A stretch of 64,000 nt of DNA from Infirmifilum lucidum. Its GTDB lineage: Archaea; Thermoproteota; Thermoprotei; Thermofilales; Thermofilaceae. This document shows positions 1 to 64,000 of this stretch, piece after piece. The notes beneath the pieces were generated by a model. The model was not told where the DNA came from, made no database searches, and worked only from the letters and a program-made list of their open reading frames with translations. How positions within the stretch are numbered: the first letter of the stretch is position 1; each line of letters starts with the position of its first letter. The stretch covers positions 434,001 through 498,000 of the forward strand of contig NZ_CP062310.1 of NCBI RefSeq assembly GCF_014876775.1. The letters run 5' to 3'. Position numbers and translations under genes: made by a program.

Positions 1-37
1 GCGAGCCTGAACACGTAGTAAATAAAGCTATCGTTTT

Positions 38-1303
38 CTAGCCGTAACGCTCCGCGTAGAATTTCATGTAGTACTTCCTCTCCTCCGCTGTTGACTCGTG
101 TATGTGTCTCAGGACTGCGATTTCTTCTTGGGAGAGCTTCCTCCCTCTTCTCTCCATCATCCTGTTAATCGCGGCTAGCGCCTCGTCAAGCGGTATTTCC
201 TCCAGCCTCCTCCTGTAGAAGCGCGTGAAGCTCGGTATGTATTTCGGGGCCATTTCTGGTGCAATGACGTTCGACGCTACTCCAATTATTGTCCCGGCAT
301 TGAGCATTGTCCCGATGCTTACCCTTGCGTGGTCGCCGATAAACGACCCAACCTTGATTTCGCCGGTTCTGATAGACCCTTTCAGGGTATACAATACGAT
401 CTCGCCGTAATCGTTCCTGAGGTTACCGGTTATCGCCCCGGCCGCTATGTTGACCCACTCCCCAACATAGGAGTCCCCGAGGAATCCGTCGTGGGCCTTG
501 TTACTGTGCCCGTGTACAATGCTCTCAGAAACTTCTCCGCCGATCCTGCACTTCTCACCGATGCTTGTACCAGCCCTTATTACCGTCGAGGCCCTAACAG
601 TCGTCCCGGCCCCGATGTACGCTGGCCCCTCTATGTACGTGAATGAACCTACTACTGCTCCGGCCTCGATGATCACCGGACCCTTGCTCGTGTCAACAGT
701 GACAGGCGGGATTACCCTGCTCTCAGGGTGAACGTAAAGACGGGAGGGCTCCCCGACTAGGCTTACACCGCTAGGGGTGGCTGGAGTCCAGGGAAGGCGT
801 TTAGCTTCGCGCGGTATAGTGGCGTGCGCGAGCCTAGGGAGATCCCAGAGCCTGATCACCGTAAGCGCTTCCTTCAACTCCTGTGCCCCGAGCCTAGTCG
901 AGGCCTCGGCTACTACTTCCGCCGCATTGGAGGGCTCGTCTATCACGAGCTCCCTTATGCAGGCGTAGACAAGCTTACCCCTGTAGAAGTAGGCCTCGCC
1001 GAAGCCGCATTCCACCCCTCCCAGGGGGATGTAGCTCGCGTTTACAGCGATGACGTTCCGCAGGCGGCCCTTCAAGTTTACAGGTATGCCTGTCTGCCTG
1101 AACACCAGCTCTGCGAGGTAAGGCCTCGTATAAAGGACGCTAGGTGTGCCCAGGGTTAGTTTTATCTCCTCTAGTACTGTCCTAGGGCCGGCTTTGAGGA
1201 GGAAAACAGGGCGGGTAAGGGTTAGCGGCTCTAGGTTTGCCGCGTCCTCGGGGCTTTCGAAAACCACTAGGGTTCTCTCCCTTCCTTCAGCGATAGTGAA
1301 CAC
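38..1303 (-). CDS. GlmU-like sugar-phosphate nucleotidyltransferase with left-handed beta-helix
   Basis: 421 residues with a GTG start. The N-terminal stretch around residues 23-36 (LEPLTLTRPVFLL) matches the start of the putative sugar nucleotidyltransferase family known as the alternative bacterial GlmU. Roughly residues 185-360 are Gly/Ile/Val-rich hexapeptide repeats of a left-handed beta-helix, as in GlmU acyltransferase domains. By family it should make or acetylate an NDP-sugar such as UDP-GlcNAc in the cytoplasm; the exact substrate is not readable. It lies downstream of, and on the same strand as, the PhoU-like gene with a gap of about 26 bases, so the two may be cotranscribed. Confidence 0.72.
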   Translation of the reverse strand: MFTIAEGRERTLVVFESPEDAANLEPLTLTRPVFLLKAGPRTVLEEIKLTLGTPSVLYTRPYLAELVFRQTGIPVNLKGRLRNVIAVNASYIPLGGVECGFGEAYFYRGKLVYACIRELVIDEPSNAAEVVAEASTRLGAQELKEALTVIRLWDLPRLAHATIPREAKRLPWTPATPSGVSLVGEPSRLYVHPESRVIPPVTVDTSKGPVIIEAGAVVGSFTYIEGPAYIGAGTTVRASTVIRAGTSIGEKCRIGGEVSESIVHGHSNKAHDGFLGDSYVGEWVNIAAGAITGNLRNDYGEIVLYTLKGSIRTGEIKVGSFIGDHARVSIGTMLNAGTIIGVASNVIAPEMAPKYIPSFTRFYRRRLEEIPLDEALAAINRMMERRGRKLSQEEIAVLRHIHESTAEERKYYMKFYAERYG

Positions 1304-1329
1304 CTATTAGAAGTGTATAGCCTGCGAAA

Positions 1330-2289
1330 TTAAGGTTGCGATATGTAGTTTGAAAACTCTTCGAAGACCTCCATCTCAACTCTTGACTCCAGCATGTCGA
1401 GCGCTAGGGACAGTATGTTCCCGACCAGGTGGTCTAGGAGGCTTGAGGGCTCGAAGTGGCTGAAATAGTCCCTGTAGGCTTTCATTATCTCGAGCTTAGC
1501 CCCCTCCTCGCCCGTCTTGAAGGCTCTTACGGCGTTCTCGAAGGAAGACCTTATCAGCTGGACGTAGTCTGCGCTTATGTTCACTAGGTGGGCTATCCTA
1601 GCTATGCTCGCTATCACGTCTCCAACTCTCTCCAGGGTCTTCCCGTAATTGAAGAGGGGGAGTAGGAGGGCCTTATTCCGGACGCCTACTTTCGGAGAGT
1701 ACCAGCTGTACATTATGGATAAGGCTACCTGTCGGCTTAGGAGGAAGTAGAACTTGTCTATTTCCTCGTCTCTCTCTATGATGTCCCTGAGGTACGACGT
1801 ATCGCCCGTAGCTACGAACTCCTCTAAATCCCTTATGCTATTGAGTACTAGAACCTCCATCCTGCCCAAGACCTTCGGTATCTCAATCAAGGACGCGTCA
1901 GCAACCATCTGCAGGAGGATGTAGTCAGACCCTTCCTCGAACACTTCGAGGCCAACAAGCCTCTTAAGGGTCTTTCGCACGCTGTCGCGGAGCTCTGGAG
2001 TCACTCTCCCCGACCTCGAGACGACCTTGATAGAAGTGTATCCCGCCTGATAGAGCGCTATAATCATTCTTTCAAGGGAGTCCTCGTCCCCAGGCGTCGC
2101 CTCCAGCACTTTCACCTCCTCCTTGAACTGCTCGTGCCGTCGCACCGGAGATATTAATAGATAGTTGTCGTAGTCCTCGACGAAGACGGTGTCCCCCTCC
2201 TTCAGGTTGTTCTTCTCGACCCATGTTCTAGGCAGTGTTATCGACAGGCTCGCTCTTCCCAGCCTGATTATTCTCCTGGCCAGACTCAT
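1330..2289 (-). CDS. phoU: AbrB/SpoVT-PhoU phosphate uptake regulator
   Basis: Archaeal PhoU-type protein of 319 residues. A SpoVT/AbrB DNA-binding swapped-hairpin domain occupies about residues 1-50 (IRLGRASLSITLPRTWV), followed by helical PhoU repeats from about 110 to the end. Such proteins are thought to tie DNA binding to phosphate transporter state; the likely partner is the pst cluster at 12.3-16 kb, which lacks its own phoU. I chose the ATG at 2289 rather than 2298 because an AT-rich TATA-like element (2311-2320) lies about 27 bases upstream, the leaderless spacing used elsewhere here. The earlier ATG is part of a palindrome just upstream. Divergent from guaB. Confidence 0.85.
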   Translation of the reverse strand: MSLARRIIRLGRASLSITLPRTWVEKNNLKEGDTVFVEDYDNYLLISPVRRHEQFKEEVKVLEATPGDEDSLERMIIALYQAGYTSIKVVSRSGRVTPELRDSVRKTLKRLVGLEVFEEGSDYILLQMVADASLIEIPKVLGRMEVLVLNSIRDLEEFVATGDTSYLRDIIERDEEIDKFYFLLSRQVALSIMYSWYSPKVGVRNKALLLPLFNYGKTLERVGDVIASIARIAHLVNISADYVQLIRSSFENAVRAFKTGEEGAKLEIMKAYRDYFSHFEPSSLLDHLVGNILSLALDMLESRVEMEVFEEFSNYISQP

Positions 2290-2295
2290 ACATAA

Positions 2296-2309
2296 CATGT
2301 ATATACATG
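2296..2309. promoter_or_regulatory. 14-bp perfect palindrome at the phoU promoter
   Basis: CATGTATATACATG is a perfect inverted repeat lying between the TATA-like element and the chosen phoU start. AbrB-type proteins bind as dimers, so this is a plausible autoregulatory operator; that role is inference. No identical copy was seen before the pst genes. Confidence 0.4.
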
Positions 2310-2341
2310 CATTAATAAATTAGTTTTGTATAGGGAGTACA

Positions 2342-2347
2342 CTTATA
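2342..2347 (+). promoter_or_regulatory. TATA box of the guaB operon
   Basis: CTTATA centred about 27 bases before the guaB ATG, the spacing expected for an archaeal leaderless transcript. No Shine-Dalgarno sequence precedes the ATG. Confidence 0.5.
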
Positions 2348-2371
2348 GGCTTAGTACTGTGCTGTTTTAAC

Positions 2372-3421
2372 ATGGAACTGCTTGTAGAGAAACTCAAGAA
2401 TGCAGAACTCGCTCTGAGCTTCGACGACGTGCTACTGCTACCCAGGTACTCTGACGTCAGACTAGACGAAATCGACATATCCACGAGAATAGCTCCCGGC
2501 CTAACCCTAAAGATCCCCATCATAAGCTCCCCAATGGATACTGTTACAGGTAGAGAAATGGTTCTGTCGCTGGGGAGGCTCGGGGGGCTTGGAGTACTCC
2601 CTAGGAACCTCCCACTCGAGGAGGCTTTCTCCGTGGTGAGGGAGGCTGTCGACGAGAAGATACCTGTGGGTGTCGCTGTGGGACCATTCGACGACGAGAG
2701 GGTTGGTAAGCTCCTGGACGTGGGTGTCTCCATAATCGTCGTAGATACTGCCCACGGGCACAGCAGGAACGTCATAGAGGCGACAAAGAGGTACGTGGCC
2801 CTAGGCGCTAAGGTCATGGCCGGGAACATTGTCACGGGAGAGGCCGCAGAGGCCCTCATCGCGGCCGGCGCCTCCTCGCTTAGAGTCGGTGTAGGCCCCG
2901 GGCACGCCTGTACGACGCGCGAAGTCGCCGGTGTCGGCCGCCCCCAGCTCAGCGCCATAGCAGAAGTTGCCGACGCAGCCCGGAGCTACGGCGTTTCCGT
3001 CGTGGCAGACGGCGGCATAGAGAAGCCGGCAGACGCAGTGAAAGCCCTGGCTGTGGGCGCCGACGCCGTGATGCTGGGGTACCTCCTAGCCGGTACAGAC
3101 GAAGCCCCGGGGGCTCTCGTAGTGAGAGACGGGAAGTGCTTCAAGGTGTACAGAGGGATGGGGAGCCGTAGCGCGCTTGCGAGCGGGTCTACGAGGTACG
3201 GGGAGTTCAAGAGAGTACCTGAAGGCGTAGAGGGACTTGTCGAGTGTAGGGGCAGCGTGGCTAGAGTCGTTGAGTGGATAACTGGCGGGATAAGACAAGG
3301 GATGGGGTACGTTGGAGCCAGGAGCCTAGCTGAGCTCAGGGAAAAGAGCGTCTTTGTTAGGCTTACAGGCGCCGGTGTAAGGGAGAGCGGGCCTAGAGGC
3401 TTATTCGAGGTGAGGTATTGA
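2372..3421 (+). CDS. guaB: IMP dehydrogenase without CBS domains
   Basis: Oxidises IMP to XMP with NAD+, the first committed step to GMP. The barrel shows SSPMDTVT near residue 52, the DTAHGHS loop near 125, the catalytic loop GPGHACTT with Cys180, the YRGMGS phosphate loop and an Arg-Tyr pair in the flap. At 349 residues it is about 130 shorter than most IMPDHs because the CBS pair normally inserted after residue 80 or so is absent. The usual Ser of the GPGSxCTT motif is His here. GMP reductase is the main alternative, but the adjacent guaA favours IMPDH. First gene of the guaB - amidohydrolase - guaA operon. Confidence 0.88.
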   Translation: MELLVEKLKNAELALSFDDVLLLPRYSDVRLDEIDISTRIAPGLTLKIPIISSPMDTVTGREMVLSLGRLGGLGVLPRNLPLEEAFSVVREAVDEKIPVGVAVGPFDDERVGKLLDVGVSIIVVDTAHGHSRNVIEATKRYVALGAKVMAGNIVTGEAAEALIAAGASSLRVGVGPGHACTTREVAGVGRPQLSAIAEVADAARSYGVSVVADGGIEKPADAVKALAVGADAVMLGYLLAGTDEAPGALVVRDGKCFKVYRGMGSRSALASGSTRYGEFKRVPEGVEGLVECRGSVARVVEWITGGIRQGMGYVGARSLAELREKSVFVRLTGAGVRESGPRGLFEVRY

Positions 3422-4515
3422 TGGGAGTTGTAGAGGTTGGCGAGTTCTTTGACCACGGCGTCCTGAGGAGGAACGTGAAGATAGTGTACGGGGGGCGCGA
3501 AGACCTGTTTTTCGAGAGTGCAGTTTCCCCTGGGTTCGCCGACGCGCACGCACACCCGCAGGTCGTGGATGTCGGCGGGCCTGGCTTGTGGAGACACTCC
3601 TATGAGTGGCTCGAGAATAGGAGGCTTAGAGTAGACGAGGCCGGTATAAGGAGGGACAGAGAGCTCTCGTCGATGCTGGCCATGGCCGCTATCCTATCCT
3701 CGCTGGTCGACGGAGCTACTCTCGTCGCCCTGACGGGGAGCCTCGAGGGTAACGTAGCGGCCCTCTTAGCACTACCAGTTGCACCGCGTGTCGTACTACT
3801 GCCTACAGTTATGGAGAGCGACGGGTGGAGTACGCCGGAGCATGTTTACGCCGAGTACGTGCGCAACCTCTCAAGGTGGGACGGGTACTTCAACATGGGG
3901 TTCTTCGTGCACTCGTTGAGGAAAGCCGGGAAATCTTACCTGTTGGCGTCCTACAAGACGGCTACGAAGCTCGGCGTACCCTTCGCTCTCCACCTCTCGG
4001 AGGGCGTCGACGAGAGTAGAGCTCTAGTCGAAGTGCTTGGAGAAGCTCCGAGGAACGTCATAGCCGTCCACTGCATCGAGGGGGCCGAGAACTGCAAGCA
4101 GTTGGGGCTAAGGGTTGTCCACTGTCCTACATCCAACCTCTACCTGTACGGTAGGACGCTTAAGGGCCTGGAATTCTTCGACTCACTGGGCAGTGACTGG
4201 CCGCTTGTCACGGGCTCTATACTCGCGGCTTACAGGGACGCTGTCCGCGTACACGGCCCAAGCCTGGAGCTCCTCAGGAAGGCGACTTCTGGGGGCTATA
4301 GGGTTTTCGGCATGAACGGCGTGGGCGATATCGTTGCGTTCGACGAGGGCCTCGACAAGGTTATTAGGGGTGAGGCGAGGCCTAAGGCTGTTATTGTGAG
4401 TGGGCAGTTAGTAGTCGGCGAAGGAGCCATTCCCCGGATGGGTATTGGGAGGAGAGATATTGAAAAGCTTAAAGAAGAAGCTGTGAGGCTGGCTTTTGAA
4501 AGGTATGGAGTCTAG
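3421..4515 (+). CDS. Amidohydrolase of the deaminase (ATZ/TRZ) type inside the GMP operon
   Basis: 364 residues. The metal-binding set of the amidohydrolase superfamily is visible: HAHP near residue 40, HLSEG near 192, VHC near 216 and a late Asp (LGSDWP). It is therefore probably an active metal-dependent hydrolase or deaminase in the cytoplasm. The substrate is not evident. Its place between guaB and guaA, overlapping guaB by one base (TGATG) and guaA by 11, suggests purine salvage such as guanine or guanosine deamination, which is inference from context. The ATG at 3421 is preferred to a TTG three bases upstream. Confidence 0.72.
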   Translation: MGVVEVGEFFDHGVLRRNVKIVYGGREDLFFESAVSPGFADAHAHPQVVDVGGPGLWRHSYEWLENRRLRVDEAGIRRDRELSSMLAMAAILSSLVDGATLVALTGSLEGNVAALLALPVAPRVVLLPTVMESDGWSTPEHVYAEYVRNLSRWDGYFNMGFFVHSLRKAGKSYLLASYKTATKLGVPFALHLSEGVDESRALVEVLGEAPRNVIAVHCIEGAENCKQLGLRVVHCPTSNLYLYGRTLKGLEFFDSLGSDWPLVTGSILAAYRDAVRVHGPSLELLRKATSGGYRVFGMNGVGDIVAFDEGLDKVIRGEARPKAVIVSGQLVVGEGAIPRMGIGRRDIEKLKEEAVRLAFERYGV

Positions 4516-6070
4516 AAGGAGTAGCGTGGCCGTACTGGACTTCGGCGGCCAGTACGCCCACCTTATTGCGAGGAGAGTTAGAGAACTGAACTTCTACTCA
4601 GTACTCGTCCCGTACGACGTTACCCTCGACGAATTCCTGCAGGCCAGCCCGCTCGCCGTCATATTCTCCGGGGGCCCTGCAAGCATATATGTTGAGGGTA
4701 GCCCCAAGCCGAGGAGAGAGGTTTTCGAGTACATAATCAACAACAGGATGCCTCTCCTAGGCATATGCTACGGCCACCAGCTTATAGCCAGCATGCTCGG
4801 CGGGCGCGTGGCGCGGAAAGATAAAGCCGAGTATGGCCTAAGCGTGTTGAGAGTGCTTACAGGCGACCCTATCTTTCACGGAACGCCGGCTTCCCAGAGG
4901 GTGTGGATGTCCCACCGCGACGCTGTTGTCTGGCTCCCTGAAGAGCTCGAAGTCATAGCCTCCACGGACTACTCCGAAGTAGCCGCTTTCCGCCACAAGA
5001 CACTGCCGGTCTACGGCGTGCAATTCCACCCCGAGGTCAGGCACACCGAGTACGGCAGAGTAATCCTCGACAACTTTCTCAGGAGGGTGGCAGGGCTGAA
5101 GCCCAACTGGTTCGTGGAGGACGTGGCCGCAGAGGTGATTTCCGACCTGCGGAGAAGGCTGAGCGGTAAAGCCCTAGTAGCAGTTAGTGGCGGTGTCGAC
5201 TCCCTGACAGCGGCTGTGATGGTTCAGAGGGCTATCGGCAGTGACAACATCTACGTCGTGCACGTCAACACAGGGCTACTGCGCGAGAGCGAGAGCGATC
5301 GGACGTTGAAGACTCTGGAGAAGCTGGGGTTTAAGAACGTGTTCTATGTGGACGCTAGCAGGCTCTTCCTGGAGAGGCTTAGGGGCGTTACAGACCCAGA
5401 GGAGAAGAGGAGGATTATAGCCAAGACTTTTGCAGAAGTGTTCGCGGAGAAGGCGCTGGAGCTAAACCGGAAAGTGGGGGGTTTCAAGTACCTCGTCCAG
5501 GGCACAATATACCCGGATAGAGTTGAGAGTGGAGCGACTGGGAAGGCTACAGCCAGGATTAAGAGCCACCATAACGTGGTTATGGAGGCTATACCTGGCC
5601 TAGAGATCGTTGAGCCGTTGTCTGAGTTCTATAAGGATGAAGTGCGGAAGATAGCCAGGAGCCTAGGCATACCGGACGAGATCGTAACGCAGCACCCATT
5701 CCCGGGTCCCGGCCTCGCCGTCAGGATAGTAGGCGAGGTCACAGAGGAGAAGCTTAGAATACTGCGGAAGGCAACAAGGATAGTAGAGGAGGAGTTTAGG
5801 AAGTCGGGCTTCTATGAAAGGGTGTGGCAGGCCTTCCCCGCGCTTCTCTCAATTAGGACAGTGGGGGTTAAGGGGGACGAGAGGAGCTACGAGTATGCCC
5901 TAGCCCTACGCGTGGTGGAGAGCGAGGACGCCATGACCGCCAGTTTCGCCAAGCTGCCGTGGGAGTTCCTCGAGCACGTTGCTGAGAGGCTCGTAAATGA
6001 GGTTGAAGGCGTCAATAGAGTGCTCTACGACATCACGCACAAGCCACCTGCTACGATAGAGTTCGAGTAG
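4505..6070 (+). CDS. guaA: GMP synthase (glutamine-hydrolysing), single chain
   Basis: Converts XMP to GMP using glutamine and ATP. Residues 1-190 form a class I glutamine amidotransferase with catalytic Cys88 (GICYGHQL) and the FHPE triad motif. The ATP pyrophosphatase domain follows with the SGGVDS P-loop near residue 230, and the protein ends with the typical C-terminal dimerisation domain (KPPATIEFE). Many archaea split these activities into two subunits, but here they are fused (521 residues). The ATG at 4505 overlaps the end of the preceding gene; a TTG at 4496 is the only other candidate. Confidence 0.95.
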   Translation: MESRRSSVAVLDFGGQYAHLIARRVRELNFYSVLVPYDVTLDEFLQASPLAVIFSGGPASIYVEGSPKPRREVFEYIINNRMPLLGICYGHQLIASMLGGRVARKDKAEYGLSVLRVLTGDPIFHGTPASQRVWMSHRDAVVWLPEELEVIASTDYSEVAAFRHKTLPVYGVQFHPEVRHTEYGRVILDNFLRRVAGLKPNWFVEDVAAEVISDLRRRLSGKALVAVSGGVDSLTAAVMVQRAIGSDNIYVVHVNTGLLRESESDRTLKTLEKLGFKNVFYVDASRLFLERLRGVTDPEEKRRIIAKTFAEVFAEKALELNRKVGGFKYLVQGTIYPDRVESGATGKATARIKSHHNVVMEAIPGLEIVEPLSEFYKDEVRKIARSLGIPDEIVTQHPFPGPGLAVRIVGEVTEEKLRILRKATRIVEEEFRKSGFYERVWQAFPALLSIRTVGVKGDERSYEYALALRVVESEDAMTASFAKLPWEFLEHVAERLVNEVEGVNRVLYDITHKPPATIEFE

Positions 6071-6078
6071 CGGTAAAC

Positions 6079-6089
6079 CTTTATTTTTT
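6079..6089 (+). terminator. T-rich terminator after guaA
   Basis: A run of thymines (CTTTATTTTTT) starts nine bases after the guaA stop, the usual form of archaeal intrinsic termination. It precedes a separate small regulator gene. Confidence 0.4.
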
Positions 6090-6120
6090 CCGGGCAGAGA
6101 GATAAGCCTAGAGAGGCTGC

Positions 6121-6447
6121 ATGCACGGCCCACCTTGGATCTGGCGCAAAGGCTGCAGGAGGGGCAGGCCGCCTAAGGGGAGGTGGATCTGGGGATCCAT
6201 CCCGAGGGTGTCTTTTATCCCCGTCGACGAGAACGGGGTGGAACTGCCGGGTGAGCCGATCGTGCTCACGCCCGACGAGGTCGAGGCTCTTAGGCTCGTG
6301 TACCTCGAAGACCTCACACAGGACGAGGCTGCCGCCAAGATGGGGGTTTCACGAGGTACGCTTTGGAGAACAGTAGAGTCGGCCAGGAAGAAGCTGGTTC
6401 AGGCGTTAGTTGAGAAGAGGCCTATAATTATAATTAAAGTATCTTGA
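6121..6447 (+). CDS. DUF134/UPF0251 family DNA-binding protein
   Basis: 108 residues with the family's N-terminal signature (RGRPPKGR followed by FxP) and a sigma-70 region 4-like helix-turn-helix around residues 58-92 (LTQDEAAAKMGVSRGTLWR). This family is widespread in archaea and anaerobic bacteria and is predicted to bind DNA; no target is known to me. It follows guaA on the same strand after a T-rich stretch, so it is probably transcribed separately. Confidence 0.85.
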   Translation: MHGPPWIWRKGCRRGRPPKGRWIWGSIPRVSFIPVDENGVELPGEPIVLTPDEVEALRLVYLEDLTQDEAAAKMGVSRGTLWRTVESARKKLVQALVEKRPIIIIKVS

Positions 6448-6448
6448 G

Positions 6449-6507
6449 ATTTCAGACTTGTCACCATACCCCATCCCCTCGGGCATTGGAGTCATTCATC
6501 ATCGAGT
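6449..6507 (-). ncRNA. Candidate box C/D sRNA
   Basis: On the minus strand a perfect extended C box GATGATGA (6503-6496) is followed after 40 bases by a perfect D box CTGA (6455-6452). That spacing fits two 12-13 nt guides plus internal D' and C' boxes. A CCGA (D'-like) and a GGATGG (C'-like) element sit between them. The gene lies in the gap between DUF134 and the radical SAM gene, about 26 bases past the latter's stop. I could not match the guides to an rRNA site, so the target is unknown; tRNAs are possible. Confidence 0.5.
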
Positions 6508-6533
6508 ACAAATTGCCTTGGGAGGATAAAAGG

Positions 6534-8084
6534 CTACCTTCGGGTTGCTTGTACAGCTAGTGCTGGCTGCGGCCTTAGCAGGGCTGAGGTGCCCTGTTCT
6601 CTCATTAAGCTTTCTAGCTCCTTCGTCTTCGACTTGACGTAGAGGAGGAATGCCTTAAAGAGAAGTCTCAAGGGCAAGTGTTTCGGCGACCTGAAATACA
6701 TTTTGAAGGCGATTTCCTCGCCCCACTTCAGCGAGTGCTGCAGTGCACGCCACATGACTTCTACGTGGGCCTCGGTGACCCTGTCCCTTATGAAGCCCTC
6801 GTGGTTCTTGAGGTAGCCCATCGGGACGAAGAACATCGGTACTACGAGGCTCCTGTAGTCCTTTATCTTATCTAACAGCTCGGCGGTTTGCCTCAAGTCG
6901 TCTTCCGTCTCGCCGGGGATGCCGAGGATTAGCGTCAAGGCCGGAACTATGCGGTTGTCGTGCATTATGGCTAGCGCGTCCTCGACGACTTCATGCCACT
7001 TCTCGATCGGGTAGGGTGCTGCCTTGCCCGGCATTATTAGCCTGGCAAGCCTCAGCGAGCCCGTCTCGAGCCCGACCTGGACGCCAAGCCAGTCCTGGTG
7101 GTCGTCGTATATTATCTCGGTTAGCCTGGTTATCAGCCTGTACTTCTCCTCTGCGTACTTCACTCCAGCTAGGGTAACGTGGCTCCATGCCAGAGTCTTG
7201 TAGTACCTCTTAACGAGGCTGTGGAGCTTTATGAGTGCGCCGGGGTTAGGCTCGATGCCCCTAGCGCCGTACAGGAGGACGTCCTCTGAGTGTATGACTC
7301 CTGAACGTATACCCGCCTTCACGTTCACCTGTAGTTCTTTCTCTATCTTCTCCAGTGGATAGTACCTCAGCGGCCTGAGCGTTACGGGGCAGAACCTACA
7401 CCTCCTCGGACACCCCCTCATGATTTCGATAAGCCCGTTTATACTGGCGCCTTTTATCTCTGGGATCTCCTCGAGGCTTGGCGCGTCCTCTGGTCCTACG
7501 TAGACGTAGGCTGGCAGGTCGTCGCCCTCAAGGGCTTTTCGGACTATGTCGCCTATGACCCTTTCAGCCTCGCCGTCGACGACTGTGTCGACGCCGAACT
7601 CCCTCCAGTACTCGGTTTGCCAGAGCCACTGCCAGGCCGCGGGCCCTCCTGCTATGATCTTGAGGCCCCTCCTCTTAGCCTCCCGGATGCTCTGCATGCG
7701 CATGAGCCTCTTAAAGCTCCTGCTGTTGATGGGTTCCTGTCCCGTGATGGCCCACCACTCCACGCTTGGCGAGTTCATAGCGAAGTAGTCGTGGTGGCCG
7801 ACCATCAGCACTTTGGCGCTCTTGAGGTAGCGGTCAATGTAATCGGGGTCTATGATTGCTGCGTTGAAGCCCTCCTCGAGGAGCTTCGCCTCAACCTTCC
7901 TCAAGCCGTACGGGGCCTCGACAGGTCTCCCGTACTTGTCGACCTTAAGCTTTGGCGCGCTGAGCCACATCCAAGCCCACTCTGGCATCCCGACCGGCGG
8001 AGCTGTTGTGAAGAAGCCTATGAACTCCTTCCTGTGGTGGTTCGTCATCATGGAGCGGTCTGAGGTTATTATTACGTCAAACAC
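6534..8084 (-). CDS. Radical SAM protein with B12-binding-like N-terminal domain (COG1032/COG1031 type)
   Basis: 516 residues. The N-terminal ~190 residues look like a Rossmann-type cobalamin-binding fold (IIAGGPAAW, VDGEAE), although no DxHxxG motif is present. The radical SAM cluster motif CPRRCRFC lies near residue 226, followed by a TIM-barrel half. It should bind a 4Fe-4S cluster and S-adenosylmethionine; the reaction is unknown. Several archaeal lipid and RNA modification enzymes share this architecture. The GTG start overlaps the stop of the small upstream gene by eight bases and is preceded by a GGTGAGGA Shine-Dalgarno sequence, so the two are probably translationally coupled. Confidence 0.78.
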   Translation of the reverse strand: MFDVIITSDRSMMTNHHRKEFIGFFTTAPPVGMPEWAWMWLSAPKLKVDKYGRPVEAPYGLRKVEAKLLEEGFNAAIIDPDYIDRYLKSAKVLMVGHHDYFAMNSPSVEWWAITGQEPINSRSFKRLMRMQSIREAKRRGLKIIAGGPAAWQWLWQTEYWREFGVDTVVDGEAERVIGDIVRKALEGDDLPAYVYVGPEDAPSLEEIPEIKGASINGLIEIMRGCPRRCRFCPVTLRPLRYYPLEKIEKELQVNVKAGIRSGVIHSEDVLLYGARGIEPNPGALIKLHSLVKRYYKTLAWSHVTLAGVKYAEEKYRLITRLTEIIYDDHQDWLGVQVGLETGSLRLARLIMPGKAAPYPIEKWHEVVEDALAIMHDNRIVPALTLILGIPGETEDDLRQTAELLDKIKDYRSLVVPMFFVPMGYLKNHEGFIRDRVTEAHVEVMWRALQHSLKWGEEIAFKMYFRSPKHLPLRLLFKAFLLYVKSKTKELESLMREQGTSALLRPQPALAVQATRR

Positions 8085-8271
8085 TCCTCACCACCCTGAC
8101 TTCGATCGTGAAAGGTATTACCTCCCCAAGCGCCTCACGGACGACTTCGGCTGCCTCTGCGGGGTTCTGTGCAACAATCTCGAGTACTAGCCTCTTGACG
8201 CTGTTCCTCCTGGCTTCGCTTATAACTCTGAGGACGTCACTTTTTGAAGCCACTCTCGCTCTGAGCTCCAC
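8077..8271 (-). CDS. Small conserved-looking protein coupled to the radical SAM gene
   Basis: Not recognised. From a GTG at 8271 it encodes 64 residues with alternating beta and helix character and no cysteines. The open frame extends upstream to an ATG at 8337, deep inside the preceding regulator gene. The shorter form is preferred because it limits the overlap to about 35 bases. Its end carries the ribosome binding site of the radical SAM gene and overlaps that gene by eight bases, so it may encode a partner or leader peptide for it. The start is uncertain. Confidence 0.5.
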   Translation of the reverse strand: MELRARVASKSDVLRVISEARRNSVKRLVLEIVAQNPAEAAEVVREALGEVIPFTIEVRVVRSV

Positions 8272-8698
8272 GGATACCAGCCTCCAGGATGCGTATGGCA
8301 TTAGATAGCTCAGAGTCGAGCCTCGCAATGTTATCATTGAGTTTGGGAATCTGCTTGGATATCTCGTGTAGATGCTCCCTAGCCGACCTAAGCATCCTTA
8401 CGTGCGCCTCGGTTAGAAGCTTAGCTAGCGAGTGCGAGGGGGCGTAGGCGCTCCTCCTTCCACGTTTAACCCTGTGGACGAGCCTGTGGCTTTCGAGCAC
8501 GCGGAGAGCGGCAGAGACGGCGGACTTGCTGTAACCTGTGGCTTGCTGGATCTCAATGCAGTCGAGGGGTCTTCCGAGAGTGTAGAGCAACGCCAGTATA
8601 AGTGAACTCGACTTTGGCAGGTTGAGGGGGGCAAACGTCCCCGACAGCACAGCTATAGCCTCATGGAGAATGCTACTCGGGATATTTACCGGCAACAT
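8237..8698 (-). CDS. Winged-helix transcriptional regulator (GbsR/MarR type)
   Basis: 153 residues. A helix-turn-helix at about 50-75 (IEIQQATGYSKSAVSAALR) is followed by a basic wing (VKRGRRSAY), then a long C-terminal helix likely to form a dimerising coiled coil (residues 88-145). Probably a repressor or activator of its own leftward operon, which includes the small protein and the radical SAM enzyme. Spaced repeats between its TATA-like box and its ATG could be its operator. The ligand cannot be read from sequence. Confidence 0.75.
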   Translation of the reverse strand: MLPVNIPSSILHEAIAVLSGTFAPLNLPKSSSLILALLYTLGRPLDCIEIQQATGYSKSAVSAALRVLESHRLVHRVKRGRRSAYAPSHSLAKLLTEAHVRMLRSAREHLHEISKQIPKLNDNIARLDSELSNAIRILEAGIRGAQSESGFKK

Positions 8699-8711
8699 AA
8701 TCTTTCCACAG

Positions 8712-8739
8712 AAAACTGGAAAAACAGTACAAAAAACTG
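8712..8739. promoter_or_regulatory. Direct repeats upstream of the winged-helix gene
   Basis: AAAACTG occurs at 8712-8718 and again at 8733-8739, spaced exactly 21 bases (two helical turns). The second copy also pairs with CAGT at 8725-8728. The repeats lie between a TATA-like element (minus-strand TTATTAAAG, 8740-8748) and the ATG at 8698, where a bound regulator would block transcription. Operator function is inferred. Confidence 0.35.
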
Positions 8740-8754
8740 CTTTAATAACGCCAG

Positions 8755-9588
8755 TTAATGATCAAAGTCGATTACTTTACCTACTCCGAGCTCCTCTCCT
8801 CTAAATCTCTCCAGAATCTTCACTGTTGCCACGGTGCCCGTGCAGTGGCCAGGGTACACCTTAACCACGCCAATCTCCTTTAACTTTTCACGAACTTTGT
8901 CGAGGAAATCTAGAGGCTTTCCCGACAAGTGGAGGCCTCCCAGGATTGTGCTCGGGGGCTTCCCTAGGAGCCTGCTGGCGTGGAGGGCTATGTTGACTAC
9001 TCCGCTGTGGCTACAGCCCGCCACGACGAGTAGCTCCTCCCCGAGGTCTACCGCTACTGCGGTATCATCTGCAAAGGTGTGCTGTGAGAGCCCCTCTTCA
9101 CTCACCGTGTATACTCCGGGGATGTGGCTTACTAGGTCTGGATAGTACCTCGGAATCTCTCCGAGGAAGTACACGCCCGGAGCAACTTCTAGAACACCTT
9201 CGCTTAGGGTGAGCTGGAAGTGCTCTTCCAGGAAAGCAGCAGAGTAGGGGATCCCTACGTCTCGCCTCTCGCCCCCCTCAATTTTCAGGGAGGGTTTGAG
9301 CGCAAGGGGGTGCGCGACTAGGAGGGGTTTACCGCGGAGTACGCGCGTTAGTGTGTAGAGACCTCCTGAATGGTCGTAGTGCCCGTGCGACAGAACAACG
9401 GCATCTAGGTGTGCCAAGTTGATGCCTAAGGCTGAAGCGTTGAGTAGGAGCGGCACCCCCATCTGCCCAGCATCGAAGAGAACCCTCTTCCCCTTGTAGG
9501 AGATAAGCACCGAGAAACCATGTTCCGCTAAGAGGCCTCTAGTCCCGAAGGCAGAGTCGTCCACTAGGATAATGACTTGGCCTAGCAC
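8755..9588 (-). CDS. Metallo-beta-lactamase-fold hydrolase, MJ0301/COG1237 type
   Basis: 277 residues with the metal motif SHGHYDHSGG near residue 66, a second His in CSHSG near 195, and a late PGHCTG. The protein aligns in outline with archaeal COG1237 enzymes. MJ0301 in that group is described as 7,8-dihydropterin-6-methyl-4-(ribofuranosyl)aminobenzene 5'-phosphate synthase of methanopterin biosynthesis. Whether this organism makes a methanopterin-like cofactor cannot be told from the window, so the specific activity is tentative. GTG start; 13 bases downstream of the biotin ligase gene on the same strand. Confidence 0.75.
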   Translation of the reverse strand: MLGQVIILVDDSAFGTRGLLAEHGFSVLISYKGKRVLFDAGQMGVPLLLNASALGINLAHLDAVVLSHGHYDHSGGLYTLTRVLRGKPLLVAHPLALKPSLKIEGGERRDVGIPYSAAFLEEHFQLTLSEGVLEVAPGVYFLGEIPRYYPDLVSHIPGVYTVSEEGLSQHTFADDTAVAVDLGEELLVVAGCSHSGVVNIALHASRLLGKPPSTILGGLHLSGKPLDFLDKVREKLKEIGVVKVYPGHCTGTVATVKILERFRGEELGVGKVIDFDH

Positions 9589-9601
9589 ACGGATGAATGA
9601 G

Positions 9602-10378
9602 TTAAGAGCCTATATCTGTGTGGCGCAGGTGCTCTACATCCCCAGCCTCTACAGAGAAAACGCCCCTCATCGTCTCGACTACAAGCCGCCCAGCTTCATC
9701 TACGTCAACAGCCTTACCCTCTAACTCTACCCCTCCAGGTAGCCTCACTCTCACCCTCTGGCCGATAGTTGCCGAAAGCCCCCGGTAGTCGCTGATGACC
9801 CTCTCCACATGGCCTTCTACAATCTCTTGGAGGTATTCTCTTAGGCTTGCCAGGATCTCTACCAGTAATGTCCCCCTTTCGGGGGGATTTTCCGTCTCGT
9901 ACACGAGGCTCGTGGCAACTCCTGCCATCTCGCCGGGCAGGAGGTTGTTGACGTTGACGCCCACGCCCAACACGTAGACCAGGCCGCCTTCGGCTTGAAA
10001 CGCCTCCACGAGTATACCCGCGACTTTCCTCTCCCTAACCAAGACATCGTTCGGCCACTTGAGCCTCACCTCCAGTCCTGTCAGCCGGGCTATAGCTTTC
10101 GCTACAGAGACCCCACACGCGAGAGCCAGGAGCCCCAGATTCTCTAGTTGTAGTGGCCCTAGCGCGAGGCTGAACCAGAGCCCTCCCCTGGGGGCAAGCC
10201 ACTTCCTGCCCATGCGGCCGCGTGCCTCCAGGATTTCGCTGCACACGACTAGACAAGGCCTCCCGGGGCGCAGCAGCCTGCGTGCTATGTCCTGCGAGGA
10301 CTCCCTGCAGGTCTCCGCGAAGTGGGTCTCGAGCCCTGGCCATAGAGAGCGGAGCTTCTCCCTGACTGACTCTTCCAT
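9602..10378 (-). CDS. birA: Biotin-protein ligase (biotin-[acetyl-CoA-carboxylase] ligase)
   Basis: Activates biotin with ATP and attaches it to a carrier lysine. The biotinyl-AMP loop appears as ARGRMGRKW near residue 52, with KWPNDV and GRKVAGIL-type motifs (VRERKVAGILVE) near 108-125 and GVGVNVN near 138. A small C-terminal beta-barrel follows. There is no N-terminal helix-turn-helix, so this is a monofunctional enzyme and not a repressor. It lies nine bases downstream of the GalE-like gene on the same strand. Confidence 0.9.
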   Translation of the reverse strand: MEESVREKLRSLWPGLETHFAETCRESSQDIARRLLRPGRPCLVVCSEILEARGRMGRKWLAPRGGLWFSLALGPLQLENLGLLALACGVSVAKAIARLTGLEVRLKWPNDVLVRERKVAGILVEAFQAEGGLVYVLGVGVNVNNLLPGEMAGVATSLVYETENPPERGTLLVEILASLREYLQEIVEGHVERVISDYRGLSATIGQRVRVRLPGGVELEGKAVDVDEAGRLVVETMRGVFSVEAGDVEHLRHTDIGS

Positions 10379-10387
10379 GCCCGCACC

Positions 10388-11314
10388 CTATCCCGGGCTA
10401 CCCGTATACGAGATCAACAGGTCTCTAAGCCCATCTTCCAGGCTTATAGAGGGTTGAAAGCCTAGGAGGCTCTGCGCCTTTCTGATGTCGGCGTAGCTGT
10501 GCTTTATGTCTCCCGGCCTGGGCGGCGCGTACTCGACCCCGCATTCCTCGCAAGCCAGCCTTCTCACGATGGAGGCAAGCTCGTTTATGGAGACTGGCCT
10601 CCCGCTGGCAATGTTAATCTTCTCCCCGAAGGGCTTCCTCTCTAGCGCTAGTCCCACTGCCCTGGCCACGTCCCCGACGTGTATGAAGTCGCGTGTCTGG
10701 GTGCCGTCGCCATATATTATGAGTGACTGCCTCCTGACAGCTCTCTCAACGAACCTCGTTATTACCCCTGCATAGCTACTGGTCTGGCCTGGGCCGTAGA
10801 CGTTGAAGAGCCTGAGTACCACGTACTCCAGGCCATACCTGCCGTAGAGCTTGAGAACCTCTTCGCCGAAAAGCTTGCTCAAGCCGTATGGTGAGAGGGG
10901 CTTAGTTGGGTGGCCCTCGTCTATGGGTAGTCTCTCCGGGTCTCCGTAGACTGCAGCCGAGCTCAGGTACACCAGAGGTACTCCCGCCTCGAGGCAAGCT
11001 CTAGCAACGGATAGTGTCCCGAGGACGTTGTTCTCCATGTATAGCTCAGGTTTCTCCAGGGACTCCTCGACGCTTACGTATGCGGCGGCGTGGACTACGA
11101 AGTCTGCGCCGCGTATAGCCTTCCCGATAGCAGCCCTGTCCCTGACGTCTAGCTGGAGGATTGGCAAATCTCTCGCCCTCAGCTTCTCTACGGATTGGCG
11201 CGAAGCCCTCTCAAGCGTGTCGACAACGATTACCTCGTAGCCCTTAGTGGCGAGGAACAGAGCTACGTTGTGCCCAATGAAGCCCGCGCCTCCAGTAACT
11301 ATAACTGTGGCCAT
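10388..11314 (-). CDS. NAD-dependent sugar epimerase/dehydratase, UDP-glucose 4-epimerase-like
   Basis: Extended short-chain dehydrogenase of 308 residues. It has the Rossmann motif GGAGFIGHNVA at residues 7-17, a catalytic Ser-Ala-Ala segment (YLSSAAVYGD) and the YGLSK catalytic Tyr/Lys pair near 149. It probably interconverts UDP-sugars for glycan or polysaccharide synthesis in the cytoplasm; GalE is the nearest well-known relative, but dTDP-glucose dehydratase-like enzymes cannot be excluded. ATG start. It is the upstream gene of a pair with birA. Confidence 0.82.
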   Translation of the reverse strand: MATVIVTGGAGFIGHNVALFLATKGYEVIVVDTLERASRQSVEKLRARDLPILQLDVRDRAAIGKAIRGADFVVHAAAYVSVEESLEKPELYMENNVLGTLSVARACLEAGVPLVYLSSAAVYGDPERLPIDEGHPTKPLSPYGLSKLFGEEVLKLYGRYGLEYVVLRLFNVYGPGQTSSYAGVITRFVERAVRRQSLIIYGDGTQTRDFIHVGDVARAVGLALERKPFGEKINIASGRPVSINELASIVRRLACEECGVEYAPPRPGDIKHSYADIRKAQSLLGFQPSISLEDGLRDLLISYTGSPG

Positions 11315-11397
11315 ACCCCAGAGCCTCTACCTGCCTTGCCCTACCCCTCCCCTTATGCTTTCCGCTAGCTGCCCCTCCTGCCGGGAGAGTGAATAGT

Positions 11398-12177
11398 TTA
11401 CTGGCCCTCCCCGCTCAAGACCTTCTTAATCCTCCTGGAGACCTTCTCTGGCAGGGCCTCGTCCTCCAGCCTACGCGTCAGGGGGTTCAAGAGGACTAGC
11501 CCCTTGCCGTCGATTATGGCGATCTCCCATGCCCGGAGGTCGTGGGGGGTCTGCCTCATCTTCTCCACGATAATGTACCTGGTAAGGACGCCGTTTATTA
11601 TGCGGCGCTTGAAGTGTATAATGCCGTCCGCGATGTGCTCGAGGCCCCACCCGAATGCCCCGCCAGTGGTAATTGCGTACTGGGATGTAGCGTACACCGT
11701 CAGGTTCCACTTCGCCAGTATCCTCTTGACTGTATAGCTCTCCTCACGGGCCTTCACAGGGGCCCTTAGCCAGAACGCGCTCATAGAGTCTATAACGAGC
11801 CTCCTCGCCTTCAGCCCAAGCCTCTTCTTCGCCTCTATCACCTTGTCCAGCATCTCTTCGACTGTAACAAGGTTGAGGTTCCACTCGTCGCTCGACGCAC
11901 GCATTAGAGCATCTATTATTATCAGCCTGCCCTCCCGCACAGCTTTCTCGAAGTCCATGCCGAACTGCGCCGCCTGGCGTATTATGCTTTCCCTGCTCTC
12001 CTCTGTCGTCACGTATATGGCCTTCTCGCCCAGGGCGAGGCCAGCGTTTATAAAGTGAAGACACGCAATAGTCTTACCAGTACCCGGCATCCCCACTAGT
12101 GCGACGAAGAAGCCCTCGGGTACGCCGCCGGCAAGTATCTCGTCGAGGCCTCTGATCCCGGTAGACAATCTCTCCAA
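11398..12177 (-). CDS. Single-domain KaiC-like RecA-superfamily ATPase
   Basis: 259 residues opening with the KaiC signature (STGIRGLDEILAGG), Walker A GMPGTGKT near residue 28 and Walker B RLVIDS near 125. Archaeal single-domain KaiC homologues are thought to act in signalling or stress regulation, but the function is largely unknown. It lies alone on the minus strand between GalE and the divergent pst genes. The likely start is TTG at 12177, since no ATG is suitably placed before the signature. Confidence 0.82.
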   Translation of the reverse strand: MERLSTGIRGLDEILAGGVPEGFFVALVGMPGTGKTIACLHFINAGLALGEKAIYVTTEESRESIIRQAAQFGMDFEKAVREGRLIIIDALMRASSDEWNLNLVTVEEMLDKVIEAKKRLGLKARRLVIDSMSAFWLRAPVKAREESYTVKRILAKWNLTVYATSQYAITTGGAFGWGLEHIADGIIHFKRRIINGVLTRYIIVEKMRQTPHDLRAWEIAIIDGKGLVLLNPLTRRLEDEALPEKVSRRIKKVLSGEGQ

Positions 12178-12236
12178 GTTCCTCAGTCTAGAAACCCCGG
12201 GCTTTGTCTAAAAATGTATTGCTTCCCCTCCCACAC

Positions 12237-12254
12237 CTATATTTCTCTCTATAG
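12237..12254. promoter_or_regulatory. Inverted repeat upstream of pstS, shared with pstC
   Basis: CTATA (12237-12241) and TATAG (12250-12254) form an inverted repeat around a pyrimidine tract. The string TATATTTCTCTATAG recurs at 13452-13466 before pstC, where it overlaps the TATA box; the pstS copy has two extra bases. A shared operator for phosphate control is inferred. Confidence 0.4.
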
Positions 12255-12263
12255 TAAGTGAAA

Positions 12264-12271
12264 TATTTATT
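12264..12271 (+). promoter_or_regulatory. TATA box of pstS
   Basis: TATTTATT centred 27-28 bases before the pstS GTG. This fixes the GTG as a leaderless start in preference to the ATG 18 bases downstream. Confidence 0.5.
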
Positions 12272-12294
12272 TAGAGGTATTTAGTTTCGATCCC

Positions 12295-13407
12295 GTGAGA
12301 GCCACGAGTAGTATGTGGAAAGTCCTACTGTTTACGGTAGTGCTGGCAGTTGCCGCCCTCTCGCTATATTTACTACTTAGTTGGGGCTCGGGTGCCAAGC
12401 AACCTGTCCTGCTCACCGGTAGTGGCGCCACGTTCCCGCAGGAGCAGGTAAACAAGTGGGTTATTGCATTCAGCAGGAAGTATCCAGGCATCAAAATAGA
12501 GTACGCGGGGGGTGGTAGCGGCAAGGGACTATCAGACTTCCTTCAGGGAGTCGTAGACTTTGCATGCAGCGATGTCCCCCTGAAAACAGACGACTGGGAG
12601 AGAGCAAAGAGCTTATACGGCAAAGTCTACCAGCTACCATGGGTTGCCGGCGGGATTGCAATCATCTACAACGTCCCAGAGGCCGGTAATGTAACGCTCA
12701 GGCTGACACAGAATGTTCTCGTCGATATCCTTCTCGGGAGGATAGAGCACTGGGACGACCCCCGCATAGCGGATCTAAACCCGAGCGTCAAGCTCCCCCA
12801 CGCGAAGATAATCTTTGTGCACAGGAGCGATGCAAGCGGGACAACGTATGTCTTCACCAGGTTCCTGTCCAAGATCTCGGCCGAGTGGAGGGACAGGATT
12901 GGGTCGGGCCTAACCGTGCAGTGGCCGCTCGACAGGATTGGGAGGGGCATCGGCGCTCAGGGCAATCCCGGCGTAGCCCAAACAGTGAGAAACACTCCAT
13001 ACTCACTCGGCTACGTCGAGCTTGCGTACGCCAGAGGTCTGGGTGTGTTTGCGCTGGAGAACGCGGTAGGAGAGTTCGTAACGCCTAGCCTGGAGTCTGT
13101 CCTGAGAGCTGTCGAGAGTGCAAGTGTCAGCTTCGACCCCTCAGGCGATGTCAGTAGCGTCGACATCCTAGATAAAACTCTCAACGTCAGAGTGAGCGGT
13201 GCCTACCCCATTGTCTCCGTAAGCTATGTGATCGTCAAGTTCCGGGATGCCTACCCCCCGGAAAAGGCTGAGGCGCTGTCACTCTTTTTAAAGTGGGTGT
13301 TCACGGAGGGGCAGGAGAGAGTGAACATTGCTGAGGGGTACGCCCCTATAGGCAAAGTGTTCAGGGATGTGGGCATTGCTGTAGCCGAGTCGCTGGCTAA
13401 ACCATAG
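12295..13407 (+). CDS. pstS: Phosphate ABC transporter substrate-binding protein
   Basis: 370 residues. An N-terminal signal-anchor helix (about residues 8-29) leads into the PstS fold, with TGSGATFP (phosphate-binding loop) near 42 and GGGSGKGLSDF near 72. SDASGTTYVF near 178 completes the phosphate site. It binds inorganic phosphate outside the membrane for PstC/PstA/PstB. No lipobox cysteine is seen, so a membrane-anchored form is likely. The GTG start is supported by the TATA box upstream. It probably has a separate promoter from pstC. Confidence 0.93.
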   Translation: MRATSSMWKVLLFTVVLAVAALSLYLLLSWGSGAKQPVLLTGSGATFPQEQVNKWVIAFSRKYPGIKIEYAGGGSGKGLSDFLQGVVDFACSDVPLKTDDWERAKSLYGKVYQLPWVAGGIAIIYNVPEAGNVTLRLTQNVLVDILLGRIEHWDDPRIADLNPSVKLPHAKIIFVHRSDASGTTYVFTRFLSKISAEWRDRIGSGLTVQWPLDRIGRGIGAQGNPGVAQTVRNTPYSLGYVELAYARGLGVFALENAVGEFVTPSLESVLRAVESASVSFDPSGDVSSVDILDKTLNVRVSGAYPIVSVSYVIVKFRDAYPPEKAEALSLFLKWVFTEGQERVNIAEGYAPIGKVFRDVGIAVAESLAKP

Positions 13408-13449
13408 ACTATATATTTAATATTCTTTCTACATATTTTGGAGGAAAAG

Positions 13450-13457
13450 TATATATT
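13450..13457 (+). promoter_or_regulatory. TATA box of pstCAB
   Basis: TATATATT centred about 30 bases before the pstC ATG. Preceded by an AT-rich, T-rich stretch after pstS that may terminate the pstS transcript, so pstS and pstCAB can be expressed at different levels. Confidence 0.45.
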
Positions 13458-13483
13458 TCTCTATAGGTTTCTTGTAGCGAAGT

Positions 13484-14365
13484 ATGAGGGTGGCTGTGGA
13501 TAAGTTCACCGTAACGTCGCTGCCCTTCGCCCTAGCCGTTATAGCTATTTTAGCTGGTATTACAGCCACTCTTGCGATCGGTTCCGCGCCGATAATCCTG
13601 GAGGAAGGCGTCCGGTTTGTACTGACATCAGCATGGGATCCGCAGAGCGGTTCCTACGGGATCCTTCCCGCCTTACTTGGGACGCTGTACGTGTCGGCTC
13701 TCGCCACGCTTATTCTCTCCCTACTCTCGCTAGGATTCGTTGCGTTCACCCTCGAGTACCTCCCTGCTAGGCTGGGCGAGGCCCTCCAAGGCCTGATCTT
13801 CTACGCTGCGGCTCTGCCAACAGTCGTCTACGGCCTGTGGGGGCTGGATGCTGTCGCCCCAGTGGTCAGGAACATGGCCTCCTCGCTGTTCCAGGGGGGC
13901 TCGCCTACGGGCCAGTCTATCATGACGGGCGCTGTTGTCCTGGCTGTCATGAACGCGCCTTATGCCTCCCTAATCATAGGCGAGGCATACAGGTCTATAC
14001 CGTTCACCTACCGGGAGGCCCTCTACAGTCTCGGGGCAAACGGCTTCGAGAGGTTCGCGGTGAGCTGGGGGTTTGTCCGAGGAGCTTTCGCCGGCACGAT
14101 TCTACTGAGCTTCGGCAAGTGCGTGGGCGAGACCACTGCCGTTAGCCTTGTTGTCGGCAACTCTTTCAACGCGCCTTTAAACCCCTTCGAGCCGGGCATC
14201 ACTGTTTCGAGCCTCATTGTAAACTATGCCACAGAGGCGCCGCTCTACGGCCACATGCTGAGCGCATTACACGGCGCCGCGCTAGTGATGCTGTTGATGA
14301 ACGCAGTGTTCATACTCGCTGGCATGAAGCTTGTAGGCTTTGTCAGTAGGGGTGGTGGAAAATGA
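13484..14365 (+). CDS. pstC: Phosphate ABC transporter permease PstC
   Basis: 293 residues with about six transmembrane helices. The cytoplasmic coupling (EAA-like) loop around residues 166-205 reads YREALYSLGANG followed by GKCVGETTAV. Forms the membrane channel with PstA. It overlaps pstA by four bases (ATGA), so the two are translationally coupled. No PhoU gene is present in this cluster; the AbrB-PhoU gene lies 10 kb away. Confidence 0.92.
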   Translation: MRVAVDKFTVTSLPFALAVIAILAGITATLAIGSAPIILEEGVRFVLTSAWDPQSGSYGILPALLGTLYVSALATLILSLLSLGFVAFTLEYLPARLGEALQGLIFYAAALPTVVYGLWGLDAVAPVVRNMASSLFQGGSPTGQSIMTGAVVLAVMNAPYASLIIGEAYRSIPFTYREALYSLGANGFERFAVSWGFVRGAFAGTILLSFGKCVGETTAVSLVVGNSFNAPLNPFEPGITVSSLIVNYATEAPLYGHMLSALHGAALVMLLMNAVFILAGMKLVGFVSRGGGK

Positions 14366-15201
14366 GGATCGGGAGGCTCCTGCTAGACAGGGCGTTCCTA
14401 GTATTCGCGTCTCTCGCAACTCTCACCTTCCTCTCCAGCGTCACGCATATTGCTGCCGTGTCGCTGGCGAGAGCCACCACCGCATTTGTCTCGGAGGGGA
14501 TTAAAGTACTGGTAGCGCCCCCAGGCCCGCCCGGCGGCGAGCTCGGGGGCATCGGCCCCATCCTAGTCGGCACGCTCTTCGTAGCGGGCCTCGCCCTATT
14601 CTTGGCCGCTCCACTCGGCGTAGTGGTGGGCGTGTACCTCAGCGAGACCCGTGAAGGTTTACTCCCGAGCGTCCTCTCGCTCGTCGTGTACATGCTGTCC
14701 GAGATACCTACGATCGTTATCGGGCTCTTCGTCTTCAGCGTCATATGCGTACCGATGAAGAGCTACTCTGCGCTCGCGGGGGCTACCAGCCTGGCTATAG
14801 CCATCCTGCCCTTCATCGTGACCCAGGTTCGCGAGGCGATAAACTCGATACCCCCCGACTACAGGGAGGCGGCGTATTCTCTGGGGTTACCTAGGTGGAA
14901 GACTGTCTGGCTAATACTGGTTCCGATGGCTAGGCCGGGCGTGCTATCCGGGATCCTGCTAGGGCTTATGAAGGCTCTGGGGGAGACGGCGCCCGTACTG
15001 TTGACGGCGGGTTTCGCACTGTACGGGTTCTACGGCCTCACGGGGCCTTCAAACACCCTGTCACTGGCTATCTACAGGTTTAGCGTGACCCCCTACGAGA
15101 ACTACAGAGCTCTCGCCTGGACAGCCGCGAGCATCCTGCTGGTGTCTTCAGTAGTTCTATCCTACGCTACTAGGAGGCTTGCCGGGCGGGTGAGGTTCTG
15201 A
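14362..15201 (+). CDS. pstA: Phosphate ABC transporter permease PstA
   Basis: 279 residues with about six transmembrane helices and the coupling loop YREAAYSLGLPRWKTV near residues 169-184, then ALGETAPVL. Partner of PstC in the inner-membrane channel. Start overlaps the pstC stop by four bases and its own stop overlaps the pstB ATG by one base. Confidence 0.92.
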   Translation: MRIGRLLLDRAFLVFASLATLTFLSSVTHIAAVSLARATTAFVSEGIKVLVAPPGPPGGELGGIGPILVGTLFVAGLALFLAAPLGVVVGVYLSETREGLLPSVLSLVVYMLSEIPTIVIGLFVFSVICVPMKSYSALAGATSLAIAILPFIVTQVREAINSIPPDYREAAYSLGLPRWKTVWLILVPMARPGVLSGILLGLMKALGETAPVLLTAGFALYGFYGLTGPSNTLSLAIYRFSVTPYENYRALAWTAASILLVSSVVLSYATRRLAGRVRF

Positions 15202-15968
15202 TGGGAGAGGTTGCAATCAGGCTCCGCGACGTGAACGTGTGGTATGGTGCTAAGCAGGTTCTCTATAACGTGAACTTGGAAGTCCCGCGAAACTCTGTCT
15301 ACGCGATCATGGGGCCGTCTGGATGCGGGAAGTCAACCCTCCTCAGAACAATAAACCGCCTTATACTGCTAAGGCCTGGGGCACGTGTGTCTGGGAGAGT
15401 CGAGCTTCTGGGCCTGGACGTCTACGGGGACTCCATGAGCCCCGACAGGCTCTCGCGTTTAACCGGGATGGTCTTCCAGACCCCAAACCCATTCCCGCAC
15501 TTAAGTATATTCAATAATGTGGCAATAGGCCCCAAGATGCATGGGTTGGCCAAGGGGAGAGAGCTAGAGAGGCTCGTGAAGTGGGCTCTCGAGAAGGCCT
15601 CGCTCTGGGAGGAAGTGAGGGACAGGCTCCGAGAGCCTGCCTCAACGCTGAGCGGAGGACAGCAGCAGAGGCTCTGCATCGCGAGGGCACTTGCCCTCAG
15701 GCCTCAAGTGTTGCTCATGGACGAGCCTACAGCGAGCCTTGACCCAGTGAACGCCAGGAGAATCGAGGAGGTCATTAGAGAACTCTCCAGAGAGATAACT
15801 ATAGTCATCGTGACCCATGACCCTGGCCAGGCCGAGAGAGTCGCGAGCAGGGGCGCTATCCTCTTCATGGGTAGAGTAGTCAGAGAGGGGTCTATTAGTG
15901 CAGTGCTCTCGACGCCCTACCAGGAACTGATTAACAACCTAGTTCTTGAGGCAAGGGCGGCCTTTTAG
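15201..15968 (+). CDS. pstB: Phosphate ABC transporter ATPase PstB
   Basis: 255 residues with Walker A GPSGCGKST near 36, Q-loop VFQTPNPFP, signature LSGGQQQRL near 150, Walker B VLLMDEPTASLDP and the switch His (VTHDP). Drives phosphate import. Its stop codon overlaps the stop of the convergent moeA-type gene (shared TTAG at 15965-15968), an example of the tight packing in this region. Confidence 0.95.
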   Translation: MGEVAIRLRDVNVWYGAKQVLYNVNLEVPRNSVYAIMGPSGCGKSTLLRTINRLILLRPGARVSGRVELLGLDVYGDSMSPDRLSRLTGMVFQTPNPFPHLSIFNNVAIGPKMHGLAKGRELERLVKWALEKASLWEEVRDRLREPASTLSGGQQQRLCIARALALRPQVLLMDEPTASLDPVNARRIEEVIRELSREITIVIVTHDPGQAERVASRGAILFMGRVVREGSISAVLSTPYQELINNLVLEARAAF

Positions 15969-17920
15969 AACTCTATTTCTCGCCCCGTCTCCCCGTCTAC
16001 CCTGTAGCCTGGGTAACTGCCAAGGTCTGCCTGAGATAGGCCCTTAATCCTCTCAACTAGGGCCACGACCTCCGGTTTCTTCAGCGATTTCTTGCTCACC
16101 AGTACGTCGTACCTCTCCCACGCAAGGCTCCTAAAACCGAGATTGTATTTCTCGGCTACGAGCCTTATAGCCACCCCCACGTCCACGACACCCCTGGCTA
16201 CAAGGTATGCCACAGCCTCGTGCGTCTTTACTTCAAACGTGTAGCCCCTTAGTCCCGTCTTCAACTCGTCAACAGGCATGCCTCTCTTTCTGGCCTCTTC
16301 CTCTAGCATCTTGTCGATCAGCACCCTAGTCCCACTCCCAGGATTGCGGTTCACGAAGTGCAGATCCCGCTCGACTACGTCCCAGACCGAGTCTACCTGG
16401 CCTAAATCCCTTCTGAATACGAAGCCCTGCTCCCGGAGGAAGCCCCTCACTAGGACAGCGTCCCTGATGCCGTAAGCTTTTACGTAAGAAATGTTGTACT
16501 CGCCTGTCTGGGGATCCAGGAGATGGGTTCCCGCGAGGTCTGCTATCCCGCTCTTGACAGCCTGTAGACCGCCAGTGCTCCCGATGTTAACGAGCCTAGC
16601 AGCCTCGCCTATTACGTCCTTGACCATGTCCTGTAGCAGGGGGTCGTGGCTCCCTATAACATTCACTGCATACTGCCTAGCAAACGGATTGAGCATGACT
16701 TCTGCGGTGGATCCCTGCGGCTTGAACTCCTCGTTTTCCCGTACAACTATGAAGCCGTCGAAAAGCGCTACGGACGAGACGCGCCCGCTGTGCCCGGGCA
16801 ACGGGAATGCTCTAAGAACCTCTCTGTCGCTCGTGACTACTGCTGGTACAAATACGCGTATCCCCGGCTCCCCCCTTACCGGCAGGGCCACTTCGGCCTT
16901 TACTGTTTTCACGGGTGGGGCACGCATGCCCTGGAGTTTCGAGACTATAGGGATCAAGTACAGGTACACTGTTTGCAGGCATGACATCGGGAAGCCCGGT
17001 AGGCCCAAGACTATCTTGTCCCTGTGGAGGGCCACGACAAGCGGGCGCCCCGGCTTCTCCCGGACACCGTGTATAATTATGCCTGGATCCAGCTTCGCTA
17101 GTGCGCGGTAAGTGTAGTCCTCTAGGCCTGCACTTGTACCCCCGATAGTCACTACGACGTCGTTCTCCTCCAGCGCTCTGTGAACGTACTCCTCTATCAT
17201 CTTGGGGTCGTCCAGCGCCTTCTCGTATATCTTCGGCCTCGCCCCTAGGAGCTTCATGAAGCTGTAGACCATGTAGGAGTTTGAGTCGTAGATCTGCCCG
17301 TACTCTAGGCGCTCCCCAAGAGGTCTTATCTCGTTGCCCGTAGGGACTATGCCGACCCTGACCTGCCTGTACACCCAGACCCTGTCGACTCCTGTGGCCG
17401 CGAGGACAGACACCAGGAGCGGCGTCACGACGTCGCCCTTCCACGCTAGTATCTCGCCAAGCGCCACATCCGAGCCCGCAACATCGACGTTCTCTCCGTG
17501 CGACACGCTCCTGTAGAATGTTACCTGGCCGCTGGAAGAGTGCGTGTACTCGACGGGGACTACTGCGTCTGCAGGGTAGGGTACAACGGCGCCAGTCGAT
17601 ACCTCGACGGTCTCGCCCTTATCAATCTTCAGGAGCTTCGTCTCCCCCGTCGCGATCTTTCCGACGAGTCTCAGGGTACGGGGTCTGTCCTCGTAAACGC
17701 CCACGAGATCCGCACTTATAACCGCGAAGCCGTCGACAAGCGCCCGCGTGTACGGGGGGTAGTCTACAGGCGAGTACACATTCCTGCTCAGCACTCTACC
17801 CACGGCTTCCACGAGTGGCAGCTCCTCCTCTCCTAGGGGCTCTAGCCTCCTGTACGACTCCAGCACCCTGAGGACTTCGTCTACCGGGACGAGATTCCTG
17901 TATATCTTCCTACCCTCCAC
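15965..17920 (-). CDS. MoeA-like molybdenum cofactor protein fused to a periplasmic-binding-type domain
   Basis: 651 residues. Residues 1-405 are a MoeA molybdopterin molybdotransferase (VDGFAV near 66, the MPT-binding GTSAGLEDYT near 250, and PGRPL and GLPGFP motifs near 290-310). Residues from about 415 form a LysR/PBP-like substrate-binding domain (NRNPGSGTR, GLRGYTFEVKTHEAVA). The fusion is known in archaea; the C-terminal domain may sense or hold molybdate or tungstate. The GTG start overlaps the previous moeA stop by one base (TAGTG). Third gene of an acylphosphatase - moeA - moeA operon. Confidence 0.88.
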   Translation of the reverse strand: MEGRKIYRNLVPVDEVLRVLESYRRLEPLGEEELPLVEAVGRVLSRNVYSPVDYPPYTRALVDGFAVISADLVGVYEDRPRTLRLVGKIATGETKLLKIDKGETVEVSTGAVVPYPADAVVPVEYTHSSSGQVTFYRSVSHGENVDVAGSDVALGEILAWKGDVVTPLLVSVLAATGVDRVWVYRQVRVGIVPTGNEIRPLGERLEYGQIYDSNSYMVYSFMKLLGARPKIYEKALDDPKMIEEYVHRALEENDVVVTIGGTSAGLEDYTYRALAKLDPGIIIHGVREKPGRPLVVALHRDKIVLGLPGFPMSCLQTVYLYLIPIVSKLQGMRAPPVKTVKAEVALPVRGEPGIRVFVPAVVTSDREVLRAFPLPGHSGRVSSVALFDGFIVVRENEEFKPQGSTAEVMLNPFARQYAVNVIGSHDPLLQDMVKDVIGEAARLVNIGSTGGLQAVKSGIADLAGTHLLDPQTGEYNISYVKAYGIRDAVLVRGFLREQGFVFRRDLGQVDSVWDVVERDLHFVNRNPGSGTRVLIDKMLEEEARKRGMPVDELKTGLRGYTFEVKTHEAVAYLVARGVVDVGVAIRLVAEKYNLGFRSLAWERYDVLVSKKSLKKPEVVALVERIKGLSQADLGSYPGYRVDGETGREIEF

Positions 17921-19119
17921 TACTCCACACCCCTGTACAGGTAGACTTCAACCTCCTCGCCCTCCTCGTACCCCTCCACGCCCTCGGGAACAACCACGAA
18001 GCCGTTGCCCCGCAACAGGCTTGTAAGCGACCCTGAGCCCCCCACCATCAGGGGCTCCGCGCAGAGCCCCCCGCCACACCTGTAGACTCTCACTCTCACG
18101 AAGCCCACAACCCCCATCTTGACAGTAACCCTCCTAGTTAGTACTGCCTTGACCTTGGGGTACTCCGGCACTTCTAGACCCAGCGAGCGGAGCAGGGGCT
18201 TCACCACGACCTCGAGCGTCGACATCGCCGCCACGGGTAGCCCGCTCATGGCCACTATAGGCCTCCCTTCCCTCACGGCCAGGCAGGCCGTCTTGCCGGG
18301 TTGAACCGCAAAGCCGTGGACGATGTACTCGGGGTCTAGGCTCTCTAACGCCTTCACTGTAAAGTCATGGCCTCCCATGGAGGTGCCCCCGAGCAACACG
18401 CTAATATAGGCCTCCCCGCCCTCCAACCACTCCCGAATCTCTCCCACGTCGTCTCGGGCCAGAGATAGACCCTCTACCCTGAAACCGTGCTGCTCGAACC
18501 AGCTCTTGACAAAGAAGTGTGTAAACGGTCTAAAGAAAGTCCCGGATACTATCTCGTCGCCAACGTTTAGTATTCTGACGGAAGTGTCGAATACCTTAAT
18601 CCTCGACCTCCCCTCAAGGATCAGGCCGGCTATAGACTGGGGTTTTACCCTCTCCCCCCTCCTGATTATTGTCAGGCCCTCGTCGTACTCTTCGCCGGGT
18701 AGGGAGACGTTCTCGTAAACCGAGACACGTTTTAGGACGTAGACCCTACCGCCTTCCTCGAAGGTGTCTTCCAGCGGGACAGCAGCATCCGCGCCCTCGG
18801 GCAGCAGAGCACCTGTCTCGATTCTGACGGCTTCACCCGGGCCTATGCTAAGGGGGTAGTTGACCGTAGGCCTGAGAATGCCCTCGAGTAGCCTGAGTGG
18901 GACGGGCGAGCTGGGGGACGCCGGCTCCACGTCAGACGCGCGCAGCGCGTAGCCGTCTACAACGCTCTTCGGCCTGGGAGGCAGTTTAAACGTCGAGAGC
19001 ACAGTCTCGGCAGAGTAGAGCCCCAGAGAGCTCTCCACGGGAACTCCGACCTCTGCTGGGGGCTTCAAGTACTTCTGAACTTCGCGTAGAACCACGTGTA
19101 CGCTGTGTAGCTCTCTCAA
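17920..19119 (-). CDS. moeA: MoeA molybdopterin molybdotransferase (second paralogue)
   Basis: 399 residues from a TTG at 19119. The TTG is preceded seven bases upstream by AGGAGGTGA (19135-19127), the best Shine-Dalgarno match in the window, so it is preferred to longer forms that overlap the acylphosphatase. It has VDGYALRASD, LLGGTSMGGHDFT and the MoeA C-terminal beta domain. It inserts molybdate or tungstate into molybdopterin. Two MoeA proteins in one operon suggest different metals (Mo and W) or different roles; that is inference. Confidence 0.88.
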   Translation of the reverse strand: MRELHSVHVVLREVQKYLKPPAEVGVPVESSLGLYSAETVLSTFKLPPRPKSVVDGYALRASDVEPASPSSPVPLRLLEGILRPTVNYPLSIGPGEAVRIETGALLPEGADAAVPLEDTFEEGGRVYVLKRVSVYENVSLPGEEYDEGLTIIRRGERVKPQSIAGLILEGRSRIKVFDTSVRILNVGDEIVSGTFFRPFTHFFVKSWFEQHGFRVEGLSLARDDVGEIREWLEGGEAYISVLLGGTSMGGHDFTVKALESLDPEYIVHGFAVQPGKTACLAVREGRPIVAMSGLPVAAMSTLEVVVKPLLRSLGLEVPEYPKVKAVLTRRVTVKMGVVGFVRVRVYRCGGGLCAEPLMVGGSGSLTSLLRGNGFVVVPEGVEGYEEGEEVEVYLYRGVE

Positions 19120-19126
19120 AGGAGGG

Positions 19127-19417
19127 TCACCTCCTGATGTAAAAGTCCCGGAACTCCCCTCTATACTCCTCCCACTCAACTCTGACTTCCTCAACTCTGG
19201 CCAGAGGCGGGCCGCGCCGAGCCCACTCTATGACCTCTAGGACTTTGTCCTCCTCGCCTTCGAGAACTGCCTCAACTCTCCCGTCGGGCAAGTTCCTAAC
19301 CCATCCCGTGACCCCAAGGCTCCTCGCGACCTCCTGCATTGAGGCTCTGAAAAACACGCCCTGCACGAGCCCAGATACATAGATGTGTGCTCTAACAAGC
19401 CGAGCCAAGCCCCACAC
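19127..19417 (-). CDS. acyP: Acylphosphatase
   Basis: 96 residues with the acylphosphatase signature: [14 protein letters not shown] near residue 14 (catalytic Arg in the phosphate loop) and [17 protein letters not shown] with the catalytic Asn near 40. Hydrolyses acyl phosphates; the physiological substrate is unknown for most members. A TATA-like AATTTATC at 19440-19447 lies about 27 bases before GTG 19417, which I take as the leaderless start in preference to the TTG at 19420. Its stop codon sits inside the moeA ribosome binding site. Confidence 0.92.
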
Positions 19418-19454
19418 CAACCTCTAGAGGTTCGAGGAGAATTTATCGGTTATG

Positions 19455-20348
19455 TTAGGCTTGCAGGAGAACCGCGGGCCTCCAGGATATACGAGAAGTG
19501 ACTGCTCGCGCGCCCATCTCTTCGAGGAGAGTAGCTACGCTGTCGGCCTCTCCACTGGGTAGGACTGTGAAAACCGTGTCGCCGACCATGGCCTGGCCCG
19601 CGTGCGGGAAGCCTTTGCTCTCCAGCACTGCATACGCCCTCCTCACGTTAGGCGTTGCGAGCCCCGTCTCAAGCGAGAATTTCTTCGAGAAATCCAAAAG
19701 GTTTTCGATCGTTGTGTCTCTCGCGAGGGCCTCTACGTAGAGCCTGCCCCTCCTATTTATATCTGCCAAGCTTGCAGACCTGAGCGCGCTACTCTTCTTT
19801 ATCGGCCCGAAGAAACCCACAACAACCACGTGATCCTGGTCTACGATTATCCTGTCTACTCTATCAGAGCCCGGGGGGCCGGGCTCCAGGACTACGCATG
19901 CTCCTCCGACCACCAGGCCTGAGACTGTTCCAAGGCCAGTGCCAGACTCAACCTCGACTTTGTGGGCTATCCTAGCCAGCTTGGTGTAGCTTAGTTTTAC
20001 CCCCAGAAGGGCTGCTGTTGCCAGGACGGTGGCGAGGGCGCTTGCCCCGCTCGTCCCAAGTCCTCCGCCTATGGGGACGTCTACAGTCTGCCTGATGGAG
20101 AAGCCGCCGGTGTAGGCCGCGAGCCTAGCTACTTCGATAGCCGCCCTCCTAGCTACCTCGTAGTCTCCCTTAACGCCGTTGAGGTAGTTTTCTACTCCGT
20201 CATCTCCGATACAAACTTCGACGGTCACTCCTTTCTCAAGCGCTAAACCGGCGCCTCTAGCACCTGACCTTAAAGGGTCGCCTTCCACGATGTGTGCTTC
20301 GAATAGCGCTGAGAGCCCTGCAGGGCTCCAAGCCTTAGCGCACTTCAG
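19455..20348 (-). CDS. Archaeal pantoate kinase (GHMP kinase), probable CTG start
   Basis: COG1829-type GHMP kinase that phosphorylates pantoate in the archaeal coenzyme A pathway. It has VPIGGGLGTSGASALA near residue 68-83 and GTGLGTVSGL near 113-122, counted from GTG 20288. Starting at that GTG the conserved N-terminal strand is missing. The frame stays open upstream and encodes WSPAGLSALFEAHI, which resembles the family N terminus, before a TAA at 20351. The only start-like codon there is CTG at 20348, six bases after GGGGTGA (20361-20355) and overlapping the previous stop as CTGA. I therefore annotate 297 residues from CTG. Confidence 0.82.
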   Translation of the reverse strand: MKCAKAWSPAGLSALFEAHIVEGDPLRSGARGAGLALEKGVTVEVCIGDDGVENYLNGVKGDYEVARRAAIEVARLAAYTGGFSIRQTVDVPIGGGLGTSGASALATVLATAALLGVKLSYTKLARIAHKVEVESGTGLGTVSGLVVGGACVVLEPGPPGSDRVDRIIVDQDHVVVVGFFGPIKKSSALRSASLADINRRGRLYVEALARDTTIENLLDFSKKFSLETGLATPNVRRAYAVLESKGFPHAGQAMVGDTVFTVLPSGEADSVATLLEEMGARAVTSRISWRPAVLLQA

Positions 20349-21079
20349 TTACTGTCACCCCAAGTGAAGCCGACTCTCTTCAAGACGCTTACGAGAGGGG
20401 GTGCGAGTAGCGCGATGAACGGTATTTCCGTGAGGTACGTCCAGAGGAACCAGACTAGAGCAGCCCAGGCTGGCAGGGCTTTCTGGCCTGTTGGCAGAGT
20501 AAGGTACTGGCTGAAGAGCCATACTCCTACGCCGATTATCACTGACCCGAGCATAAGCCCGGTCGAGCCGGCGAAAACCACTCTGAAGGCCTCGCCCCTG
20601 AGTAACAGTGCGAAGGAGAGGGTTAAGCCGAGCGTGGCGATAATGGCGATTACCGCAGCGTAGAAGAAGTTCCAGTCAACCATGTTGTACTGCAAGGAGA
20701 GAGCTAGGAGTAGAGTTGCCAGCAGAATTTCGGCCGAGACAAGGGCTATGGCGATGCGTGTGCTCTTGACGCGCCTGTAAGTCAAGCCGACAGCGTAGAA
20801 GCCTAGGAAGTTTGCTGGGACGCCTACACTGAGGCTTAGCAGGGCGTTGCCGTGTATTAGCATGTCGCTGATGAATATGCCTATAGCCGCGCCGAGCCCG
20901 CCGATCAGCGGTGAGAAAGCTATGGCGAATACTGCCGGTATGAAGACGCTAGGCCAGAACCTCACAGTCCCTACTACCGGGGCGAAGACCCCCAGGAAGG
21001 TCAAGTACCCCAGTACAGCGTAGAGCGTTGCATTTATAACTACAAGGGACAGCACGAGGGATTTAGGCTTGCTCCCCAC
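20345..21079 (-). CDS. ECF-type vitamin transporter S component-like membrane protein
   Basis: 244 residues, about six transmembrane helices, with the Gly/Ala-rich organisation of energy-coupling-factor substrate-binding (S) components (FWPSVFIPAVF, GGLGAAIGIFISD). Its stop overlaps the probable CTG start of pantoate kinase by four bases, so the two are tightly coupled. This raises the possibility that it carries pantoate, pantothenate or a related CoA precursor; that is inference. No dedicated ATPase or EcfT gene is adjacent. Divergent from the DUF998 gene. Confidence 0.65.
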   Translation of the reverse strand: MGSKPKSLVLSLVVINATLYAVLGYLTFLGVFAPVVGTVRFWPSVFIPAVFAIAFSPLIGGLGAAIGIFISDMLIHGNALLSLSVGVPANFLGFYAVGLTYRRVKSTRIAIALVSAEILLATLLLALSLQYNMVDWNFFYAAVIAIIATLGLTLSFALLLRGEAFRVVFAGSTGLMLGSVIIGVGVWLFSQYLTLPTGQKALPAWAALVWFLWTYLTEIPFIALLAPPLVSVLKRVGFTWGDSN

Positions 21080-21147
21080 ACGGCGGGAAAGCCGGCTATG
21101 TTTAAGAAAGTTAAGTTTAACAGGCTAAACAGACACTATTCCATGCC

Positions 21148-21729
21148 ATGGTGCCGGCGAAATTGTACAGGGTTTCACGGCTCTTGCTGCTCGCAGGACC
21201 ATTAGCTTTCGCCGTATTCTCGGCAGGTGTATTGCTGTCGTCACAGCTAAACCCCTGGTGGAGCCTCTACAAGGACGCATTCAGCGACCTAGGAGGCCCT
21301 AAGGCTCGTGCCCCGTGGATCTTCAACTCAGCGTTGATCGTAGCAGGCGTGCTCTTCTGCATGTTCTCAATCGGACTGCTAGGCCTGTCAAAGTCCAGAG
21401 TCGTGTCGTTTGCATCGGGGCTTCTATTCATGGCTGGAGTCTTCCTAGCTCTTATAGGAGTCTACCCGAGCGGAACTAGGCCTCACGTGTTCGTCTCGTC
21501 GTGGTTCTACGTTCAGAGTTTCATGGGCATGGCTGTGCTTGGTGTTGGCTTGCTACTCGAAAAGAAGCTTGTTCACGGCATAGCCCTCCTACTCCTCGGG
21601 GTGCTCCCCATGCCGCTCGCACTGCTAGTAGAAGCCACTATCGGCTGGCCGAGCATCGCGATACTCGAGCTTGCAGGTGCCTTTTTCATCCTTGCAGGAG
21701 CACTACTTTTACTTAGTAATACCTTGTAA
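21148..21729 (+). CDS. DUF998 family membrane protein
   Basis: 193 residues with about six transmembrane helices and the DUF998 signature NPWWSLYKDAFSDLGGPKA near residues 35-53, followed by WIFN. Function unknown in all organisms I know of. Starts 68 bases from the divergent S-component gene and lies 23 bases before the V4R gene on the same strand. Confidence 0.8.
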   Translation: MVPAKLYRVSRLLLLAGPLAFAVFSAGVLLSSQLNPWWSLYKDAFSDLGGPKARAPWIFNSALIVAGVLFCMFSIGLLGLSKSRVVSFASGLLFMAGVFLALIGVYPSGTRPHVFVSSWFYVQSFMGMAVLGVGLLLEKKLVHGIALLLLGVLPMPLALLVEATIGWPSIAILELAGAFFILAGALLLLSNTL

Positions 21730-21752
21730 AAAAGGTAATATATATATACAGC

Positions 21753-22583
21753 ATGTTGTATATTTTAACTGTGAACTCGAGAAATTTTAGAAAGTATAAC
21801 ATTGGTAGGGTTGTTGTTGCCGAGAAGGGGAAACCGTACTTTTTCGAAATAACTCTTCTCCCGGAGTCGATAGACACTCCGGAGGTTCTCTACCAGATAC
21901 TCGGAGTCTTCAAGTCTTATGGTTTAAACATCCTCGCGTTGAAGGTCTCTGCCCCGGTAAAAGGTGAGGAAATAAGAGTCCTCTTGTCGGCAGACCTTGC
22001 TGGCTCCGAGCACCTCGTAAAAGTAATTCACAGGGACTTGATGTCGTTGAAGCACGTAGTAGAGGTCAGGTATGCTCCGCCGCTCTTCGACGGGGTTGCC
22101 CTCGACGTCTGGAGTCACCCTCTCTTTTTCTGGGGGAGAAGGGTCGTGGTTATAAGCGAGGACGTCTTTAGAACCCTCATTGTAGCGGGGTTCGAGAAGC
22201 TAGGCAACGGGTTTGGGGGTATCCTCTTCTACGTGTTCTACCAGGGTGGGTGGGCGGTCTTCGAGAACTGGGTCAGTAAGCTCGCGTCTAGAGTCGAGAA
22301 CCAAGTAGCGCTGTTCACCGAGCTGTTCAGGTTGAATGGTTTCGGCGTCCTGGAGTTTAGGGGCTTCTCCGGCAATAAGGCCGTGTTCCGCGTGTACGAC
22401 GGCCTGGAGGCTAAAGTCCTAGAGGGTAGCAGTGTCGAGGCGGAACTCGCTACGAGGGGCCTCCTCGCCGGTTTCATGGCTGGCGTGTGGAAGGCGCCCT
22501 ACGGTGCCGTGGCTGTAACGGAGACCAAGTGCGTTAGACGCGGCGACCCGTACTGCGAGATCCACGTTGAGAGGAGGCTCTAG
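21753..22583 (+). CDS. V4R-domain protein with N-terminal ACT-like domain
   Basis: 276 residues. The C-terminal half carries the V4R (4-vinyl reductase) signature ending CVRRGDPYCEI near residue 262, with GLLAGFM before it; V4R domains bind small hydrophobic ligands. The N-terminal 105 residues look like an ACT or Lrp-type ligand-binding fold (YFFEITLLPESIDTPEVLYQ). It is probably a sensor or regulatory protein. The TATA run at 21738-21748 lies 27 bases before an in-frame GTG at 21771, which may be the true leaderless start; the ATG at 21753 is only about ten bases from it. Confidence 0.7.
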   Translation: MLYILTVNSRNFRKYNIGRVVVAEKGKPYFFEITLLPESIDTPEVLYQILGVFKSYGLNILALKVSAPVKGEEIRVLLSADLAGSEHLVKVIHRDLMSLKHVVEVRYAPPLFDGVALDVWSHPLFFWGRRVVVISEDVFRTLIVAGFEKLGNGFGGILFYVFYQGGWAVFENWVSKLASRVENQVALFTELFRLNGFGVLEFRGFSGNKAVFRVYDGLEAKVLEGSSVEAELATRGLLAGFMAGVWKAPYGAVAVTETKCVRRGDPYCEIHVERRL

Positions 22584-23857
22584 CGTCCCCCGCGTAGGAC
22601 TTCGAGGATTTTTGGAAGCATTTCCCACCCGTGCTGGAATACGCCGAGGCTACCCTTCGAGCACTCCTTCTCAGTGAACCTTTCAACGCCGTCGTGGTGC
22701 AGGTTTGGCGAGTAGAGTATGAGTGGCACTGGGTCGTCTGTGTGCGACTTCCTGGTGTAGGGTGTGGCGTGGTCTGCAGTCACGATGACTGCTATGTCTT
22801 CGCCTTCTATGAGGTCCAGCAGGGGGGACACGTAGTAGGCGTCTATCGCCTCTACGCTCTCGACCTTGGCCTTGAGGTCTCCGTCGTGGCCTGGCTCGTC
22901 TGGCCCCTTCAAGTGCACGTATACTGCGTCGCTCTTCTCGAGGAGTTTTTTCGTGGCCTCAAGCCTCACTCTGTAGTCCGACTTCTTGTCCCCCGTCGGC
23001 GGCGGCACAGCCTCGACGTCCATTTTGAGCACGCGCGCTATCCCGATCTCTACGGGCATTTCCGCGACAGCCCCGAAGCTCAAGCCGAACTTCTCGCTTA
23101 TCGGCTGTAGCCTCGGGAGCCTGCCGCCCGAGTCCCGAAGTAGGATAGCGTTAGCTGGTAGCTTGCCTTCCTTTGACCTCTTGACGTTTACGGAGTGGTC
23201 GCGGAGGACGGATATCGACAGCTCGGTAAACGCGTTTACGAGCTCCGCTGTCCTCCTGGCCTCTTCCGTGTCCTCTAGGGGCCTTGCCCGCGCAACAAAT
23301 GGCTCGAATGTGGGCTTTGCGACCGAGACGTAGCCCTGCTTGGAGTACGCTGGATCTGTGTTCTCGACCGCGTCGCTCAGCCTGAAATCCCTGCTCCCGA
23401 TTACTACGACTGCCCTGTGGCCCACCGTGGCAACTACCCTGGCGTAAGCGTTGTACACCCCCAGCTCGGCCCCGTCAAGGGCTCTTGCCAGCTCGCGCGC
23501 CTCCTCGCTCGTGAGGTTGCGCCCACACCTCCTGTCGACGATCCTCCTGGTGTCGGGGTCTATGGTAGCGAAGTTTGCCCTGAACGCTACTTCGTAGCCC
23601 TCTCTTATGCTCAGCCCAGCCCCTACAGCCTCGAGGGGGCCGCGGCCCGTATACTCCTCGTGGGGGTTGTAGCCCAGTATGGAGATTACAGCGGCATCGC
23701 TCTCCGGGGCTACGCCTTTTCCAATGGTATACATCAGCCCTGCTTTAGACCTCTTGGCGAGCTCGTCGAGTGCCGGGTGGCTCGACAGCTCGAGAGACGT
23801 TGGGCCGTCGCCCGGCCTGTCGGCTACCCCGTCGAGGACTAGGTAGACGAGCTTCAC
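22580..23857 (-). CDS. apgM: 2,3-bisphosphoglycerate-independent phosphoglycerate mutase, archaeal type
   Basis: Interconverts 3- and 2-phosphoglycerate. 425 residues of the alkaline phosphatase superfamily with VLDGVADRP near the N terminus, the catalytic-region ESDAAVISILGYNP near 51-64, GRGPLEA, and late metal ligands (DEPGHDGD, TADHATPY). The length is normal for ApgM. Convergent with the V4R gene, overlapping by four bases. A small hypothetical gene lies 57 bases upstream on the same strand. Confidence 0.95.
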   Translation of the reverse strand: MKLVYLVLDGVADRPGDGPTSLELSSHPALDELAKRSKAGLMYTIGKGVAPESDAAVISILGYNPHEEYTGRGPLEAVGAGLSIREGYEVAFRANFATIDPDTRRIVDRRCGRNLTSEEARELARALDGAELGVYNAYARVVATVGHRAVVVIGSRDFRLSDAVENTDPAYSKQGYVSVAKPTFEPFVARARPLEDTEEARRTAELVNAFTELSISVLRDHSVNVKRSKEGKLPANAILLRDSGGRLPRLQPISEKFGLSFGAVAEMPVEIGIARVLKMDVEAVPPPTGDKKSDYRVRLEATKKLLEKSDAVYVHLKGPDEPGHDGDLKAKVESVEAIDAYYVSPLLDLIEGEDIAVIVTADHATPYTRKSHTDDPVPLILYSPNLHHDGVERFTEKECSKGSLGVFQHGWEMLPKILEVLRGGR

Positions 23858-23914
23858 GTGCTATACCTCGGTCAGCAAGATTATATTGTGTGCGTGTTAA
23901 ATGGCCTTAGTACA

Positions 23915-24190
23915 CTACCTGCGCTCCGTCGACTCTATGTACTTGAGCCACCCTTCAAGCACTTTAGGGTCTACCTCCTCCCTCACGCCAGCTCTCCCGA
24001 TAAACACGCGGTCTATGTCTACGTTCTCGCCCACAACTCGCCCCGACACGACTATCTCGGTGTTCTCTCCGAGGAGCTCCTCTAAAACTACAGAGGAGAA
24101 TGTTATCGTCACCCTATCCCCGCTCTCCTCGACCGAATAGAGCCCGCTGTGCCTCGTAAACGAAAAGAGCTTCTCCTTGTTTATGAGCAT
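23915..24190 (-). CDS. Hypothetical protein
   Basis: 91 residues, soluble, with predicted beta-strands (VTITFSSVVLEELL, EIVVSGRVVGENVDID) and a C-terminal helix. Not recognised. ATG start, divergent from nadE, upstream of apgM on the same strand. Codon use resembles the neighbours, so I consider it a real gene. Confidence 0.55.
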   Translation of the reverse strand: MLINKEKLFSFTRHSGLYSVEESGDRVTITFSSVVLEELLGENTEIVVSGRVVGENVDIDRVFIGRAGVREEVDPKVLEGWLKYIESTERR

Positions 24191-24245
24191 TTAATCCCGG
24201 AACCCTTATATCTGAAGCGGTATTTTAAGGATTCCGTGATATAGA

Positions 24246-25046
24246 GTGGCGCTCCCGAAGATAGACCTCGAACTAGCCCGGCAATCAATAGTGAGTGGTC
24301 TCAGGAAGTACGTTTTCGAGATCGCTGGTAAGCGTGGCGGCGTAGTGGGGGTGAGTGGGGGCGTTGACAGCGCGGTTGTTGCCGTGCTAGCTTCCCAGGC
24401 TCTCGGCCCGGAAAACGTCCGCGTGATAGTAATGCCCAGTGCATCAACGCCAAAGAGCGACATAGAAGACGCATTCCTCGTAGCAAAGAGAGCTGGCGTT
24501 CCTGAGAAGAACGTCGAGCTTATCGACATCGAGCCAATTCTAGGCAGCTTTGACAGGGCTCTCGGGGGGATGACGAACGTTGAGAGAGGCAACCTCGCAG
24601 CGCGCGTCAGGATGGCTGTCCTCCACCAACGCGCCTACAGGTACGGTAGCCTCGTGGTAGGCACGGGGGACAGGAGCGAGATCCTCATAGGCTACTTCAC
24701 AAAGTACGGTGACGGCGGCGTAGACGTCCTGCCTATCGGCGGGCTCTACAAGACATACGTCAGGCAACTGGCACTCCACCTGGGCCTGCCGGAGAGGATA
24801 GCCCTGAAGCCAAGCAGCCCACGCCTATGGCCCGGACACGAGGCCGAGAAGGAGTTGGGGATTAGCTACGAGGTTATTGACGAGGTTCTTTACTGGCTGT
24901 TCGACGTGGGCTTGGAGCCTGGAGAAGTCAGCAAGGTTGCCGGGATTGAACGGAGTATCGTCGATAAGATCGTCGAGATGCACAGGAAAAGCACTCACAA
25001 GCGTGAACCTCCTCCCATTATAAGGCCAGCTATCCGTTATCTCTGA
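24246..25046 (+). CDS. nadE: NH3-dependent NAD+ synthetase
   Basis: 266 residues with the pyrophosphatase P-loop SGGVDSAVVAVLAS near residue 37, GTGDRSE near 140 and PSPRLWPGHEAE near 188-199, all typical of NadE. It amidates deamido-NAD+ to NAD+ with ATP. No glutaminase domain is present, so ammonia is the nitrogen source. GTG start. Its 3' end overlaps the convergent MFS gene by 17 bases. Confidence 0.94.
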   Translation: MALPKIDLELARQSIVSGLRKYVFEIAGKRGGVVGVSGGVDSAVVAVLASQALGPENVRVIVMPSASTPKSDIEDAFLVAKRAGVPEKNVELIDIEPILGSFDRALGGMTNVERGNLAARVRMAVLHQRAYRYGSLVVGTGDRSEILIGYFTKYGDGGVDVLPIGGLYKTYVRQLALHLGLPERIALKPSSPRLWPGHEAEKELGISYEVIDEVLYWLFDVGLEPGEVSKVAGIERSIVDKIVEMHRKSTHKREPPPIIRPAIRYL

Positions 25047-26289
25047 GTTGCTCGTCGATAAGCCGGGTCATATCCTTGAATAACGCGATAAGTAGTGGTG
25101 CTAGGAGTATCCTCAGCGCCAGGCTAGCTATAAAAGGTATTTGGGGGCCAAGGGCGCTGTACATCCAGCCGCCAATCATCGCACCAGCGCTCCAGGCGAT
25201 AGCCGGGGGTATTCCTAGGAGCGCGAAAACCCTGCCCCTGTACTCCTTAGGCACTAAGTCTGCGCGGAGCGAGTCGTGGGCCAGTCCGTAGAGGGGGCCT
25301 CCTATAGACCCTATGACCGCTGAGAGGAGCAGGAGGGGGAGTGTGGCGCGAGTTTTCGGCGGCGTGAGGACGAATATGAGTAGGTTTAGCGTCCCCAGGA
25401 TGTACCCCCATGTTAGCGCAAGGCCCCTCCCGTACTTATCGACTACAAATCCTGCGGGTAGGGTGAAGAGCAGGCCCGTCAGCCCCCCGACAGTTGCTAA
25501 AACTCCGAGGGCTGTTTTATCGACTCCGAGGTAGTAGAACATGTAGTAGTTGTCGAGGAACGTCATCGCTCCTACGAGGTTGAGGAGGACGTCGACGACG
25601 AGCATGCTTGCTATGCTGCTCTTTATGAGCTTCAACGCCTCGCGGTAAGCCTCTAGGAAGCCCTCAGCATTGTTGGAGGGGAGGGTCTCCTCCAGGTACT
25701 TGAGCCTAGCCACTGCAATCGCGAAGCCGACTAGCCCGCTGAGTATGAAGCCTAGCCTAACTCCGTCGACCAGACCCAGAGCATTCACGACTGCAGCGCC
25801 GCCGAGTGGAGCAAGCGAGGACGTTAGACCACTGAGGAACTGGATGAAAGCATATATCCTCCCCCTGGCGTCTAGAGCGACAGAGTCTGCCCGTATGCTC
25901 TCAAGTGCGGGCTGGTAGAAGAGCGAGAAACTGTTTACGCTTGAGATGACTGCGTACAGCCTCCAGTCCGAGACCAGAGCCATGAGTAAGTAGGTCGCTG
26001 AGACCAGCATGGTGCCCACCCATATGATCTTCTTCCGGCCGTGCCTGTCGGTGAAGTAGCCCCCTACTACGCGTGATAGAGCGTTGCCGTACTGCTGCAG
26101 AGACTGTACCAGCGAGAGGTCTTCTGGCATAGCTCCAAGCCTGCTGAGGTATAACTGTATGTACGGCCCCGTCATCGCCTGGACAGGTGACCAGAAGAGC
26201 CACCCAGTCGCGAGAACCCAGATGTTCCTCGGGATCCTCCTTAGCGAGTTCGAGATCGAGGATAGCCTGCACGCCATGGGTGCTCTCAA
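25030..26289 (-). CDS. Major facilitator superfamily transporter
   Basis: 419 residues with about twelve transmembrane helices. The MFS loop 2-3 motif is GGYFTDRHGRKKI near residue 77, repeated in the second half as AGFVVDKYGRGLAL. Substrate unknown. The TTG at 26289 is chosen because a TATA-like TTTAAG (26314-26319) lies 27 bases upstream; an in-frame ATG at 26277 is the alternative. The same TATA element also fits the divergent gene. Confidence 0.8.
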   Translation of the reverse strand: MRAPMACRLSSISNSLRRIPRNIWVLATGWLFWSPVQAMTGPYIQLYLSRLGAMPEDLSLVQSLQQYGNALSRVVGGYFTDRHGRKKIIWVGTMLVSATYLLMALVSDWRLYAVISSVNSFSLFYQPALESIRADSVALDARGRIYAFIQFLSGLTSSLAPLGGAAVVNALGLVDGVRLGFILSGLVGFAIAVARLKYLEETLPSNNAEGFLEAYREALKLIKSSIASMLVVDVLLNLVGAMTFLDNYYMFYYLGVDKTALGVLATVGGLTGLLFTLPAGFVVDKYGRGLALTWGYILGTLNLLIFVLTPPKTRATLPLLLLSAVIGSIGGPLYGLAHDSLRADLVPKEYRGRVFALLGIPPAIAWSAGAMIGGWMYSALGPQIPFIASLALRILLAPLLIALFKDMTRLIDEQLRDNG

Positions 26290-26313
26290 GAGCTGGGTAA
26301 GTAGTACTCTGCA

Positions 26314-26319
26314 CTTAAA
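26314..26319. promoter_or_regulatory. Bidirectional TATA element between MFS gene and divergent gene
   Basis: CTTAAA reads TTTAAG on the other strand and sits about 27-28 bases from both the leftward TTG (26289) and the rightward ATG (26345). One TATA element may therefore serve both leaderless starts. Confidence 0.35.
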
Positions 26320-26344
26320 CTTTATTTACTCTGGACAGATAGAA

Positions 26345-27019
26345 ATGAGCTGGATGCGTTACTCTAGGGAGGCTCTATTGCTACTGGCGACCGCACTACT
26401 AACGGCTTACTTCCTACTGTTCTTTACCGGGTACTCTGAGGCCCCCCACGCTATCTTGGCTGACGCTAGGAACCGTGTTCTGGAATCACGTGGGTGGAGG
26501 TTCAGGGAGGGAGTTAACTGCTCCGACGGCTCTGCCCTCGTCGCTGGAAATGTCAGCCTCAAAGAACACAAGCTCTTGACAAGTGTCACGATCATGCCGA
26601 GGCACGGTACTCCGCAGGCCTACCTCTTCTACGCCAATAGGAGCGCGTCGTTCGTGAACATGGAGGGCGCCTGGGTTAGTCGCGGAGGGGGTTGGAGAGT
26701 TGAGGACACCATCCTCGTCAGGCTAATCGACCTAGCTCTGTCCGCGGAGGAGAAAGTCCTGAGTAAGAGCGGCACCGAGGCTAGAGTACTGTTTAGCGGG
26801 ACTTGTAACCCTCTCTGTCTAAACGTGTTCAACGACGTGTCTGGCCTGGCCGGCTCTAGAGCCGGAGCTCCTAGCCACTATTCGGGGATAATTCTCCTGA
26901 TGGACAGAGTCCCTTCAAGAATAATCCTAGTCTTTAAGGGTGCAGAAGGCTCCTGTAGCGTCGAGTACGCTGTTTTCAACTTCAACGAGGACGTACAAGT
27001 GGCTCCCCCAGGGATCTGA
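26345..27019 (+). CDS. Hypothetical membrane-anchored protein
   Basis: 224 residues from ATG 26345. An N-terminal hydrophobic helix at about 9-26 (EALLLLATALLTAYFLLFF) is followed by an extracytoplasmic domain of mixed strands and helices with four cysteines, two close together (CNPLC). Not recognised. The open frame continues upstream but there it overlaps the MFS gene antisense, and the bidirectional TATA element supports this start. Followed by the CtaB-like gene on the same strand. Confidence 0.6.
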   Translation: MSWMRYSREALLLLATALLTAYFLLFFTGYSEAPHAILADARNRVLESRGWRFREGVNCSDGSALVAGNVSLKEHKLLTSVTIMPRHGTPQAYLFYANRSASFVNMEGAWVSRGGGWRVEDTILVRLIDLALSAEEKVLSKSGTEARVLFSGTCNPLCLNVFNDVSGLAGSRAGAPSHYSGIILLMDRVPSRIILVFKGAEGSCSVEYAVFNFNEDVQVAPPGI

Positions 27020-27061
27020 CAATATTTTTATCTAATTTGTGGTGATAGATAGATAAATGCT

Positions 27062-27913
27062 ATGAGAGAAGCATTCAGATTAGCCGCCGACTTCTTCAAG
27101 ATTAAACAGAGCCTCCTGCTACTGTGGACGGGGGTTTTCGCGTTCCTCGTAGGCGCCAACATGAGGGTAGATGCAGTTGCTTTTGCTTTCACCGTGCTCT
27201 CGATATTCCTCACCGTCATCGGGACGACCGGCTTTAACATGGTTCTCGACGCCGACATAGACTCTAAGATGTTCAGGACAAGGAACAGGCCCATACCTTC
27301 CGGTAGGCTCGACAAGAAGAGGGGGAGCCTGCTCAGCTTAGCAGTGCTCGTCCCCGGCCTCTTACTGGCTCTCATGGTCAACGCCTGGGTCTTCGTAGCG
27401 GGCGTTCTAGGGTTTCTCATAGACATCCTACTCTACACCTACCTGTTGAAGCGCCGGAGCCCCTTCAGCACAGTATTCGGGGGGTTTGCCGGCGGGATGC
27501 CCGCGCTCGGGGGCTGGGCCGGTGCGACTGGCTCACCGGGCATCCCGGGAATTCTACTCCTGCTGCTCGTTGCAATCTGGAGCAATGTGCACATATGGAC
27601 GCTAGCCACGTACTATGTCGAAGACTACAAGAGGGCTGGAGTGCCGATGTTACCCGTGGTGAAGGGGGAGAGAGCTGGAGTCCTAGGCTCGCTCGTAGCA
27701 CTTCTCTTAGTGGCCGCAGTGACGACGGGCATTTGGGCCGTGGGTGTGCTCTCGCTAGTCGGCCTCGTGGTGTCGCTAGCAGTACTAGCCCTACCTGTAT
27801 CTTACCTGGTGAAGGCTCTCCGTAGCGGCGAGTACGGCAAGTGGTCTTACAAGGCTTTCAAGACTGTTAACATGTTCATGGGCGCTGTTTTCCTGCTTAT
27901 GGTTTTAAAGTAA
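27062..27913 (+). CDS. UbiA-family prenyltransferase, heme O synthase (CtaB)-like
   Basis: 283 residues, about eight to nine transmembrane helices. Aspartate-rich motif 1 appears as NMVLDADIDSKMFRTRNRP near residue 60 and the second region as YTYLLKRRSPFSTVFGG near 126-142, both in the form found in protoheme IX farnesyltransferase. It should attach a prenyl chain to heme B for a terminal oxidase. The second Asp motif is weak (YYVEDYKRAGVPML), as in CtaB. No oxidase genes are in the window. Confidence 0.78.
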   Translation: MREAFRLAADFFKIKQSLLLLWTGVFAFLVGANMRVDAVAFAFTVLSIFLTVIGTTGFNMVLDADIDSKMFRTRNRPIPSGRLDKKRGSLLSLAVLVPGLLLALMVNAWVFVAGVLGFLIDILLYTYLLKRRSPFSTVFGGFAGGMPALGGWAGATGSPGIPGILLLLLVAIWSNVHIWTLATYYVEDYKRAGVPMLPVVKGERAGVLGSLVALLLVAAVTTGIWAVGVLSLVGLVVSLAVLALPVSYLVKALRSGEYGKWSYKAFKTVNMFMGAVFLLMVLK

Positions 27914-27940
27914 ATACGATATTTAAAAATAAAAAGGGAT

Positions 27941-28837
27941 TTAGACGTGTAGTATTCCCCCGAGGATTATGCCTGCTACCATGAGAAGGCCGAAGTTCTG
28001 TACGAGTTGTGCTGTCATGGGATCAGCTACTGGTGGTATTTCCCGCTTGAAGGTATTCACGAGCTTGACCGCCTGGGGTAGGGTCAAGAATGACAGTAGC
28101 GAGAGTAGGGGTATAACACGAGTCAGAGCTAGGATCGCTAGAACCACGTAAGCAGTGTAGACCTCGAAGTACTCGAAGAACTTGAGGCCCCTGTCCCTCC
28201 CGAGAACAACCTCGAGCGTTATTGCACCCCTGCTCTTATCGAACTCAATGTCCCTCAAGTTATTGGCAGTGAGCACGGCCGCAACGAGAAGCCCCACCGG
28301 CACGCTCGCCAGGATAGGCCTGTAGTCAAGGTAGCCCGTCTGCACGTAGAATGTTCCAAGCCACATTAAGGGACCCCAGCTGAGGAAGACTGCTAGTTCG
28401 CCGAGAGACTTGTACTTGAACCCCGGTGGTCCCGAGTAGCCTATGAGGAAAAGCACTCCAGAGAGAGCCAGCAAGACTACTACTAGCGTCCTGTACACCG
28501 CGAGTATAAAGGCTACGAGTAGGCCCCCGGCGAGCAATGATAGGCCGAAGTTTCTCAGGCCCTGGGGGGTTGTGAAGCCCGTTATGAGGGGGTGTGGCCT
28601 GTACATCGTCGTAGGTGCTCCAGGGATGTCTACTCCCCGCAGGGTGTCGTAGTAGTCATTCAATACATTCGCAGAGGCGTGCAGCAGGATGACTCCTATA
28701 AGCGTCGCGACATAGAACGGGAAATTGACCGTCTGCGTCAGGAAGTAAGTGTAGGCCGTGGCGGCAGTTATAGAGATTACTGTGAGCACGAATGACCAGG
28801 GCCTAGTGGCCATGAACCAGTCTTTCAGCCGCGGCAT
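27941..28837 (-). CDS. UbiA-family prenyltransferase, MenA-like
   Basis: 298 residues with about eight to nine transmembrane helices and the Asp motif NVLNDYYDTLRGVD. The second motif is NNLRDIEFDKSRG. Together with the N-terminal ATRPWSF this fits 1,4-dihydroxy-2-naphthoate polyprenyltransferase, the menaquinone pathway enzyme. ATG 28837 is chosen over ATG 28915 because a TATA-like CTTTAAGG (28864-28871) precedes it by about 30 bases and family proteins begin near this point. Convergent with the CtaB-like gene; an A-rich stretch (27920-27937) gives a T-run terminator on this strand. Confidence 0.78.
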   Translation of the reverse strand: MPRLKDWFMATRPWSFVLTVISITAATAYTYFLTQTVNFPFYVATLIGVILLHASANVLNDYYDTLRGVDIPGAPTTMYRPHPLITGFTTPQGLRNFGLSLLAGGLLVAFILAVYRTLVVVLLALSGVLFLIGYSGPPGFKYKSLGELAVFLSWGPLMWLGTFYVQTGYLDYRPILASVPVGLLVAAVLTANNLRDIEFDKSRGAITLEVVLGRDRGLKFFEYFEVYTAYVVLAILALTRVIPLLSLLSFLTLPQAVKLVNTFKREIPPVADPMTAQLVQNFGLLMVAGIILGGILHV

Positions 28838-28919
28838 GTGGATCAGGAGGAAATGTCGCTGTTCCTTAAAGCTTTTTTCTTGTAATACTAGAATACCTTT
28901 GTGTATTATTTGCATAATG

Positions 28920-28927
28920 TATAAATA
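28920..28927 (+). promoter_or_regulatory. TATA box of the cbi transporter operon
   Basis: TATAAATA about 32 bases before the cbiM ATG, a strong archaeal TATA box for the four-gene cobalt/nickel transport operon. Confidence 0.5.
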
Positions 28928-28955
28928 CCTCCTGGGGTAATAGCTAGCGATCCAA

Positions 28956-29570
28956 ATGCATATACCTGACGGGTACCTCGACCCAGTAACGTGTGCTGTG
29001 ACCTATGCAGTTTCCCTGGCTTTCGGCTTCGTCGCCGTGAAGAAGGCTCGCGCGGCCCCTGAGGAGACAAAGACCCTCTTGCCGGTCATGGCTGCAGCGG
29101 TATTCGTGGCGCAGATGCTGAACTGGCCTATCCCGGGCGGCACTTCCCTGCATCTGGTGGGAGGAGCTCTTACCGCTATACTAATGGGGCCCTGGCTCGG
29201 CTACCTAACCCTTACACTCGTCCTGGTTGTTCAGGCGCTAGTATTCCACGACGGGGGTATAACAACGCTCGGCGCGAACGTACTGAACATGGCGATTGTA
29301 GCCGTCCTCGCCGGCTACGCTGTCTACAGGGCCTTCCCCGACAAGTATAGAACTCTCGCGAACTTCCTCGCAGGCTGGCTAAGCATTACTCTAGCCGGGT
29401 TAGTGGCCGGAGTCGAGCTGGGCCTGTCGTCAGCTTTCCTCTACGGGCTCAGCGTTACAGTGCCAGTGATGGGCGGCTGGCACGCCCTGCTTGGGGTGGT
29501 CGAGGGGGCTATAACGGCAGGCGTCTACTCGTACCTCAAGTCCAGGCACCCGGAGCTAGTGAAGGGGTGA
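28956..29570 (+). CDS. cbiM: Cobalt/nickel ECF transporter S component CbiM
   Basis: 204 residues, about six transmembrane helices. The N terminus MHIPDGYL is the CbiM/NikM metal-binding signature, in which the amino terminus and His2 coordinate the ion. A second conserved stretch HLVGGALTAILMGPW lies near 67-81. Imports Co2+ or Ni2+. Operon order cbiM - PDGLE protein - cbiQ - cbiO. Cobalt would serve cobalamin and nickel would serve hydrogenase or urease; the window does not decide between them. Confidence 0.95.
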   Translation: MHIPDGYLDPVTCAVTYAVSLAFGFVAVKKARAAPEETKTLLPVMAAAVFVAQMLNWPIPGGTSLHLVGGALTAILMGPWLGYLTLTLVLVVQALVFHDGGITTLGANVLNMAIVAVLAGYAVYRAFPDKYRTLANFLAGWLSITLAGLVAGVELGLSSAFLYGLSVTVPVMGGWHALLGVVEGAITAGVYSYLKSRHPELVKG

Positions 29571-29574
29571 AAGC

Positions 29575-29874
29575 ATGAGCTTCAGGGAGTACTTCTCGAA
29601 GCACAGGAGGGCCTTCACCCTAATCACCGTGCTCATCGCCGTAAGCCCCGTCTTCGGGGTGATACTCACGGGCATCGTAGGCTATCACGAACCCCTAGAC
29701 TTGGCAGCTGAGGCGCTGGGGCTCAAAGAGACAACTGAGGAAAATAACTGGACACCGCTCATCGACTACACTGTCCCGGGACTGCCGGACTGGCTCGGCT
29801 ACATCGTTAGCGGGGTTATAGGCTCTGTAGTCGTGCTCCTGCTCGCATTCCTCGTACTGAAGCTCCTAAGGTAG
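29575..29874 (+). CDS. PDGLE-domain protein (CbiN/NikN-like subunit)
   Basis: 99 residues with two transmembrane helices (about 13-33 and 76-96). The extracytoplasmic loop holds LDLAAEALGLKE and YTVPGLPDWLG, matching the PDGLE family that replaces CbiN in many nickel/cobalt ECF transporters. Starts four bases after cbiM and ends four bases before cbiQ. Confidence 0.85.
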   Translation: MSFREYFSKHRRAFTLITVLIAVSPVFGVILTGIVGYHEPLDLAAEALGLKETTEENNWTPLIDYTVPGLPDWLGYIVSGVIGSVVVLLLAFLVLKLLR

Positions 29875-29878
29875 GAGC

Positions 29879-30622
29879 GTGTCCTTAAAAGGACATTTTT
29901 CTCTGACTTCCTCCTTCCTATCCGCGATAGCTGGAGCCCTCGACAATCTATCAGCCCGCGGGCACCCTGGCTTGAACAGCACGCTGGCTCTCCTCTCTGC
30001 TCTAGCAGTAACTGTGGCTTCCTCTTTCAGTACGCGGCTCCAAGCCCTCCTGCTCGTCGTGGCTGCTTCAGGCCTGGCGGCGCTCGTAGCGAGGAAGTTC
30101 AGTGAGTGGCTACTCGTGACACTGACGGCCCTCTTCTTTGCCTCCCTCGTCTCCCTGCCTGCCATTGCAGGATTCCTGCACGGGGAAAAGACACCAGTCC
30201 CCGTCTTCGTGGCACGGGCTGTCGCGTCCGCATCGGCTTTCACGGCTTTCTACGCGGTGTTGGGGTGGCGTGGTTTGGTTTCAGGCCTGAGAGGCTTGGC
30301 TTTCCTGGGCTCTCTAGGCGACGAGCTGGCTTTCACTGTTAGGTTCATACCGCTGTTCGCGTGGAAGACGCTACGCTTGATTTCGGCCAGGGAGGCTAGG
30401 CTTCTAGTGAAAAGTAGGAGCTTTTCCTGGACAGCCGTTAACAGCGTAGCCGGCAGCGTCCTGGCGTCGGCGTACGCAAAGGCCTACTGGGCTAGGCTCG
30501 CGTTCGCCTCGCGGAACTTTGATTCCAGGCTTATAGGGGGAGCCCCTCCTGCTAGGCCCGGCAAGGTCGACGCCGCCATGGTTATATTCTCTGCTGTACT
30601 CGTGTTCGTGCTCGTGGTGTAG
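29879..30622 (+). CDS. cbiQ: Cobalt/nickel ECF transporter T component CbiQ
   Basis: 247 residues with about five transmembrane helices and the EcfT coupling helices: an Ala-Arg motif (SAREARLLVKSRSF) near residues 167-180 and an ARLAFASRNFDSR segment near 200-212. Connects CbiM to the CbiO ATPase. The GTG start lies four bases after the PDGLE gene with a weak GGAG nearby. Confidence 0.88.
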   Translation: MSLKGHFSLTSSFLSAIAGALDNLSARGHPGLNSTLALLSALAVTVASSFSTRLQALLLVVAASGLAALVARKFSEWLLVTLTALFFASLVSLPAIAGFLHGEKTPVPVFVARAVASASAFTAFYAVLGWRGLVSGLRGLAFLGSLGDELAFTVRFIPLFAWKTLRLISAREARLLVKSRSFSWTAVNSVAGSVLASAYAKAYWARLAFASRNFDSRLIGGAPPARPGKVDAAMVIFSAVLVFVLVV

Positions 30623-30624
30623 GC

Positions 30625-31344
30625 ATGCTCACTGCCGAAGGCGTGTGGGTCTCGTTGCCAGGCGTTGGCAGCGTGCTCAAGGAAGTTAGCCTTGAAGTTA
30701 GGGCTGGAGAGATAACCGGGCTCTTGGGACCCAACGGCGCAGGTAAGACTACTTTAATCTTGGCAATGGCCGGGCTCTTGAAGATTGAGAGGGGCAGAAT
30801 TCTCTTAGACGGCAGGGATCTCTACAGCCAGCTACCCCACGCGAGGAGGAGGATAGGCGTGGTTTTCCAGGATCCCGACGACCAGCTCTTCAACCCTACT
30901 GTGAGAGATGAACTGCTATTCGCCCTCGACCAGCTGGGCTTATCTTCTAAGGAGAAGGAGGAGAGAGTTGCCCGCGTGAGCGCGCAGCTCGGCATTGAAG
31001 ATCTGCTCGAGAGGCCTGTACACGCTCTCAGCTTCGGGGAGAAGAGGAGGGTTGCGATAGCATCGATCCTCGTCTACGACCCCGAGGTGGTTCTGTTTGA
31101 CGAGCCCACGGCTAACCTTGACGCTAGAAGCGTGAAGCTTCTACTCGACACTATCTGCGAGCTACGTAGAGAGCGTAAAGCCGTGCTGGTAGCTACTCAT
31201 GACGTCGAGCTAGTCAGCAGGGTTGCAGACAGAGTATTCGTGCTATATGACGGGAGGATTACGTGGAGCGGTTCCCCGCCTATTCCCCGGGAAATCCTGG
31301 AGGACGCGAGTCTCAGCAACAGTGTAGGGGGGTGCGCCGAGTAG
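30625..31344 (+). CDS. cbiO: Cobalt/nickel ECF transporter ATPase CbiO
   Basis: 239 residues. Walker A LGPNGAGKTT near 35, Q-loop VFQDPDDQLFNP near 87-98 (the form typical of ECF ATPases), signature LSFGEKRRVAIA, Walker B VVLFDEPTANLD and the switch His (ATHD). A single ATPase likely works as a homodimer. Last gene of the cbi operon. Confidence 0.93.
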   Translation: MLTAEGVWVSLPGVGSVLKEVSLEVRAGEITGLLGPNGAGKTTLILAMAGLLKIERGRILLDGRDLYSQLPHARRRIGVVFQDPDDQLFNPTVRDELLFALDQLGLSSKEKEERVARVSAQLGIEDLLERPVHALSFGEKRRVAIASILVYDPEVVLFDEPTANLDARSVKLLLDTICELRRERKAVLVATHDVELVSRVADRVFVLYDGRITWSGSPPIPREILEDASLSNSVGGCAE

Positions 31345-31383
31345 CTAGGTTTATTACCCGTAGAGGCGGGGACTCTTGCAGGT

Positions 31384-32694
31384 ATGTGCGATACTATTGT
31401 AGCACTAGGCGAGTATACTAGGGAGAGAGTAACAATATTTGCGAAAAACAGCGATAGGGATCCTAACGAGGCGCAGGTCGTCGAGTTTCTGCCCCGCAAG
31501 AGGCACAGCGAGGAGTACGTTAAGTGTACTTATATTGAAGTCCCCCAGGTCGACGAAACGTACGCGGCTGTCATTTCGCGGCCCTGGTGGATGTGGGGGG
31601 CTGAAATGGGCGTCAATGAGTACAGCGTCGCCATCGGGAACGAGGCAGTATTCACTAAAGAGCAGTACGCGAAGACGGGGCTGACCGGCATGGATCTCCT
31701 ACGCCTCGCCCTGGAGCGTGCTAGAACAGCGAGAGAGGCACTCGGCGTGATTACCCAGCTCTTGGAGGAGTACGGGCAGGGTGGCAGCTGCAGGAAGGAC
31801 AGAAAGTTCTACTACCACAACTCCTTCATAATCGCGGATCCACGGGAAGCGTGGGTTCTCGAGACAGCAGGGAGGTACTGGGTCGCCGAGAGAGTGAAGG
31901 ACGTGAGGAGCATCTCGAACGCTCTATCGATACACGAGAGGTGGGATCTCGAGAGCGAGAGCCTGCGCGAATACATGAAGACACGTGGAATAGAGAAGCT
32001 GGACTTCGCGAGACACTTCTCAGACTTTCTGTACACCAAGGTAGCTAAAGGTGTCTACAGACAGAGGTTTACGCAGGCCCTACTGGAGGCTAGCAAGGGC
32101 GAGATCGACTTCTGGAAAGTCAGCAGGTTAATGAGGAGCCATGCAGGAGACGGGAACTACTCGCCTGCCCGCGGCTCTATGCGCGACATATGCATGCACG
32201 CCGGGGGCTTAACGCGGCCAAGCCAGACGGCAAACTCTATGATTGCACTGCTCTACGAGAGAACGCCAATAGTCTTCGTAACTGCTACAAGCTCCCCGTG
32301 CATATCCCTCTACAAGCCGGTTTTCCTCGAGTCGGGAGTCCCGGACTTGGGTTCTAGCCCGACAGACAGGTATGACCCCCAGAGCTACTGGTGGGCCCAC
32401 GAGCTACTTCACAGGAGGCTACTAGTGTCGTATCCAAGGTACGCCGATGCCATAATGAGGGAGATTGAAGAGGCCGAGAGGGAGCTCTACGAGCAGGCTA
32501 TACGTCTCCGGGAGGAGTTCCTGGCTGGAAGGGCTTCAAGGGAAGACCTGGCCAGCCTGTCCAGGCGGGCGTTCGAGATAGGAGCCGAGATAGACAGGAA
32601 GTGGGCTGGACTAGTCCGACGCGAGAGGAGCCTAAACCCCCTTTTCGAGTGGTACTGGTATAGGGAGAACCGCAGGGCAGGTGTGAGCGTCTAG
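31384..32694 (+). CDS. Secernin/C69-family dipeptidase (Ntn hydrolase)
   Basis: 436 residues beginning MCDT, where Cys2 becomes the N-terminal nucleophile after methionine removal. FAKNSDRDPNEAQ near 19-31 is the family signature, along with NEYSVAIGNEAVF. The family includes bacterial dipeptidase PepD and secernins. It probably trims small peptides or acts as an amidohydrolase in the cytoplasm. A TATA-like TTTATTA about 30 bases upstream supports the ATG at 31384. Confidence 0.88.
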   Translation: MCDTIVALGEYTRERVTIFAKNSDRDPNEAQVVEFLPRKRHSEEYVKCTYIEVPQVDETYAAVISRPWWMWGAEMGVNEYSVAIGNEAVFTKEQYAKTGLTGMDLLRLALERARTAREALGVITQLLEEYGQGGSCRKDRKFYYHNSFIIADPREAWVLETAGRYWVAERVKDVRSISNALSIHERWDLESESLREYMKTRGIEKLDFARHFSDFLYTKVAKGVYRQRFTQALLEASKGEIDFWKVSRLMRSHAGDGNYSPARGSMRDICMHAGGLTRPSQTANSMIALLYERTPIVFVTATSSPCISLYKPVFLESGVPDLGSSPTDRYDPQSYWWAHELLHRRLLVSYPRYADAIMREIEEAERELYEQAIRLREEFLAGRASREDLASLSRRAFEIGAEIDRKWAGLVRRERSLNPLFEWYWYRENRRAGVSV

Positions 32695-32698
32695 CGCG

Positions 32699-32998
32699 TT
32701 GAAGTTAAAGGTAATATATGCGTGGTCGCTAGTTGTACTTGTGTGCGTGGTAAACAGGAGCCTGGTGTGTGCGTCGTCGAAGACGTACGTCTTTACAGTA
32801 AAGGACGGCTGTATAGACAAGATTGTCGGCTTTCTCGAGAGGGAGGGGAAAGTCACGGCGAAGTTTGGACCCCTAGTCAAGGGCGTGTACAGGGACGCCA
32901 TCGTGACTATAGTCAAGCCTGACAAAGTCCAAGTGATTTTACAGTTCAGTAAACTGTCAGTAGACGAGTTCGAGCAGGTACTGAAGTCACTTGAGTAA
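32699..32998 (+). CDS. Hypothetical small protein
   Basis: Not recognised. From TTG 32699 it has a signal-like hydrophobic N terminus and 99 residues. However, a TATA element (AATATAT, around 32711-32718) inside this region lies about 27 bases before an in-frame GTG at 32741, which would give an 85-residue soluble protein. The body has a compact beta/alpha pattern (KTYVFTVKDGCIDKIVGFL, KVQVILQFSKLS). Start and secretion are undecided. Confidence 0.5.
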   Translation: MKLKVIYAWSLVVLVCVVNRSLVCASSKTYVFTVKDGCIDKIVGFLEREGKVTAKFGPLVKGVYRDAIVTIVKPDKVQVILQFSKLSVDEFEQVLKSLE

Positions 32999-33051
32999 GG
33001 TCTTCAGCAACACGTCCAGACAGCCCTGGGCGCTCCCGTGGTGAAGAAAAG

Positions 33052-33534
33052 GTGCAACCCCGGAGTAGAGAGGCTTGCGGGTCGCGGATAGAGGGGAACG
33101 CCAGAGTTATCTACACTGTTGGGCATAGTAGCAGGAGCTTAGAAGAGTTACTCTCTATTCTCGAGAAGTACGGCGTGGAGGCCGTGGTGGACGTACGCCG
33201 CTGGCCTGTCTCTTCGAAGTACCCGCATTTCAACTCAGAGAGCCTGAAGAAGTCTCTCGAGAGCCGGGGCTACGGCTACGTGTGGCTTGGGAGAGAGCTG
33301 GGAGGCTACCGGGAGGGGGGTTATGAGCGGTACATGGAGACAGAAGAGTTCAAGAGGGGGTTGAGGGCCCTCGAGGAGCTGGCCCTTGAAAGGGTTGTTG
33401 CTGTGCTGTGCGCCGAGAGGCTCTGGTTCAAGTGCCATAGGCGGTTCATAGCGGATGCACTGGTGAAGGACGGGTTCAAGGTGGTTCATATAGTGGAGGT
33501 CGGGCGTGCCTATGAGCACAAGAGGAGGAGTTGA
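33052..33534 (+). CDS. DUF488 family protein
   Basis: 160 residues with the DUF488 pattern: IYTVGHSSRSLEELLSIL near 20-37, VVDVRRWPVSSKYPHFN near 45-61, and the C-terminal VLCAERLWFKCHRRFIADAL. Cys, Glu and His in the last motif are conserved and suggest an enzymatic or nucleic-acid role; the function is unknown. GTG start. It overlaps the following flavoprotein gene. Confidence 0.82.
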   Translation: MQPRSREACGSRIEGNARVIYTVGHSSRSLEELLSILEKYGVEAVVDVRRWPVSSKYPHFNSESLKKSLESRGYGYVWLGRELGGYREGGYERYMETEEFKRGLRALEELALERVVAVLCAERLWFKCHRRFIADALVKDGFKVVHIVEVGRAYEHKRRS

Positions 33535-34597
33535 GAGAGTAGCCATTGTAGGAGGGGGGCCTGCTGGTGCTTTCCTCGCCAGGCTACTCGTCGATGCCGG
33601 TTACAAGGTTAAAGTCTTCGAGGGAGCTCCAAGGTATGCCTTCAAGGCTTGTGGCTGGGGAGTGCCTCACACTATTGAAAGAGTGTTCAGGATACCTGAA
33701 GACATAGTGCTAGTGAAGATCACCGGCTATGAGGTATACGTTGGGGAGAGGCTTTCCAAGACTGGCAGGGGGAGATTCTACGGATATATAATCGACAAGG
33801 AGAGGCTTATCAGCTCTCTCCTGGAGGGGGTAGACGTCGAGAGGAGGTGGGTTGATCCTGGGAGACTACACGGCTTTGACCTTGTCGTCGATGCCCGGGG
33901 CCACGCGGCTTATGGCGGCAGGAAAGCGCTAGCGCTCCAAGTTGAGGGCAGAGTCAGGGAGTACCCTGGAGACGCAATTCGAATACACTTCCTACCAGAC
34001 CTGGTCGGGTACGCTTGGGTTTTCCCACTCGGGGATGGTAAAGCAAAGGTTGGCGTTGGGGGAATCGCTGGCAGGGATCGCTTGCTCGGCCATCTGAGAT
34101 CCCTGGCGAGAACTATTGGGCTGGAAACGGGGGGTTCTGTAATGGGTAGTGCTGTCGCCTCGGGCGGGCTACGCCTGGAGGGGGACGGTATAGTCAGGAT
34201 AGGCGAAGCCGCTGGGGCGGTAATGCCTCTCTCAGGAGAGGGCATTAGGCCTTCAATGATCACCGCAAGGGCGCTATTCGAGAGCGTCCTAGGCAGGAGG
34301 AGTTTCCAGGATGTAATCTCGGGCTATGGCCTCGACTTCAATATCCAAGTCCAGCTCGGAGTACTGAGGGCCCTCGAGAGGAGTACTCCTGCTGGTCGGA
34401 TCGAGATATTCGAGAAGGCGCCAGTAGAAGTGCTGGAGTGTGTGACTGCAGGGTGCGTGACTAAGTCCTTTCTAGCTGGGGCTCTTGCGAGGTGGCCGGG
34501 CTTCTTCCTGAAGGTCGCTAGGCTGGGCGGCCTAGGCGGGCTTGCAAGGGGTTCGGGGGGCCTGTTCGCAGGCGATCAAGAAGACGCCACACTCTGA
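33512..34597 (+). CDS. FAD-dependent oxidoreductase, geranylgeranyl reductase-like
   Basis: 361 residues. Dinucleotide-binding VAIVGGGPAGAFLARLL at about 10-26, KACGWGVP near 47-54 (the CxWGxP-type segment of geranylgeranyl reductases), and RIGEAAGAVMPLSGEGI near 230-246. Probably saturates isoprenoid chains of membrane lipids or quinones. It follows the two prenyltransferases by several kilobases, so the link is weak. ATG 33512 is preferred to GTG 33506; both lie inside the end of the DUF488 gene. It overlaps the convergent methyltransferase gene by 66 bases. Confidence 0.72.
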   Translation: MSTRGGVERVAIVGGGPAGAFLARLLVDAGYKVKVFEGAPRYAFKACGWGVPHTIERVFRIPEDIVLVKITGYEVYVGERLSKTGRGRFYGYIIDKERLISSLLEGVDVERRWVDPGRLHGFDLVVDARGHAAYGGRKALALQVEGRVREYPGDAIRIHFLPDLVGYAWVFPLGDGKAKVGVGGIAGRDRLLGHLRSLARTIGLETGGSVMGSAVASGGLRLEGDGIVRIGEAAGAVMPLSGEGIRPSMITARALFESVLGRRSFQDVISGYGLDFNIQVQLGVLRALERSTPAGRIEIFEKAPVEVLECVTAGCVTKSFLAGALARWPGFFLKVARLGGLGGLARGSGGLFAGDQEDATL

Positions 34598-35221
34598 GCA
34601 CTCCTCCTCTATGTACCGTCTCGGCTCGCCCTCCGGGACTGTTAGGGGCTCGTAGTCTAGGGTCGACGCCCTGCCCCTTACGGCGAAGCCGGACGCGAGG
34701 AGGATTTCTTCGACTTCGCGTCTCGTGTAGAACCTTGCTTTCGAGAGTACCGGGTCTGCTCTCTCTGCGGCGAGCCTCATGTAGAGCCGCCCCCAGGGGC
34801 TCTCCCTCTCTATGGACAGAACCACTAGTACTCCTTTCTCTTTGAGCAAGCTCCCTATGGCCTTAAATATACTGCTGGGGTCTTCGAGAAACTCCACTAC
34901 AGTCACCATGTAGGCGAAGTCCACTGATCTGCTCCTGAGCGGCGGGTACTCGCCTACGCCTACAATCGAGTGCATGCACCTCTCTCTAGCGAGTCGTAAC
35001 ATGGACTCAGAGGGGTCTAAACACACGATCTCCCGATTCCTGGAGAGCTTTTCCGCGAAGACTCCGGTGCCGGCTCCCACGTCTATCCCGGTGCCCTCGG
35101 GCAGGTACGTTTCTAGGAGTTTTGCCTCTGCCTCAAGGACGACTTTGCCCGCGTCGGTTCTATACCAGGAGTCGTAGGCTTCAGCGTTCTCCGAGAAAAC
35201 CCGGATTACTTCTTCGCTCAC
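34532..35221 (-). CDS. Class I SAM-dependent methyltransferase
   Basis: 229 residues with motif I IDVGAGTGVFAEKL near 46-59, the acidic residue after strand 2 (VCLDPS) and motif IV-like region VDFAYMVTVVEFLEDP. Substrate unknown; the UbiE/small-molecule type is more likely than RNA. GTG start. The 66-base tail overlap with the flavoprotein gene on the other strand is long for this region. Confidence 0.78.
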   Translation of the reverse strand: MSEEVIRVFSENAEAYDSWYRTDAGKVVLEAEAKLLETYLPEGTGIDVGAGTGVFAEKLSRNREIVCLDPSESMLRLARERCMHSIVGVGEYPPLRSRSVDFAYMVTVVEFLEDPSSIFKAIGSLLKEKGVLVVLSIERESPWGRLYMRLAAERADPVLSKARFYTRREVEEILLASGFAVRGRASTLDYEPLTVPEGEPRRYIEEECSECGVFLIACEQAPRTPCKPA

Positions 35222-35251
35222 GTGAGCATTACCCGTGGTAAGGGTAAAGCT

Positions 35252-35974
35252 TTACGGTGCCACAGTATAGTAGACGCGCTTGCGCTTCGCGCCCTTGCTC
35301 TCTGTCTTCTGGAGTATGACCTCTCCGACTTCACAAGTATTCTTGACGTGGGGGCCGCCGTCTGCCTGGATGTCTATACCAGGAATCTCTACTACTCTTA
35401 TCTCATCCACTTCTGGCGGGAGCCTGCCAGCTAGCTTCACGATGCCCGGGATCTTTAGGGCTTCGTCCCTCTTCAGCCAGTATACCTTCACCTCTATACA
35501 CTTCTTCAAGATGCCGTTGGTCTCGGCTATGGCTTCGGCGAGAGCCGCTTTCCAGTCGACTACACCCGGTAGGTCGAAGTCGTCGCGCGCGCCTTCAGGC
35601 TGGATGTGCCCGCCAGTGACCATGGCCCCGTACCTGTTGTAGAGGACTGCCGCTAGGACGTGGCTGGCGGTGTGCAGCCTCATCATCCTGTACCTCCGCT
35701 CCCAGTCCAGCAACCCTTTCACGCGTGCTCCGGGCTGGAGGTTTAGCGGGGTTGAGACCACGTGTGCCACGTCTCCGCTTTCTTCTACGGCCTGGAGTAC
35801 CTCAACTCTCTCGCCAGTTGGGAGCTCGAGCCAGCCCTTGTCTGTGTCCAGGCCACCGCTCGGCCCGGGGTGAAATGCTGTCTGGTCAAGGAAAACCTTG
35901 TTGCCTTCAATCCTAGTGACAGTAGCCTCAAACTCTCTCATGTAGCTGTCAAACTGGTAGAGTAGCTTCGGCAT
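35252..35974 (-). CDS. alaX: Alanyl-tRNA editing protein AlaX
   Basis: 240 residues. Hydrolyses mischarged Ser- or Gly-tRNA(Ala). The zinc site appears as HTASHVLAAVL near residue 100 and GGPHVKNTCEVG near 208-219, with the AlaRS-like N-terminal barrel (FHPGPSGGLDTDKG). This is the longer AlaX-M/L form without a C-Ala domain. A TATA box at 35998-36007 sits 28 bases before the ATG. A box C/D sRNA lies immediately upstream of this promoter. Confidence 0.92.
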   Translation of the reverse strand: MPKLLYQFDSYMREFEATVTRIEGNKVFLDQTAFHPGPSGGLDTDKGWLELPTGERVEVLQAVEESGDVAHVVSTPLNLQPGARVKGLLDWERRYRMMRLHTASHVLAAVLYNRYGAMVTGGHIQPEGARDDFDLPGVVDWKAALAEAIAETNGILKKCIEVKVYWLKRDEALKIPGIVKLAGRLPPEVDEIRVVEIPGIDIQADGGPHVKNTCEVGEVILQKTESKGAKRKRVYYTVAP

Positions 35975-36021
35975 TGGTTAACCCACCTCTGAGGGCGTTA
36001 TAATACTTTTCCAAAAGGGAG

Positions 36022-36084
36022 AAGTTCAGTCCGCGGTAATCCGGCTCACCGGTCGCCGGGGGGCAAGCGAAGTCATCATCGTGT
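36022..36084 (-). ncRNA. Box C/D sRNA overlapping a stop codon, guide against the 16S 530 loop
   Basis: Minus strand: extended C box GATGATGA (36080-36073), 43 bases, D box CTGA (36029-36026); a GGTGAGC C'-like element lies between. The guide before the D box ends GGATTACCGCGGA, whose complement contains CCGCGGUAAU, the universal 16S 530-loop sequence. By the N+5 rule the 2'-O-methylation target would be C528 (E. coli numbering). The C box contains the TGA stop of the PurM-ThiN gene, an arrangement described for crenarchaeal C/D sRNAs. The second guide's target was not found. Confidence 0.68.
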
Positions 36085-37488
36085 ATTAGGTGGCTCGGGG
36101 CTTGATAAAGTCTTCCTCCGGTTCAAAGCCTCCCTTATTATCTCGACGAGGGCCGTGGGCGTCTCCGCTAGAATAACGAGGGAGGGCTCCAGATTGGGCA
36201 CGTTGGAGTAGTAGAACGCTACTCCTCTCGCCCCACTAGCTATAGCGTAGCTTACTGGGCACTCAGAGTGCACGCCCGAGACGACAACGGGCACTATGCC
36301 CATGCTCCTTAGGGCTTCCAGGAACAGGGGGTCAGGCCTCAGGTTTATCGCGGAGCGTAGCCTTGGGTCGAGCTTCGAGGCTTCGATGAGGACTCTTGCC
36401 AGGTGCCTCGAAGCGCCGTAAGCAACTCTGCCGCACACTCTCAATCCACGGGGCGTCCTCACTATCCTGCCCTCGATTGCGGCTACATCCTCTGGTTTCT
36501 CGGGCCTTGTCCTCGCAAAGGCTATATTCGACCCGACCTCCGGCACTAACTGCTCAAAGCCGGGCGTCTTTAGGAGGCTCCTAGCCGCGAGCTCGACTTG
36601 CGCTAGCTCAAATTCCCCTGGCGTGTACGGGTTGTAGAGTTCAACGAGGGGGCTTGGCAGCGGTTCCACGTAGACCGACGACTTGTAGACCACCCCGACG
36701 CCCTCCTGTTTAACGTAGCCGATCCTGGCGCACGCAATGTTGCCGTCGTTACAAACAGCCTCGAGTTTTGCTGGCTCGTCGGTGAATGCGAGTAGCACGC
36801 CGTACGTTGGGGCAGTAAGGGGGTCTAGCTCTGGTGGTAGCCCGGGGTAGACCTTAATCCCGTCAGCTTGAACTTCGATCTGTAGGCCGTAGAAGTGGCT
36901 AACCTCGAGTAGAGCCCCGAGCACGCCGCCCTCCGAGACGTCGTGCATGAACTTAACCTCGGGGACTCTCTGGAGCAAGAGGGCATAGTCCAGCGGGGTC
37001 ATCTCTCTCAGAGGAACCTCACTGCCGAGGAGCCAGGCTGCCTCGGCCCCGACAACCCCCAGGGCGTATATAGAGTCACCTGTGCTCGGCGGCTTACGGT
37101 CGCGCACCCTCCTACCAATCACTGTTGAGACGGCCAGGGGGTACTCTATGCCCTCGTACCGGGCTGTGTGGCCACCAACGAGCTTAACTCCGTACCGCCT
37201 GCACTCGTCTGCAAACGCTTTTATGACCAGGCTCGCCTCCTCATCGGTGGAAGTAGGGGGCATCGTCAGGCTTAGAAACGCGTAGAGCGGTTGAGCGTGT
37301 GCCACGGCGACGTTGGAGGCAGAGTAGTGGAACGCGAAGAAGCCGAGGGCTTCTAGGGGGACTCCTACCGCGGGGTTTGTTGATGCTACGAGGTCTCCTT
37401 CAACAGTGTTGGCGTCTAAGCTGGGAGCTATTCCTACTTCCCTGAGGGTTCCGAGCAGCTCGTTTAGTGGGATTTTTCCAAGCTTCAT
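36076..37488 (-). CDS. PurM/HypE-like (AIR synthase) domain fused to a ThiN thiamin-phosphate synthase domain
   Basis: 470 residues. Residues 1-285 show the AIR synthase superfamily fold: KLVGGHTARY near 102-111 and FMHDVSEGGVLGALLEV near 180-196. This superfamily includes PurM, HypE and thiamin-monophosphate kinase ThiL. Residues ~300-455 match ThiN (LVPEVGSNIAFA, DVAAIEGRIV, VAYGASRHLARVL, RLRSAINLRPDP), which joins the thiamin pyrimidine and thiazole. The fusion could make thiamin phosphate and phosphorylate it, or act as a sensor. A TATA box (37512-37520) lies 28 bases before the ATG. Its stop lies in a C/D sRNA. Confidence 0.75.
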   Translation of the reverse strand: MKLGKIPLNELLGTLREVGIAPSLDANTVEGDLVASTNPAVGVPLEALGFFAFHYSASNVAVAHAQPLYAFLSLTMPPTSTDEEASLVIKAFADECRRYGVKLVGGHTARYEGIEYPLAVSTVIGRRVRDRKPPSTGDSIYALGVVGAEAAWLLGSEVPLREMTPLDYALLLQRVPEVKFMHDVSEGGVLGALLEVSHFYGLQIEVQADGIKVYPGLPPELDPLTAPTYGVLLAFTDEPAKLEAVCNDGNIACARIGYVKQEGVGVVYKSSVYVEPLPSPLVELYNPYTPGEFELAQVELAARSLLKTPGFEQLVPEVGSNIAFARTRPEKPEDVAAIEGRIVRTPRGLRVCGRVAYGASRHLARVLIEASKLDPRLRSAINLRPDPLFLEALRSMGIVPVVVSGVHSECPVSYAIASGARGVAFYYSNVPNLEPSLVILAETPTALVEIIREALNRRKTLSSPEPPNTR

Positions 37489-37516
37489 CGCTTAAGAGAG
37501 AGCGCCAGGCCTATAA

Positions 37517-37801
37517 TTATTGCACCCAGGGGAACGGGTAGCCTTTCTCCTTGAGCTTCCTGAGCTCCTCCGAGAGCTTCCTCTCGATTTCCTCTACCTT
37601 AACGGGGGGCGGGTAGAGCACTAGAGACACGCCGATAACTAGGAGTACTAGGAGGAAGGAGCCTACTGTGGCAAGGGCAGTCAGCTTCAAGACAAGCATG
37701 CTTGTCTCATCGCCCGCGAAGAATAGAGCATACGTGTAAGTTGCTCCGATGGAGAGTGAGAGTAGCGTGAGTACTATGCCTACAAGCCTGTCCTTGTCCA
37801 C
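37517..37801 (-). CDS. Hypothetical two-helix membrane protein
   Basis: 94 residues with two transmembrane helices (about 7-29 and 38-62) and a charged C-terminal helix likely exposed to the cytoplasm (EIERKLSEELRKLKEKG). Not recognised. The GTG start directly abuts the stop of the PLD gene, so the two are probably coexpressed and may work at the membrane together. Confidence 0.6.
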   Translation of the reverse strand: MDKDRLVGIVLTLLSLSIGATYTYALFFAGDETSMLVLKLTALATVGSFLLVLLVIGVSLVLYPPPVKVEEIERKLSEELRKLKEKGYPFPWVQ

Positions 37802-38383
37802 CTACTCACCCCGCCATATCGACATGAAGTACGATGCATCAGCAGCCGCGATTTCCGGGTTGTCGATGAGGACACTTGCCTCGTGGTTGCGCATCATCGC
37901 CATGTAGCTCCAGTTATGTGAGCCTACTATCACGTACCTCCCGTCTACTATCACCAGCTTGGCGTGAGTCGTCTTAGCCCTAGTGTCGAACCTCACAGAG
38001 ACCCCGTTGTCCAGGAGCCTGCGATAGGTGAGCTCGTTCACGTCAATAGTGTTCTCTAGGACTACCTTCACGTCAACCCCTCTCTTAGCCTTTGATATGA
38101 GGATCTCCACTATTCTCGATATTTCGTCAGTGTCGCTCTTAAACTCGAACATTGCAATGTATATTGACTTGTTAGCCTTTGAGAGAAGATCCAAGAGAGT
38201 GGGGTAGTAGTCTCTATCATTTATTATTTTTACTCTTACTCCGGCATACGTTGCTGGGGCCTCTAGCGGTGCGGGAGCCTGGTACTTGCTCCCGAGGTAG
38301 AGGCCGGCTAGAAACGCTAAACCCGAAAGTAACAGCACCAGTACTAGTATCGAGCCTGTGGACGAGCGACGAGCTCCCGGCAT
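37802..38383 (-). CDS. Membrane-anchored phospholipase D-family nuclease
   Basis: 193 residues. One N-terminal helix (about 11-31) anchors a single-HKD PLD domain; the motif is HAKLVIVDGRYVIVGSHNW near residues 140-158. Single-HKD members such as Nuc act as dimers on DNA or phosphodiesters, here probably outside the cell. A TATA box (TTTATAAA, 38407-38414) lies 27 bases before the ATG, indicating a leaderless start. Confidence 0.82.
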   Translation of the reverse strand: MPGARRSSTGSILVLVLLLSGLAFLAGLYLGSKYQAPAPLEAPATYAGVRVKIINDRDYYPTLLDLLSKANKSIYIAMFEFKSDTDEISRIVEILISKAKRGVDVKVVLENTIDVNELTYRRLLDNGVSVRFDTRAKTTHAKLVIVDGRYVIVGSHNWSYMAMMRNHEASVLIDNPEIAAADASYFMSIWRGE

Positions 38384-38431
38384 ACAAGAGTAAGTAGTTC
38401 TCCAAATTTATAAATTGTTTTTCTTATGCCA

Positions 38432-39208
38432 TCAATCGAGCTTAACCCTCCCTGAGAGTCGTTCTTTAAGCCTTGAGAGAATCTCTCTGTGAACCTCTTG
38501 TATTGGTCTGTTGCCGTCTACTACGAGGAATATGTCGTCGTAGTCTTTAGCTAGCTGGAGGTACCTTTCACGCACCTTGGCCATGAAGCCTGGATCCTCG
38601 AATCGCGTCACCTCGCCTCTAGCCTTTAGCCTCCTGTGGGCCTCCTCTGGGGTCACGTCCAGCAGTACAACCACGTCAGGCAACCGTATAGACCTGTTTA
38701 TAGCGAGGATGAACTCTTCGGGCAACCCCCTCGCAACCTGGTACGCGAGGCTGGCGAACACAGATCGGTCGGAGAGCACTATCTTGCCGGCTTCTAGGGA
38801 CGGCAGCACGACTTCCTTCTGCAGGATTATCCTGTCGGCGGCGAAGAGGTAGGCCTCGGCGTCGGGATCTAGGTCGTGCTTGTAGAGGAAGTCCTTGATT
38901 GCCTTGACCCACGGCTCCCTGACTAGCACCACGTCGAAGCCCTTCTTCAACAGGTAGTCGTAGAGAATGACTGCCTGTGTTGTCTTGCCGCTACCGTCAA
39001 TGCCCTCGAAGACGATGTAAAGCCCTCCTGGCGTTACCCGCCTCTGGGGTAGTGCGAGTTGCTTCTTCTGCGTTTCGACGAGGCCATGTTTCGGGCAGTA
39101 GTACTCGATGATGACTTCTCCGCTGAGCGTTAGTGTGCGGACAACCCGTGGTCTTACGTAGTCCCCACATGAGGGACAGAACACTCTGTCTTTAACGTCG
39201 TCGGACAT
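38432..39208 (-). CDS. tmk: Thymidylate kinase with N-terminal zinc ribbon
   Basis: Phosphorylates dTMP to dTDP. From ATG 39208 it has 258 residues. A zinc-ribbon-like module (CPSCG near 11 and YCPKH near 37) precedes the kinase, which shows VFEGIDGSGKTTQ near 66, a DR motif (LSDRSVFASLAYQ) and a LID-like Arg-rich region (RLKARGEVTR). Typical Tmk is about 200 residues, so the extension is unusual. A GTG at 39253 extends the frame but lies upstream of the TATA-like element near 39240, so the shorter start is preferred. Confidence 0.85.
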   Translation of the reverse strand: MSDDVKDRVFCPSCGDYVRPRVVRTLTLSGEVIIEYYCPKHGLVETQKKQLALPQRRVTPGGLYIVFEGIDGSGKTTQAVILYDYLLKKGFDVVLVREPWVKAIKDFLYKHDLDPDAEAYLFAADRIILQKEVVLPSLEAGKIVLSDRSVFASLAYQVARGLPEEFILAINRSIRLPDVVVLLDVTPEEAHRRLKARGEVTRFEDPGFMAKVRERYLQLAKDYDDIFLVVDGNRPIQEVHREILSRLKERLSGRVKLD

Positions 39209-39285
39209 ACCCCCACTCAATGCCACGTGAGGTAATGTTATTTTCGCCCCCACTATTGATAGAACATTGTTTTACTCAATAAAAA

Positions 39286-39295
39286 CATATTTATA
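39286..39295 (+). promoter_or_regulatory. TATA box of the RadA-paralogue/nuclease cassette
   Basis: CATATTTATA centred 27 bases before GTG 39318, a strong leaderless promoter for four overlapping genes running to 41671. Confidence 0.5.
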
Positions 39296-39317
39296 CTAGG
39301 CTACCCAGTGCTTTATT

Positions 39318-39695
39318 GTGGACGAGTTTACCAGGATATTGTTCTGGGTCTGGAAGATAGGAGAGAGCGAGAAGAGCCTGGTAGAGGTTTCGAGGAATTC
39401 TAGTAAGGCTCGGGAGGCTATAGAGCTCCTCCAGAAGTACTCACTGGTAAAAGTAAGGAAGAAAGGTAGAGTCTTCCTGATCTCACTATCGGAGAAAGGG
39501 TTCGGGGTCTACAGGAAGATCAGAGAGATGCGGGAGTTGATCGGGCTAGATGCGCGCCTGGTGCAGCAGGCGGAGAACACAGCAAGCGCCCTCGAGCCCG
39601 TAGCACCAGGAGCGGGGGCTGTGCCGTCCTTCCTAGCGGGTAACCCCTGGCTAGAGGTTCTGGCGAAGAGGGGGCGTGAGAGGCTGGGACTGTGA
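39318..39695 (+). CDS. Winged-helix DNA-binding protein, first gene of the RadA-paralogue cassette
   Basis: 125 residues with a MarR/PadR-like winged helix over residues 1-75 (SLVEVSRNSSKAREAIELL as recognition region, KVRKKGRVFLISLSEKG as wing). A Pro/Ala-rich linker and a C-terminal helix follow. It could regulate the cassette or bind DNA as a structural partner of the downstream recombination proteins. Overlaps the next gene by four bases (GTGA), so translation is coupled. GTG start fixed by the TATA box. Confidence 0.68.
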   Translation: MDEFTRILFWVWKIGESEKSLVEVSRNSSKAREAIELLQKYSLVKVRKKGRVFLISLSEKGFGVYRKIREMRELIGLDARLVQQAENTASALEPVAPGAGAVPSFLAGNPWLEVLAKRGRERLGL

Positions 39696-40240
39696 GCAGG
39701 GTAGTCTTGATAGGTAGGGAGCAGTTCTCGAGAACACACCTCAAGGTGTTCAGGGACGTAGAGATACGCTCGATGTTCGGTGAGCTCGCAGAAGAAGTCC
39801 TAGCTATTACCCGCGAGACCACCGTGCTCTACCTCCCACTCAGCGTCTCCGTCGAGTTTTGTGGTAGGAGCGTTTACCTGCCAGCTGGAGTTAGCCTTGC
39901 GAGCGGAGTATACCTGGACGTGCCTGGGGGCCTTTACGTGCCAGAGTTGCTCGACGAAGAGTTTCTCGAGTTCCTGCTCTTCGACCTCCCGCGTAGCCTC
40001 GATGAAGCCAGGCGTCCCGTGGTCGTAGAGGACATCGACCAGAGGTTTACGAGAGACGTTCGCGAAGGCGTGCTGTACGCACTAGACATCCTTTCGAGGA
40101 TATCTGTAACTTACCGCGTCCCAGTGCTAGTATACGGTGACAGGAGCCTGGAGGGGGCCTGGAGCTTCGCCAGGCGCTTGGCCTGTGGTGACAAGGGTTT
40201 GTGCTCCCTGGATGGCGAGCCGTTCTGCGGTGGGCCTTGA
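39692..40240 (+). CDS. Unknown protein with a RecA-like C-terminal segment
   Basis: 182 residues, no confident family. The segment at about 108-150 (RRPVVVEDIDQRF, then a helix ending RISVTYRVPVLVYG) resembles the Walker B strand, helix and next strand of RadA, compared with the downstream paralogue's LVVIDS ... LYGTVTVITN. No Walker A is visible. It may be an inactive RecA-fold partner comparable in concept to non-catalytic recombination mediators; this is inference from a short match. Cysteines near the end (ACGDKGLC) are notable. Couples to the RadA paralogue through a TGATG overlap. Confidence 0.5.
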   Translation: MSRVVLIGREQFSRTHLKVFRDVEIRSMFGELAEEVLAITRETTVLYLPLSVSVEFCGRSVYLPAGVSLASGVYLDVPGGLYVPELLDEEFLEFLLFDLPRSLDEARRPVVVEDIDQRFTRDVREGVLYALDILSRISVTYRVPVLVYGDRSLEGAWSFARRLACGDKGLCSLDGEPFCGGP

Positions 40241-41187
40241 TGCACGACATCGATGAACTTGCCGGTGTGGAGAACATCGGCAAGGTCACCATCGCCAAGC
40301 TTAAGGCTCTGGGGATCGAGCACGTCGAGGATCTAGTTCTCTTCAACCCCGAGGAGCTCGAGGAGCTGGCTGGAATCGATTTTGAACGTGCACTTAGGAT
40401 CGTTCGTGCAGCCAGGCGCATTGCGGGGTGGGAGACAAAAGCATATACTGGGAGGGAGTACGCCGCACTCCTCCAAAAGAGAGACGCGCTGTCGTCGGGC
40501 GTGGCTTCTATTGATGAACTAATGGGAGGCGGCTTCACGGTCTACGATATCTACGAGTTCGCGGGCGAGTTCGGCACGGGCAAGACACAGCTATGCCACC
40601 AGCTCGCAGTCACGGTTCAGCTCCCCCCGGCTAGGGGCGGTCTCGGGGGTGGAGCAGTCTACGTGGACACGGAGGGAACCTTCAGCCCCGAGAGAATAGA
40701 GGGCATCGGGGAGAGGTTTGGCGTGGAGGATCCTTTGTCGGGAATATACGTCGTAAGGCCTCTTAGCGTCGACGAGCTCGAGGAATTCGTCGTGAGGGGC
40801 CTGCCAAAGGTTCTCAAGTCTGGGGCCCGGCTAGTGGTGATAGACAGCGTCATCGCCCTGTACAGGGCCCAGTTCCGGGGGAGGGAGTGGCTTGCCATGA
40901 GGCAGCAGCGCATCAACTACATGCTCGACTGGCTGAAGAGGCTGTCAAGGCTGTACGGGACTGTGACAGTTATAACAAACCAGGTCGTGAGCGTCCCAAG
41001 CGCGTGGGGCGTGGCGGTAAAACTCCCTGCTGGCGGGAACATTATCGCGCATGCCAGCACGCACCGCTTCCTAATGAAGAGGACTGGTGAGACATTCCTC
41101 GTGGAGGTCTTGGACAGCCCCCGGTTGCCCAGGGGTGCTAGCGCGGAGTTTGCAATAGCTAGGGACGGCCTCCGAGATGCCAGGTAG
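40240..41187 (+). CDS. RadA paralogue lacking the FxxA polymerisation motif
   Basis: 315 residues from ATG 40240, overlapping the previous stop. Helix-hairpin-helix domain at 1-60 (LAGVENIGKVTIAKLKALG), Walker A GEFGTGKT at 109-116, Walker B LVVIDS, then NQV and PAGGNIIAHA near loop L2. It is a full two-domain RadA relative, unlike the single-domain RadB or aRadC types. The linker position that reads FITA in the canonical RadA at 48 kb reads AYTG here (68-71), so standard filament assembly is doubtful. Probably a recombination mediator. It overlaps the nuclease gene by 11 bases. Confidence 0.85.
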   Translation: MHDIDELAGVENIGKVTIAKLKALGIEHVEDLVLFNPEELEELAGIDFERALRIVRAARRIAGWETKAYTGREYAALLQKRDALSSGVASIDELMGGGFTVYDIYEFAGEFGTGKTQLCHQLAVTVQLPPARGGLGGGAVYVDTEGTFSPERIEGIGERFGVEDPLSGIYVVRPLSVDELEEFVVRGLPKVLKSGARLVVIDSVIALYRAQFRGREWLAMRQQRINYMLDWLKRLSRLYGTVTVITNQVVSVPSAWGVAVKLPAGGNIIAHASTHRFLMKRTGETFLVEVLDSPRLPRGASAEFAIARDGLRDAR

Positions 41188-41671
41188 TCTCGCCCTTCTA
41201 CTCCTCGAGAAGAGTATTGAGAGGTTTGAGAGAGCTCGTAGCTCTAAGGAGGCGAAGTACACGGTCACGCAAGTTGCAAAGATACGGGGTAGAGGCAAAG
41301 GCATGGGAACAGAGGCTGGCAGAGAGCTCCACTCGAAGCTCTGGGGAGATCCCGAGCTGATCGCACGAGAGAGGCTTGTCTCAACCCCGCTCCCGCTGGC
41401 GTGGAGGTTCAGGTTCGGGTGGCTCTACGGTGTGGCCGACCAGGTGCTTTTCCGGGAGGGCGTTCCCGTCCGCGTCGCGGAGGTTAAGAGCTACACTTCG
41501 TACCGCGGCTATGAGCGCGCGCAGGCGAGCCTCTATGGCCTGCTGGTCGAGCTTAACTGGGGTGTGAGGCCGCGTGTCGAGCTAAGGGGGGCTCGCATCG
41601 TGGAGGTTAAGGGCTGGGAGGAGATAGCACTGGAGTCACTGGAATTATTCCTGAAGAAAATACATTATTAA
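41177..41671 (+). CDS. RecB/Cas4-family PD-(D/E)xK nuclease, no Fe-S cysteines
   Basis: 164 residues with the ordered RecB-family signature: GRELH (His52), GVAD (Asp88), AEVK (Glu102, Lys104) and QASLY (Gln116, Tyr120). Unlike Cas4 and AddB it contains no cysteine, so no iron-sulfur cluster. It should be a metal-dependent DNA nuclease. No CRISPR or cas genes are near. Translational overlap with the RadA paralogue makes a joint role in DNA end processing likely. Confidence 0.78.
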   Translation: MPGSLALLLLEKSIERFERARSSKEAKYTVTQVAKIRGRGKGMGTEAGRELHSKLWGDPELIARERLVSTPLPLAWRFRFGWLYGVADQVLFREGVPVRVAEVKSYTSYRGYERAQASLYGLLVELNWGVRPRVELRGARIVEVKGWEEIALESLELFLKKIHY

Positions 41672-41718
41672 AAACTTGCTAGCAATGCTTAACACGGGTT
41701 TTTAGGTGAGAAATAGGG

Positions 41719-42741
41719 GTGGCGGCTTTGAAGAGAGTCGGTGTGGCTGTAGCAGGCCTCGGCAGGATCGGCAGAGTCCACGCGGAGATTCTCTCCTACA
41801 GAGTTGAGAATGCGAGGCTGGTCGCTGTAATGGACGTCGTAGAGGATCTTGCTAGGTCTACGGCCGAGAAGCTCAAGGTTAAGGCGTACACTGACTACGA
41901 CAAGTTGCTGAGAGACGGGGAAGTCGACGCTGTCTTTGTCACTACTCCTACCTACCTGCACCACGACATGATTGTTAGAGCGCTGGAGGCCGGGAAGCAC
42001 GTTTTCACAGAGAAGCCTATAACCGTAACGGTAGACGAGGCAGTAGACGTAGTGAGGAAGGCCGAGAAGGCTGGGCTTAAACTGATGGTCGGGTACATGA
42101 GGCGGTTCGACGCCGCCTACGAGGAAGCCAGGAGGAGGATTTTGAGCGGCGAGATAGGCAGGCCCGTCGCGTTCCTCAACATCGCGCGCGACCCGGGTGC
42201 TCCGCCGGGCTGGGCCCAAGACCCGAAGCTGAGCGGCGGGATATTCCTGGACATGCTTAGCCACGACTTCGACATGGCCAGGTTCCTGGTAGGTAGCGAG
42301 GTTAGGAAAGTATACGTCTCGGGGGCAGCAGTCCTCTACGACGAGATTAGGGCTAAGGGTGACCTCGACCTAGTCAACGTGAACTTCGAGTTTGAAAACG
42401 GCGTCTACGGCGTCTTGCACGGTAGCAGGAAGAGCGTCTTCGGCTACGATCTGCGAACTGAGGTTTTGGGCACCGAGGGGACAGTTTATGTGGGCAGCCA
42501 CGTGGATCCAAACCTGGCTATTGGCGTGAAGAGTGGAGTCGTATTCAGGGGTGTGCAGTGGTTCTGGGCGAGGTTCTACGACGCCTACGTGCGAGAGGAT
42601 CAAGCGTTCATCGACTCCATACTCAACGACACGCACCCGCCGATCTCGGGGCTAGACGGGCTGAGGGTTGTCGAAATAGCGGAGGCTTGCTGGAAGAGCG
42701 TGCGTGAAGGCAGGCCTGTCGACGTCGAGAGGAGAACTTAG
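41719..42741 (+). CDS. Gfo/Idh/MocA-family oxidoreductase, inositol 2-dehydrogenase-like
   Basis: 340 residues. NAD(P)-binding VAGLGRIGRVHAE near 11-23, the EKP motif (HVFTEKPI) near 95, and a C-terminal alpha/beta substrate domain with SGGIFLDMLSHDFDMARFL near 170-188, where Asp and His form the catalytic pair. Closest in outline to myo-inositol 2-dehydrogenase, but sugar or scyllo-inositol substrates are possible. Archaeal inositol lipids make an inositol role reasonable. Convergent with the Lhr gene, overlapping by four bases. Confidence 0.82.
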   Translation: MAALKRVGVAVAGLGRIGRVHAEILSYRVENARLVAVMDVVEDLARSTAEKLKVKAYTDYDKLLRDGEVDAVFVTTPTYLHHDMIVRALEAGKHVFTEKPITVTVDEAVDVVRKAEKAGLKLMVGYMRRFDAAYEEARRRILSGEIGRPVAFLNIARDPGAPPGWAQDPKLSGGIFLDMLSHDFDMARFLVGSEVRKVYVSGAAVLYDEIRAKGDLDLVNVNFEFENGVYGVLHGSRKSVFGYDLRTEVLGTEGTVYVGSHVDPNLAIGVKSGVVFRGVQWFWARFYDAYVREDQAFIDSILNDTHPPISGLDGLRVVEIAEACWKSVREGRPVDVERRT

Positions 42742-45566
42742 TCCTCCCAGTACCTCCTAGTCCTGGTGTAGTTGGCCTCGGCTAAAAGTATGTTTTTAAC
42801 GAGCGTTTCTTCATCCCGGCTCTTCGAGAGAATACTCTTCGCCGTCGACGGGCCTATCCCGTGACCGGCTAGCGCCAGGAGTGCTGGGTAGCCGTACGAC
42901 ATAAAGAGCGACGCTATCTGCCTTGCTTTCTCAACGAACTTCTCCTCCTCGCGGGTGAGCTTCTCCCCTCTCCTCCATTTCCTGATTATCTTTATGTTCT
43001 CCGCCTCGTAGGGCCTTAGGGCGGCTAAGGCCCTCGACCCGCACTTTGGGCACGAAGCTATGTTCCGGGCGTCCTGCACCCTGAGCTCTGAGCTCCACTC
43101 GCCGCAGTGCATGCAGTAGAGCACTATTCTCGTGCTCTCCAGCCTCTTTAGGACGGCTGTTAGGACAGAGGATATCGGGATGCCCGAGGAGATGACCCCT
43201 GTCCTCACGAATGGCTTCTCGAAGATTAGCTGGGATAGAGGGCTTAGCTCTGCAACTGTGTAGACGTAAACTTTCCTCTTCCCGGCCTCAATAGACCTGG
43301 CGAATTTCTCGACTACTTCTAGGTCGAAGTGCTCGACCAGGCACGAGTTAACCGCCTCCACGTCAACGGGGGTGTCCCTGAGCCTCTTCTTCAGTATGGA
43401 CAAGTAGCCTGGCTCGACTTTACCCCTGCTCCTGTCTATTACGCCCATCCGAGTCGCCACGTGTAGGAGTTCGAGAAGGTATGCGTTGCTCTCGCGCACG
43501 GCCTCTCTCACTCTCTCAAGCGCCCAGGGTATGCCCTTCCTCAAGACCTCCTCTACCATGTTGCCCGAAAGCTCGGAGGGGGCGTAGACAAATACCCTGT
43601 AGGGGTCAGCGTAGTAGCGCGTAGAGAAGCCGTAAAACCCTCTAATTGCAAACGCCAGGAGGAGGGCCAGCAGGTTGTTGCCCCTCGTGCCCAGGTACGT
43701 GTGGCAGACGATAATAGTTTTCCCGCTTTGGCGCTGGACTTCCACGACTACGCTGTTTTCGGTAGGGAGGATCCCCAGGCGCAGTTGTTTCTCCATGATT
43801 CCTCTCAGCTCGGCAGCTATGGAGTCCGGGATTTTGTACTCTCTGAAGAGCTCCTGCTCTCTGCCTCTCGGCAATAGCTCGGAAAGCCTCCTGTAAAAAG
43901 CTCCGACTTCCCTGGCAACCCTCCACTCTACGGGTAGCAACATGCCTGTCCAGATCGGCGGCTCTCCCAATTCTCCCGTGTGCTCAGTTACGTAGGTTTT
44001 GTTCCTCTCAACGTCTACCTCCTCGATCTCCCAGGCTCTCCCGGACAGGATAATCACCTTACCCCTGTCTATCATTGATGCAAATGAGTAGTCTAGGTGC
44101 CCTATTACCCTCCTGGAGGCAAGGTCTTCTACGTCAAAAGAGGGGTTATCGGGGATCATCGAGGCCGAGCCGTAGTAGTAGCTTATCGTCCTCCTCCCCA
44201 TCCTAACCCTATCGCCGTCGAGCCTGACGATGCCGATAGAGTCCATGAACCTCAGTAGTTCGACTAGTGCACCGTAGCTCAGCTCTCTGTAGGGGTAGGC
44301 TCTCGTGACTATTGCGTAGAGCCTGTCTATGGGCACTTCGCGGTACTCGAGTACTAGGCCAGCTACCTGGTGGGCCAGGACGTCCAGCGGGGATTTAAAG
44401 GTGCCTAGAGACTCGAGGTCGCCGCGTACAGCCCTTCTGGCGAGAACGGCCGACTCGACGGCATCCTCTACGCCGAGGGGGATTATGATGCCCTCTGATA
44501 CCTCGCCTAGCTTGTGTCTCGCACGCCCGACCCTCTGTACCAGTTTTATGGCCTGTCGAGGCGAGCCGAACTGCACGACTAGCCTAGCGTACCCTATGTC
44601 TATGCCGAGCTCCAGGCTCGAAGTCGCGACTACCGCCTTTATTTTCCCGCTTTTGAACATGGACTCTGCCTCCTCGCGTTCTTCACGGGATAGGCTGCCG
44701 TGATGGACTCTAACCTCAAGCCCGAAGTCTCTCGAGAGAACCCTCCCAAGCAGTTCCGCCGTGTCTCGGGTGTTCGTGAAGACTATTACGCCCCCCTTGG
44801 CCGCTTCGTCGGCGATTAGCCTAACCTTGGAGTAGAGCTCTGGTGGCACGTTGTCGGGGGTATATCCGCCTGTTTGGGGGATATCTGCAATCGTGATCCT
44901 GTAGGCTTTTCTCTCGCTCCACTCTATGACGGTACCGCTCCGCCCGCCACTAATGAATTCAAGCGCCCTGCTAGGATCCCTGAGCGTTGCAGAAAGAGCC
45001 ACTACTCTGAGGCTCTTTGAGAGGAGTCTAAGCCTCTCTAGGGCAACTGCAAGCTGGACGCCTCTCTTGTCGTCGATGAGCTCGTGGAGCTCGTCGACGA
45101 CAACCCACCGGAGGTTGGGTAGGTGTGTCCGAAGCCTCTTGTCTACAATTAGGAACTGGAGCGTCTCTGGGGTTGTGATAAGGAAGTGCGGTGGGCTCTC
45201 AGCTATCTTCCTGCGCTTTGACTGGGGCGTGTCGCCGTGTCGTATCTCTGCGGAGAACCCTAGCGATACAAACAAGTCTCGCATCCTGAGGTTTATGTCC
45301 CTGTTTAGCGCCCGGAGGGGGGTAATGTATAAGGCATATATTGGTTGCCCTCCCTCTTCCAATAGGCTCTTAAGTATGGGAAGAACAGCAGCCTCTGTTT
45401 TGCCAGACCCGGTGGGTGCTACAATCAGGAGGTTGCTGGTGTAGCTATAGAGCTTGAGGGCCTGTAGCTGTATGTAGTTTAGGCTACTGTACCCCTCTCT
45501 TTCCAGCACCTCTAGTAGAGACCTTGGCAACTTGTCTTGTAGTTCCTGTAGCGTCGCCTCAGCCAC
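42738..45566 (-). CDS. Lhr-type superfamily 2 DNA helicase
   Basis: 942 residues. Q-motif and Walker A APTGSGKT near 50-57, DELHEL box near 159, SAT motif (ALSATLRDP), motif VI QRVGRARHKLGE near 345-356. The Lhr-specific winged-helix and barrel regions follow. The C terminus adds a zinc ribbon (CMHCGE and CPKCGS) and a helix-hairpin-helix (YGYPALLALAGHGIGP). Archaeal Lhr proteins unwind forked DNA and RNA-DNA hybrids in repair. GTG start. Its 3' neighbour is the inositol-type dehydrogenase on the other strand. Confidence 0.9.
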   Translation of the reverse strand: MAEATLQELQDKLPRSLLEVLEREGYSSLNYIQLQALKLYSYTSNLLIVAPTGSGKTEAAVLPILKSLLEEGGQPIYALYITPLRALNRDINLRMRDLFVSLGFSAEIRHGDTPQSKRRKIAESPPHFLITTPETLQFLIVDKRLRTHLPNLRWVVVDELHELIDDKRGVQLAVALERLRLLSKSLRVVALSATLRDPSRALEFISGGRSGTVIEWSERKAYRITIADIPQTGGYTPDNVPPELYSKVRLIADEAAKGGVIVFTNTRDTAELLGRVLSRDFGLEVRVHHGSLSREEREEAESMFKSGKIKAVVATSSLELGIDIGYARLVVQFGSPRQAIKLVQRVGRARHKLGEVSEGIIIPLGVEDAVESAVLARRAVRGDLESLGTFKSPLDVLAHQVAGLVLEYREVPIDRLYAIVTRAYPYRELSYGALVELLRFMDSIGIVRLDGDRVRMGRRTISYYYGSASMIPDNPSFDVEDLASRRVIGHLDYSFASMIDRGKVIILSGRAWEIEEVDVERNKTYVTEHTGELGEPPIWTGMLLPVEWRVAREVGAFYRRLSELLPRGREQELFREYKIPDSIAAELRGIMEKQLRLGILPTENSVVVEVQRQSGKTIIVCHTYLGTRGNNLLALLLAFAIRGFYGFSTRYYADPYRVFVYAPSELSGNMVEEVLRKGIPWALERVREAVRESNAYLLELLHVATRMGVIDRSRGKVEPGYLSILKKRLRDTPVDVEAVNSCLVEHFDLEVVEKFARSIEAGKRKVYVYTVAELSPLSQLIFEKPFVRTGVISSGIPISSVLTAVLKRLESTRIVLYCMHCGEWSSELRVQDARNIASCPKCGSRALAALRPYEAENIKIIRKWRRGEKLTREEEKFVEKARQIASLFMSYGYPALLALAGHGIGPSTAKSILSKSRDEETLVKNILLAEANYTRTRRYWED

Positions 45567-45701
45567 TTTAAGTTACCTTCTAGGAGACTCCATGGGGGTT
45601 TTGGGTAATAACCTTTGTCTCGGGGTTGTTGGGAGGGACGCCAGAAATATAGGGGCCTTGTGGAGAGTAGTGAATGAGACATGTTGTAGCGTGAAGGGGC
45701 C

Positions 45702-46445
45702 ATGGAGGACTATGCCAGCCTCAAGGGCGACCTTGAGAGCTTCATAAAAAGCAGGGGCAGCGTCTCCGCTGGGGAGCTCGTGGAGTGGGCTAAAAGAAAG
45801 GGGATTAGCGAAATCACACTCTACGTGCTTGTACAGGAGTTGCTCGAGAGCGGGGAATTCCGCGGCGAGGGGGAGCCGCAGGTAATCGAGCCTGTCATAA
45901 ACATTGAGGTGCCCTCACGGGTAGTCTACGTCAAGAAGGCAGTCCAGCCCGCTAGGCCTGCTAGAGCCCCTACTCCGAGGAAGACTAGCAGGAAGAAGAC
46001 TAGGGCAGTTTCCTCCCACTCGCTTCTAAAATTCCTCCAAGCAGAGGTAGAAAGCGAGGCAGAGGAGCCGGAGCACGAGGAGGCCGGAATAGGAGGGGTT
46101 GAGGGGGAGGCGCCCAGCAAGGAGGCTCCCGCCAGAACTACGGCTACCGAGAAGGAGGGAGGGGATTTGAGCGGACTAGAGGATCTCCTGAAAGACGCTG
46201 ACTTTTCGAAGGCTATAAGGTATCTAGGCAGGTACTGGAGCGTAGGCAAGTTGAGGTTCCTGAGCGACATGGTTAACGATGGGGTCGAACTTGGGAAGGC
46301 CGAGAAAATACTCCTCGAGTTGAGGAGGAGGAGGCTTGTGGAATTGACAGAGAACAATGTCATAAATGCCGGCGAGGAGCTCAGGAAGCTCTACAGGAGA
46401 ACGCAGAGTTCCCTGCCGCTATACGACCTCTTTGAGAAAACCTGA
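45702..46445 (+). CDS. Unknown protein with two putative winged-helix domains and a charged linker
   Basis: 247 residues. Residues ~5-55 (VSAGELVEWAKRKGISEITLY) and ~165-235 (VGKLRFLSDMVNDGVELGKA, LLELRRRRLVELTENN) look like winged-helix domains. Between them is an Arg/Lys/Pro-rich then Glu-rich disordered linker (about 80-155). Not recognised as a named family. Lies divergently from Lhr and convergent with S25e. The domain layout suggests a nucleic-acid-binding protein tied to transcription or repair; this is inference. Confidence 0.6.
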   Translation: MEDYASLKGDLESFIKSRGSVSAGELVEWAKRKGISEITLYVLVQELLESGEFRGEGEPQVIEPVINIEVPSRVVYVKKAVQPARPARAPTPRKTSRKKTRAVSSHSLLKFLQAEVESEAEEPEHEEAGIGGVEGEAPSKEAPARTTATEKEGGDLSGLEDLLKDADFSKAIRYLGRYWSVGKLRFLSDMVNDGVELGKAEKILLELRRRRLVELTENNVINAGEELRKLYRRTQSSLPLYDLFEKT

Positions 46446-46451
46446 AGGACA

Positions 46452-46775
46452 CTACTTGCCGGCCGGCACGTAAATCGGCACTCTGCTGTTCTTGTCGACA
46501 GCTACAAGAACCCCTCTGCTCTCAAGTTCGCGTAGAACCCTCTTCGCCCGGCTAAGTTTCAGGCCGAAACGGGTGGCGAGAACGTAGGGAGTAATGTACT
46601 TTAGGCCTTTTATGTCCTTTACAACGGCTTCGAGTGAGAGCTCCGTCAACTCACCAGTTGACCCAGATAGCTTCATCTGCGGTTTCTTGCCCCCCTCCTC
46701 TTTCTTCCCCTCAGCCCCCTTCTTCATTCTCTTCTCGAGGGCACTTACCGTGGGCCTTTTCTTGCCCCCACCCAT
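46452..46775 (-). CDS. rps25e: 30S ribosomal protein S25e
   Basis: 107 residues: basic N-terminal tail (GGGKKRPTVSALEKRMKKG) followed by the S25e winged helix (IKGLKYITPYVLATRFGLK, RVLRELESRGVLVAV). Found in archaea and eukaryotes only. A TATA-like CTATATTG lies about 28 bases before the ATG. Confidence 0.93.
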   Translation of the reverse strand: MGGGKKRPTVSALEKRMKKGAEGKKEEGGKKPQMKLSGSTGELTELSLEAVVKDIKGLKYITPYVLATRFGLKLSRAKRVLRELESRGVLVAVDKNSRVPIYVPAGK

Positions 46776-46929
46776 ACTTACTCACTCTCTACCCAATATA
46801 GCCTCCCAGCGTTTTTAAACCTTTTCCGCCACTGCAAGCATCCTAGAAGTACGGAGAAGCCTGCCGCGTTGCGTGGGCCCGGCGAGCCAGCCTCTGCCTA
46901 CCAACCCTGTACAGGATGTGAGTCTGAGG

Positions 46930-46945
46930 CCCCGGCGCGCCGGGG
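46930..46945. other. 16-bp GC palindrome just after radA
   Basis: CCCCGGCGCGCCGGGG is a perfect palindrome seven bases beyond the radA stop. As RNA it would form a very stable hairpin. No T-run follows on the radA strand. It sits at the edge of an unusually GC-rich 90-base stretch (about 46860-46950) in which I find no tRNA or C/D sRNA pattern. Confidence 0.45.
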
Positions 46946-46952
46946 GCTATTC

Positions 46953-48044
46953 TTAGACGTCTGTAACGCCGTCTTCGGATATTGCGAAGGCGGCTTCCTT
47001 CTCAGCGTGCTTGGGGCTGTCGATGATCCTGGCTATCCTCTTCCCCTCTTTAGCCTTGCGGAGCCATATTCTGTACGTGAAGCCGTGGGCCATAATGTTC
47101 CCACCTGCAGGCCTGAGGGGGTTGCCGAAGAAGACGTCTGGAGCCGCCATTACCTGGTTCGTCACGACAACAGCCAGATTGTAGAGGCTTGCGAGCTTGT
47201 GGAGCTGGCTTATATGCCTGTTCAGCTTCTGCTGGCGCGAGGCCAGGTTCTCCCTGCCGGGATACTCTGACCTAAAGTGGTTGATTAGGCTGTCAACTAC
47301 TATTAGTCGAATATTGTTCTTCTCAATGTACTTCTTGGCTTCGTCGACAAGCAACATCTGGTGGTCGCTGTTGTAGGCCCGAGCATATATTATGTTCTCA
47401 AGAGCCTTCTCGGGTTCTAGCCCTCTTGCTCTAGCTATCTGGATTATCCTCTCGGGCCTGAACGTGCCCTCAGTGTCTATGTAAAGCGCCCGTGCACCAA
47501 GACCACCCTTCTCCTTTGGTAGTTGCACGATCACGCTAAGCTGGTGGCATAGCTGTGTCTTCCCGGCGCCGAACTCGCCTATTAGCTCCGTGAGGCTTCC
47601 AACCTCTATCCCGCCTTCGAGCAGGTCGTCAAGGCTTTTAACGCCCGTGCTAATGTACTCGATATTCTTCCTCTTCTCGAATAGCTCTTTCGCTGTGATG
47701 AATTCCTCTCCCCGGCTTACGAGCTTCTGTGCTGCCCTGATTATAGCCATAGCACGCTCCTCCGAGCCGAGTATCAGCGCTAGCTCATGCGCAGACGCGA
47801 ACGCTAGATCCTTAACGGAGTAGTAACCGGCTGCCCGTAGCTTTTGCGCAGTTATCCTACCTACACCCTCAAGGTCTTCTAGGCGTATCTCCTCGCCCTC
47901 GACCTCTTCCGGGAAGGCTTCAGCCGCCTCGTCCTCCTGCAATATACCACGCGCTATCTCGTCTAGCTCACTTGCCTCAGAACTGGCTTCCCGGAGTTCT
48001 ACCTCCTCTTCGGCTTTGCCCTTGCTCTTCTTAGGCATCGCCAC
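46953..48044 (-). CDS. radA: DNA repair and recombination protein RadA
   Basis: The archaeal Rad51 homologue, forming filaments on single-stranded DNA for strand exchange. 363 residues. An acidic N-terminal extension (about 1-50) precedes the helix-hairpin-helix domain ([16 protein letters not shown]). The polymerisation motif FITA is at 115-118 and Walker A GEFGAGKT at 156-163. Walker B RLIVVDS and loop L2 [11 protein letters not shown] follow. The acidic extension is longer than in most RadA proteins. Compare the paralogue at 40240-41187. Transcribed toward S25e after a 177-base gap. Confidence 0.96.
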
Positions 48045-48154
48045 TAATCCCCGGAGGAAATTACGCTGAAAGAGTATTTAAAGGTTGCCAACAAGTATAG
48101 TGAAAGTGAAGTCAACATTATATGTTCCCATGATAACAAGCCTTAATTAGGTAC

Positions 48155-48706
48155 ATGGGGCGGATTAAGGCAGGAGTAGTCGTGGTATACTTGGACGCGG
48201 GGAAGCTGGAGAAAACACTAAACGTAGTGCTGGAGACGCTAGTAATTCTCGCGAGAAAGAAGGGTATTAGGGCGTCTAGAGGGGGAATAAAGAGCGGGAT
48301 AGGCTTCGGCGTAGATACTCCATACCTGCTTGCTCAAGGACTCACCGCACGGGAAATGATCGTGGAGAGAAACGGAGTTTTCACCACAACAGCTGTCGGG
48401 GAGAAGTTCCTCGAGCATGTAGTTGAAATAGCATCCATAATAGAAGACGACTCGCTCTTCCCAGAGTTTAACAGCGGAAAGCTTATTGGGGCTGTTCTCT
48501 ATGCCCTGTACGACTGGAGCAACACTAAAACAGGAGAAGAGATGCTCTCAGAGGCTGTTCAAGTCGCTAGCGAGTTAAGAGGTCTTCGGGCAAGGAGCCC
48601 GGACGCCTTCAAACTCGTAGCTATAACACTACCCAGGATGTATTACGAGGACGGAAAGTACACACCTCTAAGGCTAATCCAAGAGGTTTCGGGGATAGTA
48701 AGGTAA
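48155..48706 (+). CDS. Hypothetical protein
   Basis: 183 residues, soluble. Begins with a strand (AGVVVVYLDAGKLEKTLNVV) and a basic Gly-rich segment (KKGIRASRGGIKSGIGFG) that could contact nucleic acid or phosphate; the remainder is mostly helical. No family recognised. Divergent from radA, 111 bases away, and followed by an orphan helix-turn-helix protein on the same strand. Confidence 0.6.
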   Translation: MGRIKAGVVVVYLDAGKLEKTLNVVLETLVILARKKGIRASRGGIKSGIGFGVDTPYLLAQGLTAREMIVERNGVFTTTAVGEKFLEHVVEIASIIEDDSLFPEFNSGKLIGAVLYALYDWSNTKTGEEMLSEAVQVASELRGLRARSPDAFKLVAITLPRMYYEDGKYTPLRLIQEVSGIVR

Positions 48707-48752
48707 GTTCACCGGATATTTTTATTTGGACTCTTTTTTAATAGAAATTGAA

Positions 48753-49814
48753 GTGCGCGTGCTTCGCCTTAGGAGGATAGAGTTCAACGTAATAAGGCAC
48801 CTACCTTTCTGCAGGGATTACACTGACGTTGCGCGTAGCTCTGGTGTAAGCTTGTCGAGTGTTCCCCGTGTCCTGTCGAGCTTGAGGTCTAAGTTCCTCC
48901 TACGTGCCCTTTTCGACTTAAACTCTATGGGCTTCTCGCTAGGCCTATTTAAAGTTAGGTTCAGCGAAGAGCTGTACCAGAAGCCAATACCGTTCGTCCT
49001 CGAGAAAATACCCGTGTCTCTTGGGAAAAGTGAGCTCTCCCTGTTATTGTTGGCTCTATGCCCCGCTGGGAGGTGTAGCGATGTGGCAGACATACTGAAG
49101 TCCGAGGAGTACACTAGCCTTGCGGGGAGGTTTCTGTGGAGGAGTGATATGCCAAGAGACGCTGTACTGGATGGGGGCTACCTCAGAGTAAACTTCGACT
49201 CTATACGAGAAATCATGGAAAGAGAGATTTCGCCGAGAATTAGTGCACCTGTAAAGAGAAAACCTGACTACGTGGATCTATGGATAACAGCAGAGCTTAT
49301 GCGGGATCCCTTTGTTCGCTTGTCGAAGAAGGCTGAAGAAATGGGGTTGAAGCAGCAGACTGCAAGCTATCATTACAACCAGCACGTCCGCCCTCTGCAC
49401 TTGTTCAACGTGCTTACACCCAAGTTTCGCTCGCTGAGAGTTCCGGGCATTCTGCTAGAGTTACACACGAGCAGGGAGAGCTCCGAGCAAGTTGCCTGGG
49501 GCCTCTCCCTCCACCCGATGATCCGCGAAACACTCGTCTCCGAAGACGGAAGAGTATATGTCCTGTCCTACATACAGGGGAGCGATCTCTTCGAGCTCTA
49601 CCGTTTCTTAGAGGAGAGTGAACTGGTAAAGGCTTTCACTTATAGGGGGGTCCTAATACACGAAGTTCTCGAGTATACTCTTCCATTCGGCGATGCATTC
49701 CGGGAAGACCCCTACAACCTAGAAGTAATGTACGAGGCAATATACACGCCGAGGCAACCTAAGCCCCAATGGCACGTCTACAGGATAGGAGATGAGCAGG
49801 CCCTAGGACAGTAG
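48753..49814 (+). CDS. Orphan protein with two Lrp-like helix-turn-helix regions
   Basis: 353 residues from GTG 48753. N-terminal HTH at about 20-50 (TDVARSSGVSLSSVPRVLSSL) and a second HTH-like region near 200 (RLSKKAEEMGLKQQTASYHY), then a ligand-domain-like C-terminal half. It resembles transcriptional regulators but I recognise no family. The upstream TTG (48726) overlaps the TATA-like ATATTTTTA (48716-48724), which instead fits GTG 48753 at 30-33 bases. Confidence 0.6.
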   Translation: MRVLRLRRIEFNVIRHLPFCRDYTDVARSSGVSLSSVPRVLSSLRSKFLLRALFDLNSMGFSLGLFKVRFSEELYQKPIPFVLEKIPVSLGKSELSLLLLALCPAGRCSDVADILKSEEYTSLAGRFLWRSDMPRDAVLDGGYLRVNFDSIREIMEREISPRISAPVKRKPDYVDLWITAELMRDPFVRLSKKAEEMGLKQQTASYHYNQHVRPLHLFNVLTPKFRSLRVPGILLELHTSRESSEQVAWGLSLHPMIRETLVSEDGRVYVLSYIQGSDLFELYRFLEESELVKAFTYRGVLIHEVLEYTLPFGDAFREDPYNLEVMYEAIYTPRQPKPQWHVYRIGDEQALGQ

Positions 49815-49821
49815 AGACAGG

Positions 49822-50022
49822 TCACCTGGCCGCCAGGAAGAGTGCTACGTATAGGAAAAGTAGGGTGAGCCCCACCAAGATTAGAGCAAGCGCAACTCTA
49901 GCCTCGCGTTGATCCAGTACACTATCATATGCAGAGGGATGAGAGTGCCGCGTCCACTCCTCATACTCTAGCTTCGCAAAGGGGGAAGATTTCTCCTCTC
50001 TCTGTTCCCTGTTGTCCCCCAT
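49822..50022 (-). CDS. Small tail-anchored membrane protein
   Basis: 66 residues: a charged N-terminal half followed by one C-terminal transmembrane helix (about 44-64, ALALILVGLTLLFLYVALFL) ending in Arg. The layout suggests tail anchoring with the charged part in the cytoplasm. Not recognised. A TATA-like CTTTTATCT about 31 bases upstream supports it as a real gene, divergent from the zinc-ribbon pair. Confidence 0.5.
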   Translation of the reverse strand: MGDNREQREEKSSPFAKLEYEEWTRHSHPSAYDSVLDQREARVALALILVGLTLLFLYVALFLAAR

Positions 50023-50104
50023 AGGCTTGTATACCTAAACCCCGCCTAGATAAAAGTTCCTATCATGGAGAAGACTTATCACTTAGGACTTGCCTAAGGG
50101 TATT

Positions 50105-51055
50105 GTGGAAGAGTTAAGGTGTATGAGATGCGGCGCCCCTCTAACAGTCGACCCTGAGTCGCTGATAGATATCTGCGACTACTGCGGCTACCCGAACATA
50201 ATCGTAAGCGATTTCGGCCCCTCGTTGATTCACGTTGTACCGTCCCTCCCAAGGAGTGATGTTGAGAACAAGTTCTACGAGGCTGCCAGGAGCGACCCCC
50301 AACTGTCAAAGTTTAGAGACCTGGAAGTCATCGAGATAACGGGAGCATACCATCCCGCGTGGTACGCGAGCCTTAAGGGTACTGTGACTGCCTCGTGGCA
50401 AATAACTCAGTATGAGCAGAGGGGAAAGCGGGTTGTAGCAAGAAAAGCATACTTAAGGGAGGTAAAAAACATAAGTAGAAGAGTTTTCCTGCCGGCGAGG
50501 CGTAGAATACCGTCGTCGGCTGTAAGGGACGTGCTTGCCGGGTACATTGTGAAGAGTAGTAAAACTATCCCCCTTGTGCAGGAGGACTACGAATGGGAGA
50601 AAATTAAGCTGGAATTCCTAGGCGTCGAGGTAGGCAAGGGAGAAGCTGTGAGGATAATGATTGACAAGTTAGTCGACGCTTTAAGGAGCGAGTACAGGGC
50701 GAGGGGCGAGAAGCTAGATTTCTTCAGCGCGAAAGTGTCTGAAGTTACAGACCTTAAACTCGTCTATGTACCTGTATGGAGCGTTACCTACGTTGTCGGG
50801 GGAGCGTCCTACACGGCTGTGCTTGACGGCTATGATGGGTACTGTGTCTACAGGTCTGAACCCCTAACTGCGACCGAGAGGCTGGCGCGCATGCTCGGGG
50901 GACTGGCGCTCTCAATGGTCTCGGGATCACTCTTCGCTACAACAGCAACAGTTGTAGGTTTTGAAAACTCGCTCCTAGTTCTTGGAGGCCTTACGTTGGC
51001 CGCCTACTCCATCGGTAGAAGCATAGTTGAAAGCGCCAGGGTTGAGAGGGCATGA
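50105..51055 (+). CDS. Zinc-ribbon membrane protein, first of a tandem pair
   Basis: 316 residues from GTG 50105 (TATA-like ACTTATC about 28 bases upstream); a TTG at 50090 is the alternative. An N-terminal zinc ribbon (CMRCGAP, CDYCGYPN) is followed by a beta-rich domain repeated in outline (HPAWYASLKGTVTASW, then VPVWSVTYVVGGASYTAVL). Two transmembrane helices lie near the C terminus. Function unknown. The four-base overlap with the next, similarly built gene implies a joint complex. Confidence 0.65.
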   Translation: MEELRCMRCGAPLTVDPESLIDICDYCGYPNIIVSDFGPSLIHVVPSLPRSDVENKFYEAARSDPQLSKFRDLEVIEITGAYHPAWYASLKGTVTASWQITQYEQRGKRVVARKAYLREVKNISRRVFLPARRRIPSSAVRDVLAGYIVKSSKTIPLVQEDYEWEKIKLEFLGVEVGKGEAVRIMIDKLVDALRSEYRARGEKLDFFSAKVSEVTDLKLVYVPVWSVTYVVGGASYTAVLDGYDGYCVYRSEPLTATERLARMLGGLALSMVSGSLFATTATVVGFENSLLVLGGLTLAAYSIGRSIVESARVERA

Positions 51056-51981
51056 GCACAGTAGAAGTCGAGTGCCCGCGGTGTGGGGCCCGGTTCAGCA
51101 TACCATCAAGCTTGGCGAGAGTAACGTGCCCTTACTGCTTCACAGCATTCCACCCAGAGAAGAGGCTAGAGGCCGAAGAGGCTCAATTCTACTTCCCTCT
51201 CTATGAGTCCCTTGACCCGTTCGAGAAGCTTGTCAAATTTCTTGCAAGGCAGTATGCAGCTTCGAGAGACCTACCCACAGAGTTTGCAGTCACGCAGAGG
51301 GAGCTACACTGGGTTCCCGTGTACTTCTTCTTTACTGACTTCAAGGCTACAGCTAGAGGCTTCAGCCACGTTTACGGCGAGACGATAACAGAAGTTACCG
51401 AGACAAGGCTTGTGTCCATACCTGCATCCGGGACGTGGCTCGACAGAGAACTGGAGGCTTACCCTCTCCCCGTGAGGGGGAAGTTGCCCTTCAATCCAGA
51501 GATTAAGGACAAAGGAGTGTTCCACGAGCCGCAGGTCTCACGGGAGGCCGCCGAGAAAATAGCCGCTTCGATCATCGAGTCTAAGGTGAGGCTTGAAGCC
51601 ATGGAGAGCTTTAGCTCACTGAATTCCCTAACCGTGACTCAGAGAAAGGTCGAGTACAGGGGGCTCATTTATTACCCAGTGTGGGTACTAGAATACTCGT
51701 ACCGCAACGGCAAGTACCGGGCGCTCGTCGACGGGGCAAGCGGCATAGTCATAGAGGCCCAGTACCCTCAGACAGCCCACGGGAGAGTCTCCCTTGGGGC
51801 TTACTCGCTCCTGGCAATACTCTTCGGGGTAGCTGGGGGCCTCGTCTATGCGAAGTTCTTTGGCGGTGAACTCCTGGCTCCTATCGGGGGGCTGCTAGTG
51901 GGAGTGACTGCAGCCATCCCCGCCATAACTAGGTCTGTGACTAGAGTAGTCGCTGTTAGGGAGTACTTGGAACTCGAATGA
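51052..51981 (+). CDS. Zinc-ribbon membrane protein, second of a tandem pair
   Basis: 309 residues with the same order as its upstream neighbour: zinc ribbon (CPRCGAR, CPYCFTAF), a beta domain (WVPVYFFFTDFKATARGF, then YYPVWVLEYSYRNGKYRALVDG) and two C-terminal transmembrane helices. The two proteins are clearly related in architecture and may be an old duplication. Zinc ribbons on membrane proteins with this repeated 'PVW...Y' domain suggest a scaffold or stress sensor; the function is unknown. Followed six bases later by the radical SAM gene. Confidence 0.65.
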   Translation: MSTVEVECPRCGARFSIPSSLARVTCPYCFTAFHPEKRLEAEEAQFYFPLYESLDPFEKLVKFLARQYAASRDLPTEFAVTQRELHWVPVYFFFTDFKATARGFSHVYGETITEVTETRLVSIPASGTWLDRELEAYPLPVRGKLPFNPEIKDKGVFHEPQVSREAAEKIAASIIESKVRLEAMESFSSLNSLTVTQRKVEYRGLIYYPVWVLEYSYRNGKYRALVDGASGIVIEAQYPQTAHGRVSLGAYSLLAILFGVAGGLVYAKFFGGELLAPIGGLLVGVTAAIPAITRSVTRVVAVREYLELE

Positions 51982-51987
51982 GGAGTT

Positions 51988-52944
51988 ATGTCATACATTA
52001 GATCCTTTGACCCGTGGCGCGCGACAAGCCTCTGCACGTGTCCATTTAAGTACACTGTAAACCCCTATACGGGCTGCGCTCACAGGTGTCTGTACTGCTA
52101 CGCCTCGTCCTACATTAGGGACTTCTTCAGCCCCAGGCCTAAAAAGGACTTCATTGAAGTAGTTCGTAGAGATCTCCAGAAGCTCAGAGAAGGCTCTACA
52201 GTCAACATAAGTAGTAGCAGTGACCCTTACCAGCCACTCGAGAAGGAGAAGGCATATACGCGCCGCCTACTGGAGATGCTGAGAGAAAAGTTCACCATAG
52301 AGATCGTAACGAAGTCGGATCTCGTTTTGAGGGACATAGACATGCTCTCGAAGTCAAACTCTGTCGTCTCGATAACGATAACAACCCTTGACACCGACCT
52401 AGCCAAGCGGCTTGAGCCTGGCGCTCCCCCGCCCACGCGGAGGATTAAAGCCGTCGAGGCCTTATCGGAGGCCGGGGTACCGGTAGTCGTAAGGTTTGAC
52501 CCGATAATACCCGGCTTGAATGACGACAGCAATAGCATAAGAGAAGTCATAGAGGCTGCGGCGTCGGCCGGTGCGAAGCATATTGTCAGCTCCACATACA
52601 AAGTCAAGCCCGACAACCTTAGGCGAGTAACAGAGGCTTTTCCAGAACTCATCCCAAGGATACGCGAACTCTATCTCGAGAGGGGGGAGAGGCTGCACGG
52701 CTACCTCTACGCTGACAGTAGCTACAGGGTGAGCGTAATGCGACTCGTGAAAGAAGTGGCCAAGAGAAATAGCTTAACCTTCGCTACTTGCAGGGAAGGG
52801 TTAGCAATTCTAAACACACCCGGAGTGAATTGCGACGGAACGCACCTGGCAAAGAGGGGTCATCTTAAACCCGGCGCCTCACATGTTCTCGGACAAGGCC
52901 GGGACGCATCATCCCCCAGAAGCCAGATACAGGATGAGGCTTAA
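51988..52944 (+). CDS. SPL-family radical SAM protein (COG1533)
   Basis: 318 residues. The cluster motif CAHRCLYCYA near residue 28 and the following SSSSDPYQPLE match the spore photoproduct lyase-like COG1533 group. In archaea these proteins are of unknown function; DNA photoproduct repair is one proposal for the family name only. A few extra cysteines near the C terminus (FATCREG, GVNCDGT) may hold a second metal centre. Same strand as the zinc-ribbon pair and possibly cotranscribed. Confidence 0.82.
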   Translation: MSYIRSFDPWRATSLCTCPFKYTVNPYTGCAHRCLYCYASSYIRDFFSPRPKKDFIEVVRRDLQKLREGSTVNISSSSDPYQPLEKEKAYTRRLLEMLREKFTIEIVTKSDLVLRDIDMLSKSNSVVSITITTLDTDLAKRLEPGAPPPTRRIKAVEALSEAGVPVVVRFDPIIPGLNDDSNSIREVIEAAASAGAKHIVSSTYKVKPDNLRRVTEAFPELIPRIRELYLERGERLHGYLYADSSYRVSVMRLVKEVAKRNSLTFATCREGLAILNTPGVNCDGTHLAKRGHLKPGASHVLGQGRDASSPRSQIQDEA

Positions 52945-52954
52945 AAAGATTCTT

Positions 52955-53518
52955 TTAAAGCAATTTTTTCAACTCGTAGGGCTTCCAGCCGAGCTTCTGG
53001 CGAAACTCGTTTATGAGCCTTATAGACTTCTCCTTCTCTTCAGCGGGCATTTTAGAAGACTTTAGGACACCCATGAAGAGGGCATATAGCCGGGCATTAA
53101 TCGTGGCTTTCGACACTCCAAAATTCAGGTCGTCCTCCAGCTCCTTTAGGACGCCTCTCACTTCTTCGGACGAGGACAGACCGGGCGGCCCGATGTCTTT
53201 GACCTCCCTCCCTAGGTACAGGTGGCCTTTCTCGACAACGACAGCCTTACCGTCTTCGAACGTTATCCTCCCCTTTGTTATTCGGTCGTAGAAGATCCAC
53301 GCCTCGTAAGCGTGGGGGGCCATTTCCTTCAGCCTTTGAAGCACGAACCGCCTAATCTCTGCAGTTGACGCGCCGTCTCTGATTTTCTCCTCGGCTTCGC
53401 GGGCAATCTCGTGCGCAACCTCTTCGGGAGCTCCAGCGGCAATGCAGGCGTTGTATATTTTCACGGCAGAGAAGTCCTCTACTCTCCCGTCCCGCTTAAC
53501 AACTTTCTTCGCAGCCAT
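52955..53518 (-). CDS. ATP-cone domain protein
   Basis: 187 residues. The N-terminal ~90 residues form an ATP-cone (VVKRDGRVEDFSAVKIYNAC, STAEIRRFVLQRL), the nucleotide-sensing domain of class I/III ribonucleotide reductases and NrdR. The rest is helical without an RNR domain or zinc ribbon. It could sense ATP/dATP in trans for nucleotide metabolism. It is separated by 27 bases from the amidohydrolase gene upstream on the same strand. Confidence 0.8.
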   Translation of the reverse strand: MAAKKVVKRDGRVEDFSAVKIYNACIAAGAPEEVAHEIAREAEEKIRDGASTAEIRRFVLQRLKEMAPHAYEAWIFYDRITKGRITFEDGKAVVVEKGHLYLGREVKDIGPPGLSSSEEVRGVLKELEDDLNFGVSKATINARLYALFMGVLKSSKMPAEEKEKSIRLINEFRQKLGWKPYELKKLL

Positions 53519-53545
53519 TAAGAAAATTCTCGATACCCAGTGTAA

Positions 53546-54718
53546 TTAACCCTTCGGTTCATAACTTAGTTCGCGGAGTTTTTCTAGGGACTCGCGCTTA
53601 GCTTCCTCTAGCAAGCGTTTCCTTGGGGGATCCAAGACAAATTTCCCGTCTACCAGGACGTATTTAATGCCCGCAGGGCCTAGCGAGAAGAGGAGCCTCT
53701 CAGGGGTGACGTCTTCAACGTATACGAGACTTGTGTAGAAGAACACGAGGTCAGCAGGAGCCCCTTCCTCCAATACGCCGCCCTTGAAGCCCAAGATAGA
53801 GTAGCCTCCGCGTGTAGCAATATCGAGGACTTCCAGCGCCGTGAGCTCTCTCTCCCAGAACTGGCTCCTCTGCAAGAGGAGCAGGTGCCTCGCAGCGTCA
53901 AGCACGCTTAGGGACAAGCCCAGGAGAGGAGACTCTGTGCAGAGGCCTGAAGTTATCCCGTGGTAGCCGACCTCGCGGGCTGGTAGCGAGCCTCCGCTTG
54001 CCGTAAAAGCGTCGGCCACAGGTGCATAAGCTATCTTCGACCCCCTCTTGCTGATGAGCTTCAGCTCCCAGCTCGCAGCCCACCCCGGGTTGACGAGAAT
54101 CGTTACATTGCTGAGGAGGCCCTTAGAGTCCACAAGCTCTATGGGGAACTTCCCGTATTTTGTCTTTGACGCATACACTTGGAACCTACTGTTAGCCACG
54201 TGGACAAAAAGCACGGCCGATGGGTTTTCCTCGAGAGCGCTCTTGATCTCCTCGGAGAAATCCACGATGTCTTCGAGGCTTTCCAGGACTATCCCGCGCT
54301 CACGCCTTCCGTGCATCCTCCACGGAACCGCAGGCACGGCCTTCACTCCAACTTCCGCTGCAACTCTTCGCAGTACATCGGGGTACGCAGTTGTGTCGGC
54401 GACGAGAGTCACGCCATGCTCGAGAGAGTCTATTAAGGCGAGCCTCAAGAGGTGCTCTACGGCCTCGCGTGAGTGGGCTTCGACGTGGTGGTTCTCCCAT
54501 GAAGGCGTGACCTTGGGAGCCGCAAAGACGTGGGATAGGTGCGTGTGGACATTCGCGAAGCCGGGCAGGGAGACTAGCCCCCTGCAGTCAACCTCCTCGT
54601 CGCCACCAATATTCCTTCCAATTGCAACGATTTTTCCGTCTTCAATTGCTATGTCAATGTTCCTCAGCAGGCCCTGTGGCGATAAAATGTAGGAGCATTC
54701 CCTGAAGACTAGCCGCAA
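53546..54718 (-). CDS. Amidohydrolase-fold protein with altered metal ligands
   Basis: 390 residues. LPGFANVHTHLSH keeps the first HxH, but the later ligands diverge. HVANSRFQ replaces the usual HxxE, VNPGWAAS stands where VHxxW or AHC is normal, and GLCTESP replaces GTD. The hydrolytic metal site is probably changed or lost. Last gene of the HIT - Dph6 - RACo operon. TTG start six bases after GGGGTGA at the end of the RACo gene. Substrate unknown; a binding or regulatory role for RACo's pathway is possible but speculative. Confidence 0.68.
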   Translation of the reverse strand: MRLVFRECSYILSPQGLLRNIDIAIEDGKIVAIGRNIGGDEEVDCRGLVSLPGFANVHTHLSHVFAAPKVTPSWENHHVEAHSREAVEHLLRLALIDSLEHGVTLVADTTAYPDVLRRVAAEVGVKAVPAVPWRMHGRRERGIVLESLEDIVDFSEEIKSALEENPSAVLFVHVANSRFQVYASKTKYGKFPIELVDSKGLLSNVTILVNPGWAASWELKLISKRGSKIAYAPVADAFTASGGSLPAREVGYHGITSGLCTESPLLGLSLSVLDAARHLLLLQRSQFWERELTALEVLDIATRGGYSILGFKGGVLEEGAPADLVFFYTSLVYVEDVTPERLLFSLGPAGIKYVLVDGKFVLDPPRKRLLEEAKRESLEKLRELSYEPKG

Positions 54719-54724
54719 CGCGAT

Positions 54725-56530
54725 TCACCCCAGCCTCAAAGACTTAGCGAAGTGCCTCCTGAAGTACGGAGAGGCTGATAATTCAACGTACTTCATCTCC
54801 CTAGCAACTCTCAGCGCCTCAGCTATCATGTCCTCTGAGAGCAGCATGAGCTTCGCGCCCTCAATAGCCGTATTGCCAACTTGCTTTACCAGAGACGGGT
54901 CGACATCCGGTAGGAGCCCTATCCTAGCGGCGTTCTCAGGGCGAATGCTGTAGCCGAAAGACCCGGCTACGTATATTTTCTCGAGTGAGCCCGCGTCGAG
55001 CCCAGCATGTTCCAGGAGGGTTCTCACGCCGCTGGCAATTGCGGCCTTAGCTAGCCTCAGCTCGCTAATGTCTTTCTCGCTGACCGTTATGTCTTCTCCC
55101 GTGCCGCTCTCTTCCCCATACACTAGCACGTACTCGTACCACTCACCCTCCCCCGACTTCCTGACTCTTCTACTGCTGTCCCTGTTGAAGAAGCCCCTCT
55201 CGTTCAAGATGCCGCTATCGAGGAGGGATGCTACCGCATCTATTAGCGCTGAGCCTGCAAGCCCGATGGGCTTAACCCCTCCTATAACGCTGTACTGTAC
55301 CACGTCCCCCTCTATTGAGACAGACGCTATTGCTCCCGTCATAGCTTTCATGCCGTACTTGATGTGTCCTCCCTCGAACGCTGGTCCCGAAGGCGCAGAG
55401 CATGCGAGGAGCTCTTTGCCCGTGTTGAGGACTATCTCAGTGTTGGTTCCGATGTCGACGAGGAGAGACGGGCTATCCTCGAGGTGGAGGCCTACGGCTA
55501 TAACGTCTGCTAGGGCGTCACTACCCACATACCCTGCTACCACGGGAGGAAAGTAGACCATCCTGACACTCTCGAGCCCGAGAGAGGCTCCAGGCAGTTC
55601 TAGGGGCCGTGCAAAGGAGGGGACGAAAGGCGAGAAGCTTAGGCCCGAGACGTCGACGCCTAGGAACAAGTGGTGCATAACAGTGTTGCCTACAACCACT
55701 CCAGCGTTGATCTCAGAGCTCGCGAAACCCGAGTCGACTAAGAGCGTTCTAACTAGGTTGTTCACTGTTCCTGTAACGAGGCGCCTCATGTCCTCTAGCG
55801 CCTTCGGGTTGTCCAGGGCTGCTCTCAGCCTAGAGATTATGTCGTCCCCGTACACGACCTGGGGGTTCTCGCTGAAGACTCCTCCTAGAGTCCGGCCTGT
55901 ATTCATGTCAACGAGGTGTACCACGACTTTCGTAGTGCCTACGTCGACGGCTATTCCCAGGTTCTCTGGCGTAGTGTCCCCTGGTTCCACGCGTATGACC
56001 CTACTCCCCCTCCAGATCGAGAGAGTCACCCTCCAGGAGCCTCGCCGCAGGGCACGGGGTAGCTCCCTCAGCGCTTCCACGCCGAAATCCAAGCGCTCCC
56101 CGTTGAGAGACGCGAGTAGCGAGTCGGCATCTGCTAAGGGCTTCTCGAGGCTTGGCTGCTGAACATCAACAAGCCTCTTTCTGACTATTGGCGATAGGGG
56201 GGCGCTCCTCGCCAAACCAGAGTACGCAACGCTTAGAGACCCCACGCGCGTCTCGAGCGGGACTAGTAGACGTACCGCTCCCTGGATTCTGGTCTGGCAG
56301 GCTAGCCTGTAGCCGCTCTCGACCAAGTCCTCTCCGAGTAGCCTAATCTCGCGTTCTGTCGGCGGAGTAACATTCCCGCTTCTTATGATGAGCCTGCACT
56401 TACCGCAGAGCCCCCGCCCCCCGCACTCAGTCCTAAACGGCACACCGGCTCTCTTCAAGATGTCGTAGAGCCTCTCCCCTGCTTCGCCACTAACCCTGAT
56501 GTTATAGGGTTCAATCACCACGTCAGCCAC
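54725..56530 (-). CDS. RACo-like [2Fe-2S] ferredoxin/ASKHA ATPase (corrinoid activation protein)
   Basis: 601 residues. A plant-type [2Fe-2S] domain (ECGGRGLCGKC; Cys36, 42, 45 and 78) is followed by a linker and an actin-like ATPase domain (VDVGTTKVVVHLVD near 194, VGNTVMHH, LLVDIGTNTEI, AGSFGYSIRPENAARIGLLP). This is the architecture of RACo (COG3894/DUF4445), which uses ATP to reduce inactive Co(II) corrinoids. No corrinoid methyltransferase is in the window, so the partner is elsewhere or different. GTG start overlaps the Dph6 stop by eight bases. Confidence 0.85.
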   Translation of the reverse strand: MADVVIEPYNIRVSGEAGERLYDILKRAGVPFRTECGGRGLCGKCRLIIRSGNVTPPTEREIRLLGEDLVESGYRLACQTRIQGAVRLLVPLETRVGSLSVAYSGLARSAPLSPIVRKRLVDVQQPSLEKPLADADSLLASLNGERLDFGVEALRELPRALRRGSWRVTLSIWRGSRVIRVEPGDTTPENLGIAVDVGTTKVVVHLVDMNTGRTLGGVFSENPQVVYGDDIISRLRAALDNPKALEDMRRLVTGTVNNLVRTLLVDSGFASSEINAGVVVGNTVMHHLFLGVDVSGLSFSPFVPSFARPLELPGASLGLESVRMVYFPPVVAGYVGSDALADVIAVGLHLEDSPSLLVDIGTNTEIVLNTGKELLACSAPSGPAFEGGHIKYGMKAMTGAIASVSIEGDVVQYSVIGGVKPIGLAGSALIDAVASLLDSGILNERGFFNRDSSRRVRKSGEGEWYEYVLVYGEESGTGEDITVSEKDISELRLAKAAIASGVRTLLEHAGLDAGSLEKIYVAGSFGYSIRPENAARIGLLPDVDPSLVKQVGNTAIEGAKLMLLSEDMIAEALRVAREMKYVELSASPYFRRHFAKSLRLG

Positions 56531-57272
56531 TGCTGGCCACCGTACTAGCTGTCAGGCTGGAGCTGTACTTATCCAATAGCTCTACTTTAGTGATCTTGAA
56601 GGCCCAATTGTACTCGGACACCCTAACAGGATGCCCTTCGACCATCAGTACTTTCCGGAAGAGGGGCGCGTCCACGACCAGCGTCTCGGCTTCGCCGCCC
56701 TCGAAGGCGGGGTTGAAGCCGTGGCGGCGAGCCAATTCAATTATTGCCTCCACGTCGTCTACTCCAATAACCCGCCCGAGAAAGTCAGGGCTTAAACCCT
56801 TAGCGGATATCGACGTTACTATAAAGCGGAACCCTTGCCGCACGAGCTCCCTCAAGTACTCCTCCTGGTTCTTGCGCCAGAGGGGGTTGAAGACTTCTAG
56901 GCCGAGCTCCTCTGCGACTATAGAGACGCGTAGCCGCTGGTAGTCAGACTTCAAGGCTCCAGTGACTATCGACGTGCACCCGTATTCCTCGCAAGCAGCA
57001 GACACTGCTCTCCTGAGCGCCTTGACATCGTCCTCGGAACCCTGCTCGTAGTAGACTATGGGCAGGCCTAGGGCCTCGGCCTGGAGCCTAGCCAGTTCAA
57101 CGTACGGCACGTGGAACATCATGGAGTCCTCCGCGCGCGGCTTTACCGTAACCAGGCAGGCGACCTCGAAACCCTTGAGAACAGCCCAGTGCAGGGCGTA
57201 CGTGCTGTCCTTACCGCCCGAGAAGAGCGAGCAGACTCTCCTAGGCGAGCGAGCCTCTGAGGACCGCTGCAA
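56523..57272 (-). CDS. Diphthine-ammonia ligase (Dph6-like ATP pyrophosphatase)
   Basis: About 249 residues. P-loop SLFSGGKDSTYAL near the start, GALKSDYQRLRV near 108, and the family motif NPAFEGGEAETLVVDAPLF, matching the MJ0570/Dph6 family that amidates diphthine on elongation factor 2. The long open frame to 57380 runs antisense-free through the HIT gene and is not used. TTG 57272 (after GGGTGA) and GTG 57281 are the start candidates, both overlapping the end of HIT. Operon position between HIT and RACo. Confidence 0.85.
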   Translation of the reverse strand: MQRSSEARSPRRVCSLFSGGKDSTYALHWAVLKGFEVACLVTVKPRAEDSMMFHVPYVELARLQAEALGLPIVYYEQGSEDDVKALRRAVSAACEEYGCTSIVTGALKSDYQRLRVSIVAEELGLEVFNPLWRKNQEEYLRELVRQGFRFIVTSISAKGLSPDFLGRVIGVDDVEAIIELARRHGFNPAFEGGEAETLVVDAPLFRKVLMVEGHPVRVSEYNWAFKITKVELLDKYSSSLTASTVASSG

Positions 57273-57642
57273 CCTTCTCACCCTCGCGCCTGTCGAGCTC
57301 TCTCCTGCCCAGGCGGGGCACGCCATAAGGTACGACGTGTATGTGCGCGTGCATGATTTCCTGGCCGGCATCCCTGCCATTATTCATGACTATTCTGACG
57401 CCAGTTGCGCCGAGAGCCTTCAGTTGTGCTTCGGCAACTTTCCTGGCTAGAACGAAAGCCCTAGCCACAGACTCTTCGGGCATGTCGAAAATGTTCACAT
57501 AGTGCCTCTTCGGAGCGACCAGTGCATGTCCAAGCGTTATGGGATACTTGTCGAGGAAGACCATGAACTCCTCGTCCTCGTACACTATGAAGGACTCCTG
57601 CTCGCGTAGGGCTATGCGGCAGAACACGCACTCACCGCTCAT
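57241..57642 (-). CDS. HIT-family nucleotide-binding hydrolase
   Basis: 133 residues with the histidine triad HAHIH near 99-103, the N-terminal CVFCRIA zinc-type pair and YEDEEFMVFLDKYPITLGHALV. Hydrolyses or transfers nucleotide monophosphates (Hint/Fhit-like). First gene of the leftward HIT - Dph6 - RACo - amidohydrolase operon. The following gene starts inside its 3' end. Confidence 0.92.
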   Translation of the reverse strand: MSGECVFCRIALREQESFIVYEDEEFMVFLDKYPITLGHALVAPKRHYVNIFDMPEESVARAFVLARKVAEAQLKALGATGVRIVMNNGRDAGQEIMHAHIHVVPYGVPRLGRRELDRREGEKVAAVLRGSLA

Positions 57643-57749
57643 GGTGGAGCAGAAGACTGGGAGGAGATAATAAGGTTACGCTCCTCGCACGGGGGACTAC
57701 TGGGGGGAGAATATTTAGGCCTCCTTAACGTAAGTACATCCGGATAGCC

Positions 57750-58553
57750 TTGGAACCCCTACCCACGCTGCTTGGCCGGCTACTTGGGGAGAACCTGCTA
57801 GGGGTAGTCGTCTACGGCTCCTCAAGTAGGCGCGAGGACTTCACGCCGCTAAGCGACTATAATATAGCGGTTATAGTCAGGGAGAAGCCGCCCGTGGAGG
57901 AGAGAGCCCTCATAATGGAGGAGTTAGGGCCCGACGTCTCCCTCTTGTTCCTCACGCTCGACGAGCTCAACCAGCTGATACGCGACGGCGAGTTCATCGC
58001 TCACGAGATCGTCCGCGGCCGGCTTATTTACGGCGGGGAGGAGGTTGCGAGTGCTCTAAGCGTGAAGCCCCCTCTCACTGACCGCTCACTCAGCTACTTG
58101 AGTAGGCACGCCCTTGTGTGCTACTCGATCAGCATACAGAACTACCTGTCCGGCAGGCCTCACAACGCGCTCAACTACGCCTATAAGTCGCTAAGGAGCG
58201 CCGCGAGGTTTGTAGCCGCCAGGGAGGCAAAGGTACTCCTCTCTGACGACGAGGTGATCAGCTTCCTAGCCCCACGTGGGGACGTGGCTAGGGTTTACTT
58301 GAAGGTACGGGAGGCCCGATTTAGAGGCATGAGGGTGGCAGAGTTGCTACCGATGCTCTCAGAGGTCTCTAGAGCCGTCGCCAGCTTGCTAGAGGTTAGA
58401 CTCCCAGAGGCGTCCCGCGTCGTTGAGATCCTTTCAAGGGAGTACGTCCTCGTCGCTGATATCAAAGCTGTCGAGGAGGAGGGGCGCGTCGAACTCGTAG
58501 CCGTGGGCGTAGACAGGAACGGTAACACGCGCAAAGCCCGCATCTCTCCGTAG
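57750..58553 (+). CDS. Nucleotidyltransferase-domain protein with HEPN-like C-terminal half
   Basis: 267 residues. The MNT-type nucleotidyltransferase loop appears as YGSSSRREDFTPLSDYNIAV (about 22-41). The second catalytic Asp of the usual SDxD is Asn (SDYN), so activity may be impaired. A helical HEPN-like region follows (HNALNYAYKSLRSAARF near 137-153). No RxxxxH RNase motif of HEPN toxins is present. A signalling or tRNA-related housekeeping role is more likely than toxin-antitoxin. TTG start; followed closely by the cyclo-ligase-like gene. Confidence 0.68.
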   Translation: MEPLPTLLGRLLGENLLGVVVYGSSSRREDFTPLSDYNIAVIVREKPPVEERALIMEELGPDVSLLFLTLDELNQLIRDGEFIAHEIVRGRLIYGGEEVASALSVKPPLTDRSLSYLSRHALVCYSISIQNYLSGRPHNALNYAYKSLRSAARFVAAREAKVLLSDDEVISFLAPRGDVARVYLKVREARFRGMRVAELLPMLSEVSRAVASLLEVRLPEASRVVEILSREYVLVADIKAVEEEGRVELVAVGVDRNGNTRKARISP

Positions 58554-58564
58554 GGGTGATCCCG

Positions 58565-59299
58565 GTGCAGGCACCGCACGACGTGAGGAGAGTAAAGGAA
58601 GAGATAAGGAAGAGCATTTGGTCAAGGCTCCTGGCCGAGAGAGTGGCTCTCCCCCCGTTCCCGATTGAGGGCAGGATCCCGAACTTTCGGGGCGCCGAGG
58701 CGGCTGCCAGGAGACTAGTAGAAAGCAACATCTTCCAGGATGCTAGAGTCGTGTTCTGCAATCCGGACACGCCTCAGCGTTACGTGAGGGAAGCCGTCTT
58801 GAGGAGCGGAAAGTTGCTCATCATGGCCTCCCCTAGATTGCGTAAAGGCTTCATCCTCGTGAATCCAAGGAATATACCCAGAGCGGCCATCCCTCGCGCC
58901 TCAACAATACGCGGAGCATTTGAATACGGCAGATTCATCACGCTGGACGTGCCGCCAATAGACCTGAAAGTCGCGGGAAGCGTAGCGGTAGACACGTATG
59001 GAGGGAGGGTCGGGAAAGGTGGAGGTTTCAGCGACCTCGAATTCGGGATCCTCAGAACTCTGGGGGCCATCGACGACTCTGCCCCGATAGTCACCACGGT
59101 TCACGACCTACAGGTGGTGGACGGCGTGCCCATGCTGAAGCACGATGTGCCCGTGGACTATGTGGTGACTCCTACTCGTAGTATTAAGACTCAGAGGAAG
59201 TACCTCAGGCCGGAGGGCATCTACTGGGATCTGCTCGGAGAGGACTACATCACGAGTATCCCAATCCTCAGGGATTTGCGAAGGTTTTCCAAGAAATAA
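58565..59299 (+). CDS. 5-formyltetrahydrofolate cyclo-ligase-like protein
   Basis: 244 residues. The ATP-binding loop of the family is seen as GGRVGKGGGFSDLEFGIL near 139-156; KEEIRKSIWSRLL near the N terminus is the family's opening helix. Members interconvert folate one-carbon forms, though several archaeal ones are uncharacterised and may use modified pterins. GTG 58565 is preferred over GTG 58556 because GGGGTGA (58553-58559) precedes it by five bases. Last gene after the nucleotidyltransferase on the same strand. Confidence 0.8.
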   Translation: MQAPHDVRRVKEEIRKSIWSRLLAERVALPPFPIEGRIPNFRGAEAAARRLVESNIFQDARVVFCNPDTPQRYVREAVLRSGKLLIMASPRLRKGFILVNPRNIPRAAIPRASTIRGAFEYGRFITLDVPPIDLKVAGSVAVDTYGGRVGKGGGFSDLEFGILRTLGAIDDSAPIVTTVHDLQVVDGVPMLKHDVPVDYVVTPTRSIKTQRKYLRPEGIYWDLLGEDYITSIPILRDLRRFSKK

Positions 59300-59301
59300 G
59301 C

Positions 59302-59309
59302 CTTTAAAA
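59302..59309 (+). promoter_or_regulatory. TATA box of surE
   Basis: CTTTAAAA centred 27 bases before the surE ATG; leaderless spacing. Confidence 0.5.
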
Positions 59310-59332
59310 GCAACTGAGGAGAGTGGATACGT

Positions 59333-60124
59333 ATGAAGATTCTAGTGACAAACGACGACGGCCCCTTCTCGCCGGGACTGGCGCTACTACGGGAGGCTGT
59401 CCGGGATTTAGGAGAAGTCTATGTCGTAGTCCCAGAGACGCCGAAGTCAGCCACGGGCCTCGGCCTGACCCTCCACAAACCCGTCCGGGTCAACAAGCTA
59501 AAGACAGACGGGGAGCCTGTGTACCTGGTTAGCGGAACCCCCTCCGACGTCATCTACATTGCCATGAACGTAGTCACGGGTAAACCGGATATAGTGTTCT
59601 CCGGGATAAACATCGGGGATAACTTGAGTATCCAGGTGATCCTTACCTCTGGCACTCTGGGGGCTGTCCTCCAGGCATCAATCGAGGGCACGCCTGGGGT
59701 GGCCTTCAGCGCGTGCGTTGACTCCCCAGAGGAGTTGGAGGAGCCAGAGTACCACAGGTTCGTCCTCAACGCCACCCGTGCAATCGCCGAGAGCGTGGTC
59801 AAGCGCGGCTTCCCCCCGGGCGTCGACGCGCTCAACGTAAACTTTCCGCCTGTAATTTCGACGGACGTTGTCATGGCGAGGCCGGCTAAGCGTAGGTTTG
59901 CCGCGGCGGTAGTCAAGCGGAGAGACCCCCATGGGAGACCGTACTACTGGCTCTATGGGCAACCCGTGGAGGCCGAGGAGGACAGCGACGTCCACGCGGT
60001 ACTGGAGGACGGCAAGATAGCCATTACACCTATTTCTCTCGGCTCTCTTTTCGAGTTCAGAACGGAGAGTTTGGCGAGCATAGTGGAGGAGGTGAAGAAA
60101 AAGCTGGGGGGTGCTCTTGGCTAA
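59333..60124 (+). CDS. surE: 5'/3'-nucleotidase SurE
   Basis: 263 residues with the acidic metal motif VTNDDGPFSPG at 5-15, VSGTPSDVIYIAM near 64-76 and SGINIGDN near 85-92, all typical of SurE. Dephosphorylates nucleoside monophosphates in the cytoplasm. Leaderless start from the TATA box. Its 3' end overlaps the THEP1 gene by about 14 bases. Confidence 0.95.
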   Translation: MKILVTNDDGPFSPGLALLREAVRDLGEVYVVVPETPKSATGLGLTLHKPVRVNKLKTDGEPVYLVSGTPSDVIYIAMNVVTGKPDIVFSGINIGDNLSIQVILTSGTLGAVLQASIEGTPGVAFSACVDSPEELEEPEYHRFVLNATRAIAESVVKRGFPPGVDALNVNFPPVISTDVVMARPAKRRFAAAVVKRRDPHGRPYYWLYGQPVEAEEDSDVHAVLEDGKIAITPISLGSLFEFRTESLASIVEEVKKKLGGALG

Positions 60125-60662
60125 AAACTTCATTGTAACAGGCCGGCCGGGCATAGGGAAGACTACGTGCCTCAGGAAGGTTGCTGAAATCCTGACGAGC
60201 AGGGGCATTGTTGTAGGCGGCATGTTGACTCTCGAGGTGAGAGAGGCGGGGGTGAGGAAGGGGTTCGAGATTGTAGACCTCCTGAGCAACGCTAGGGGTG
60301 TCCTCGCAAGCGTGGAGCTAAAGAGCGGCCCTAGGATAGGGAGGTACACAGTGAACGTTAGGGATTTAGAGGGCGTGGGGGTGAACGCCATCTACGCGGC
60401 AGTGGATAAGGCTTCAGTAGTAATTATAGACGAGATAGGCCCTATGGAGCTCCTCAGCCCCAAGTTCAAGGAGGCTGTCATGGCGGCGCTTGACTCCAAG
60501 AGACCTGTCGCCGCTTCTATACACGAGAGGGCAGGCAAAGATCCTTACGGGAAAAGCATCTTATCAAGGGGAGACGTGGAGCTGGTGGAGCTCAGCTTTG
60601 CCAACCGCGACCGCGTGCCGGTGGAGATAGCGAGGAAAATCGCGAACCTCCTGGCGTCCTAG
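60111..60662 (+). CDS. Nucleoside-triphosphatase, THEP1 family
   Basis: 183 residues with Walker A VTGRPGIGKTT near 9-19, Walker B VVIIDEIGPMEL near 103-114, and RGFE-like KGFEIVDL, matching archaeal THEP1 NTPases that hydrolyse ATP/GTP slowly. The physiological role is unknown. GTG 60111 or TTG 60117 can start it; a GGGGGGTG run lies just upstream. Convergent with the alcohol dehydrogenase gene, overlapping by four bases. Confidence 0.9.
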   Translation: MLLAKNFIVTGRPGIGKTTCLRKVAEILTSRGIVVGGMLTLEVREAGVRKGFEIVDLLSNARGVLASVELKSGPRIGRYTVNVRDLEGVGVNAIYAAVDKASVVIIDEIGPMELLSPKFKEAVMAALDSKRPVAASIHERAGKDPYGKSILSRGDVELVELSFANRDRVPVEIARKIANLLAS

Positions 60663-61795
60663 TAGACTAGCCTGTATATCTCGCGGGCCACGTCCTCTGT
60701 AATTTCAAAGGGAGAGTTCAAGAGGTTCCTCTGGTAGCGTAGGCCGTCTCTTACGAAGTGCTCTAATCTCTCCTCTGGGACACCAAGTTCTCTTAGCCTG
60801 AGAGGAGCACCTATACTAGCCTTCAAGGACTGTAGCAACTCGCCTAGCCCTCCGGCTGGCCTGGAGACTCCTATGCTCTCGAAGAACGTCTCCGCTCTCT
60901 CGGGCATGTAGGCCTCGTAGAAGCGGGCGGCGCCGGGTAGTATCATCGCATTTGCCAGGCCGTGGGGGATACCGAGCTCCACCGTGAGAGTGTAGCCCAG
61001 GCCGTGCCCCACGTTCGTCCCCGTGTAGTTTATTGCCAGGCCCGCGAGCATACTGGCGTAGAGCATCTTCTCCCTGCACTCCAGCACCCCTGAGACCGCG
61101 CAGGGCAGGTAGCGGAACGCGATTCTTGCCGCCTCTAGGGACAGTATGTCCGAGTAGGGGGTACTGCGCCTGCTGAAGAATGCTTCAATGGCGTGGCTCA
61201 GCGCATCGAGTCCGGTGCTCGCACTCTGATCCCTTGGCAGGTGCTTGAGGACTTCTGGGTCAAGGAGAGCGTAGTCGGGGTACAGCCCGTCGCCTGAGAT
61301 AGCGACCTTCATTTTGCTGGCCTCGTCTACAAGAACACTGTACTTCGTTACTTCGCTACCTGTCCCGTGCGTGGTTGGAATAGCTATCAGGGGCTTAAGC
61401 TTCTGGTTCACAGACTTCGGGTAGACGTAGTCAGAGACCCTCCCCCCAAGAGTGTAAGTGACGTTGACCGCCTTAGCAACGTCTACTACGCTTCCGCCCC
61501 CGAAGGCCACGAAGACATCGACTCCAGCAGTACGTGCAACCTCGAGGCACTTCTCGACTGTAGTGTACGTTGGATTAGGCTCGACTCCTTGGAAGAAGCT
61601 CGCCCTTACACCATGCTCTTCCAAGAGCTTTTTAATCCTCTCGTCGTAGCCGTACCTCCTAGCAAAGCCCCTCCCAGTGATGACGAGAGCGTGGGAGCCC
61701 ACCCCTGAAGCTAGTTCCCCCACTCTGTCTAGCGAGCCACGTCCGAAGATCACGCGCGTCGGCTGCCAGACGGAGAACTCCACGCCTCTACTCAT
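60659..61795 (-). CDS. Iron-containing alcohol dehydrogenase
   Basis: 378 residues of the group III (Fe-ADH) family: GGGSVVDVAKAVN near 98-110, the metal-binding STGLDALSHAIEAFFS near 190-205 and NVGHGLGYTL with GIPHGLANAMILP near 255-280. Reduces aldehydes or ketones with NAD(P)H, typically in fermentation. Substrate unknown. It lies alone on its strand between THEP1 and the phosphorylase-like gene. Confidence 0.9.
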   Translation of the reverse strand: MSRGVEFSVWQPTRVIFGRGSLDRVGELASGVGSHALVITGRGFARRYGYDERIKKLLEEHGVRASFFQGVEPNPTYTTVEKCLEVARTAGVDVFVAFGGGSVVDVAKAVNVTYTLGGRVSDYVYPKSVNQKLKPLIAIPTTHGTGSEVTKYSVLVDEASKMKVAISGDGLYPDYALLDPEVLKHLPRDQSASTGLDALSHAIEAFFSRRSTPYSDILSLEAARIAFRYLPCAVSGVLECREKMLYASMLAGLAINYTGTNVGHGLGYTLTVELGIPHGLANAMILPGAARFYEAYMPERAETFFESIGVSRPAGGLGELLQSLKASIGAPLRLRELGVPEERLEHFVRDGLRYQRNLLNSPFEITEDVAREIYRLVY

Positions 61796-61856
61796 AGCTT
61801 TAAAGATAGGAGTTGCGCCGAAAATACTTTATGCCTAACTCCGGCTTGAGGAGGTA

Positions 61857-63395
61857 CTACTTGACAAAGTCAGGGTAGTACTCTCTCAGCACTCTCTTCA
61901 TGTCGACTCTAGGCGCGAACGTCAGAATAGAGCTTAGGGCTATCGTCTGGAAGCCCTCCCGATCCGAGTTGAAGAGGTCAAGCGCCTTCTGGAGCTTCGC
62001 TTCTAGCTCCTCGTACTCTCTAGCATCTATCTCCGCCACCCGTGGATCGCGGCCGAAGTCGACCAGATCCCTTATATCATGCCCGAATAGCCAGCCATTT
62101 ACGCCATCGGTTATCAGCTCGACGGCAGCACCGTCCCGGGAGGCAATGGGCACTGTGCCGTTCACGGCTGCCTTCATGAAGCTCGTCCCACTCGCCTCCC
62201 AGCCGGAGAAAGGCGTGAAGAGGAGGATGTCTCCTCCGGCCAGGATGACTCTAGCCTTCCCCACGTCGTAGTCGTGGAAGTAAACGACGTTGCTGTACTT
62301 TTTCTCGAGCTCCTTGAAGGCCTTCATGAACTGTAGCCCCTCCTTGTCCTCCGGGTGGGCTTTCCCGCCGAGGACGAATACGGCTTCGTCTCTCAGCTCT
62401 TCCACCAGCCTGGTGACGAAGTAGGGCCTCTTGTACTTCGTCAACCTCCTAGCCCAGACTATGACTGCTCGATCTTTAATTGCCTGCACGGGCTTCTTGG
62501 CGTTTACGAGCCTGGCCAGATCTCCGCGGGCCTCGCTCTTCGAAGAGGAGAAGCTCTCGCTGTTAAGCTCGCCCTTCTCGTACTTCTCCCTGATTCTCCT
62601 GTGCATCCACCTCTCGAGGTCGATCCCGTTCGTGACGAACCGGGCTTTCTCGAGTAAATGGGGGATTACGCGCCTCATGATGTCGTAGTGCTTCGCCGAG
62701 ACCATTATCACTTCACCTGACATGATGGCTCCGAGAGTCGTGAGCACGACCTTCTCCTCTATCATCTTGTAGCCGAACTCCTTCTCGAAGAAGTCTCTAG
62801 GAAATGCAGGGTGCCCCCACGGGCCTGGCGTGTGCACTATTAGCCTGTAGCGCCCGGGTAGTCTCAAGATGAGGGGTAGGAAGGCAGTATACGCTTCCTG
62901 GAGGTCGACGTAGCGTATAGACTCGGGATCCAGGACTTCCTTGATATACTCAGCAGAGGCCCTGGCTAGCAGGACGTACTTGAGGAACCTCTCCGGGAGG
63001 TCTTTCTCGATAAAGAGGCGATCCGTGAGGTGTATCGCCCACTCCGGCGCCTGGGGATCGAAGAAGATCACGCTCGCGCTCCCCCTCCTGTACTGCCAGG
63101 CCACTACGCTCGCGCTCTCGCCCTTGAGCTTTAACTCGAGCTCGCAGCACTTTTGGAGCCCTCCGAGGAAGCTCTGTGGTTGCGGCTGGGCCCTGGGGAC
63201 TGGGGTGCCGTCCGCGTCGAAATCGTAGTCGACGTAGCCGCCCCGGTACAGGAGCGTCAGCACGTAGTAGTTCAGCCCGAGCCTAGCGGCTGTGTAGAAC
63301 TTGTCGCCTTCGAGGACGCCAAGCCCGCCGGCATACGTGTACCCTTCATCTAACGCTATTTCGGGCGTGATACTCACAATAGCATCGTCAGACAT
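61857..63395 (-). CDS. Alpha-glucan phosphorylase-like glycosyltransferase (GT35 type)
   Basis: 512 residues. N-terminal YAGGLGVLEGDK is the phosphorylase GGLGxLAGD motif. Near the C terminus, GWEASGTSFMKAAVNGTVP matches the pyridoxal-phosphate Lys region (EASGTxNMK) and ASRDGAAVE follows. It should release glucose-1-phosphate from storage glucan, though glycogen synthase-like activity cannot be ruled out because it is much shorter than classical phosphorylases. Leads into a HAD phosphatase upstream on the same strand. Confidence 0.78.
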   Translation of the reverse strand: MSDDAIVSITPEIALDEGYTYAGGLGVLEGDKFYTAARLGLNYYVLTLLYRGGYVDYDFDADGTPVPRAQPQPQSFLGGLQKCCELELKLKGESASVVAWQYRRGSASVIFFDPQAPEWAIHLTDRLFIEKDLPERFLKYVLLARASAEYIKEVLDPESIRYVDLQEAYTAFLPLILRLPGRYRLIVHTPGPWGHPAFPRDFFEKEFGYKMIEEKVVLTTLGAIMSGEVIMVSAKHYDIMRRVIPHLLEKARFVTNGIDLERWMHRRIREKYEKGELNSESFSSSKSEARGDLARLVNAKKPVQAIKDRAVIVWARRLTKYKRPYFVTRLVEELRDEAVFVLGGKAHPEDKEGLQFMKAFKELEKKYSNVVYFHDYDVGKARVILAGGDILLFTPFSGWEASGTSFMKAAVNGTVPIASRDGAAVELITDGVNGWLFGHDIRDLVDFGRDPRVAEIDAREYEELEAKLQKALDLFNSDREGFQTIALSSILTFAPRVDMKRVLREYYPDFVK

Positions 63396-63437
63396 GTGTC
63401 TTAGGATATCTACGAGCCAGTTAAAAAACTTTCAATA

Positions 63438-64000
63438 CTAAGCGCTACTAAGAACTTTTATAATTTCCGCGACCTCTGACATGCTCTTCGCAAAGTAGTC
63501 GGGGGCCACACCGCCATTGTACTCGTGGAACCCCGTGAAGGCCACTGTCTTCATCCCGAAGGCTCTAGCGCCTGCGATATCCCCCTCCTCGTCTCCCACG
63601 AAGACGCTACGGGATGGCGATATCCCTGTCTGGTGTACTATCACCGAAAAGAACTTCGGGTGTGGCTTGCGGAAGCCTATCTCGTTCGAGAAAGCGAGGT
63701 AGTCGAATAGGCCGAGCACCCCTTTCTCCATGAGGAGGATGCGGGCGTGCCTGCCGCTAATGGTGTTAGAGGCTAGTATGACTCTAAAGCCGTGCTCCCG
63801 CGCTGTTCGGATTAACTCGACAGCGCCGGGGGCCAGCTCTAGTTGCGTGACGAAGGGGTGTAGGTAGGCCTCTTCCAGCTCCCGGAGTAGGTCTCCAGTG
63901 GGCTCTATTCCGAGCTTGTCCAGGAGGATTATTGCCTCGCCAATGACGTCTACCTCATGGAGTGTTGTGTTCCTGATTTTGTCGGCAAGCCTCCTCGCGT
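63438..64000 (-). CDS. HAD-superfamily hydrolase (partial, start beyond window)
   Basis: The visible C-terminal 187 or so residues include motif II ASNTISGRHARIL and motif III/IV GFRKPHPKFF followed by VFVGDEEGDIAGARAFGM. The frame is open to the window edge, so the start lies outside. It is a phosphoglycolate phosphatase-like or similar small-molecule phosphatase with a cap domain, and sits 42 bases upstream of the phosphorylase-like gene on the same strand. Confidence 0.82.
   Translation of the reverse strand, partial: ARRLADKIRNTTLHEVDVIGEAIILLDKLGIEPTGDLLRELEEAYLHPFVTQLELAPGAVELIRTAREHGFRVILASNTISGRHARILLMEKGVLGLFDYLAFSNEIGFRKPHPKFFSVIVHQTGISPSRSVFVGDEEGDIAGARAFGMKTVAFTGFHEYNGGVAPDYFAKSMSEVAEIIKVLSSA

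Follow-up and report, generated by a model that had tools for sequence, protein, structure and literature searches.

Rad51-paralogue recombination mediators, among them Rad55-Rad57, RFS-1/RIP-1, archaeal RadB and SsoRal1 (the examples named in PMC5480776), are RadA-family ATPases without a polymerisation motif of their own, and a second RecA-fold partner is common to them. RadA itself polymerises through the insertion of an invariant Phe (PMC5480776).

A different kind of system is represented by crenactin and its partner arcadin-2, of the arcade cluster. In arcadin-2 a folded N-terminal domain and a disordered linker lead to an extreme C-terminal helix with the core N-x-W-[LVI]-x-[VI]-L. A crystal structure (PDB 5LY3; Izore et al. 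2016, PMC5173319) shows the R187-R203 peptide of arcadin-2 bound in crenactin's hydrophobic groove. This peptide depolymerises crenactin filaments, while full-length arcadin-2 binds crenactin with a Kd of ~31 nM, with the tryptophan central to the interaction (PMC5173319). The same work draws the comparison with ParR/ParM, where the C-terminus of a DNA-binding adaptor fills the hydrophobic groove of an actin-like protein. Thermoproteales are without FtsZ and ESCRT, and crenactin is thought likely to be their division machinery (PMC7617429); arcadin-4 is probably derived from Rad50 (PMC9389158), an origin that fits a DNA-related role. Our search of the openly accessible literature found no report of crenactin-binding tails beyond arcadin-2, or of a link between crenactin and RadA. 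Here we analyse an operon of the thermophilic archaeon Infirmifilum lucidum that combines features of both systems, and relatives of one of its genes lie in loci resembling the Ted DNA-import system (PMC9905601).

A compact operon around a RadA paralogue

Within the window, the stretch of 64,000 nucleotides of I. lucidum DNA that was analysed, four ORFs on the same strand form one operon, encoding a winged-helix protein (WH), G2, RadA2 and a nuclease (NUC); each ORF overlaps the next, by 4, 1 and 11 bases in turn. The window corresponds to G000:C1:434001-498000 in a single-contig genome of 1.63 Mb. The sequence-only reading of this DNA had described these genes, their coordinates and overlaps and the TATA box, all of which are real, and it had correctly placed canonical RadA and Lhr within 8 kb. 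The features are as follows.

39290-39295 (+): TATA element TTTATA, the operon promoter, ~24 bases 5' of the first start codon (sequence)
39318-39695 (+): WH protein, 125 aa (AlphaFold model, Foldseek matches, alignments)
39624-39692 (+): WH C-terminal tail PSFLAGNPWLEVLAKRGRERLGL, residues 103-125, a predicted arcadin-2-type crenactin-binding peptide (profile hits, arcadin-2 match; structure 5LY3)
39692-40240 (+): G2, 182 aa, predicted RecA/Rad51 fold lacking a P-loop (no family in Pfam)
40240-41187 (+): RadA2, 315 aa, HhH and Rad51 ATPase core, Walker A and B intact (domain search, alignment)
40432-40452 (+): RadA2 ETKAYTG, where canonical RadA has EFITA; the FxxA polymerisation motif is lost (49-protein RadA-family alignment)
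40564-40587 (+): RadA2 Walker A, GEFGTGKT (RadA-family alignment)
41177-41671 (+): NUC, 164 aa, predicted RecB/Cas4-superfamily PD-(D/E)XK nuclease (domain search, alignment)
42738-45566 (-): Lhr, a neighbour of the cassette
46953-48044 (-): canonical RadA, which has FITA, a neighbour of the cassette

The start codon of WH is GTG, and its ~24-base spacing from the TATA element is that of a leaderless arrangement; TTTATAC stands at about the same distance upstream in the closest relatives. The RadA2 ORF is open from 40201, with the ATG at 40240 as its most likely start. Eleven of 12 homologous operons keep the 4-base WH/G2 overlap and their next junctions mostly lie between -17 and +3, a degree of conservation that exceeds chance. 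On the other side of the promoter, a membrane-anchored single-domain PLD nuclease (37802-38383, -) adjoins a dTMP kinase; it points away from the cassette, and its synteny holds across the genus.

RadA2 matches the Rad51 (E=3.5e-59) and HhH (E=1.2e-6) domains, so that it has the HhH and the Walker-bearing core of a canonical RadA/Rad51, and its L2 loop differs from that of canonical RadA. The RadA2 proteins of the class form a single, class-wide clade apart from canonical RadA (100/100 in a tree of 49 proteins), and in I. lucidum this separate RecA-family lineage stands beside the canonical recombinase in the same genome. Canonical RadAs in the alignment carry FITA, FISA or FMTA at the polymerisation motif, where the Phe is absent from every aligned RadA2. 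Since the invariant Phe mediates RadA polymerisation, we infer that RadA2 should not form a canonical filament. A RadA paralogue lacking a self-polymerisation motif is what the mediator part of the sequence-only reading would lead one to expect. Searches of plasmid records matched only haloarchaeal RadA/RadB.

The AlphaFold model of G2 (pLDDT 92.7) best resembles Dmc1, Rad51 and RadA in structure searches, with a best E-value of only ~1e-3 and a TM-score of ~0.6 by query length, and its sequence holds no recognisable P-loop. The model assigns G2 a RecA/Rad51 fold without a P-loop, which bears out its earlier label as a RecA-like unknown. From these features, RadA2 and G2 are likely to constitute a Rad51-paralogue mediator for canonical RadA. 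The cassette shares the second RecA-fold partner with described mediators, whereas RadA2 keeps its HhH and its operon adds a RecB-type nuclease and a protein with a crenactin-type tail.

NUC was matched weakly by PDDEXK_1 (E=0.016) and Cas4 (E=0.0012), and its catalytic motif positions (H52, D88, E102-x-K104 and Q116-xxx-Y120) are invariant in 17 homologues, which points to a RecB/Cas4-like nuclease whose activity is predicted. PADLOC, PHROGs, Pfam and NCBIfam returned no specific family for WH, G2 or NUC, and PDB profile searches by sequence with G2, NUC and arcadin-2 gave nothing significant.

G2 was found in 13 of 61 relatives, all within two families of the order. WH-G2-RadA2 is contiguous in 12 of these 13 genomes; in the remaining one the contig ends inside G2. 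Conservation of the order extends less well to NUC, which directly follows RadA2 in only eight of the 13 (G000-G006 and G013). In G018 it lies upstream within the same locus and in G016 elsewhere in the genome; in G010 the sole match is partial and on another contig, and homologue search detected no NUC in G012 or G015. NUC is not strictly part of the cassette. In I. lucidum the cassette occupies a conserved chromosomal place, shared in synteny with relatives, and a related two-gene unit, RadA2'-NUC, is found at other places in G005, G006 (twice), G014, G017, G019 and G023. In G005, the nuclease genes of the cassette (L036) and of the second RadA2-NUC module (L037) share 239 bases at 99.6% identity; the aligned RadA2 genes of the two modules average 74%, except for their last 130 bases, which reach 98%. 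This identity pattern identifies gene conversion between the two modules as its apparent source.

The tail of the winged-helix protein and crenactin

The new finding, made from sequence comparison, is an apparent crenactin-binding-type tail at the C-terminus of the winged-helix protein. In the AlphaFold model of WH, residues 1-75 form a winged-helix domain, a disordered linker comes next, and the chain ends in a short helix of modest confidence (pLDDT ~62-71). Foldseek matched the fold to Sso10a-2, to ArsR/MarR regulators and to the centromere binder AspA. The C-terminus (PSFLAGNPWLEVLAKRGR) is among the best-conserved parts of the protein.

Tails of this kind recur in relatives, where one recurrent tail protein has an actin gene on one side and a Rad50-like gene on the other. 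The actin beside it is crenactin (E=1.8e-107 to 4CJ7/5LY3). The tail protein between the actin and Rad50-like genes is therefore arcadin-2. In the genome carrying loci L064 and L065, which we take to be P. calidifontis, arcadin-2 has 203 residues and ends in RGGIGENEWVKILRSKR. These last 17 residues are exactly the crystallised R187-R203 peptide. Across different domain architectures the tail keeps an invariant N, P and W within a shared core, N-x-W-[LVI]-x-[VI]-L, and 72 of 73 distinct tails finish 4-12 residues short of the stop; only the first copy in a tandem duplicate departs from this. WH presents the same C-terminal helix after a disordered linker, like arcadin-2. Its homology to a structurally proven crenactin-binding peptide is strong, and from this we would expect, with considerable confidence, that the WH tail binds crenactin. 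WH differs from arcadin-2 in that its N-terminal domain is a DNA-binding-type winged helix and its gene adjoins a RadA paralogue, not crenactin; binding is predicted for WH. Binding of the tail to RadA2 was considered and dropped, given that a single genome has several tail-bearing proteins, including one next to crenactin; ThermoDBP was considered as the identity of the arcadin-2-like proteins and was not supported. In one genome (G004), arcadin-2 carries two tandem crenactin-type tails (L154:1635-2384).

Tail and crenactin go together across the phylum: of 398 genomes, 110 have both, 267 neither, 17 crenactin only and 4 the tail only (Fisher p=8e-74, from counts that are not phylogenetically independent and are inflated by shared ancestry). 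The crenactin-only genomes are mostly of Pyrobaculum/Thermoproteus type, where the variant NEW was seen, and three of the four tail-only genomes are incomplete members of the source order. The genome of the cassette has crenactin itself (G000:C1:861870-863000).

At E<=1, the tail profile (A4) had matches in 49 of 61 relatives; several significant ones in a single genome were common. Besides WH, the tail ends C2H2 zinc-finger proteins, both beside RadA2' (L037, L039, L040) and closing RadA2-SWIM-like operons (L054, L060), and it occurs on other regulator-type domains (sigma-r4-like HTH, AbrB/MazE-like and RHH). Of the 80 tail matches that do not adjoin crenactin, 19 have a RadA-family gene within 2.6 kb where 0.66 would be expected, a count inflated by shared ancestry, with perhaps four or five independent origins of the RadA link. 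Domains of at least three types carry these RadA-adjacent tails, namely winged-helix, zinc-finger and AbrB-like ones.

Several further tail proteins were observed. A tail-bearing AbrB-like protein directly follows another RadA paralogue, from the canonical side of the tree, in G027 (L141:114-1569) and G030 (L165:299-1796). The third tail protein of the window genome is a genus-conserved sigma-r4-like HTH protein (L253:15928-16605, C1 ~756.9-757.6 kb). A G004 contig of 31,504 bases, presumably the T. pendens plasmid pTPEN01, encodes a 132-aa protein ending in a crenactin-type tail, LPSFVKGNPWVGIL (L200:8952-9350); its sequence suggests that the plasmid may use host crenactin.

RadA2 relatives in Ted-like and SWIM-like contexts

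Members of the RadA2 clade repeatedly sit inside Ted/T4SS-like loci together with TedC, TedA, VirB4-like, VirB11-like and ParA-like genes, and beside SWIM-like proteins; neither this association nor the tail on WH figured in the sequence-only reading. In P. calidifontis (L064), genes for an AAA ATPase, a SWIM-like protein, TedC and TedA come after RadA2, with a VirB4-like gene also in the locus. Residues 20-24 of the pilin are AVAQA, agreeing with the TedC cleavage site published in PMC9905601. Locus L224 (G044) holds TedA, TedC, RadA2, a SWIM-like protein and a VirB4-like protein, and L037 (G005) a SWIM-like protein, a VirB4/HerA-like ATPase, RadA2, NUC, the zinc-finger tail protein and VirB11-like, ParA-like and ParB-like genes. 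In L050 (G018), VirB11-like, ParA-like, SWIM-like, NUC, WH, G2 and RadA2 genes stand in one place, and this resembles an arrangement from which the window cassette could derive. The second P. calidifontis copy, L065, reads RadA2-SNase-SWIM-like (SNase E=2.3e-11), so a nuclease is a recurrent partner of RadA2 though its fold changes.

The Ted system differs in that RadA2, the SWIM-like protein and the nuclease are not among the Ted-associated genes given in the passages of PMC9905601 consulted, and the window cassette lies apart from the genome's Ted-like locus. That VirB11/ParA/VirB4-like locus, at C1 ~744-752 kb, is far from the cassette and was assigned by its ATPase domains and architecture because TedA and TedC were not recognised there by sequence; the locus survey did not find TedA, TedB or TedC near the window cassette. 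In Pyrobaculum, no neighbour of the RadA2 loci bore a tail of the pattern used, which means that a link to actin does not hold for every RadA2.

"SWIM-like" here denotes a CxCx(n)CxH pattern together with mutual similarity, and the Pfam SWIM model did not score on these proteins. A comparison can be drawn with the Shu complex (SWS1-SWSAP1; Csm2-Psy3): in relatives, RadA2 shares its operon with a protein of the SWIM-like CxCx(n)CxH pattern, and G2 has a predicted RecA fold without a P-loop. Unlike Shu, the window cassette has no SWIM gene, and Pfam SWIM was not detected in the SWIM-like proteins of relatives. SWIM-like-related sequence occurs 31 times in G006 and 14 times in G001, over many contigs and frequently in short pieces, a pattern like that of an amplified or mobile element. 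Two loci (L061:640-4891 and L049:5053-9238) share an operon that runs from a membrane protein through a degenerate HerA/VirB4-like protein (recognised by eye), an unknown of 317-322 aa and a SWIM-like protein to RadA2, with NUC next in line. In the Pyrobaculum-type genome G051, a DprA-like gene, recognised by eye only, lies divergently ~1.2 kb upstream of RadA2 (L063:5095-5787).

A proposed mediator module coupled to crenactin

We infer a complex with mediator and nuclease activity, WH-crenactin binding and a biological role along the following lines. RadA2, as an ATPase that does not self-polymerise, would pair with G2 and assist canonical RadA (46953-48044), its presumed client, on ssDNA, while NUC would trim DNA ends. 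The N-terminal domain of WH may bind DNA and its C-terminal helix grip crenactin as arcadin-2 does; from these two activities we propose that WH tethers DNA or the repair complex to crenactin, or controls crenactin assembly locally, in the manner of ParR-ParM. The analogy has bounds, as WH has a different DNA-binding fold and is linked to recombination genes, and a centromere for it would be hypothetical. Because the RadA2 clade recurs in Ted (T4SS-like) loci, imported or broken DNA is the likely substrate. We give a probability of about 0.55 to this reading, in which a Rad51-paralogue module for mediation and end processing, with a history of ties to DNA exchange, is coupled to crenactin by WH. 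Whether the I. lucidum cassette is tied to DNA exchange rather than to general repair is evenly balanced. The end-processing and recombinase-loading unit first proposed for these genes keeps its coupled Rad51 paralogue, RecA-fold protein and RecB-type nuclease and its conserved order, and a mediator and end-processing role is plausible.

The main rival is that WH is a MarR/ArsR-like transcription regulator of the operon or a regulon, whose tail serves as a sensor: free crenactin would bind the tail and change DNA binding, so that the recombination genes follow the state of the actin filaments and DNA repair is not physically coupled to actin. WH is the first gene of its operon and has a regulator-type winged helix, and the other regulator-type domains listed above also bear tails. 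However, zinc-finger, AbrB-like and winged-helix versions adjoin RadA-family genes far above chance, and the chromatin and centromere binders Sso10a-2 and AspA match the WH fold comparably well; we consider regulation rather unlikely. An ordinary recombination cassette is improbable. There, RadA2, G2 and NUC would repair chromosomal breaks, and the tail would just sequester crenactin monomers or dock a drifted partner such as RadA2, as might be supposed from the several tail-profile matches per genome and from the cassette's conserved chromosomal place, distant from the Ted-like locus. The near-perfect co-occurrence of tail and crenactin speaks against it, as does the fact that groove binding on crenactin is the only proven function of the peptide (PMC5173319).

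The sequence-only reading had also raised a defence module. Such a module would use a Cas4-like nuclease together with RecA-like ATPases to destroy or acquire foreign DNA. Beyond the weak similarity of NUC to Cas4, RadA2-NUC pairs are present in ParB-bearing, possibly mobile loci. Nevertheless, NUC scores 18.7 against a Cas4-model cut-off of 65 and contains zero cysteines, hence none of the four for the Cas4 iron-sulphur cluster; it had no match in phage records, no PADLOC family rose above trivial scores, and the cassette is inherited in chromosomal synteny. The cassette is not a known defence system, and a defence role is highly improbable.

For a mediator module coupled to crenactin, the WH tail suggests, by its sequence, a physical link of DNA repair or DNA exchange to the actin of the cell. 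More widely, we tentatively propose, at somewhat less than even odds, that crenactin works with DNA in Thermofilales and related archaea, and that tail-bearing adaptors connect recombination, DNA exchange and plasmid DNA to it. If true, this would be an archaeal actin-coupled system of DNA repair and segregation, with adaptors in the RadA2 operon, beside RadA paralogues and on a plasmid. The Ted DNA-import machinery would gain candidate recombination partners in RadA2, the nuclease and the SWIM-like protein. Tail-bearing DNA-binding proteins, some of them operonic with Rad51 paralogues, make a different role for crenactin, in DNA repair, exchange or segregation, directly testable.
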